A stretch of 35,077 nt of DNA from Candidatus Scybalousia scybalohippi (lineage in GTDB: Bacteria > Bacteroidota > Bacteroidia > Bacteroidales > P3), in NCBI GenBank assembly GCA_018065645.1, contig JAGHSX010000187.1, positions 1 through 35,077 on the forward strand. Reading direction: 5' to 3'. The notes under the pieces are model-generated. The model made no database searches, was not told the DNA's origin, and was given only the letters and a program-made list of their open reading frames with translations. Position numbers and translations under genes: made by a program. This document shows positions 1 to 35,077 of the stretch, piece after piece. The stretch's first letter is position 1. Every line of letters starts with the position of its first letter.

Positions 1-82
1 AAGCAAGGGGAATATCAAACCACAGGTTAAATACACACAAGCATCAAATCCCCTTGCGAAACATTAAAACGGAGATACGACA

Positions 83-229
83 ATGAGAACTTTATTTATA
101 ATCACAAACTTATTACTTCTGATAGCTTATTTATATGCTGTAAATACAAACAGAATGTTCTGCCTAGCTTTATGGTTAATTATACCAGCTATCAATCTAG
201 CATTAATTTCAGTTGCAGAGAGGAGATAA
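83..229 (+). CDS. 48-aa single-pass membrane microprotein (MRTLFIITNLLLLIAYLYAV...)
   Basis: ATG at 83 after a ggag RBS; strongly hydrophobic N-terminus; stop TAA 227-229. Below the length cutoff of the supplied ORF track. Confidence 0.6.
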   Translation: MRTLFIITNLLLLIAYLYAVNTNRMFCLALWLIIPAINLALISVAERR

Positions 230-233
230 TACA

Positions 234-551
234 ATGGATAGCAAAAAAGCATATTCAGCAATATTTTGTTACTTTGAGCAATTAACAAACAAAAGAATTG
301 ATGATGTTTTAAGTGATTGGAGTTCTGATTGTAAAACACGTCAAGAGGCAAGAGAAGAAGTTTTAGATAACCTTTTATCAGACCTTGAGAATATCGGACT
401 TCGTGATTTTGGTGAGTTTATCGTAAATGAGTTAGATGGCTGTTATATGCATAAAGATAACGTGTTTAATAACCTTTATGATGAAGAACCAAGGTATGTA
501 ATGCCTGAAATTGAAGAAATGGGCAAATTAGTCAAACAATTAAAGATTTAA
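234..551 (+). CDS. hypothetical early phage protein
   Basis: ORF in track; ATG at 234 (MDSKKAYSAIF) has an aggag RBS and is preferred over 213. Confidence 0.7.
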   Translation: MDSKKAYSAIFCYFEQLTNKRIDDVLSDWSSDCKTRQEAREEVLDNLLSDLENIGLRDFGEFIVNELDGCYMHKDNVFNNLYDEEPRYVMPEIEEMGKLVKQLKI

Positions 552-658
552 CAATAATGGGAAGATGAAACACCTTAAAATATATGTAACTCTGACATTC
601 AATATACGACTTGTTCACAATCATCATCTTCCCACCTTACATTTAGGAGAAAACGGCA

Positions 659-1270
659 ATGGCAATGAAAAGTATTAACATAAAAGGCAAGGACTACATC
701 CTTGTAAATGAAAGATTAAAAGAGTTTAGAAATAACTTCAAAGATTACTCACTTATTACAGAGATAATAGAAATGGGTACTGACTTCTGCACAATGAAAG
801 CAACTATTATTGATGATAAAGGTGTAATAAGAGCAACAGGTTTCGCCAGAGAAGTTGTAGCAAAATCCCCAATTAACAAATTCGCTTTTGTTGAAAACTG
901 CGAAACTTCTGCAATGGGTCGTTGTTTGGGTAATTTTGGTATTGGTATTGACCAAGCAATATGCACCGCAGAAGAGTTATTGACTAAACTATCACAAGAT
1001 TTGGAGCAGGACAATCCTCACGACCATAAAATTATCTCATCACCTGCTCCAACCCCTACCCCACAGAAATCATTAAAAGAACGTTATACAAGATGTCTTG
1101 ATATTATCATCAACAAGCCAGAATGGTTTAATGATGAGTATAAAGAAAGAGCAAGAGTTCTTATAGAAGATTTAAGAAAAGATGGCTCTCCTGATACCAC
1201 AATTTCAGCAAAAACACTAGAGGACGCAATTATTAAATTAGCAACTAATGGAGATGAGTTACCACTATGA
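659..1270 (+). CDS. putative Rad52/Erf-like single-strand annealing protein
   Basis: Motif pattern ATGFAREV...INKFAFVENCETSAMGRCLGNFGIGID, as I recall it from a widespread phage recombination-associated family; acidic tip DELPL. Family assignment from memory. Confidence 0.55.
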   Translation: MAMKSINIKGKDYILVNERLKEFRNNFKDYSLITEIIEMGTDFCTMKATIIDDKGVIRATGFAREVVAKSPINKFAFVENCETSAMGRCLGNFGIGIDQAICTAEELLTKLSQDLEQDNPHDHKIISSPAPTPTPQKSLKERYTRCLDIIINKPEWFNDEYKERARVLIEDLRKDGSPDTTISAKTLEDAIIKLATNGDELPL

Positions 1271-1401
1271 GAAGAATACAGAATATGTTAATTATTAAGC
1301 CATTTGCGTGGCTCTTAACAAGGTTTTTTGATTGTGAGGTTTTTATCTACACAGGCAATAAAACCAAAGCAGGCAACAAGATTTATAACAAGGTTAAATA
1401 A
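1267..1401 (+). CDS. 44-aa small protein, translationally coupled (ATGA overlap)
   Basis: ATG 1267 overlaps the TGA of the upstream gene; open to TAA 1399-1401. Confidence 0.45.
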   Translation: MRRIQNMLIIKPFAWLLTRFFDCEVFIYTGNKTKAGNKIYNKVK

Positions 1402-1473
1402 AAATATGGGGTGGTCAAGTTTTGTTGTCGTATCTACCTCCGCCACCCCACCTCAATTTAGGGAGAGAGAAAA

Positions 1474-1695
1474 ATGAGAAAGCAAGATTTAGTTTTAGAT
1501 TATTTGAAAGCAGGAAACTCAATTACTGCTATGCAAGCAACGGACTTATTCGGCACAACCAAACTAACAACCATAATATCTGTGTTACGCAAAAAGCACA
1601 ATATCATTGGTATTAGACACGAGGGTTTAGATTGTTTAGGCAACCCTACACATTGGAACGAATACACATATTTAGGAGAGATAGATGTTAAGTAA
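1474..1695 (+). CDS. helix-turn-helix phage protein
   Basis: KQDLVLDYLKAGNSITAMQATDLFGTTKLTTIISVLRKKHNI is a winged-HTH-like pattern common in phage early genes. Confidence 0.65.
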   Translation: MRKQDLVLDYLKAGNSITAMQATDLFGTTKLTTIISVLRKKHNIIGIRHEGLDCLGNPTHWNEYTYLGEIDVK

Positions 1696-2020
1696 AATAT
1701 TAAAGATTATTGATATTTGGAAATGGCACAAAAACACATTTCCACAAGCAACATCAAAGAGTCAACTTATCAAGCTACAATCAGAAATTAACGAGGTTGT
1801 AGATGCCAAAAAAGAGTTAAGAAATGCTAACAATTATCAAATGAGAAACATTAAGAGAAAACACGTTAGAGAAGAACTTATAGATGTTATTATCACAAGT
1901 ATTAACTGCTTACGTTACCAAGATATTTATGAGGACGTTTGTATCAAAATGAGTTCAAACAAACAACGTGATTGGAATACAAAAACTATGCACCACAAGG
2001 AGAACGACAATGGTAAATAA
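1685..2020 (+). CDS. MazG-like nucleotide pyrophosphohydrolase
   Basis: FPQATSKSQLIKLQSEINEVVDA...REELIDVIITSI: MazG-like EExxE/ExxD-type helices. Confidence 0.55.
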   Translation: MLSKILKIIDIWKWHKNTFPQATSKSQLIKLQSEINEVVDAKKELRNANNYQMRNIKRKHVREELIDVIITSINCLRYQDIYEDVCIKMSSNKQRDWNTKTMHHKENDNGK

Positions 2021-2183
2021 CACAAACAAAGTAATGAATGAAGTTCGTAAAGCAGAAGTAAATGCTTTACGTCAGGAATTAGAAAGTCAAAAAGCTTTTT
2101 ATGAAAATAAAATCAAAGAGTTGCAACGTTTAATTGATAGTTTAGTTAAAGATGCAGGGATTGTAATTAAGGATGTGCATTGA
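2010..2183 (+). CDS. small coiled-coil protein
   Basis: ATG at 2010 (MVNNTNKVMNEVRKAEVNALRQELES...) after an aggagaac RBS. Confidence 0.5.
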   Translation: MVNNTNKVMNEVRKAEVNALRQELESQKAFYENKIKELQRLIDSLVKDAGIVIKDVH

Positions 2184-2331
2184 TTATGAAAAAGAGATTA
2201 AACAACTCCAATATGAACTCAAATACAAAGATAGCTACATTGAGTTTTTGAAAAGCGAAATCAAAGAACTAGAGGATAAAATAGATGAGCAAAAACACGA
2301 TAAAACGAATAAACAAAATCAGGGGAATTGA
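2173..2331 (+). CDS. 52-aa coiled-coil small protein (MCIDYEKEIKQLQYELKYKDSYIEFL...)
   Basis: Open frame from ATG 2173 overlapping the upstream stop; not in the track because it is short. Confidence 0.45.
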   Translation: MCIDYEKEIKQLQYELKYKDSYIEFLKSEIKELEDKIDEQKHDKTNKQNQGN

Positions 2332-2334
2332 GAA

Positions 2335-2577
2335 ATGAGAGAAGATAGCGATATTAAATTAGTGCAAGCATTAGACAAGTGCGAGAACCTACAAAAGGAA
2401 AATGAGGAACTTAAAGAACTTCTTAAACAAGTAAATGAACATTTTGATTGGGTTAGTTATGACGATAGTTTTTATGTAAATTACCCTCTTTGGCGGGAGA
2501 TTAAAAAAGCTCTAGGGATTAAAGACAAGCAATTAGAAAAATCAGTCAATAATGATATAGAGGAGTTAGATAAATGA
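2335..2577 (+). CDS. hypothetical phage protein
   Basis: ORF in track; ends LEKSVNNDIEELDK within a repeated gene-boundary sequence. Confidence 0.6.
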   Translation: MREDSDIKLVQALDKCENLQKENEELKELLKQVNEHFDWVSYDDSFYVNYPLWREIKKALGIKDKQLEKSVNNDIEELDK

Positions 2578-2801
2578 GTATTAAGATAGAGCAATTACTA
2601 CCACTACTTAAAAAAGGTTGGGTAGCTATGGATGGTAATTGTAAATGGGGTTGGTACGATAAGAAACCTGATATGGGTGAAAATTTTTTGCAATGGTTTC
2701 CAAACGTTAACGGTGGAGATTACAAAATGTTGAATTTTACTTTTGACATCGCTCCTGTTGATGATTGGACACAAAGTTTAATGAGGTGTGGTAATGAGTG
2801 A
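2574..2801 (+). CDS. Trp-rich hypothetical phage protein
   Basis: ORF in track; ATGA overlap with upstream gene. Confidence 0.6.
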   Translation: MSIKIEQLLPLLKKGWVAMDGNCKWGWYDKKPDMGENFLQWFPNVNGGDYKMLNFTFDIAPVDDWTQSLMRCGNE

Positions 2802-3243
2802 AGAATTAACCAAAAAGTTAAAGCAAGGTAATCTAAAAGATGGATATTATTACGCAAAAATGCCCACAGGTTGCGTAGATGTAGTTAGCCTATATAACCT
2901 ACGTCAGTTAAGATTAGCTAAAGATGGCGATAAAATAGAAGTATTATCTCCAGTTCCTAGTTTTGATGAAACAGTTATGATGATAACGTTATTGGATAAA
3001 ATGGAAGAAGAGATTAAAGAATTAAAAACAAAATCAGCCAAAGCATTAGAATACTACAACAAGGTAAATATCAACCGTAATTATCCTGATAAAGTGAGCC
3101 AGCTAAAGTCTTATATCAAAAGGCTAATTGAGGAAAGAGAGAAACTTAAAAAGCAGTTAGAAATGTTGCTAAATCCTAAAAATGTTACAGAAAATGTTTC
3201 AAATCAAAAAGTACAACATTGTGAAAAACGCACAGATGAATAG
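2794..3243 (+). CDS. hypothetical phage protein with C-terminal coiled coil
   Basis: ATG 2794 (MSEELTKKLKQGN). Confidence 0.55.
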   Translation: MSEELTKKLKQGNLKDGYYYAKMPTGCVDVVSLYNLRQLRLAKDGDKIEVLSPVPSFDETVMMITLLDKMEEEIKELKTKSAKALEYYNKVNINRNYPDKVSQLKSYIKRLIEEREKLKKQLEMLLNPKNVTENVSNQKVQHCEKRTDE

Positions 3244-3252
3244 GAGATTACA

Positions 3253-3507
3253 ATGACCGTTGTTAGAATAAAAGATAAAAAAGATATTTATGTATCAAAA
3301 GAGAGTTTTTGGGAAAGCTTTTGGTCTGACACTTATATGTGTGTTAGTAATGCATTTGTTTTATGGTTAGCTCACGAATACTTTGGGAATGAGTGGTTAC
3401 CTTGTTTTATTTTGTGGATATGTGCTTTAGGATTGCTTATGAGGTCTAAGGAAAAGCAAGTAACAAAAGAAGAACTATTTAAGATGTTAGAGGAGTTAGA
3501 TAAATGA
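3253..3507 (+). CDS. small membrane protein
   Basis: Hydrophobic segment FGNEWLPCFILWICALGLLM; RBS aggag. Confidence 0.55.
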   Translation: MTVVRIKDKKDIYVSKESFWESFWSDTYMCVSNAFVLWLAHEYFGNEWLPCFILWICALGLLMRSKEKQVTKEELFKMLEELDK

Positions 3508-3740
3508 GTAAAGAAAAATTTGAAATTGGCGATATTTGGGAAAACGACTATTTTGCCACGATAATTACAAAAGTATGGGGAGATTATAATAATCTTGCCT
3601 ATGGTGTCAGATTAAATAAAAAAAACGGGCAAATATCAAGCACTGAATGTATTTGTTTGGTTGATACAAAAAAATATGACAATTACAAAGGTAAATCTAA
3701 ATATCCAGTTAATAGTTGGTTTGAGGTGCAAGATGACTAG
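3504..3740 (+). CDS. hypothetical phage protein
   Basis: ORF in track; coupled start. Confidence 0.55.
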   Translation: MSKEKFEIGDIWENDYFATIITKVWGDYNNLAYGVRLNKKNGQISSTECICLVDTKKYDNYKGKSKYPVNSWFEVQDD

Positions 3741-4050
3741 CTACGCTGAATTATGTCGTGAATATGGCATATCTTACAAGTTGTTTTGCAGAAGATATTA
3801 TGAATATGGATGGGATTTACTTGAATCTTTAGAAACTCCAAAAATGTCAATAAAAGAATGTTGCCAAAAAGCTAGTAGTGAAAGTGCTAGAAAAAGAAGA
3901 TTTATAGGTACAGATGAGCAAAAATTATATTCTACACTTGATAGACCTTATTATCAAAGGGTTAGAAGAGCGGTGAAGAAAGGAATAAGATGTAAAGATG
4001 CATTGAGATTATGCGTTAAGCCATTTGGAGCAAAAGATTATGGATACTAA
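3733..4050 (+). CDS. putative HTH-type small DNA-binding protein
   Basis: ATG 3733 (MTSYAELCREYGISYKLFCRRYYEYGW...), basic and HTH-like. Confidence 0.45.
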   Translation: MTSYAELCREYGISYKLFCRRYYEYGWDLLESLETPKMSIKECCQKASSESARKRRFIGTDEQKLYSTLDRPYYQRVRRAVKKGIRCKDALRLCVKPFGAKDYGY

Positions 4051-4071
4051 AAAAAATAGAGGAGTTAGATG

Positions 4072-4371
4072 ATGGGAACTAATTATTATCTTAAAACTGA
4101 TTTTTGCCCTTGTTGTGGTAAGCCGAGAAAAACTATACACCTTGGTAGAACCTCGCATGGCTGGAAGTTTTTATTTCACAAACAACCACGAATTTTCAAT
4201 TATAAATCATTTTGTAAAATCATTGATACAGGTATTATAGAAGATGAATATGAACGACAATTAAGCAAAGATGATTTGATTGATATTATTAGTAGTTTCC
4301 AAAATGGAAAAGACCACGATGAAGTAGAGATAATTGATGGTTATAACTTTTTAGAAAGTGATTTTTGTTAG
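4072..4371 (+). CDS. phage zinc-ribbon-like protein (MGTNYYLKTDFCPCCGK...)
   Basis: CPCC motif and MGTNYY start typical of a recurring phage hypothetical family (recalled, not searched). Confidence 0.55.
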   Translation: MGTNYYLKTDFCPCCGKPRKTIHLGRTSHGWKFLFHKQPRIFNYKSFCKIIDTGIIEDEYERQLSKDDLIDIISSFQNGKDHDEVEIIDGYNFLESDFC

Positions 4372-4381
4372 GAGTTAGATA

Positions 4382-4447
4382 ATGTTATTCGGATTAGGAG
4401 CTTTATTTATGTTATATGCTTTATGGTTAACAGGACATTTAAAGTAG
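4382..4447 (+). CDS. 21-aa hydrophobic microprotein (MLFGLGALFMLYALWLTGHLK)
   Basis: RBS aggag followed by ATG at 4382; stop TAG 4445-4447. Confidence 0.35.
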   Translation: MLFGLGALFMLYALWLTGHLK

Positions 4448-4454
4448 GTTGAAA

Positions 4455-4649
4455 ATGACAGACGATAGACACAGATTTGATGAACTATGCGACTTTATGC
4501 AGGAACATTACTTTACCATTGAGGATATGTTAGCAATTATATGTGCGAACCTATGCAGACAGAAAGGTAAAGAATTTGAAACTAAGATGCTAGTTGGCGG
4601 ACACGAGTTTGAAATTAAGATTGTAAAGAAAGGAACTTTATTTGCGTAG
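4455..4649 (+). CDS. hypothetical protein whose C-terminus reads into a duplicated methyltransferase fragment
   Basis: ATG 4455; the last codons lie in the 96-bp repeat 4629-4724. Confidence 0.5.
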   Translation: MTDDRHRFDELCDFMQEHYFTIEDMLAIICANLCRQKGKEFETKMLVGGHEFEIKIVKKGTLFA

Positions 4650-4724
4650 AGAAAGATTACGACTACTGGAAAGCTAGTTGTAAAAGATTAGAAGATGAAC
4701 AAAAACAAGGAATATTGTTTTAGG
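4629..4724 (+). repeat. 96-bp inverted-orientation copy of the 3' end of the DNA methyltransferase gene (other copy 31719-31814)
   Basis: Aligned by eye: only three mismatches; this copy translates VEKDYDYWKASCKRLEDEQKQGILF*, versus VEKDYDYWKASCKRLEDEQKQGTLF* in the gene. Confidence 0.92.
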
Positions 4725-4734
4725 AGATATAAAG

Positions 4735-5031
4735 ATGATTAAACTTATTTGGTGGATTATAAAACATATAATTTGGGGTGGCGATTTTGAAGCAGATTTT
4801 TCTTTTCTTATGGATTTTGAAGAAGCATCTGAATATCTCAAAAAAGGATATTTCATTTATCAATTTTCTTACCCTGATATTCTTTATGTGATGATTGATG
4901 AAGAAATATATTCCATTGATACTAAAAAGAAAAAGATTGAATTAGTAACACATTTTTCTGCAACTGCTATGAAATATTCATGGAAAGTATTACCTTTAAC
5001 AGAACAAGTAAAATTAAAGAAAGGAGATTAA
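4735..5031 (+). CDS. hypothetical phage protein with hydrophobic N-terminus
   Basis: ORF in track with RBS aggag. Confidence 0.55.
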   Translation: MIKLIWWIIKHIIWGGDFEADFSFLMDFEEASEYLKKGYFIYQFSYPDILYVMIDEEIYSIDTKKKKIELVTHFSATAMKYSWKVLPLTEQVKLKKGD

Positions 5032-5033
5032 AG

Positions 5034-5198
5034 ATGAAAGTATATGTTTTAGAGCGTAGAATGAGAAATACTAGCGATGATTATACAGCTATTGCAGTAT
5101 ATTCCAATCAAAGCACTTGCGAAAGTATATGTTATGAAATGAATGAAAGTTACCCAATATATGAATTTGTTTGGGAAGAATTTGAATTGGAGAATTAA
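5034..5198 (+). CDS. hypothetical phage protein
   Basis: ATG 5034 after aaggagattaaag. Confidence 0.55.
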   Translation: MKVYVLERRMRNTSDDYTAIAVYSNQSTCESICYEMNESYPIYEFVWEEFELEN

Positions 5199-5201
5199 AG
5201 A

Positions 5202-5323
5202 TACGGTGCCGAGGGGGGTTAAAAGGTGCGGAGATAAGTTGCAAATTATCGGAGCGAAACAGAGTAGCTTGCTGTTATACTTGGTTAAATGATAGATAAA
5301 ATCCTAGTTAGCTATCAGCCGTA
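5202..5323. ncRNA. candidate structured RNA element (multibranch)
   Basis: ORF-free gap in a densely packed operon; closing stem TACGGT(5202-5207)/GCCGTA(5318-5323) with internal hairpins GATAA/TTATC, AACAG/CTGTT and TGATAG/CTATCA. Confidence 0.4.
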
Positions 5324-5342
5324 AATAAAAGGGAGAAAATAA

Positions 5343-5567
5343 ATGATATTTTTAATAAAGATAATGAGAAAATTAGGAATTAAATCCACTGTTACCAAAG
5401 ATGAAATAATTGATGTGCAGAATAAACTTATTAATAACTATCAAGACCAGTTAAGCGATGCTGAAACAATACTTAAATCTCTAGCTTATGGTTATCAGAG
5501 CCGTAACAGATACAATGAATTAATCGGCAAAGCATATCAATATATAAGTAAATATTATAAGGATTAG
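5343..5567 (+). CDS. hypothetical phage protein
   Basis: ORF in track, RBS gggag. Confidence 0.55.
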   Translation: MIFLIKIMRKLGIKSTVTKDEIIDVQNKLINNYQDQLSDAETILKSLAYGYQSRNRYNELIGKAYQYISKYYKD

Positions 5568-5571
5568 ATAA

Positions 5572-6012
5572 ATGCAAGAATGGGATGATGAGCAATTTCA
5601 AGTATTTGAGAATAATGGTGGATATACTTTACCAATACCAAGAGTTGTTGAAATGGAAGAGACTAAAGTTGTACAAATCTACACTAAAACACAAAATGGA
5701 TATAGTTCTATTGTGGTTGCTGATAAAGATAGAGTGTATAAAAATGAGGTTTTAGCTACTGATAAAATGAGTGCGATAATGAGAGGTGCTAGTTATGTTA
5801 AGAATATGCTACCTTATACTGACAGAGTGGATTTGTTCGCTGATGTACAATTATACGAAATACAGATGAATAGATACCTCAATAGAATGAGATTACCAAT
5901 AGAGTTAAATAATGAAAAGAACAGATGTCAAAAATTGACACAACTATGTGATAGAGGTTTAGTTGATATTAAGTTAAGACTAATGCAAGCTTTTAACAGA
6001 GGTGAGAGATGA
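5572..6012 (+). CDS. hypothetical phage protein
   Basis: ORF in track. Confidence 0.6.
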   Translation: MQEWDDEQFQVFENNGGYTLPIPRVVEMEETKVVQIYTKTQNGYSSIVVADKDRVYKNEVLATDKMSAIMRGASYVKNMLPYTDRVDLFADVQLYEIQMNRYLNRMRLPIELNNEKNRCQKLTQLCDRGLVDIKLRLMQAFNRGER

Positions 6013-6437
6013 TAGTTGATGACACTTCTGAAGAATACTATCAAGCATTATGCATTAATGATAGGATTGAAGAATTAAGAGTTGAGCAAAAGGTTATTTA
6101 TTATCACTTGCCAATAGATAATGCTAACATAAGAATTAATTGTGGTGGCATATTAAGATTAGATATACTTCATAGATTAGCCAAGTTTTTCAATGTTAGC
6201 CTTGAATATCTGCTATATGGTGGCAAAAAAGAACCATATAAAGAAATAGATATAAACTTAAAAAACATAGTCAAATACTTCAAAGAAAACAAGATTAAGC
6301 ACGATAGCAACAGCATTAAAGTAACAATTTCAAAAATCAAAAATAACAAATCAAGGTATATATCGCCATTAATGTTATTCAAGTTGGAGAAATGTTGCAA
6401 ACATAAACTATACGACATTATTACAGGAGAAAATTAA
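6009..6437 (+). CDS. putative XRE-type regulator
   Basis: LDILHRLAKFFNVSLEYLLYGGKKE matches the end of XRE HTH domains; N-terminal half is divergent. Confidence 0.5.
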   Translation: MIVDDTSEEYYQALCINDRIEELRVEQKVIYYHLPIDNANIRINCGGILRLDILHRLAKFFNVSLEYLLYGGKKEPYKEIDINLKNIVKYFKENKIKHDSNSIKVTISKIKNNKSRYISPLMLFKLEKCCKHKLYDIITGEN

Positions 6438-6658
6438 TGAAGAAAAATAACACACAAGTTGAGCATCCAGAATATTATAATAAACATCCGTCAGGTATTG
6501 AGTGTATTGACGTGGTGGAATGGTATAATTTCAATGTAGGTAACGTTATTAAATATTTATGGCGAATGGGATTAAAAGACGAAAACCCACCATTGCAAGA
6601 CCTAAAAAAAGCCAAATTCTATTTAGATAGAGAAATAGCAAGGCTAGAAAAACTTTAA
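6437..6658 (+). CDS. DUF3310 (SaV-like) phage nucleotide-associated protein
   Basis: VEHPEYYNKHPSGIECIDVVEWYNFNVGNVIKYLWRMGLKDE...DLKKAKFYLDREI is a textbook DUF3310 pattern. Confidence 0.85.
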   Translation: MKKNNTQVEHPEYYNKHPSGIECIDVVEWYNFNVGNVIKYLWRMGLKDENPPLQDLKKAKFYLDREIARLEKL

Positions 6659-6755
6659 CCTCTATGGGGCAGTTGTATCGGCTAACCTTAATCAATTTAT
6701 TTTTTAAAACTCCTCTGCCCCACCTTTTTAATTGACTCTTTTAAGGATTTATAAT

Positions 6756-7094
6756 ATGACATTATTAAATACAAAAGATGCGTGTGGATATTTAAAAATT
6801 GGTAGATACTTGTTTGAATCAGCAGTTAATTCAGGCAATATCCCTTATATTATGCCATCCAAACGCAAGATGTTTAATAGTGAGGATTTGGATAAATGGC
6901 TAAAAAGCACACAGACCCATATAGGTTATTTAAAAGAGGAAATATCTACCACGCATACATTTCATTCGCAAGACAAGACGGCTCACAAGTGCAGTTTAGA
7001 TGCTCTACTGGTACAACGGATAGAGCAGAGGCAGTCAGAAGAACAACAGAAAAAGTCCTTGAACTTCAAAAAACACCTGAAAATACAAAATTAA
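6756..7094 (+). CDS. excisionase-like MerR-type HTH protein
   Basis: MTLLNTKDACGYLKIGRYLFESAVNSGNIPYIMPSKRKMFNSEDLDKWLK: HTH_17/Xis-like; directly upstream of and overlapping the integrase gene. Confidence 0.6.
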   Translation: MTLLNTKDACGYLKIGRYLFESAVNSGNIPYIMPSKRKMFNSEDLDKWLKSTQTHIGYLKEEISTTHTFHSQDKTAHKCSLDALLVQRIEQRQSEEQQKKSLNFKKHLKIQN

Positions 7095-7912
7095 CTATTG
7101 ATGAGGCTTTTGGTCTGTTCTATGAAAGACATTCACAATTTTTATCACGACCAAACGAACAATTAAACGGATTAAAAAACTTAAAAGATTTATTAAATAA
7201 AAAATATTTAGATGAAATTAATGCTAATACATTAGCTGAATTTGTAGCAACAAGAAAAAAATCAGTAAAAAATGGCACAATTAACAGAGAGTTGATGCTT
7301 ATTTCATCAATTATGACTAAATGTGATGAATGGGGTTTTAAAATACCTAATGTTAAAATTTCAAAGTATAAACTTCGTGAAACAGCAGAAAATATAAAAT
7401 ATTTTGACAGTATGGAAACTGTGCAAAAAATTATTGATAATGCATCCCCTCATCTGAAACCTATTATCTACACTGCATTATATACAGGTTTAAGACGTGG
7501 TAATTTACTCGCTTTGAAATGGGAAAATATAGATTTCAAAAATAATGTGATTAATGTAAAAGTTAAAGATAAAACAACAGATGGTGGCAAAAACTTTGTT
7601 ATCCCAATGATAGATAAATTAAAAGAAATATTAGAGCAACAACCTAAAGTTTGTGAATATGTATTTACTTTTGATGGTAAACAAATAAAAGATATTAGTC
7701 GTTCGTGGCACACAGCTTTAAGAAATGCAAATATACCTTATATGAACTTTCACACCTTACGTCATACTTGTGCAACGTGGATGCTAAAAGAAACAGGCAA
7801 CTTAAAACTAACTCAACAAATTTTAGGACACGCAGATATTAAAACCACAACCAAATATGCACACGTTTTAGATGGAGAAAAAAGGTCTGCTCTTGAGAGT
7901 GTTTTTAAGTAA
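6896..7912 (+). CDS. int: tyrosine recombinase / phage integrase
   Basis: Catalytic residues R (TGLRRGN), K, HxxR (HTLRH), H (LGHAD), Y (KYAHV). Confidence 0.95.
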   Translation: MAKKHTDPYRLFKRGNIYHAYISFARQDGSQVQFRCSTGTTDRAEAVRRTTEKVLELQKTPENTKLTIDEAFGLFYERHSQFLSRPNEQLNGLKNLKDLLNKKYLDEINANTLAEFVATRKKSVKNGTINRELMLISSIMTKCDEWGFKIPNVKISKYKLRETAENIKYFDSMETVQKIIDNASPHLKPIIYTALYTGLRRGNLLALKWENIDFKNNVINVKVKDKTTDGGKNFVIPMIDKLKEILEQQPKVCEYVFTFDGKQIKDISRSWHTALRNANIPYMNFHTLRHTCATWMLKETGNLKLTQQILGHADIKTTTKYAHVLDGEKRSALESVFK

Positions 7913-8024
7913 AAAATGCGTGAAAGAATGCGTAGTTCTTTAAAAGTTGCACAATTTTTGCACAATACTTGTTTTTGTCTAAAATAAATAACATCAAAAC
8001 AATTACTTAACTATACAGCCTACT

Positions 8025-8072
8025 CTCTTCGTAATGCGTGGGTCGTGTGTTCAAGTCACATAACCGGCACCA
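8025..8072 (+). other. 3' half of tRNA-Thr(CGU), attP core; not a complete tRNA gene
   Basis: ctcttCGTaatgcgtgggtcgtgtgttcaagtcacataaccggcacca has anticodon loop, variable loop, T-arm (GTTCAAGTC) and CCA of tRNA-Thr(CGU); no 5' half present. Confidence 0.85.
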
Positions 8073-8076
8073 GTAT

Positions 8077-8103
8077 AAAGCCTTGTTTTTACAAGGCTTT
8101 TTT
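8077..8103 (+). terminator. intrinsic terminator following the tRNA fragment
   Basis: AAAGCCTTG-loop-CAAGGCTTT followed by T-run. Confidence 0.8.
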
Positions 8104-8130
8104 ATTGTTTAAAGCACTTTTTTAAAGTCT

Positions 8131-8170
8131 AAAAAATGTGAAAAAATGCTAAAAAGTGCTAAAAAATGCT
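8131..8170 (+). repeat. four tandem 10-bp repeats (aaaaaatgtg aaaaaatgct aaaaagtgct aaaaaatgct)
   Basis: Direct reading; two related copies on the other side of the core at 7911-7920 and 7923-7932. Confidence 0.9.
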
Positions 8171-8243
8171 ACATATTTATAATAAAGTTGCACAAAAGTT
8201 GCACAATGTGTACAACGTGTGTACAACGTATTTATACAAAAAA

Positions 8244-8681
8244 TTACCTACCTAAACTCTTTGCATATCCTTGTTTTGCTAGTATATCAGCCATAGCATT
8301 ATTCAAGTGTCCTATTCTAAAATCGTGTCTGTGTGCCTTTACTTTCTCAAATGTAATATTTGGGTTGATTTGGTTTATTTCATAAGCTAGCACTTTCATT
8401 TGGTTGTATGCTATCCATTGGCTTTTATACTTAAAATCAGATGGGGTTTTAGGTCGTACATTGCCTTTGATGTAGTCAATAGCGGTTTGGCTATCTGTAT
8501 AAATAGTTGCTTTCTTGCCACCAGCCAATATACAAGCTATCTTTATTGCAAACATTTCACCTAGGTTATTGTTTTCGCAAGGAATACAATTTGATATTTG
8601 CCTAGTCTTAACTCCATCAATAACATAGATACCAATACCAGCAATACCCTTTTGCCAAGAACTATCTGTGTATAACTCCAT
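8244..8681 (-). CDS. RNase H-like ribonuclease
   Basis: MELYTDSSWQKGIAGIGIYV...NNLGEMFAIKIA...IYTDSQTAIDYI...VKAHRHDFRIGHLNNAMADILAKQG; start at 8681 has a gggggag RBS. Confidence 0.8.
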   Translation of the reverse strand: MELYTDSSWQKGIAGIGIYVIDGVKTRQISNCIPCENNNLGEMFAIKIACILAGGKKATIYTDSQTAIDYIKGNVRPKTPSDFKYKSQWIAYNQMKVLAYEINQINPNITFEKVKAHRHDFRIGHLNNAMADILAKQGYAKSLGR

Positions 8682-8765
8682 AGCTCCCCCTTGTAAATTC
8701 ATTTCCGATTCGGTAAAGTATTTTTCATAGGTATAGCCTATATTTTTTCCATTATAAGTTAGAAA

Positions 8766-8797
8766 GACAACTTTCCTTACAAGGCTGTCTTTTTTTT
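8766..8797 (+). terminator. hairpin plus T8, + strand terminator-like
   Basis: GACA..CCTTACAAGG..TGTC then TTTTTTTT. Confidence 0.45.
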
Positions 8798-8798
8798 G

Positions 8799-8826
8799 TT
8801 GCATAAATTTGAAACTTGTTTATAAT
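8799..8826 (+). promoter_or_regulatory. sigma70-like promoter for the toxin leader
   Basis: TTGCAT-16 bp-TATAAT. Confidence 0.6.
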
Positions 8827-8858
8827 AATACTTGCGAATTAAATCGCTTAACAGTATG

Positions 8859-8899
8859 GATAGCAGTTGGTTGAGTCGTATCTCCTCTGCTATCTTTTT
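8859..8899 (+). terminator. leader hairpin/terminator between promoter and toxin ORF
   Basis: GATAGCAG(8859-8866)...CTGCTATC(8887-8894) then TTTTT. Confidence 0.55.
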
Positions 8900-8921
8900 A
8901 TATAACAATGGAAAAATAACA

Positions 8922-9320
8922 ATGATATTATATTATCCTAAAATGGGTGAAATACTTATTTGTAATTACAACGGATTTAAAGAACCTGAAATGGTTAAAA
9001 TTAGACCTGTTGTAGTTATTTCTCCTAAACATCGTTCTGGCTCAAGGTTATGCACAGTAGTACCTTTAAGTACAACAACACCTATTCCACAAAAAGATTA
9101 TCATTATCTTTTAAAGTTAGAAAGGAAATTACCTAAACCATTTGATAGTTCAACTTGTTGGGTGAAAGCTGATATGATAAACACTGTATCATTAGATAGA
9201 TTAGACCTTATAAGATGTGGGAAGATACAAGGCAAAAGGAACTATTTTAGAGCCAAAGTTACCAAAGACCAATTACAAGAAATCCAACAATCAATAAAAA
9301 ATGCTTTAGGTATAAAATAA
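8922..9320 (+). CDS. type II TA PemK/MazF-family toxin-like protein, no adjacent antitoxin
   Basis: GEILICNYNGFKEPEMVKIRPVVVISPKHR...CTVVPLSTT...CWVKADMINTVSLDRLDLI; start taken as ATG 8922. Confidence 0.8.
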   Translation: MILYYPKMGEILICNYNGFKEPEMVKIRPVVVISPKHRSGSRLCTVVPLSTTTPIPQKDYHYLLKLERKLPKPFDSSTCWVKADMINTVSLDRLDLIRCGKIQGKRNYFRAKVTKDQLQEIQQSIKNALGIK

Positions 9321-9444
9321 AGGGGGAATATCCCCCTTTTTTTTACTACACCGTATATATATTGCAATCTCCATATACGGCGACCATCAACCGATGTTGT
9401 GGTTTTAAAGCCCGATACTTTCGCAGAGCGGGAACCTTACTAAT
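9314..9444 (-). ncRNA. candidate small RNA with own promoter, three stems and terminator
   Basis: Minus strand: TTGACT-17-TATTAT (9451-9479); stems CCCG..CGGG with GAAA tetraloop, ACCACAAC..GTTG(A)TGGT, CCGTATAT..ATATACGG, then GGGGGATATTCCCCC terminator. Confidence 0.45.
9322..9344 (+). terminator. intrinsic terminator after toxin gene (possibly bidirectional)
   Basis: GGGGGAATATCCCCC followed by TTTTTTTT. Confidence 0.85.
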
Positions 9445-9486
9445 AACATTATAATAATATATTATTTTAAAATAGTCAATTTATTT

Positions 9487-9726
9487 TTATTGCAACTCAT
9501 CCAACTTTATTACGCACTCTATCGCATCGCCAAAAGTCTTTATTGAGTATCTGCAATTTTCCCTAATTCTAATAGGCTCATTATTTACCCTTGTACAAGA
9601 TGTTAAGCAACTCAGGATGAATAGACTCGTTATAACAATCGCAATCAGTTTTAATATATTTGATTCTCTCTCTGATTTCTGTGATTGTGCCACCGGCGAC
9701 CATTTGCTTTTTGTTATACTCTTCAA
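9487..9726 (-). CDS. Rz1-like o-spanin lipoprotein
   Basis: Hydrophobic signal plus lipobox LFILSCLTSC; overlaps Rz-like gene out of frame. Confidence 0.7.
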   Translation of the reverse strand: MKSITKSKWSPVAQSQKSERESNILKLIAIVITSLFILSCLTSCTRVNNEPIRIRENCRYSIKTFGDAIECVIKLDELQ

Positions 9727-9886
9727 TGCTTTTCTCCAAGTTATCAGCTTTGTGTTTAAGGGTTGTTTTTTCGCTCTCTAGTAAGCAGTTTTTACTTTCA
9801 AGCATATTCGTTCGCATATAAAAAAAGCCTGTACTAATACAGGCTAAAACAAACAAACAAGCTAACCCCTTTATCATATAACCCAC
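9581..9886 (-). CDS. Rz-like i-spanin
   Basis: N-terminal TM then coiled coil; located after endolysin. Confidence 0.7.
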   Translation of the reverse strand: MGYMIKGLACLFVLACISTGFFYMRTNMLESKNCLLESEKTTLKHKADNLEKSIEEYNKKQMVAGGTITEIRERIKYIKTDCDCYNESIHPELLNILYKGK

Positions 9887-10341
9887 TCCCCTGTTCTAAT
9901 TAATCTAGCTATTCTGTTTGCTCTCTTTGGTGTCTGTTTCGCATAGTTGCTATCCAAACACTCAATAGATGCTTTTTTGAAGTCTTTTAATTTCAAATAC
10001 AAAAGCATCTTTCTAAATTTCTTTAGTCCGTTAATACCTAATTGAAAGCACATATCTAATAACGCATATTGTCTTTCTTCATCTAACGTAAATATCCAAT
10101 TAAACTCTTTGTTAAGTTGTGCCTTGCATTTATCAATGTCATTCCTTAACAGATATATTGCTCCGTTGTATGTTATACCACGTTCAGCATCAGGACAAAC
10201 TCTCTTTTCTTCTGCCGTCAAAGGGTTTGTTTCAAGGCATCTACCAACCCCTATGGTCTTTTTACCTGCTGGACATACATAAACACATAGCTTTAATCCC
10301 TCGTGGAATTTAAGCCTCTCCATCTCCCAATCTTCAGCCAT
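9874..10341 (-). CDS. endolysin, GH24 lysozyme-like (T4/P22-type muramidase)
   Basis: FHEGLKLCVYVCPAGKKTIGVGRCLE (E...C...T catalytic arrangement); start chosen at 10341 (MAEDWEMERLKFHEG). Confidence 0.88.
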   Translation of the reverse strand: MAEDWEMERLKFHEGLKLCVYVCPAGKKTIGVGRCLETNPLTAEEKRVCPDAERGITYNGAIYLLRNDIDKCKAQLNKEFNWIFTLDEERQYALLDMCFQLGINGLKKFRKMLLYLKLKDFKKASIECLDSNYAKQTPKRANRIARLIRTGEWVI

Positions 10342-10342
10342 A

Positions 10343-10633
10343 TTATTTCTCCAACCACTTTTCAAATGCACGCATAACAACGTTTGGTATAAAGCTAACA
10401 ATTTTAGCCATAGCATCATAAATCTTTGGCGATAACATACCGCATATATAACCAATACAAGTCGCTGTTTGGCTCTCTAACCCGTATGTTTCAGCAATAA
10501 TAGCAGAGCAATAACAAAAGCTAGCACCCAACAAAAACAACCCTACACTACGTCTATATGATTGAAATTTCTCGTTTATCACGTTCCAAACCCCAGCAAA
10601 TATACTTACAATATACAAAAATAAATGTTCCAT
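10343..10633 (-). CDS. putative holin
   Basis: Small protein with two to three hydrophobic segments directly upstream of the endolysin. Confidence 0.65.
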   Translation of the reverse strand: MEHLFLYIVSIFAGVWNVINEKFQSYRRSVGLFLLGASFCYCSAIIAETYGLESQTATCIGYICGMLSPKIYDAMAKIVSFIPNVVMRAFEKWLEK

Positions 10634-10644
10634 TTAATCCCCCA

Positions 10645-10671
10645 ATAAAAAAGAGGGATTAAACCAATCCC
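10645..10671 (-). terminator. intrinsic terminator upstream of the lysis cassette
   Basis: Minus strand GGGATTGGTTTAATCCCTCTTTTTT. Confidence 0.75.
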
Positions 10672-11112
10672 TCAATAATGCATTGCACGATAATAACGTT
10701 CAGCCTTGTCAACTGGTGCATCTTTATCGTGTATAAATTTAACCGCATCCTTAATATATCTGTCATCAGATTTATCAGGATAATAAAAATCAGAATACAT
10801 CATATTGATAACATAATAGAACACGTTTTTATCAATCCCATAACTTTCAGCTATTTTAGAAGTTGTGTCATAATCCCAATGTTGCCCATTTGTGCCATCA
10901 TCGTTTTGAAATTCTGCCACGATATGCTCTACTGTTTCCCTATCGTGCATAGGGTGTTTATATAACTTCAATTTCATAACAAAATCGTGTGCTAACTCCG
11001 GATGCGATTTTTTAACCTCACATACAAAGTCATTAGTCATATCAGCAAGATGTATCATTTCAATTTCGTTACCTGATTCAACATACTCATTTAATATCTC
11101 TTTATATCCCAT
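10672..11112 (-). CDS. hypothetical phage protein
   Basis: ORF in track. Confidence 0.65.
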   Translation of the reverse strand: MGYKEILNEYVESGNEIEMIHLADMTNDFVCEVKKSHPELAHDFVMKLKLYKHPMHDRETVEHIVAEFQNDDGTNGQHWDYDTTSKIAESYGIDKNVFYYVINMMYSDFYYPDKSDDRYIKDAVKFIHDKDAPVDKAERYYRAMHY

Positions 11113-11116
11113 AGCA

Positions 11117-11443
11117 TCACCCCTTTACATAGTTAATAGCACTAATAAGGAATGGTTGACATTTGCGATATAAATCAATAAGTCTGTATCTCCCATCAGG
11201 AACATTTATAATAATATCATTTACATACTTCTTAATGTCGCTACTATTGATGTACCCCTCATCATCCATCAAAGGATAAATAAGTTTTTCCATATCGTTA
11301 ATAGCTTTTTGAACCTTTGGTGCAAGGTCAAACTTAAAAAATCCATACCTAAAGACAAAACTTTCTTGATTATAACCTCCGAAAATATCCGTCAAAACTT
11401 GTTGCTCAAAAAAGTCAAGTTCTTGTTGTTTAACGTCAACCAT
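11117..11443 (-). CDS. hypothetical phage protein
   Basis: ORF in track. Confidence 0.6.
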   Translation of the reverse strand: MVDVKQQELDFFEQQVLTDIFGGYNQESFVFRYGFFKFDLAPKVQKAINDMEKLIYPLMDDEGYINSSDIKKYVNDIIINVPDGRYRLIDLYRKCQPFLISAINYVKG

Positions 11444-11453
11444 TCCTCAACCT

Positions 11454-12020
11454 CTATGCTTTTTCTTCAACAACACTATTATCAGGTGCAGGTGTAGTTG
11501 GTGCAACCCAATAATTATAACGTGGCATTACAGCAGGGCAAATAGCATCCTTTGGTATAACTACTTTAGTGATGTCATCAACAACCCTACCCAATACATC
11601 AATGCTATTTTTGTTTGTAGCAATAGCAGATGACATATGACAGTTATTAACAGCTTGTTGAGTATTCCATTCAGCCTGTGCTTTAGCATCAGAGTTAATT
11701 CGTGTAATTAAACGTTCGTACACGTCAGCAATTTTAACCTCTGTGTTTTGTTCAGATTTCAAAAGTGCTATTTCGCTATCTTTTCTAGCCAATTCTTGAG
11801 CATAAGCTAAATCTGTTTTAGTAGCGAACTCTTGATGTGGCTCATAGTTACAAGCATAATTACCCATTCTATTACCACCAAAGATATTGCCTAATCCACC
11901 ATTCAATAAAGCAAGTGTAGTTCCGGCAATACCTAAACCTAAACCAGCTCCACCAACACCAGAAGATGCAACGTGTTGCGTTCCGTCAGCAGTCTTAATT
12001 TCCATTCCTTTTACTCCCAT
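11454..12020 (-). CDS. putative virion-associated protein, Gly-rich N-terminus
   Basis: ORF in track; GVGGAGLGLGIAGTTLALLNGGLGNIFGG. Confidence 0.55.
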   Translation of the reverse strand: MGVKGMEIKTADGTQHVASSGVGGAGLGLGIAGTTLALLNGGLGNIFGGNRMGNYACNYEPHQEFATKTDLAYAQELARKDSEIALLKSEQNTEVKIADVYERLITRINSDAKAQAEWNTQQAVNNCHMSSAIATNKNSIDVLGRVVDDITKVVIPKDAICPAVMPRYNYWVAPTTPAPDNSVVEEKA

Positions 12021-12036
12021 AATAATTAACAAAATA

Positions 12037-12060
12037 AGACGTAACCATTAGATTACGTCT
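12037..12060. terminator. bidirectional-looking terminator
   Basis: AGACGTAA/TTACGTCT flanked by T/A-rich runs. Confidence 0.65.
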
Positions 12061-12117
12061 TTATTTTATCCTATTTTTTATGTAAGTATAGGTCTGTGTT
12101 AGGAAACAAATAGGAAG

Positions 12118-12390
12118 TTAAACTGTCTTATCGCCAGCAAAATATTGCGAAAACCATCCGACAGCTTTCATTCTGCATAAAGCTCTAGCATAATCTAACC
12201 TACTTCTAATGGTACGTTCTTCAACTCCGTATTTTGTTGCCATTTGTTTTTGTTCAAGATGCTCAACGTAGTAATCTTTTAATGTTTGCTCAACATCTTC
12301 AGGTAAGTTCATAGCTTTTAAAAACCTGTTTCCTACCTCTGCATTGTTGCACTCAAAAAACTCTTCAAAAAAATACACTTTTGTACACAT
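12118..12390 (-). CDS. sigma70 region 4-like HTH protein
   Basis: LEQKQMATKYGVEERTIRSRLDYARALCRM. Confidence 0.45.
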   Translation of the reverse strand: MCTKVYFFEEFFECNNAEVGNRFLKAMNLPEDVEQTLKDYYVEHLEQKQMATKYGVEERTIRSRLDYARALCRMKAVGWFSQYFAGDKTV

Positions 12391-12450
12391 TGTTATCTCC
12401 TATGTTTTGTCGTTTTTATAATAATGAAACTAAAATAATATGCTGTCAAT

Positions 12451-12473
12451 AAAAAAGGCTACATAAAGTAGCC
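12451..12473 (-). terminator. terminator after tailspike gene
   Basis: Minus GGCTACTTTATGTAGCCTTTTTT. Confidence 0.8.
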
Positions 12474-12478
12474 CTTTA

Positions 12479-15400
12479 TCAGATTATGTCTGATTTGAGA
12501 AGTTTCTTCAACTTATCTAACGTCCAACGTTGATATGCACATTCAAGAGCAAGAGCTTCAGAATAACGAATACCATAAGCATTGCCTGCTTTTGTTACAA
12601 GTTTCTTTTCTATATGTGTTTTAGCTGGTACAATTTCATTACCATCTTCATCATATACAGCTTGTTCATCTGTAACCTCTTCGTTTTCATATTCATCTTC
12701 CCATTCATCATAGCAAAGTAGTCCGTACTTAAAACCATCTAATCCTTCACTCTCAAAAGCTTCCTTAACTTTTTGTGCAATTAAACCAAAGTGAATACGA
12801 GCATTTTCGCCCTTTTCCTCAACAGATGATTTAAACTTGTATTGAACAAAGTTAACCTTTTCCCAAGCCTTGAATACACGTTCATCAATAACATCTATAT
12901 CTTGTTTTTGGCGTTCATCAGAAGTATTGATTATTGCATTTGCTGCAAATACTTCTTTCCATAAGTGAGAAGCATCTCCAAGAGTGGTACTATTTGTGAT
13001 GTAAGGTCTGCAATATGGAGATGCACCACCAATTATGACACTTGTTTTTATGGTGTTAGTGTTATCTAGTACTTCTAATGATAAATAATCTTGACCAGCA
13101 TAGTGAATTGTTGAACCTGTTGAATAGATTGACCCACGTTTATCAGTCATACCATTACGAGTAAAAACAATACCATGATTATTTGCAGAAGAATAATCTG
13201 ATATATTAAATATAGCCACACCATCTTTTGTGAAAAATAGTTTGTTTTTATTATTATATGATATTCCTAAATAATTATTACTGCTATCATTGTCGCCGTA
13301 TAAAGATAATTGTGCTTTTTGTGTTGTTCCTACATTTAATGAACAATATTGGTTTGTATCATCATACTGCCAATGTAAACCACCAATATAACCTTTTCCA
13401 GTCGGGTATCTGTCATAAAAATACATATTTCTATAATCCATACTCATCAATAATTCAGGTTTACCAGTTGCATAGTTAAAATAATTAAGCCTAAATGAAT
13501 TTCCTTTTGGAGCTGTTATAGTTGCATTATTACTGCTATCATATTGAGCTATCCTTGACCGTATTAGTGTTGTATCTTCTGCATAAGTATCACCTACTCT
13601 GCCAATACTATACACATATTTGTAATCATTAACATAAAATGGTTGTTTGTTGTTGTAAGCTTTAGTAATACCACTTTTATATGCAGTATTTGGCGAATAT
13701 GTCATTGTTGCCGTTTTACTAGTCGGCTGAAAATAATGTTTATCATTTATAGATGTACCATTAGCATCACGAATACAAGCATAATTAATACCATCTAATT
13801 CTACTATATCGCCAAATGGTTGTTCAACTGCATATCCAACAACACATATATCTCCACCACGACAATAAATACCTTCATTCTCAAAAATATGCCACAATCC
13901 AGTAGTATCGTTAATAATTGAATCAATACCACCTTTTATAGCTTTTTCACAACCTATATATTTTGTTTTTATTAAATTACCTGAATAGTCATAAATAAAT
14001 ATTGCCTGATAATCATATAAATTACCCGTACTTACTAAAAAGTAAATATAGTTTGTATCAGCACATTTTCCCTGTACTGTATTAATTCCTTGATTTTGTG
14101 GTACAATAAATTGCTTAATTGGTTTAGAATAAGCTGTCAATCCTTCTATTTCCCAAATTAAACACATATAATCACGAGCACCAGAAACATGTGCTATTAA
14201 ATATTTACCATCTGTAGATACTGTAGGAGTTAATCCTATATAATTTGAATAAACACCTGTATCAGGTATAAGTGGAATTTCTTGTACATCAGAAGCTGTT
14301 GTTAAACTTCCTCTCCAATGTATTTTAGTAACTCCTCTGTATTGTCTAGATAAACTTGCATTATATGCAGATTGACACCATAAATAAATTTCTCCATTTT
14401 CTATTGTAACACCCATACCTTGACCATGTCCAATAGGCAATATGCCTGAAAAAGCAATATATTGAGGTCTTATTGTACCATCACTGTTAATAGCGAATTG
14501 TGTTATACGACAAGAATTACCTGCATCACTTCCACTTGACGGTGTAGCTGTTTGTGATATGAACAAGTATTCATTGTTTCCTTGTTTAACATAAGCTGCA
14601 CCCTGAATACCACGCGAAGCATAAGTATAAATCTCTGTATTTGTTACTCCGTCATTTACTCCAAAGAAAGGCTCACCAAGTTTATGTTCTTTTGAAATAG
14701 AATCTTCTACAATAAATGCACCACCTGCTCTAAATTTCTGTCCTGTTGCTGAACAATAGATAATACCATCACCCTTGATGTTATTATTTAAACTATTAAC
14801 AACATATTCTCCACTTGGTACAATAATATTTGCACCTGCATTTCTAAATGCTGTCGTATCATCAGTAACACCATCGCCTTTAGCACCAAAGTCTTTTACA
14901 TTTATTGCATCAGCAAACCTATCTTGCAACGTTCTCTTTTCGGTGCTACCAGTAGCAATTACCCCATCAGTAAATACGTCTTTTAACACATTATTTAACG
15001 TAGTCTTACTGATAAATGTATATCCTAAAGCACTATCATATTGTGCTTTTGTTAGTTCTCCACATTCCATTTTACCCGTTGTTTGGTTTACAGTTAGCCA
15101 GTTACCACCAGCAACAAGACCGGGAACACCAGCTTTCGCAATAGTTGGTAAATCTGTCTTTAATGCGTATTTACTTAAATCTACTGTTTCACTTAATTTA
15201 TCCCATCCGCTATCAGTCCAAACATAATTAGCACCACTATCTAACACATTATACACATCGCCGACCTTTTGCCCAACTGATGGTAAATCGTTATAAGTTG
15301 CTACACTACCTTTAACACGATAAACACCTGTAATGGATTTTAATGCCTCTTCTGCTTGTTCAGCACTAGCTTGAGCAGATATTGCAGATGATGCACTAGC

Positions 15401-15889
15401 ATTGGCACTTGCTAAACTATCACTAGCTTTAGATGTTGCAATTCCTGCTTGAGTTGTAGCAGTTATAGCACTAGCATTAGCACTATTTACATATTGAACT
15501 AATACTTGTTCACTTTCTTGAGCAAGTGTATTAAAATCATCTGTTTTAGCTGTTGCGTTTGTGTTAAATGCTGTTAATTTAGCATCTGTATAATCATCAA
15601 TATCAGGTTTAATTACACTTTCAACATAGTTATTAATTGTTGTTGCAGCATATTGCTGTACATATTGGGTTGCAACTTCTTCTGCATATTCTCTAATTTC
15701 AGGCTTAACTACATTAACAACATAGCTATCAATTTCACGTTCGCCATTTTTAATAAATTGAACATCTAAATCATAGTTTAACTCTACTTCATCTTGCCAA
15801 TAAACCTCAAGTATTGCAGTATCTGGGTTTTCAATAATATCAACATTAATATCAGTAGAGTGTCCTAATTCAACCTCTAATATTTCCAT
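12479..15889 (-). CDS. tail fiber/tailspike with C-terminal peptidase S74 (intramolecular chaperone) domain
   Basis: Pectate-lyase-type start VKDFGAKGDGVTDDTTAF; C-terminal NTSDERQKQDI...HFGLIAQKVKEAF...LVTKAGNAYGIRYSEALALECAYQ. Confidence 0.9.
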   Translation of the reverse strand: MEILEVELGHSTDINVDIIENPDTAILEVYWQDEVELNYDLDVQFIKNGEREIDSYVVNVVKPEIREYAEEVATQYVQQYAATTINNYVESVIKPDIDDYTDAKLTAFNTNATAKTDDFNTLAQESEQVLVQYVNSANASAITATTQAGIATSKASDSLASANASASSAISAQASAEQAEEALKSITGVYRVKGSVATYNDLPSVGQKVGDVYNVLDSGANYVWTDSGWDKLSETVDLSKYALKTDLPTIAKAGVPGLVAGGNWLTVNQTTGKMECGELTKAQYDSALGYTFISKTTLNNVLKDVFTDGVIATGSTEKRTLQDRFADAINVKDFGAKGDGVTDDTTAFRNAGANIIVPSGEYVVNSLNNNIKGDGIIYCSATGQKFRAGGAFIVEDSISKEHKLGEPFFGVNDGVTNTEIYTYASRGIQGAAYVKQGNNEYLFISQTATPSSGSDAGNSCRITQFAINSDGTIRPQYIAFSGILPIGHGQGMGVTIENGEIYLWCQSAYNASLSRQYRGVTKIHWRGSLTTASDVQEIPLIPDTGVYSNYIGLTPTVSTDGKYLIAHVSGARDYMCLIWEIEGLTAYSKPIKQFIVPQNQGINTVQGKCADTNYIYFLVSTGNLYDYQAIFIYDYSGNLIKTKYIGCEKAIKGGIDSIINDTTGLWHIFENEGIYCRGGDICVVGYAVEQPFGDIVELDGINYACIRDANGTSINDKHYFQPTSKTATMTYSPNTAYKSGITKAYNNKQPFYVNDYKYVYSIGRVGDTYAEDTTLIRSRIAQYDSSNNATITAPKGNSFRLNYFNYATGKPELLMSMDYRNMYFYDRYPTGKGYIGGLHWQYDDTNQYCSLNVGTTQKAQLSLYGDNDSSNNYLGISYNNKNKLFFTKDGVAIFNISDYSSANNHGIVFTRNGMTDKRGSIYSTGSTIHYAGQDYLSLEVLDNTNTIKTSVIIGGASPYCRPYITNSTTLGDASHLWKEVFAANAIINTSDERQKQDIDVIDERVFKAWEKVNFVQYKFKSSVEEKGENARIHFGLIAQKVKEAFESEGLDGFKYGLLCYDEWEDEYENEEVTDEQAVYDEDGNEIVPAKTHIEKKLVTKAGNAYGIRYSEALALECAYQRWTLDKLKKLLKSDII

Positions 15890-15893
15890 TGTG

Positions 15894-16256
15894 CTACTCC
15901 GTTACTTGTGGTGTTACTCTAAAATATCCTGTTTTATTTACATCAGCAGGGAATATTGTATGTATAGATTTTAGTTCATCATTAAATTGTATTTGAATAT
16001 CTGTTGTATATGTGCCAACAGCAATACCTGTTTGAATAGGTGTTAATGGTATCAAAAACTTACCTTGTTCAATATCTGTTGCTTGTCCTGATAAAGTCCA
16101 CATTACTTGACCATTATCAGGGTTTTTAACTTGCATTTTTACATCTGCACCAGTTAAATCAATTTCCTTGCCTTGTTTTTTAAATTGCAGTCTAATATTG
16201 AAGTTATCGCCCTGCCTAACCTCAATAACATTACCATTTTGTAAAATTCTACCTGT
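15894..16256 (-). CDS. baseplate/tail BppU-like N-terminal domain protein
   Basis: GRILQNGNVIEVRQGDNFNIRLQFKKQGKEIDLTGADVKMQVKNPDNG: beta-sandwich tail accessory pattern. Confidence 0.45.
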   Translation of the reverse strand, partial: TGRILQNGNVIEVRQGDNFNIRLQFKKQGKEIDLTGADVKMQVKNPDNGQVMWTLSGQATDIEQGKFLIPLTPIQTGIAVGTYTTDIQIQFNDELKSIHTIFPADVNKTGYFRVTPQVTE

Positions 16257-16263
16257 CATTAAT

Positions 16264-17076
16264 TTACTCCACAAAACTTACTACTATATAACCATTTCCA
16301 TTATTAAAACCTTGTGTATGTACTACATTTGAACATAATGTCGGATGCGTGTAAGATGAACCACCACCACCACCTGCCGTATAAGCTCCATTTTTATTCC
16401 AATCGCCAGCACCTGAACCACCACCATACCAACCAGCTCCACCTGCCCCTGATGGTCCTTCGTAGCTTCCTTCATAAGAACCTGCACCACCTAGACCAAA
16501 TGTTCCTACGTTACCATTATGATAGTGTCCTACTGATACTGGAGTTCCTGCTCCCCCACTACCACCTGCTGTTTGAGTTCCACCTTTTCCGGCTGAGTTA
16601 CCACCATAACCATTACCACCGTTTGCCCCTGTAAGTCCACCACCTGCACCACCTACGGCTCCTGAATTTGCCTGATTACCTCCTCCACCTGCAACAATTA
16701 TTCTATCTGACATCTCTGTCCCATTTATTCTAATATCACTTGCATTATAAGACGGAGCAGATAAATTTCCTGAAGCTTGTGCTCCGGAAGTTATATATAA
16801 TATTTGACCGCCTGTTACTGATAAATCACATTGTACTCTTCCCCCTTTACCTCCATTATTTCCATTACCTTTACTAGCAACACAATCAATATGGATTTTA
16901 CTAACATTATAAGGAATAACAAATTGTTGATTAGTTACTCCAGCAGGTACTGTAAAAGAATCAAATCCCACCTGATAAATAAGAGTATTTCCTCTATATA
17001 TTTTTTTAACCATTTTGTTACCAATATAAAAATGGCATCTTTTACCACCCCAATAAGCATTATTATATTTAACCAT
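16264..17076 (-). CDS. glycine-rich adhesin/tail tip protein
   Basis: Long GG-repeat domain (GGAGGGLTGANGGNGYGGNSAGKGG...GGGGGSSYTHP), typical of Gly-rich receptor-binding domains. Confidence 0.65.
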   Translation of the reverse strand: MVKYNNAYWGGKRCHFYIGNKMVKKIYRGNTLIYQVGFDSFTVPAGVTNQQFVIPYNVSKIHIDCVASKGNGNNGGKGGRVQCDLSVTGGQILYITSGAQASGNLSAPSYNASDIRINGTEMSDRIIVAGGGGNQANSGAVGGAGGGLTGANGGNGYGGNSAGKGGTQTAGGSGGAGTPVSVGHYHNGNVGTFGLGGAGSYEGSYEGPSGAGGAGWYGGGSGAGDWNKNGAYTAGGGGGSSYTHPTLCSNVVHTQGFNNGNGYIVVSFVE

Positions 17077-17081
17077 AAGCT

Positions 17082-17492
17082 TTACTCCGTAACGATATAT
17101 AATGTATTACTATCCCTAGAAGTTGGTAAAGTTGAAACAATACTAATTTTAAAATTACAAGCTGTAATAACACCACTAGCATTAGAATATACAGGTTGCC
17201 AAGCATTACCCACTGATGGTATAAGTTTATTAGCAATAGCTGTATCTACTTGCCCTTTATTAACAGCATCGGTTGTTGCTGTACCATTAGCAAGTTGTTT
17301 GATTTGATAATTACCCATACGCAAGTTACCAGCCATTACACAACGTCCATCACGCAGCATAACATCGTTTAATCCGTCAGCATAGTTATCAAATTCTTCA
17401 TCCATTCTATCCGACATAATATCAATATCGTTTTGTCTGTCTTCTTCCCAGTTATGAACTCTTGTAAAATTACCCTCTGAATCATAAGGCAT
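17082..17492 (-). CDS. tail fiber adaptor-like protein
   Basis: NLRMGNYQIKQLANGTATTDAVNKGQVD: tail fiber repeat motif. Confidence 0.6.
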   Translation of the reverse strand: MPYDSEGNFTRVHNWEEDRQNDIDIMSDRMDEEFDNYADGLNDVMLRDGRCVMAGNLRMGNYQIKQLANGTATTDAVNKGQVDTAIANKLIPSVGNAWQPVYSNASGVITACNFKISIVSTLPTSRDSNTLYIVTE

Positions 17493-17505
17493 TGTATTTC
17501 TCCCA

Positions 17506-17545
17506 TAAAAAAAAGAGAACTAGCTCCATAAGAGCATAGTTCTCT
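17506..17545 (-). terminator. intrinsic terminator
   Basis: Minus AGAGAACTA...TAGTTCTCTTTTTTTT. Confidence 0.8.
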
Positions 17546-17591
17546 ATTATGATTAACATATTAAATTATTAGTTCCACATTGTCAATAAGT

Positions 17592-18431
17592 TTAATTATT
17601 ACTTAACAATCTTTCAGCAAGTATTGAACTTGATGATGGTATAGAATTATTAATAGTTTTATTTACAATTCTTGCAATATTTCCATCTGCCGTACCATTC
17701 AATATTCTTCTAGCTGTATTTACATCAGATAATCCAAAAAGTGCTTTTTCTCCAGCTGTTAATGTTGAACCAACTGCCGAACCGACACTTTCCAAAATTT
17801 CTCGCCAAAATGGTCTATTTTCTGCATAATTTTCTTTATTAACAATCTTATCAAGGCTTGATGCTCTTGAATACTCTTTATTTACTGCATTAGCTGATTG
17901 TTTAATTTTATTAAATTCATCAGCAGTAGCACCTCTTTTAATTACACTTAAATTGTTTGCAACATTTTTAGCATAATTAGTATCAGAGTTTCCAATTGTG
18001 TTTTTCATACTATCATTAACACCTGAAAGCCAAGCTTTGCGTTCATCTTCATTTCTAAAACTAATTTTAGGTGATTTCTTGCTAGCTGATAAACCTGAAT
18101 CATAAGAATTTTTAACACGCATAGCATATTCATATTCATTATCAATAGCTTTATATCCTTTGTCGGTTTTCAATATCTTATCAAGTTCATCCCTTAATTT
18201 TGATAAAGGTACAGTGTGTCTATTGTTACTTTTCTTTTGAGCTGAATCTATCATATCATCAATAGCCATTCTCATTTGATGCGTATGTTCAACAGAGCCA
18301 ATAGGTGCATTTGTTTCATAATTAGCAGAATTTAATGCATCTGTTAGTGCTTTCTTTTCAAATTTCGTAAATTTTTTATAATTAGATTTGAGATTATCAA
18401 GATTAACACTATTATTTCCATTTAATATCAT
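17592..18431 (-). CDS. internal virion/ejection protein, C-terminal part or separate gene
   Basis: ORF in track; overlaps the upstream ORF by 4 bp; helical content continues. Confidence 0.5.
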   Translation of the reverse strand: MILNGNNSVNLDNLKSNYKKFTKFEKKALTDALNSANYETNAPIGSVEHTHQMRMAIDDMIDSAQKKSNNRHTVPLSKLRDELDKILKTDKGYKAIDNEYEYAMRVKNSYDSGLSASKKSPKISFRNEDERKAWLSGVNDSMKNTIGNSDTNYAKNVANNLSVIKRGATADEFNKIKQSANAVNKEYSRASSLDKIVNKENYAENRPFWREILESVGSAVGSTLTAGEKALFGLSDVNTARRILNGTADGNIARIVNKTINNSIPSSSSILAERLLSNN

Positions 18432-19309
18432 ATAATCATTATAAGATTGTTTAGCATTTTCAACCTTGAATCTATATTAGGTGTTTTACCAATAATATTA
18501 TCAACATTGTTACTAATCTTACTATTTATACTATCTTTAATTAATGGCATTTCGCTTGCAATTTCATCAGATAATTTTTGACTAGCTTTTGCACCTCTTT
18601 TTAATGCTATTGTACTTTCTCTATCAGTAAAAGCATCATTAAGATTTTTAGCTAATCCCTCTGAATTTAATGCAGGGAAAACCCTCTGCACACCTTTTCC
18701 AATAGAACCTAATGTACCAGCTATAAGACCACCACCAATAGCACCACCAACTGCATTTTTAGGCAATTCATCTAGTGTATCGCTTTCAGTAGTTCCATAA
18801 ATACCACCCTCAATGGCACTTTTTCCAATCATTTTAGGTAATGATTTAGCACCTTTTAATATTAAATTACTAGCACCACCAATATTACCTCCCATTTCTA
18901 AACCAAATTTAGCAACATTGTTTAGACCACTAGTTATAGCACCATTTATTTTAGCATCTTGTTGCAGTTCTTCATCAAGCTGTTGTAAATTACCACCTGT
19001 TTTTCTATCAATCCAATCACTAGCACCAAGTGTTGCACCACTTAAAACACGACCTAAACCACTTATAGCACCTTGACCCAAACCTTTTAATCCCTCTGAA
19101 CCAACACCTTGTAAATGACTTTTATTAGCATAATCTTCGTTGTTTTGCTTAACTTGAGCAATTTGTTCAGATGTAGGGTTTAATGATGTTTTTGTTTTAC
19201 TTTTAGCAAAATCAGGGAATTTCGTAGCTATTTTATTTCTTATTTCATCTCTTGACATATCATCAGGAAAACGAACATTTACCCCATCAGGCATTCTAAT
19301 TATAGGCAT
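18428..19309 (-). CDS. internal virion/DNA ejection protein, N-terminal part
   Basis: MPIIRMPDGVNVRFPDDMSRDEIRNKIATKFPDF start and Gly/Ala-rich hydrophobic segments are typical of podovirus injected proteins. Confidence 0.6.
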   Translation of the reverse strand: MPIIRMPDGVNVRFPDDMSRDEIRNKIATKFPDFAKSKTKTSLNPTSEQIAQVKQNNEDYANKSHLQGVGSEGLKGLGQGAISGLGRVLSGATLGASDWIDRKTGGNLQQLDEELQQDAKINGAITSGLNNVAKFGLEMGGNIGGASNLILKGAKSLPKMIGKSAIEGGIYGTTESDTLDELPKNAVGGAIGGGLIAGTLGSIGKGVQRVFPALNSEGLAKNLNDAFTDRESTIALKRGAKASQKLSDEIASEMPLIKDSINSKISNNVDNIIGKTPNIDSRLKMLNNLIMII

Positions 19310-19321
19310 ATTACCTCCTTA

Positions 19322-20380
19322 TTAAAAATATTCAGATGCATCTATAATATCATTGCTAGATTGATTTACACTTGATGTTTGTGGCATAGGTGTTGCAACA
19401 CTATCCATTGCATCAAGTTTTTTCTCTATTTGTTTTAATGCAGATAATGCACCTTTTAATCTTGATTTTCCCTTACCTAAAGTAACACCTGCTGATGCTA
19501 ACTCAATTTCAGGTAATGTATTAATACCTGATTGTCCTTTAGATTTAGCTTTAGCAATCAAATTGTTTTTAATATCACCGATTGTTCTTTCAAGTTGTCC
19601 ATAAGTTTCATTTTCTTGTTCATTAAAACCAAGTGATGAAGTCACAGGAACAGCACCAGCAATAGATTGCATACCAGCATAAGGTGTAAATAATTTATCA
19701 GGAGCAGAATCAATTAATGCTAATGCATTATCTATTGATGCATTATCTTGTGCTATTGCTTGTTGCTCTTTTATTTGATTTTGTTGACTTTCAACATCAG
19801 CTTTTGCTTGATAACCAGCTTTAGCTTTATCATAAGCCATATCAACACTATTTCCAGCTAATCTATTACTTGCCCAAGCTTGCTGTTCAGGTGTGTAATT
19901 TTCAGGGTTTGACATAATAGCTAAAGCCAAGCCGTCAGAAGTTTTACCATAAGGATTATTTGAAAGTGTATCTTGTGCTAATTTATTCTTATATCCTGCC
20001 AAATCCATTGCGTTTTTCTGTGCTATATTTAACTTATTCAAATCTCTTTGATAAGCAATATCGTTTAGTTTTTCTTGCCAACTTCTATCATCAGCTTTAT
20101 CTTTAACGGCAAATTGACGTGCTAGAAATCCACTAGGGTCATAAGTAGCATATGCTTTGTTTATAGCATTTTCATCACCACCAGTTAGAGCATCAACAAG
20201 GTTTTGAGTTTTTTGTTTTTGCTCTGCTATTTCTTGCTCTTTAGCATATCTATCAGCACTTGTTCTATATTGATTAAGAAAGTTATTAACGGCACTAGCA
20301 TAATCAACTTGTTGAACAGGTGTAATTCTTGTCGTATTGGCTATTTGTGATGTAGTACCTGCAAAATCTCTATTTAACAT
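19322..20380 (-). CDS. internal virion protein
   Basis: Large Gln/Ala-rich ORF in the tail/ejection module. Confidence 0.55.
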   Translation of the reverse strand: MLNRDFAGTTSQIANTTRITPVQQVDYASAVNNFLNQYRTSADRYAKEQEIAEQKQKTQNLVDALTGGDENAINKAYATYDPSGFLARQFAVKDKADDRSWQEKLNDIAYQRDLNKLNIAQKNAMDLAGYKNKLAQDTLSNNPYGKTSDGLALAIMSNPENYTPEQQAWASNRLAGNSVDMAYDKAKAGYQAKADVESQQNQIKEQQAIAQDNASIDNALALIDSAPDKLFTPYAGMQSIAGAVPVTSSLGFNEQENETYGQLERTIGDIKNNLIAKAKSKGQSGINTLPEIELASAGVTLGKGKSRLKGALSALKQIEKKLDAMDSVATPMPQTSSVNQSSNDIIDASEYF

Positions 20381-20391
20381 ATTATTTCTCC

Positions 20392-21129
20392 TTATGCACC
20401 TGTTCCGCCTGAACCACCAGCCATACTACTAGCTAGTTTGCTTGCAAGTAAACCACCAATCGGGCCGCCTAAAGCATTTCCTGCTAGACCAGCACCCGCA
20501 CTAATTAAAGTGTTGGTTAAACCATTTTTAGCACTTGCATTTGCTTGGTCTTGTTGGAATTTAGCATTTGATTTACCAACACCAGTAGAGAATATATTTT
20601 GTTGATTTTCATAACCACTAGCAGAACCAGTTAAAGCAGATAATAGTTGATTAATGTAGTTTTGTTGAGCAGTGTTGCCAAAGTTACCAGCATTAATACT
20701 ATCAGCCAAAGATTGACTAAATGCGTTTTGTCCTGCATTAACAGCATTATAGCTTGCTTGATTAATTGCTTGATTTTGATTGTCTTGCAAATCATTCATA
20801 GCACGTTCATAAGCCTCACTGCCCACCGCTAAACCTTTATTTTGTAGAGCAGTAGCCAAATCGCTTGTTTGTTGCTCAAATTGTGGTTGCATATAGTTCA
20901 TATAGCTATTAAATTGAGCCTGTTCTGCTCTTTGTCTAGCATCGTCAGAACCATCAACACTAAAGTTATAATTACCCATTGCATCAGCTAAATTTTGACT
21001 AGCAGAATTTGCATAAGTGGTTAAGTTGTTTAATGTATTATCTACATTAGAAGTATCATAGCTTTTGAGATAATCCATATAATTATTATATGGTGTCATA
21101 TCATAGCTAACCTTTTTTGATTTACTCAT
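20392..21129 (-). CDS. putative ejection/internal virion protein
   Basis: Ala/Gln/Asn-rich, C-terminal Gly-rich hydrophobic segment. Confidence 0.55.
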   Translation of the reverse strand: MSKSKKVSYDMTPYNNYMDYLKSYDTSNVDNTLNNLTTYANSASQNLADAMGNYNFSVDGSDDARQRAEQAQFNSYMNYMQPQFEQQTSDLATALQNKGLAVGSEAYERAMNDLQDNQNQAINQASYNAVNAGQNAFSQSLADSINAGNFGNTAQQNYINQLLSALTGSASGYENQQNIFSTGVGKSNAKFQQDQANASAKNGLTNTLISAGAGLAGNALGGPIGGLLASKLASSMAGGSGGTGA

Positions 21130-21549
21130 TTAATTCCTCCATTTACATTCGGTTTTTAACATACCATATACATAACAGTCTGCTCCATTATCACGATATT
21201 GCCGAAGTAATCCCTCACGAGTAAATCCGCATTTTTCAACGAATTTTATGCTCGTTTCATTATCTTTGCTCACAAATAAACTCGCACGTCTGCAATTCAT
21301 TAAATCAAAAACAACCCCAAAGATATATTTTAGAGTTCTTTTTGTTGCCCAATATTTAGATGTAGAATAAATAGTCATCCATACATCAATATTAGGTCTT
21401 AAATCATTCAATATTACCCCACAAATCAGGGTTTCGCCTTTATAAATACCAATGGTTAGGTTTGCACCATATTCAGCAATATTATCGCCTAATCCAGCAC
21501 AAACCCACCTTGCAACACTTCCATCATTATCAGGCTTACAATATACCAT
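21130..21549 (-). CDS. GNAT-family N-acetyltransferase
   Basis: SLFVSKDNETSIKFVEKCGFTREGLLRQYRDNGADCYVYGML; start taken inside the end of the upstream gene. Confidence 0.75.
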   Translation of the reverse strand: MVYCKPDNDGSVARWVCAGLGDNIAEYGANLTIGIYKGETLICGVILNDLRPNIDVWMTIYSTSKYWATKRTLKYIFGVVFDLMNCRRASLFVSKDNETSIKFVEKCGFTREGLLRQYRDNGADCYVYGMLKTECKWRN

Positions 21550-23101
21550 TTCCGATTTCATATCTAATACCTGTATCATACCACTCAATAATATTACCTT
21601 TGGTTTTAGTCTTAAATACCACACTAGCCTTAAACCCTGTTGAGTTGTTAGCTATCCATTGGTTTTGTATCCTAGAAGTTGATAATGTACTCCATTTGGT
21701 ATCGGTTAAATTTGTTGGATGCGACCATTTAGAAACATCCCATTTAGTACCATCAATAGTTTGTATGTTGGTATAATAGTTTCTGTTCTGGTCTTCAAAA
21801 TCCATATTTGTATAAATGGTCAAAGCAAAACTTGTAGATGACCTTGTACGAGGATTTAACAAAGGTATTGTTTTTAAACTATCAGTTCCAAGGTTAGAAT
21901 AAGCTTGTTCTATTTTACCCTCAATTTGTACCCCATTATCAGAATATGTATTAGTATCATATTGATATACATAGTCATCACTTGCAAAATACATATTATT
22001 ATCAAATAAGCACCATTGATAGGAACGGATACCTGTAAATCTGCACCACGCACCACTTGTTAAATTAATAACGTGTTGCTCAAATTGGTTATTTACAGGC
22101 ACGTTAAATATTGCATATCCACGTTTAGAGTAAATAATACCTTGCCAACCTTTTCTATCTTTATTGGCAGAAGTTCTATCTAATACCAAACCACGAATAG
22201 CATCACTAAATGCAACACTTGAACTATTAGCATTTTGTAAACTCAAAGCTTTTGAAAGTGGTATATATCCATCTTGTGATATAATAACTAAATCGCCTTG
22301 ATATTGCATAATACAATTATAACCTATTGGCTCACTTAATTTATAAGAACCCACAATCTCCCAATTATTAGCAGAATTAGGATTAATACCTTTATAAACC
22401 AAACATTCGCCTTTGCTAGTTAAGAATACTGTTAAGTCATCCATACCAGCACCACCATCAACAGACCAGTTAGCAACAGCAATTAATTCGCCACCCCATT
22501 TACTAATCTGTGCAAGGTCAAATTGGTATAATTTACCGGCAATATTGCCAGCCTCTGCTGAATACCAAGCTTTTAAACTATTCTTTTCTACAAACCACAA
22601 AAACTCGTGGCTAACTGCACCATTAATAATTTTACCAGCATTAAAATTTGGATTATCGCTTGTAAATCCCCAATTTTCCAAATGCTCAACACTATCATCA
22701 TCAACGTAAAATACTTTAGGTGTTTCCTCGCCATTTAAGAAAAACAACCTATCTTTATATTGTACAGTCTGACAATATGTATTGCTAAATGTAGCATTAT
22801 AAACACGAACATTAGCTTTAGATGTGATGTTGTATGCTTTATTATTAGCAAGTGCAATAAATTGATTTGCAAGTGGTTTAGTATAGCTAACTAAAGTATG
22901 TATTGGATGCCCAATTTTAACATAGCTTTCATAACCTGAACGCAACTCAATCTTGTTATCAAGTGGGATGTAGTTATCCATTGTAATTGCATACAAGCTA
23001 TCCATAGCCGACAAGCTATCACGTTTGTTTAATCCTTTAATTGGAGCAGGCAAGATAAAATCCCTTGATTTGTTGCCCCTATTCACATTCCTTAATAACA
23101 T
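21536..23101 (-). CDS. tail hub/stabilization protein (podovirus)
   Basis: Size, beta-rich composition and position after connector gene; IKGLNKRDSLSAMDSLYAITMDNYIPLDNKIELRSGY. Confidence 0.6.
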   Translation of the reverse strand: MLLRNVNRGNKSRDFILPAPIKGLNKRDSLSAMDSLYAITMDNYIPLDNKIELRSGYESYVKIGHPIHTLVSYTKPLANQFIALANNKAYNITSKANVRVYNATFSNTYCQTVQYKDRLFFLNGEETPKVFYVDDDSVEHLENWGFTSDNPNFNAGKIINGAVSHEFLWFVEKNSLKAWYSAEAGNIAGKLYQFDLAQISKWGGELIAVANWSVDGGAGMDDLTVFLTSKGECLVYKGINPNSANNWEIVGSYKLSEPIGYNCIMQYQGDLVIISQDGYIPLSKALSLQNANSSSVAFSDAIRGLVLDRTSANKDRKGWQGIIYSKRGYAIFNVPVNNQFEQHVINLTSGAWCRFTGIRSYQWCLFDNNMYFASDDYVYQYDTNTYSDNGVQIEGKIEQAYSNLGTDSLKTIPLLNPRTRSSTSFALTIYTNMDFEDQNRNYYTNIQTIDGTKWDVSKWSHPTNLTDTKWSTLSTSRIQNQWIANNSTGFKASVVFKTKTKGNIIEWYDTGIRYEIGNGIL

Positions 23102-23789
23102 TTATTGCTCCATACTCATCAATATCAAAAACTCTACCACCCAAATTAATATCTTGAGTAGCAAGGCTAGTTCCAAATTTCTTTTTTAACTCTTTTTGAT
23201 ATTCGTTAAATTCTTCTGTGTAATCTAACCCATTACGTTTAAGCCATCGCCAAGTAATACCTAATTTAACAACATAGTTATCAAATATTGGCTTATCTGT
23301 ATTTTTGGTAATGGTTGCTTTATCCTCGTATGTTTCAGCATCTGTACAAACTGCATTACTACGATACATAAAAACAATGTGTAAATTTGGCTCTGGAGCA
23401 TTAACAAATTTAATGCAGTTATTTTGTATCTTAAATTTAATTCTGCCATTATCAGCCTGAAAATATCTGTCTTTCATCCAATCTTCAGGGGTAATAGCAC
23501 CTATAACCTTGTCGCTTTCATCTTTGATGTAAATTGTGTTATTTAATATAGAATAAAAGTCGCTAACAATGTTATCAATAGGATAAACAGTCTTGTTTTT
23601 AACTGTATAAATTACAGCCTCTTTAGTTAAATCTTGCCAATCCCCATATCGCATTAAACTATCTAATTCAACTTTAGCAACAGATAAAAAAATGCTATCG
23701 TTTTGATTGCTTTTATTGAATAGATTAGTCGGTCTTTGTGTGGCACAAATATCTGCCACTTCCTGACATATCTCCAATATACTATTCAT
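23079..23789 (-). CDS. head-tail connector / tail tubular protein A-like
   Basis: Position plus LEICQEVADICATQRPTNLFN...WRWLKRNGLDY pattern. Confidence 0.6.
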   Translation of the reverse strand: MNSILEICQEVADICATQRPTNLFNKSNQNDSIFLSVAKVELDSLMRYGDWQDLTKEAVIYTVKNKTVYPIDNIVSDFYSILNNTIYIKDESDKVIGAITPEDWMKDRYFQADNGRIKFKIQNNCIKFVNAPEPNLHIVFMYRSNAVCTDAETYEDKATITKNTDKPIFDNYVVKLGITWRWLKRNGLDYTEEFNEYQKELKKKFGTSLATQDINLGGRVFDIDEYGAINVIKECE

Positions 23790-24324
23790 TCTTCCCCTCT
23801 TTTAATGCTTTAATTTCATCCTCTAACTTTTTGATTTTTGCTTTATATTCTTTCTCTTTTTTCGCCCAATCGCTCACACCTTTAGTAGCTTTAGCATTAT
23901 CCATAAATTGTTTAGCAATATCACGTTCAGCAATAATATTAATAGCATTAGCCTTTTCATCATCAATTCCAGCTAATACTTCAACTGTAAAAATACCATA
24001 GAATTTACAAGTTTCTAATTGCTCTACCGTTAAAAAAGCAAAGTTATTTAATGGTGTGCCATTTTCTTTTTGTTTTTGCTCCAACAAATAACGTGCATAT
24101 TCTTGAGGAAATCTATTTTTATGTTCATCTCTTGCAGGTTGGTCAAAAACATCTAAATTATCACGAGTACGAATTTCAACGTATGTAACATTCTTAAATT
24201 TAGGAAGTCCGTTGTCGTTTAATTCGTCAGTTTTAACAGCTTTGTCATAAAATCTAGCAAAAACATTGTTGTTTCTACCTTGCCCCTCAATCATTGATTG
24301 AAACATACCAAAATCCATATCCAT
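23782..24324 (-). CDS. head protein of unknown function
   Basis: ORF in track adjacent to capsid gene. Confidence 0.5.
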   Translation of the reverse strand: MDMDFGMFQSMIEGQGRNNNVFARFYDKAVKTDELNDNGLPKFKNVTYVEIRTRDNLDVFDQPARDEHKNRFPQEYARYLLEQKQKENGTPLNNFAFLTVEQLETCKFYGIFTVEVLAGIDDEKANAINIIAERDIAKQFMDNAKATKGVSDWAKKEKEYKAKIKKLEDEIKALKEGKNE

Positions 24325-24349
24325 TTTATCATTCCTTTATATAAAAATA

Positions 24350-24373
24350 AGGGGAGCAGTCGCCTACTCCCCT
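24350..24373 (-). terminator. terminator downstream of the capsid gene
   Basis: Minus AGGGGAG...CTCCCCT then TATTTTTAT. Confidence 0.7.
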
Positions 24374-24382
24374 AAAAGTTAA

Positions 24383-25339
24383 TTAGGCATTAACTAAAAC
24401 ACCTTGAACAGATGCGTTTGACATAGTTAAGTTACCAGCCCAGCCGATAATCTTGTAAATAGCATCTTGATTGATTGCCATACGTTCGCCACCAATAACC
24501 TTAAAGTTACGGTCTTTGTGAGGACGTAGGTATAAATAATCTGTATTTAAGAAATACATATGTTTAGCAGTTGCTTTGTCATCATAAATAACGTCAGCAC
24601 CTTTGAACTTCAAGCTAGTAAAACCAGCTTCAGCCATTTTAGGGTCTGTGAAACGTTGTAATGGTGTCAAAGATTCTTCAAACAATGAATACATTGTAGC
24701 ATCAGCAGAAATCAAGTCTGGTTTATCTGTGCCACGAGTACAAGCAAGATATAATGCATCCATAGCAGGTCTAATTGTAGCAGATGTTAAAGCAGCACTT
24801 GCAACAGATGATTTGTTTCTCCAAAATTCGTTACCAGAAGTAGCACGATTGATACCCCCAACAGTACCAGTAGCAGGAGCATCAGCAACTAAAAGAGCCA
24901 AACCACCAATTTCTTTACCAGAAGAACCAGTACCATCAGCATATATAGCAGAGCCAAGAACTTCTTTGATTGTTTTTTCAGCATTAGCAATGCGTTTTTC
25001 AAACAAATCAATCATTCTTTCTTTACCACTATTTTTTAATTGGTCTTCACCAGAAATTGATACAGGAACAGCACACAATTTCATTGCATATTCAGCAGCA
25101 GTAAATAGTTGTGGGTGTCCATCTGTAATTGTATCATAGCCATTGTACCATACGTTAGAACCCTGACCCATTTCAATTTCTTCTACGATTTTTGTACCAC
25201 CATCGTAAGGTCTAATTTTTCCTTTAGCATTCAAACGATTTAAAAGAGCATTACCTTTTGTAACGTTATCAGCTAATTTTTTTGAACGATTTTCAATAGT
25301 TGTTGTGAAAATATCGTTATAATTTGCATTTCCAGCCAT
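24383..25339 (-). CDS. major capsid protein
   Basis: TTIENRSKKLADNVTKGNALLNRLNAKGKIRPYDGGTKIVEEI...; followed by its own terminator, located after scaffold. Confidence 0.8.
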   Translation of the reverse strand: MAGNANYNDIFTTTIENRSKKLADNVTKGNALLNRLNAKGKIRPYDGGTKIVEEIEMGQGSNVWYNGYDTITDGHPQLFTAAEYAMKLCAVPVSISGEDQLKNSGKERMIDLFEKRIANAEKTIKEVLGSAIYADGTGSSGKEIGGLALLVADAPATGTVGGINRATSGNEFWRNKSSVASAALTSATIRPAMDALYLACTRGTDKPDLISADATMYSLFEESLTPLQRFTDPKMAEAGFTSLKFKGADVIYDDKATAKHMYFLNTDYLYLRPHKDRNFKVIGGERMAINQDAIYKIIGWAGNLTMSNASVQGVLVNA

Positions 25340-25342
25340 TTT

Positions 25343-26233
25343 TTATTCTCCAAATTGATTAAATGCATCCTCAATTTCTTCACGCAATGACTTTGGCTCT
25401 GATGTAGTTGGTGTTGCTTTTGCTTTCGGATTAAATCCTACTTCTTTAGCTTTTTCTGCTTGTACAACTTTAGAATTTAAACTCTTTTGTGTCTGCTCTG
25501 CAATCAACTTGTTTCTAACTTCAGGGTTAGTATAAATAGCTAACTCATAAGCTTTATCCAAATCTTGACATACACCTTTGGTTAAGAAGTCAACCATCTG
25601 CTCTCTAACATCGTTAAAATATGGATGCTTGAGGTTGCCGTTATCATCTTTAGCATTGGTAAACTCAAAAACTTGTTTATCTGCTGATTGTTTTTGCTGA
25701 CCCAAAATATAATTCTGTTGATTTTGCAACATTGACTGCATTTCTGCTAATTGTCTTTGAATAGCATTATCTTGAGGTTGCGTTGTTGTTGTTAAATTAT
25801 TTATCCCATAAGCATTAGCGATTGCTTGCAAAGCCGAAGTTGGGTCTTTATCCAAAGCATCATCAATTTGAGTTAAGTATTCAAAATAATCTTGTGCCTT
25901 GCTAAAACCTGCCTTTGCTAATCTCTCTTGACGAGCATTATACAAGTTATCACTAAACTTATAATTATTGATTCTGTTACCAAAATCAGAAAAACCTTTT
26001 TCAACTTGTTTTTCTCTCTCTGTTAAATATTTTCTCCAGTTTTGAGGCAAGTCCTTAAAGGTTTCCTTATATTCATTTGTATAGCTATTTGGAGCGTTCA
26101 ACCATTCATCAACTACTGCAGTTTGTTCATTACTAGGTTGTTCTTCAATAACATTACTTTTTTCTTGCGTTTCGCTTTGCTCATTATCAGCCGAAGAAAA
26201 CGCAGTTTCGAGTTCATCTCTCAAATCACTCAT
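25343..26233 (-). CDS. scaffolding-like protein
   Basis: Acidic, Gln-rich, upstream of capsid; MSDLRDELETAFSSAD. Confidence 0.65.
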   Translation of the reverse strand: MSDLRDELETAFSSADNEQSETQEKSNVIEEQPSNEQTAVVDEWLNAPNSYTNEYKETFKDLPQNWRKYLTEREKQVEKGFSDFGNRINNYKFSDNLYNARQERLAKAGFSKAQDYFEYLTQIDDALDKDPTSALQAIANAYGINNLTTTTQPQDNAIQRQLAEMQSMLQNQQNYILGQQKQSADKQVFEFTNAKDDNGNLKHPYFNDVREQMVDFLTKGVCQDLDKAYELAIYTNPEVRNKLIAEQTQKSLNSKVVQAEKAKEVGFNPKAKATPTTSEPKSLREEIEDAFNQFGE

Positions 26234-26435
26234 TCCATATCCTTTGTTTATAAGTTTGAACGAAGTCGTAAAACATTTTTTGTTTTTCGCCTTTTTCTCT
26301 CTCGTACTGGATTTTTTGAGTGTACCCTGTACTGTAATCACTAGCCATAGCTAGACCGCTTTCCTTGAGATATTTATCAACGTCAGCGGTACTAGTGGCA
26401 ACTTTGCCATTCGGTAAAGTAAATTCTTCAAACAT
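26226..26435 (-). CDS. small head-module protein
   Basis: ORF in track. Confidence 0.5.
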   Translation of the reverse strand: MFEEFTLPNGKVATSTADVDKYLKESGLAMASDYSTGYTQKIQYEREKGEKQKMFYDFVQTYKQRIWNE

Positions 26436-26437
26436 AA

Positions 26438-28357
26438 TTAAAACCCTTTAACATAACCCGTTGTAATATTAGCAGATGAAGCAAGTCCTGCTTGAATCTC
26501 TTGTTGTTTCAAGTCGTATTGCATTTCTGCCTCTTTGTTGGTCATCATAACTTTATTGTCTTCAACTTGTTTTTTAAGTGCCAACTCTTCACGTTTGATT
26601 TGGTTTTGCTCTTGTTTTATCTGAATATCAGCCTGATTTTTACTAGCCTCATTTTGAACCTTTAATAATTCAGGATTTGGCTGTTCTTGTTCAGGTTGCA
26701 TCAATATTTGTTGTATCTGCTCAAAAGATTGCTCAATAACAGGCTCAAATTGTCTAGCATTAGGCAATGATATAACCACAGCCTCAACCATCTTTTGATA
26801 CAATGGCATTAATAAAGGTTGTGATTCTATAATTTCAGCACTTTGAACTATCATATTGTGTATTGTGCTAACAGTATCTAAAATAGCCTTGCCATCTGTC
26901 GCATCTGTTAGAGTTGTATCTGTTTCAATACCTAACGATAACCCACGCAATTTATCGGTTTTTAATAACTCAATAGCTTGCATAACAATTTGAGGGTCAG
27001 TATTTTCATCAACAAATTGCATCAATGTTTCAGGTGTAAATTGTTCGCATATAATTTCTGCTTTAATGCGTAACAAATCACGAATAAAACGTTGCATATC
27101 ATTTTGTCGGTCTTGATTGCGTAGTGTCCCGAAGTTCGTTTTTTTCGTAACAGCAGTGGCTGTTTCGTTAGGGTCAGAGTTACCACGCATAATATCGCTA
27201 ACACCTGTTATTTCATAAATTCTAGATATTACATCTTGTCTTTCTTGTGCAAGGCTTTGTAATGCTGTAATATATTGCTCAATAGGTGCAAAGTCTATAA
27301 TACCTTTAATACCACCAGCCTCTTTAAGCTTGTCAAAATCAGACAATGCCACAAGTGTTGTATCTTTATCTAAAATATTCTTTAGTTCAGGAAAGCTATT
27401 GTCATACGCACCGCTAACCTTTAATGCTTGCATCGTTAGTTTCATTCTTGAAGTAATACCATCTAACTCATCAAGCATAGATTTGATTTGTGTATAGTCT
27501 GGCACAGGTATTAAAGTTTCATTTGTTGTAGTAGCAAACAATGGTTTAGGCATTGGATAAAAGCCATTAATACCTAAAACATCATCACTAACCTTTAAGA
27601 ACTTGCCTTTAATATCCTTGCAGATATAGTAAATCTTTTTATCAGCTTTATCGTATATCTCATAAACATTAGTTGATTTATTACGGTCTTTATCTTCATC
27701 TGTATCAATAAGATATAGTTCAAAATCCTCGCCAAATTGCTCAACTACTTCTTGCCTTGTCATATGGATAACTCTTGCCCACCAAGTGCAATCTTCCCAA
27801 ATACCAACCTTGTCGCTATCAGCTATAAAATCAACAGGGTCAATATATATGGTTTCAACTGTTTCGCTATCCAATACTTCAGCTTGCATTTCGCTAACAA
27901 CAACATTACCCATTTCATCAACTTGTTGCATTTGTTGATTGATGACCTTAAATGTTGGCTTGTATTTTTCGTATGCTAAACCTAACCCAGACAATAAGAA
28001 GTCATTACGAACATATTTAATAACTCCGTCAAAGTCGTATTGCTCCATATCCCACGCAATAGCTTTTTCAATAATTTTACAAGCAACAGATTGCACAGGG
28101 TTATAAGCCTTTTCTTTTCTATCAACGTATGGAGTTGGTTGTTTGAAGTAGATAAATGGCTTTAATGTTTCAATAGAACTCCAAAAGATATTCTGCTTAT
28201 TACGTTTTTTATCATTTTTGTAATATTTGCGAATATCCTCAACAAGTGTGTGGTATTCTTTCCATTCTTTTTCTGCTTTTTCTATCTTTTTAAGCCATTT
28301 TTCCACGTCTTCACGTTGGCTTTCTTCATTTGTTATAATTTCATCATTACTCATCAA
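26438..28357 (-). CDS. portal protein (podovirus type)
   Basis: 639 aa; KKRNKQNIFWSSIETLKPFIYFKQPTPYVDRK...; position between TerL and scaffold. Confidence 0.85.
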   Translation of the reverse strand: MMSNDEIITNEESQREDVEKWLKKIEKAEKEWKEYHTLVEDIRKYYKNDKKRNKQNIFWSSIETLKPFIYFKQPTPYVDRKEKAYNPVQSVACKIIEKAIAWDMEQYDFDGVIKYVRNDFLLSGLGLAYEKYKPTFKVINQQMQQVDEMGNVVVSEMQAEVLDSETVETIYIDPVDFIADSDKVGIWEDCTWWARVIHMTRQEVVEQFGEDFELYLIDTDEDKDRNKSTNVYEIYDKADKKIYYICKDIKGKFLKVSDDVLGINGFYPMPKPLFATTTNETLIPVPDYTQIKSMLDELDGITSRMKLTMQALKVSGAYDNSFPELKNILDKDTTLVALSDFDKLKEAGGIKGIIDFAPIEQYITALQSLAQERQDVISRIYEITGVSDIMRGNSDPNETATAVTKKTNFGTLRNQDRQNDMQRFIRDLLRIKAEIICEQFTPETLMQFVDENTDPQIVMQAIELLKTDKLRGLSLGIETDTTLTDATDGKAILDTVSTIHNMIVQSAEIIESQPLLMPLYQKMVEAVVISLPNARQFEPVIEQSFEQIQQILMQPEQEQPNPELLKVQNEASKNQADIQIKQEQNQIKREELALKKQVEDNKVMMTNKEAEMQYDLKQQEIQAGLASSANITTGYVKGF

Positions 28358-28604
28358 TTATCACTCCCAAAAGCGAACTTTCACGCACTACAACAACATC
28401 AGGGTCGTATGTTGGCAAATCATCAAAGGTATGAAACAAAACCTTATCCCCAACCTTAACAGACTTCACATCAGAACCTATGCTTTCCACCACACCAATA
28501 TTGCGTTCATTGATTGCAGTTTCAGGCAAAATAATACCACCTTTTGAGGTGGCTAACGGCTCTAGTCTAACAAAAACTCTATCCATAATTGCGTTTGTTA
28601 CCAT
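28347..28604 (-). CDS. GroES-like co-chaperonin
   Basis: MDRVFVRLEPLATSKGGIILPETAINERNIGVVESIG...VKVGDKVLFH...VVRESSLLGVI, including mobile-loop-like GGIIL. Confidence 0.82.
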   Translation of the reverse strand: MVTNAIMDRVFVRLEPLATSKGGIILPETAINERNIGVVESIGSDVKSVKVGDKVLFHTFDDLPTYDPDVVVVRESSLLGVIIDE

Positions 28605-29920
28605 TCGCTTGAACTCCCTTTATTATCGCTAAACATATCTTCAATAGCTGTATAACCAGCACCATATAGTTTAGCATTGTTTGTTTCATAAACAGGCTCT
28701 GCAAAAGTCAATGCTAACGCATCAGCTTTATCAGGCGAGCGACCTATTCTTTTCTTAAATTCCTCTTTGTCTTCAAGTTGTAGTTGGTCTTGAGCAACAC
28801 GCACACGTTCAACACCAGATAATTCTTCTAAAAGTTCATCATCATCAGGCAGTTGAACTGGCAACTCTTGTTCTAGCCAATTTTTAATACTATTCCACAT
28901 TTCAGCACGTTTATTTTTGTACCTGTCATTCTGTATTGCTTTGCCACCAAAGTTTATACCTTTAACGATTTTAGCAAACCCACGAGCATTTAATATATCA
29001 TACACACCAGCACCAGAGTTTCCCAAGTCAAGAAATACTTTACTAGGTTTATAATCCTTAATAAATGAAGTGAGTAGGTCTGCAACTTGTACAGTATCAT
29101 AACCACGCACAACGTGAAATTTAATTACGAGCCTCCCTTTTCTAAAACAGAAAACAGTCTTATCGTTTCCTGCCCTCGCAATATCCAAACCTATAACAAG
29201 TGGACTATTGCTCTCCGATATCTTTTGAACCATAGCCTCTCTAACCGATTTGGCTGATATCAGCTTATAGTCACCTTGTTGCATAGGCTCTCCCTCCCAA
29301 ATATGCAAATATTCATCATAATTATCACGTTTGCTTTTTTCTGCCATTTTCTTTATTTCTTCAGGGCAAAACGGATTATTATAATAATTAACTTTAACAA
29401 CCAAAGTATCGTCATCAGGGTTAGATGCTATCATTTTATACGCAGGGTCGCTAACCTCTTTTCTATTCATAGAAAACCATATTTCAGAGTTTGGTTTACG
29501 AATAGTCGGTAATAATATTTGTAAAGACCCTGTTGTAATTGTTTGAGCCTCTTCACACCAACAAATATCAACACCCTCAAGAGATTTGATATTTTGTGCG
29601 TTATGCTCTCCCAAACCTTTAAACACAAATCTAGATTTAGTGATTATATTTTCAATCCTATCATCAAAAAAAACATAATCATTAAATCCATAAAATTCTG
29701 CTCTATCTTTTAAGAGTTTATAAACTGAATCTTTGATAGAGTTTTGCACTTCACGAACGCAAGCAATAAACATTTTTTTACTTCTAGCAAGCAATAGCAA
29801 AGCATCAGCCATTGCCCACGATTTACCACCGGCACGACCTCCGTGAAAGAATTTATAGCGATAGTGTTTAGTTAATAATGGTTGGTAAGTCTTCGGTATT
29901 TGAATCTTCACTTGTTCCAT
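28598..29920 (-). CDS. terminase large subunit
   Basis: Walker A FHGGRAGGKS, Walker B VDICWCEEA, nuclease motif VIGLDIARAGNDKT. Confidence 0.93.
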   Translation of the reverse strand: MEQVKIQIPKTYQPLLTKHYRYKFFHGGRAGGKSWAMADALLLLARSKKMFIACVREVQNSIKDSVYKLLKDRAEFYGFNDYVFFDDRIENIITKSRFVFKGLGEHNAQNIKSLEGVDICWCEEAQTITTGSLQILLPTIRKPNSEIWFSMNRKEVSDPAYKMIASNPDDDTLVVKVNYYNNPFCPEEIKKMAEKSKRDNYDEYLHIWEGEPMQQGDYKLISAKSVREAMVQKISESNSPLVIGLDIARAGNDKTVFCFRKGRLVIKFHVVRGYDTVQVADLLTSFIKDYKPSKVFLDLGNSGAGVYDILNARGFAKIVKGINFGGKAIQNDRYKNKRAEMWNSIKNWLEQELPVQLPDDDELLEELSGVERVRVAQDQLQLEDKEEFKKRIGRSPDKADALALTFAEPVYETNNAKLYGAGYTAIEDMFSDNKGSSSEW

Positions 29921-30254
29921 CTGTTACATCCACAAATTCAACAAGAGCCTGTTTTATGTTGATGTTAGCATCTACCTCTTGTTTATCAGGTAGTTTTATC
30001 ATTTTTAATAGTTCAATCATTGGCTTTGGGTCGCCAAGAGCAAGATTATTCATAGCACCTTGCACAGCCTTATCTGGTGCATCAACTTCAAGCAATTTCT
30101 TTGTTAAGTCCTCAAATAGTCGCTTTCTTGCAGTTGCCATTTCCCAACCTTTACTTTTAGCCTCTGGCGATGGTTGATATTCAGAACTAAATCTTTTGCC
30201 ACAATAAGGGTCAATGACGTGTCGTTTCTTCGTTGTTTTATTTTCATCAGCCAT
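29868..30254 (-). CDS. terminase small subunit
   Basis: Directly upstream of TerL; MADENKTTKKRHVIDPYCGKRFSSEYQPSPEAKSKGW. Confidence 0.75.
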   Translation of the reverse strand: MADENKTTKKRHVIDPYCGKRFSSEYQPSPEAKSKGWEMATARKRLFEDLTKKLLEVDAPDKAVQGAMNNLALGDPKPMIELLKMIKLPDKQEVDANINIKQALVEFVDVTDGTSEDSNTEDLPTIIN

Positions 30255-30270
30255 AGTAATTATTCCTAAC

Positions 30271-30296
30271 AAAAAAGGGACACATTTCTGCATCCC
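30271..30296 (-). terminator. intrinsic terminator in the terS leader
   Basis: Minus GGGATGCAGAAATGTGTCCCTTTTTTG. Confidence 0.75.
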
Positions 30297-30364
30297 ATAT
30301 TTTAACTAACTTTTTGAGGATAACGTAATTCAAGCTATAAAGCCTAATATTCCATTATGGTTAC

Positions 30365-30393
30365 ATTGTAAAATAGCTAGTTCCACTTGTCAA
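30365..30393 (-). promoter_or_regulatory. near-consensus sigma70 promoter for the structural operon
   Basis: Minus TTGACA-17 bp-TACAAT. Confidence 0.8.
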
Positions 30394-30536
30394 TATGCTT
30401 TTAATTTTTTTCTCCTATTAATAACATCGTACCAAGCTAAACGTTCAGCATACTGTCTTGAATGATGTGCTAAATATTCATATATTGCAGCACGTTCTTC
30501 AAAATATTCTTTTTCGTCATCATCCTTAAATTTCAT
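30390..30536 (-). CDS. 48-aa small phage protein (MKFKDDDEKEYFEERAAIYEYLAHHSRQYAERLAWYDVINRRKKLKAY)
   Basis: Clean ORF missed by length cutoff. Confidence 0.6.
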   Translation of the reverse strand: MKFKDDDEKEYFEERAAIYEYLAHHSRQYAERLAWYDVINRRKKLKAY

Positions 30537-30543
30537 AACACAC

Positions 30544-31272
30544 CTAGAATAATTGTAATTGACCTATATCTTGTTTCTTACCTAACACAAAATCGCATAT
30601 CCAATTCCTCGCATAATCAGGGGATATAAGCGAACGTTCCTCGCTACATATTCCAGCTTTATAACCGGATTTACAACGTTTAATAATCTTTTGTTCTTTA
30701 TCGTTTTGAAAACTTTGACCATAAGTAGGCTCACAACCAAAGAACCAATAAGCAGTAGGTTTTTTGAAATAATCCCCACGTTCCATTCTGTTTTTATCAA
30801 CAACTTGAGGTTTTGGAAAGTTTTGCAATGTGATTAGATAATGTGGAGCAGTCGCAGGATTTTCAATAATAAGCCTTAATTTCCTTTTTTCCACGATATA
30901 GATTAGTTTATAAAGCAATGTATGAAAATATGTGCGATTAGATAATCTTTCCATAGCCTCTTTTATTTGTTCTGTTTTGGGTTTAGTTTTGTTATTAACA
31001 CATTCCAAAGAGTAATAAGTCATCTGTAATGATTCAAAGTATATGCAAGGGAAAAAAGCTATAATCAAATCATCTTGACTTATACCATCAAATATAGACA
31101 CACCACCAATATATGCTTTTTCAATCTCATTAAATAAGTCTATAACGTGGTCAGTTTCATTAAAGTTGTTTTGTATATCGTAATCCTCTGCATCGTATCC
31201 TAATTTCTTAAATTCGTTTTTGAACGTTCCTGATTGTTCAAAAAAACAATGTATTTTACCTTTTATTTCCAT
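30544..31272 (-). CDS. putative SAM-dependent DNA methyltransferase-like protein
   Basis: FFEQSGTFKNEFKKLGYDAEDYDI (motif I-like), AFFPCIYF, LIIENPA, SLISPDYARNWI resemble C5-MTase-like phage proteins. Confidence 0.55.
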   Translation of the reverse strand: MEIKGKIHCFFEQSGTFKNEFKKLGYDAEDYDIQNNFNETDHVIDLFNEIEKAYIGGVSIFDGISQDDLIIAFFPCIYFESLQMTYYSLECVNNKTKPKTEQIKEAMERLSNRTYFHTLLYKLIYIVEKRKLRLIIENPATAPHYLITLQNFPKPQVVDKNRMERGDYFKKPTAYWFFGCEPTYGQSFQNDKEQKIIKRCKSGYKAGICSEERSLISPDYARNWICDFVLGKKQDIGQLQLF

Positions 31273-31276
31273 CTCT

Positions 31277-31708
31277 TTATTTCCATAATGTTAATTGCTT
31301 GCGATTTTTTTGCTTTCTGTGGGGTTTAATGTAATATTTGATAAGTTCATCTAGACCAAGACAAAGTAACGTTGCTAGGTAAGTTTTTTGCCTTGCTACG
31401 TCCCAACGTGAGCCTTTAATTCTAAATGGCTTATCTTCACAACATATCCAACGTACATATGACCTATATTGTGGTGGTATAGAGTTAAATGCTCTACAAA
31501 ATCTCTCTAGTGCCTCCATAGTATAAGAACTTGTTACATTACCACCATCAACCCTAGGTTTAGCATAGTCTGTTGCTTTGGCGGTTGTGCCTGCAATATC
31601 AAAGTCATTACGCAAACGAACAGCTATGTTAAGTCTATCTGTTGGGGTATTACGTGGACTTCCATATTTCAGCCAACCACCATCAAACAAGTCCTTTATT
31701 GCTGTCAT
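31277..31708 (-). CDS. DUF6456-like / candidate late transcription regulator
   Basis: IPPQYRSYVRWICCEDKPF...ARQKTYLATLLCLGLDELIKYY; HTH-like pattern with the P-x-R-x-V-x-W-x-C-C-x-D signature. Confidence 0.4.
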   Translation of the reverse strand: MTAIKDLFDGGWLKYGSPRNTPTDRLNIAVRLRNDFDIAGTTAKATDYAKPRVDGGNVTSSYTMEALERFCRAFNSIPPQYRSYVRWICCEDKPFRIKGSRWDVARQKTYLATLLCLGLDELIKYYIKPHRKQKNRKQLTLWK

Positions 31709-31719
31709 TTTCTCTCTCC

Positions 31720-32382
31720 CTAAAATAACGTTCCTTGTTTTTGTTCATCTTCTAATCTTTTACAACTAGCTTTCCAGTAGTCGTAATCTTTCTCTACGCA
31801 AATAAAGTTCCTTTTAAGCCTATGGCAAGCAATAGCTGTTGTGCCTGAACCACTAAAGCAATCAAGAACAATGTCGTTTTCTTTAGAAAAATCTACTAAA
31901 CACTTCTTCATAATTTCTATTGGCTTTTGCGTGGGATGTATTTTTTCTTCTGCTTTGGTATTTCCCTCTATGTTTCCATAGTAATTATAATCATAGCACT
32001 TGCAATTTGTATCAAAGGAAGTCCAAGCAAACTCTCCAGCTCCAAAATTTAAACAGGGATTGTTTTTCTTCCAAAATATAAAACCTCTACATCCTTGTTT
32101 CCAAAGTTCTGGAAAATAATTTCCTCCCCAAATAATTTGATTTTTTGAAACTCTTATTATTTCTTTAAATATTTCATCGTGAGGTATTTCTGAATCCCAA
32201 TCACTATTTTTATATTTGTTTGCTTTTACTCTTTTCCCATTTTTTAATTTATTTGTTCTGTTAAATGTTCCAAAACCTATGCCATAAGGTGGGTCAGTAA
32301 GTACTAAATCAACACTCTTATCAGGTAATTGTTTAAGTATATCCAAGCAATCTGCGTTGATTATTTTATTCAAATATTTTTC
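31720..32382 (-). CDS. DNA methyltransferase, N6/N4 type (beta-class motif order)
   Basis: VDLVLTDPPYGIGFG then VLDCFSGSGTTAIACHRLKRNFICVEKD. Confidence 0.92.
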   Translation of the reverse strand, partial: EKYLNKIINADCLDILKQLPDKSVDLVLTDPPYGIGFGTFNRTNKLKNGKRVKANKYKNSDWDSEIPHDEIFKEIIRVSKNQIIWGGNYFPELWKQGCRGFIFWKKNNPCLNFGAGEFAWTSFDTNCKCYDYNYYGNIEGNTKAEEKIHPTQKPIEIMKKCLVDFSKENDIVLDCFSGSGTTAIACHRLKRNFICVEKDYDYWKASCKRLEDEQKQGTLF

Positions 32383-32384
32383 CA

Positions 32385-32801
32385 TTATTCCCAATACTCC
32401 TCTATTCTGATACAATTATTCTTGTAATCCGGTACTTTCCTAAACTTCTGTTGCTTTTGTTTAATCTTAACCTCTGGTAGAGGATGGATGCGTTTACGTC
32501 CTCTTGTTTCTACTGATTTCGGTATTAAATGCTCTGGTATTGTTTCAAATATATACCTTGCTTTTGCCCATATTTCCTCGCTTGCGTTATTTAGTGCATA
32601 GCCGATTGTGTTATGGTCAAATGATGTCTTCATTGCTATCCAGTTGTTAGCCATTCCACAGAGTTTATAAAAGCAAAATATTATCCAACGTTGGTCAGCT
32701 ATTTCTCTTGAACGTCTGCGTTCGCCAGTGAATAACGCATCCCAAGTTGTATTAAGTTCGTTTAATAAATAATCTCTACAAGTCATCTCTCTCCCTAGCA
32801 T
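32385..32801 (-). CDS. DnaA domain IV-like DNA-binding protein
   Basis: RRRSREIADQRWIIFCFYKLCGMANNWIAMKTSFDHNTIGYALNNASEEI resembles the DnaA signature (R..D/H-T-x-x-x-A). Confidence 0.5.
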   Translation of the reverse strand: MLGREMTCRDYLLNELNTTWDALFTGERRRSREIADQRWIIFCFYKLCGMANNWIAMKTSFDHNTIGYALNNASEEIWAKARYIFETIPEHLIPKSVETRGRKRIHPLPEVKIKQKQQKFRKVPDYKNNCIRIEEYWE

Positions 32802-32805
32802 TTTT

Positions 32806-33372
32806 TTACTCCCTAACGAAAAATGAACTTGTGTCGTAAGTTTGTGTCATATCATAACCAAGAGTAATAAGGTCATTTTTAGACTGAAACTCATACTCTT
32901 TACCTAACACCTCTTTTGAAACATCAATAAGCACATCGTCAAAATCAGCTTTGCAAGGGTTGATTTTATTTACAATGTTTGGATATTGACCACTTCTGAT
33001 GCGATATAGTGCCATAGTGTAGATATATTTGTTGTGATGGCATTGCCCTGCTTTCACATCTTCATTAAAATATTGTACATCAATATCAGGTAAATATGCT
33101 GGCAACTTCTCACGTTCTTTATCTTCCTTAATCCCTTTTGCGTTAATCATTGCGATTATTTGCGAAACATTAGGTTTAGTTTTAGATGACTTAAATCTCC
33201 AATATTCATCAATAGCAGAGATAACCTCATCTGTATCATAGTTTGCAAAAGCATCGTTCCACTTATTGACTTTTGTCGGATGCTCTAAAGCTAACTGTTC
33301 TATTTTTTCTGGGTCAGGCTCTTTGTCATAAAGTTCAGAGATGTGTTGTAAGATATAAATAGCTTTCATCAC
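32806..33372 (-). CDS. replication protein, helicase-loader-like by position
   Basis: DEVISAIDEYWRFKSSKTKPNVSQIIAMINAKG resembles small phage helicase-loader domains; sits directly after initiator-like gene. Confidence 0.4.
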   Translation of the reverse strand: MMKAIYILQHISELYDKEPDPEKIEQLALEHPTKVNKWNDAFANYDTDEVISAIDEYWRFKSSKTKPNVSQIIAMINAKGIKEDKEREKLPAYLPDIDVQYFNEDVKAGQCHHNKYIYTMALYRIRSGQYPNIVNKINPCKADFDDVLIDVSKEVLGKEYEFQSKNDLITLGYDMTQTYDTSSFFVRE

Positions 33373-33920
33373 TCGCCCCCCAATAATTTATTTTTTCTAG
33401 CAAAAGCCATAACTTGAGAATGAACATCGCTATTATTAGTAGATGTATTAAGAGAATAAGGGAAAGCATTTACAGTTACATTTCCATTTTCATTTACATT
33501 AGCATTCTCATTAACATTTACATTACCATTAGCATTTACATTAGGGGTTGTTTTATTAACCCCATAGGGGTTGTTTTCATAACCCCCTAGGGTTGTTTCA
33601 ATTAACCCCAGTGGGGTTGTTTCATTCAACCCTATACCGTTGTTTTTCTTTCGTGCATTTTGATTGCCTTTAGGTGCTCCACCCAATTTACCATATTCTG
33701 CACCCTTTAAACCATCTTCCCTACGTTTTAAGTTTGCATCAATCTGCGGTTTAATTAGCTTAAATGTTATTTTAGCAGTAGCACTCATATTCTCTGGTAT
33801 TTCTCCAAAGAGAGCATACCTTGTAATAACTTCATAACACTCAAGCCGTTCTTTTATGTCATCTATTTCACAAAAAGCCTCATAAAAGCTGTCGTAAAAT
33901 ACATAGCTTTCAGTAGTCAT
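33369..33920 (-). CDS. DUF6291-like putative replication initiator with internal repeats
   Basis: YVFYDSFYEAFCEIDDIKERLECYEVITRYALFGEIPE...KRREDGLKGAEYGKLGGAPKGNQNA. Confidence 0.6.
   Translation of the reverse strand: MTTESYVFYDSFYEAFCEIDDIKERLECYEVITRYALFGEIPENMSATAKITFKLIKPQIDANLKRREDGLKGAEYGKLGGAPKGNQNARKKNNGIGLNETTPLGLIETTLGGYENNPYGVNKTTPNVNANGNVNVNENANVNENGNVTVNAFPYSLNTSTNNSDVHSQVMAFARKNKLLGGE
33466..33543 (+). repeat. about 13 tandem ncattn hexamers (AT-rich)
   Basis: gcattt acagtt acattt ccattt tcattt acatta gcattc tcatta acattt acatta ccatta gcattt acatta. Confidence 0.9.
33544..33649 (+). repeat. five ~23-bp iterons (consensus GGGGTTGTTTNATTAACCCCNNN), candidate origin
   Basis: TTGTTT cores at 33548, 33571, 33593, 33617, 33640; spacings 23, 22, 24, 23, not codon-phased. 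Confidence 0.85.
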
Positions 33921-34240
33921 TTTATCTCCCTCAAAAAATTAATAGCATCGTCAAGACTTCTCCAAATCAAATATTCAAAATCCAATTCTTTAACGTGATT
34001 TTCAAATACCTTTTGTGTGTCTTGTTGCTTTCCTTTGCTTGTTTTAATCTCTACAAATACGCACCTTTTAGGTAGTAATATGATTAAGTCTGAAACACCT
34101 GCCAACTGCCCCTCTTTTTTCAAGAACGAGCCTGTTATTGCGTTACGTTTCCCACCATTGGGAACACTAAAGCAAAACACCCTATTCAATTTTAGATATT
34201 GCACTATCATTGTTTGGATTTGGCTTTCTTCAAACTTCAT
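33917..34240 (-). CDS. VRR-NUC domain nuclease
   Basis: VPNGGKRNAITGSFLKKEGQLAGVSDLIILLPKRCVFVEIKTSKGKQQDTQKVFENHVKEL. Confidence 0.9.
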   Translation of the reverse strand: MKFEESQIQTMIVQYLKLNRVFCFSVPNGGKRNAITGSFLKKEGQLAGVSDLIILLPKRCVFVEIKTSKGKQQDTQKVFENHVKELDFEYLIWRSLDDAINFLREIK

Positions 34241-34249
34241 CTCAAAACC

Positions 34250-34552
34250 CTAAAAAGGAACATTATCGTCTGTAAAAGAATTATAGTTTGTTGCTTGTGG
34301 TTGCTCATCGCTCTCAATTTTCTTGTTAGCAACGCACCAAATAGCAGCTTGTTTAATCAATTCAGCCAACTGAAAGCCATTCTCTGCAATTTCAGAGATA
34401 GTTTGGTTTTTCCATTCGCCGTTTTTGTCCTTGTATCTTTTTTGAATATTCAAATTATACAAAGTTCTAGTTTTTCCATCTTTCTCATAAGTGTTAGTAA
34501 ACACTGCCACACTTTGAGTACCTGATTTAATCTTATAAATTGGCTCTGCCAT
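34250..34552 (-). CDS. single-stranded DNA-binding-like protein
   Basis: Small beta-rich protein ending DDNVPF, as in SSB C-terminal acidic tips (DDDIPF). Confidence 0.5.
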   Translation of the reverse strand: MAEPIYKIKSGTQSVAVFTNTYEKDGKTRTLYNLNIQKRYKDKNGEWKNQTISEIAENGFQLAELIKQAAIWCVANKKIESDEQPQATNYNSFTDDNVPF

Positions 34553-34581
34553 CTTATTTTACTCCTTTAAATTTAATTAAA

Positions 34582-34615
34582 TGCAGGAGTGCAAAAAAAA
34601 TCTTGCACTTCCGCA
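34582..34615. promoter_or_regulatory. strong hairpin in the 5' leader of the SSB-like gene
   Basis: + strand TGCAGGAGTGCAA-AAAAAAATC-TTGCACTTCCGCA: 12 of 13 positions pair, counting a G-U. Confidence 0.65.
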
Positions 34616-34665
34616 TTTTTCCTTTTATGATTTATTTGGGAAAAACATAAAAGAAAGGTACAAAA

Positions 34666-34866
34666 ATGACTTACGACATACTCAATTTTTTGTGGGAGAA
34701 AGGGTATATGACTATTACTTGTATATTTTTGTTTGTCTTTCTGTTTTTGCATTATGCCTTTCTTGTGTGGCAAGAACTTCGTAGAGAAAAGAGAGAAGAT
34801 GAACGCATCAAACTTCAATTTTCTGAAAATCGTGCCAGAGAAAAAAGAGAATATTGGCGTAAGTAA
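34666..34866 (+). CDS. small single-pass membrane protein with charged C-terminus
   Basis: TITCIFLFVFLFLHYAFLVWQELRREKREDERIK; RBS gaaagg. Confidence 0.6.
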   Translation: MTYDILNFLWEKGYMTITCIFLFVFLFLHYAFLVWQELRREKREDERIKLQFSENRAREKREYWRK

Positions 34867-34875
34867 TTTAATCAC

Positions 34876-35067
34876 TTATTTGTCCTCATAATAAAAATCG
34901 TTTGCTGTTACTTTCCCTTGCGTTGCTAATAAGATTTTACTCATCATATCAGAACGTGGAGCATCACCATTACACCACCTTGATACATTGCCTTGAGCTG
35001 TACCAACTTTGTCGGCAAATTCCTCTTGAGTGATGTTTTCTTCTTTTAAAAAGTCTTTCAATTTCAT
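34876..35067 (-). CDS. Cro/C1-type XRE HTH regulator
   Basis: MKLKDFLKEENITQEEFADKVGTAQGNVSRWCNGDAPRSDMMSKILLATQGKVTANDFY. Confidence 0.85.
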   Translation of the reverse strand: MKLKDFLKEENITQEEFADKVGTAQGNVSRWCNGDAPRSDMMSKILLATQGKVTANDFYYEDK

Positions 35068-35077
35068 ATTGTTTTCC

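Follow-up and report, generated by a model that had tools for sequence, protein, structure and literature searches.

An intact lambda-type attP with putative integrase and excisionase sites in a predicted temperate phage of Alphaproteobacteria

Sequence comparison confirmed, with corrections to an earlier note on this DNA, that positions 7911-8230 of the window (the whole stretch of DNA analysed, 35,077 nucleotides) read as an intact lambda-type attP, apparently that of a temperate phage of gut-type Alphaproteobacteria (Table 1). That this stretch is an attP using integrase arm sites appears nearly certain; the best explanation of the whole, an attP with Int arm sites, an IHF-like bend and a ladder of Xis sites, we consider likely. 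What the sequence shows directly is the identity of the core, empty as well as occupied sites, an arm pair on either side, a conserved ladder and an IHF-like site. There is no new kind of system here; the site is, on good support, a well-resolved new example of a lambda-type attachment site.

Table 1. Elements of the attachment region and the two genes preceding it
Feature	Positions	Strand	Description
xis-like gene	6756-7094	+	112 aa, winged HTH; overlaps int start out of frame; Pfam HTH_17 just over cut-off
int	6896-7912	+	tyrosine integrase, 338 aa, predicted N-terminal arm-binding domain; PHROG integrase, PF00589
Left arm pair	7947-7965	+	TTGCACAA at 7947-7954 and 7958-7965, 11 bp apart
IHF-like site	7997-8009	+	AAACAATTACTTA; 31 bp before core; one mismatch to WATCAANNNNTTR
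Core	8028-8072	+	3′ half of tRNA-Thr(CGU), anticodon loop to CCA; 45/45 identical to intact G061 tRNA
Terminator hairpin, phage-borne	8077-8105	+	10-bp perfect inverted repeat and T run; would follow rebuilt tRNA
Ladder	8131-8172	+	four 10-bp units (consensus AAAATGCTAA), phased A-tracts; proposed Xis sites and bend
Right arm pair	8188-8206	+	TTGCACAA at 8188-8195 and 8199-8206, 11 bp apart
Outer right pair	8208-8229		GTGTACAACGT twice, exact tandem; variant arm sites, orientation ambiguous

Target tRNA and probable host

The 41-base core pattern had one exact match among the genome contigs, in an alphaproteobacterial MAG (G061, contig CALXWE010000005.1). In this genome the tRNA-Thr(CGU) is intact, and an open frame comes immediately after it, without any phage DNA; it represents an empty attB, its 3′ half identical to the core. 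The earlier note had proposed looking in host genomes for an attB at intact tRNA-Thr(CGU), and this is the exact site that the search returned. Its placement of the attP in tRNA-Thr(CGU) was borne out by the same empty site, together with a syntenic prophage in the same tRNA of genome G076. Its inclusion of the terminator in the core had to be given up: only 8028-8072 are shared, and unrelated sequence follows CCA in the empty site. As the hairpin is missing there (a similar hairpin follows CCA in relatives), it is phage DNA and would come to lie behind the rebuilt tRNA. No lysogen of the window's own phage was found, junctions of attL/attR type being known from its relatives in G076 and G088; a search for the exact core in viral contigs found none.

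Bin G000, which holds the window, has a different tRNA-Thr(CGU), and the core occurs nowhere else in the bin. Relatives of Int with 38-54% identity were seen among the relatives of G061, versus at most 36%, over partial lengths, among the relatives of G000. Because the G000 tRNA differs and the closest Int relatives lie among relatives of the G061 alphaproteobacterium, the window contig (G000:C158, 1-35077) is, on sequence grounds, probably misbinned. The bin itself was considered as host and judged unlikely, given its differing tRNA-Thr(CGU) and a core carried by the window alone.

Two tRNA-Thr 3′ halves about 255-275 bp apart were seen in G068:C1, G073:C7, G082:C8, G090:C7, G092:C19 and G108 (C10 and C2); these may be either duplicate tRNA genes or att remnants.

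Integrated relatives

In contig C11 of G076 the intact tRNA-Thr(CGU) (23052-23127) leads into a right arm that carries a TTGCACAA pair, beyond which come about 34.9 kb, an int 54% identical to that of the window, the left TTGCACAA pair and the tRNA 3′ half. Terminase, portal, major head and tail proteins of this prophage are about 37-63% identical to the window's, and its gene order is that of the window if the latter is taken as circular and cut at attP (34,890 versus 35,077 bp); one homologue, that of window 9874-10455, is about 5 kb more distant from the core. Since the gene orders agree in this circular reading, we take the window to represent nearly a unit-length phage genome, circularly permuted and with an unoccupied attP; no overlap of the window ends was found. 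A second prophage, about 38 kb long, is present in G088; its two junctions both carry TTGCACAA pairs, with the same orientation towards the tRNA.

In G076 the int-side core copy does not match the tRNA, nor a third copy located 7.9 kb beyond it. As this third copy has the tRNA sequence, two elements probably stand in tandem at the tRNA. Differences between the G076 copies are lacking in the 5′ part of the core alone, which would suit a probable crossover at the anticodon loop. The second element in tandem at this tRNA (G076:C11 about 58018-65890; L047 from 13018, L055 to 990), about 7.9 kb long, is possibly a satellite; it carries genes for an AbiEii-type toxin with a DUF6088/AbiEi-like neighbour, a partial gene for a further integrase, and ankyrin-repeat genes.

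Integrase, candidate excisionase and their family

The catalytic domain of Int matches PF00589 with 102.9 bits; R200, H286, R289, H312 and Y321 are invariant in 22 sequences. Residues 9-58 are predicted to fold into a three-stranded sheet plus helix, a candidate arm-binding domain; the Int profile aligns to lambda Int from residue 6, and the predicted fold matches full-length lambda Int. The nearest predicted-fold neighbours of the xis-like product are RacA, the RdfS excisionase and BldC, every structural match being above E 0.001; the profile match to RdfS is weak (E 0.086). An ORF overlapping the int start is similarly placed in the related loci examined. The winged-HTH ORF lies near int, as an RDF (Xis) gene would, and from this we infer its function. 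Its frame runs about 200 bp into int out of frame (6896-7094), an overlap recurring in related loci, and this stretch may code in two frames.

A single-sequence int scan of the viral contigs gave no match; an alignment-based scan yielded 16 related contigs, and a core-pattern scan added L162. The resulting family, uncharacterised so far, comprises IMG/VR contigs L058-L073 and L162 and prophages in G076, G088, G149, G152 and G230. Its members share with the window an Int 36-64% identical over full length, a xis-like ORF overlapping int and, in most, the attP anatomy along the tRNA strand; they differ from it by a drifted arm motif (TTGTAACAA, TGTGTACAA), by tRNA targets (Phe-like, Lys, Ala) and by an int found on either side of the core. 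In L065, L068, L069, L073, G088 and G149 int is on the side opposite to the window's layout, and in these loci the arm pair, ladder side and terminator order are kept along the tRNA strand. A short motif like CGAGTCG/CGACTCG follows the ladder in the right arms of L058, L059, L061-L063, L065, L068 and G149, and is not present in the window.

Arm sites

Six TGYACAA sites in a single orientation (7948, 7959, 8189, 8200, 8209 and 8220) lie between int and the RNase H gene, spaced by 11 bp on the left and by 11, 9 and 11 bp on the right; the sites and spacings of the earlier note (two left, four right, mostly 11 bp apart) were all re-found. First-order Markov shuffling of the 331-bp intergenic stretch produced six TGYACAA in 1 of 100,000 trials and three 11-bp pairs in none of 100,000. 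The first four sites are copies of TTGCACAA and the last two form an exact tandem of GTGTACAACGT, which is near-palindromic and agrees with the arm motif a little better when read on the opposite strand (8 versus 7 matches of 10); GTGTACAA is the arm motif in relatives L064 and L067.

Found de novo, the window's left pair stands at -81 from the core (shuffle p 0.002), the same position as in relatives. A tandem pair with 11-bp spacing, searched de novo along the tRNA strand, is present 77-86 bp before the core in 14 of the 16 attP sites; the left pairs of L064 and L067 are 60 bp before the core and 12 bp apart. Only 7 of 16 left pairs are individually below p = 0.02 on shuffling, and the position common to attP sites is stronger evidence than single-pair p values. 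The arm motif drifts between phages. Left motifs nevertheless score 8.35 against their own right arms versus 4.46 on average against others' (0 of 10,000 permutations), or 9.0 versus 5.2 after dereplication (0 of 20,000), in trials that are not independent, the rows being related.

Arm-type direct repeats are thus present on both sides of the core, as in a lambda-type heterobivalent system, and the earlier suggestion that one repeat family represents integrase arm sites is strongly supported by the junction pairs of G076 and G088 and the positionally conserved left-arm pairs. What the phages have in common comes closer to 2+2, and the additional right pair of the window (GTGTACAACGT twice) is a variant. 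An inverted TTGTGCAA pair in G076, considered as two extra arm sites, was set aside, as it occupies the ladder position.

IHF-like site

A feature that the earlier note did not mention is the IHF-like site at -31. Of 16 att sites, 15 have such a match, allowing one mismatch, 29-44 bp ahead of the core; in seven of the 16, the window included, it stands at exactly -31, and in some its strand is reversed. For each att site the chance of a match within -45..-20 is about 0.06-0.16. IHF/HU homologues were found in three host-group genomes, with IHF beta above the curated cut-off in two and IHF alpha above it in none of the three. A host IHF may be the protein acting at this site.

The right-arm ladder

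The A-tracts of the ladder start exactly 10 bp apart (8131, 8141, 8151 and 8161), so that direct repeats one helical turn apart stand beside the core, with four 10-bp units at +61 from CCA. Four phased A5 tracts appeared in 15 of 100,000 shuffles; the array is the only one of its kind (4x phased A5) in the window and the strongest A-tract phasing peak in the 35 kb. A second ladder elsewhere in the window (near 1800) was rejected, its score being inside the shuffle range.

The earlier note described an A-repeat family with four 10-bp-phased copies on the right and two copies on the left (7911, 7923). The right copies stand, and the left ones are chance: their spacing is 12 bp, the first shares bases with the int stop codon, the second reads aaagaatgcgt, and the window has 115 such matches with up to 3 mismatches. 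With a matrix built from the window's own four units, which makes the window's own score circular, the left arm scores 7.5 versus 55.2 for the right arm. As the left copies are chance, the double 2:4 symmetry that had been claimed for both families fails; the number of right arm sites also varies from 2 to 4 in relatives. What is left of it is a common 2+2, a variant outer right pair in the window and one right-arm ladder.

Most relatives have high-scoring four-unit arrays, with the best match starting +51 to +64 from CCA. Scores are 50.1 in L162, 24-29 in L058-L063, 19-29 in L065, L068, L070 and L073, and only 8-9 in L064 and L067; in L069 and L071 the best matches are further out and overlap arm sites, and G076, G088, G149 and G230 show a weak ladder or none. 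Scores are below zero in each of the 34 control flanks, AT-rich ones among them, that lie behind the same tRNA core pattern. The ladder keeps to the CCA side of the core even with int on the opposite side. Plain A-tract chains alone are significant in only some relatives. Could the repeats have arisen by chance in intergenic DNA that is AT-rich, or be iterons with no part in integration? A-tracts are indeed common in the window, as it has 33% GC; still, the shuffles, the absence from controls, the positions fixed relative to the core in relatives with other tRNA targets and the same pairs at lysogen junctions make this exceedingly improbable.

One could also suppose that the ladder is an intrinsic bend only, its phased A-tracts curving the arm so that Int bridges arm and core without a bound protein. 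The A-tract phasing, unmatched in 35 kb, and the A-tracts being the best conserved part of the units would fit; the TGCT/TGYT between the A-tracts is conserved too, however, and some relatives (L064) retain 10-bp units despite short A-tracts. We regard a bend alone as unlikely. Still less likely are weak integrase arm sites, related to TTGCACAA, that would load extra Int on the right arm. Int could bind the ladder, since units in L058-L063 and L162 (GTTGTTAAAA, ATGCTAAAAA) resemble the arm motifs (GTTGTAACAA, GTTGCTAAAT); but the ladder spacing is 10 bp, not 11, and the ladder consensus stays similar across phages while the arm motif drifts.

We favour, with reasonable though not high confidence, a track of winged-HTH Xis sites, a reading drawn from sequence; the ladder is probably intrinsically bent as well. 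The earlier suggestion of Xis/IHF-like sites or bends was reasonable, Xis sites being preferred over a bend alone. Across relatives, the ladder sequence shows no clear tracking of the Xis sequence.

Comparison with known systems

The lambda Int/Xis/IHF attP (structures 5j0n, 1z1b, 1z1g), with IHF and Xis sites between core and arm sites (PMC4880445), is among the closest references. The window would share with it a two-headed integrase with arm sites on both flanks, an IHF-like site between the core and one arm pair, a Xis-type ladder between the core and the other arm sites, and xis just upstream of int. It differs in its tRNA target, in arm pairs 11 bp apart, where lambda has five arm sites, in four ladder units with strong A-tracts, where lambda has X1, X1.5 and X2, and in a Xis that is by fold of the HTH_17/RdfS kind; the two Int proteins are about 17% identical in structural alignment.

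Published RDFs act cooperatively, binding to direct repeats with a spacing of one helical turn and bending the DNA (PMC7498355; compare RdfS, PMC11963761), and KplE1 has five TorI sites (PMC2951348). Apl of phage 186 (PMC7498355), RdfS of ICEMlSym-R7A (PMC11963761) and TorI of KplE1 (PMC2951348) all have RDF sites near the core, as the window would, and the Apl sites, too, are direct repeats with a spacing of about one helical turn. Among excisionases, RdfS comes nearest in fold to the predicted Xis of the window. Binding is proven for those arrays and only inferred for the ladder; an A-tract on every unit is a feature of the window's ladder, none being described in the parts of those papers drawn on here. 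Nothing specific was found in the literature on phased A-tracts with attP.

Proposed mechanism and significance

The attP would belong to a temperate tailed phage of about 35 kb. Its two-headed lambda-type Int would hold the TTGCACAA arm sites of both flanks by the N-terminal domain, and the tRNA-Thr(CGU) core by the core-binding and catalytic domains, an IHF-like protein bending the left arm in the interval from arm pair to core. The strands would be exchanged, most probably in the anticodon loop, so as to insert the phage and leave a rebuilt tRNA whose 3′ sequence and terminator come from the phage. Excision would call on the winged-HTH Xis, whose gene lies directly upstream of int; it would occupy the four right-arm units head to tail and bend the arm, a bend that the phased A-tracts may favour too. 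The right arm would then consist of a Xis ladder plus Int pair(s), and the left arm of an Int pair plus the IHF-like bend. The assignment of proteins to repeats is putative throughout, as are the exact crossover and the control of direction.

One could speculate further that the right arm is a hard-wired curved ladder doubling as an excisionase track, with pre-bending in place of a host bending protein there, and that arm motifs and tRNA targets drift while ladder geometry stays fixed; we give this joint reading a rather low chance.

For a little-studied, mostly uncultured alphaproteobacterial lineage there is now an att system known from an empty as well as from occupied sites, along with about 20 related int loci, and a probably misbinned phage contig is linked to the group that is its likely host. 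It becomes possible to follow in sequence how arm motifs, excisionase ladders and tRNA targets vary with one another.
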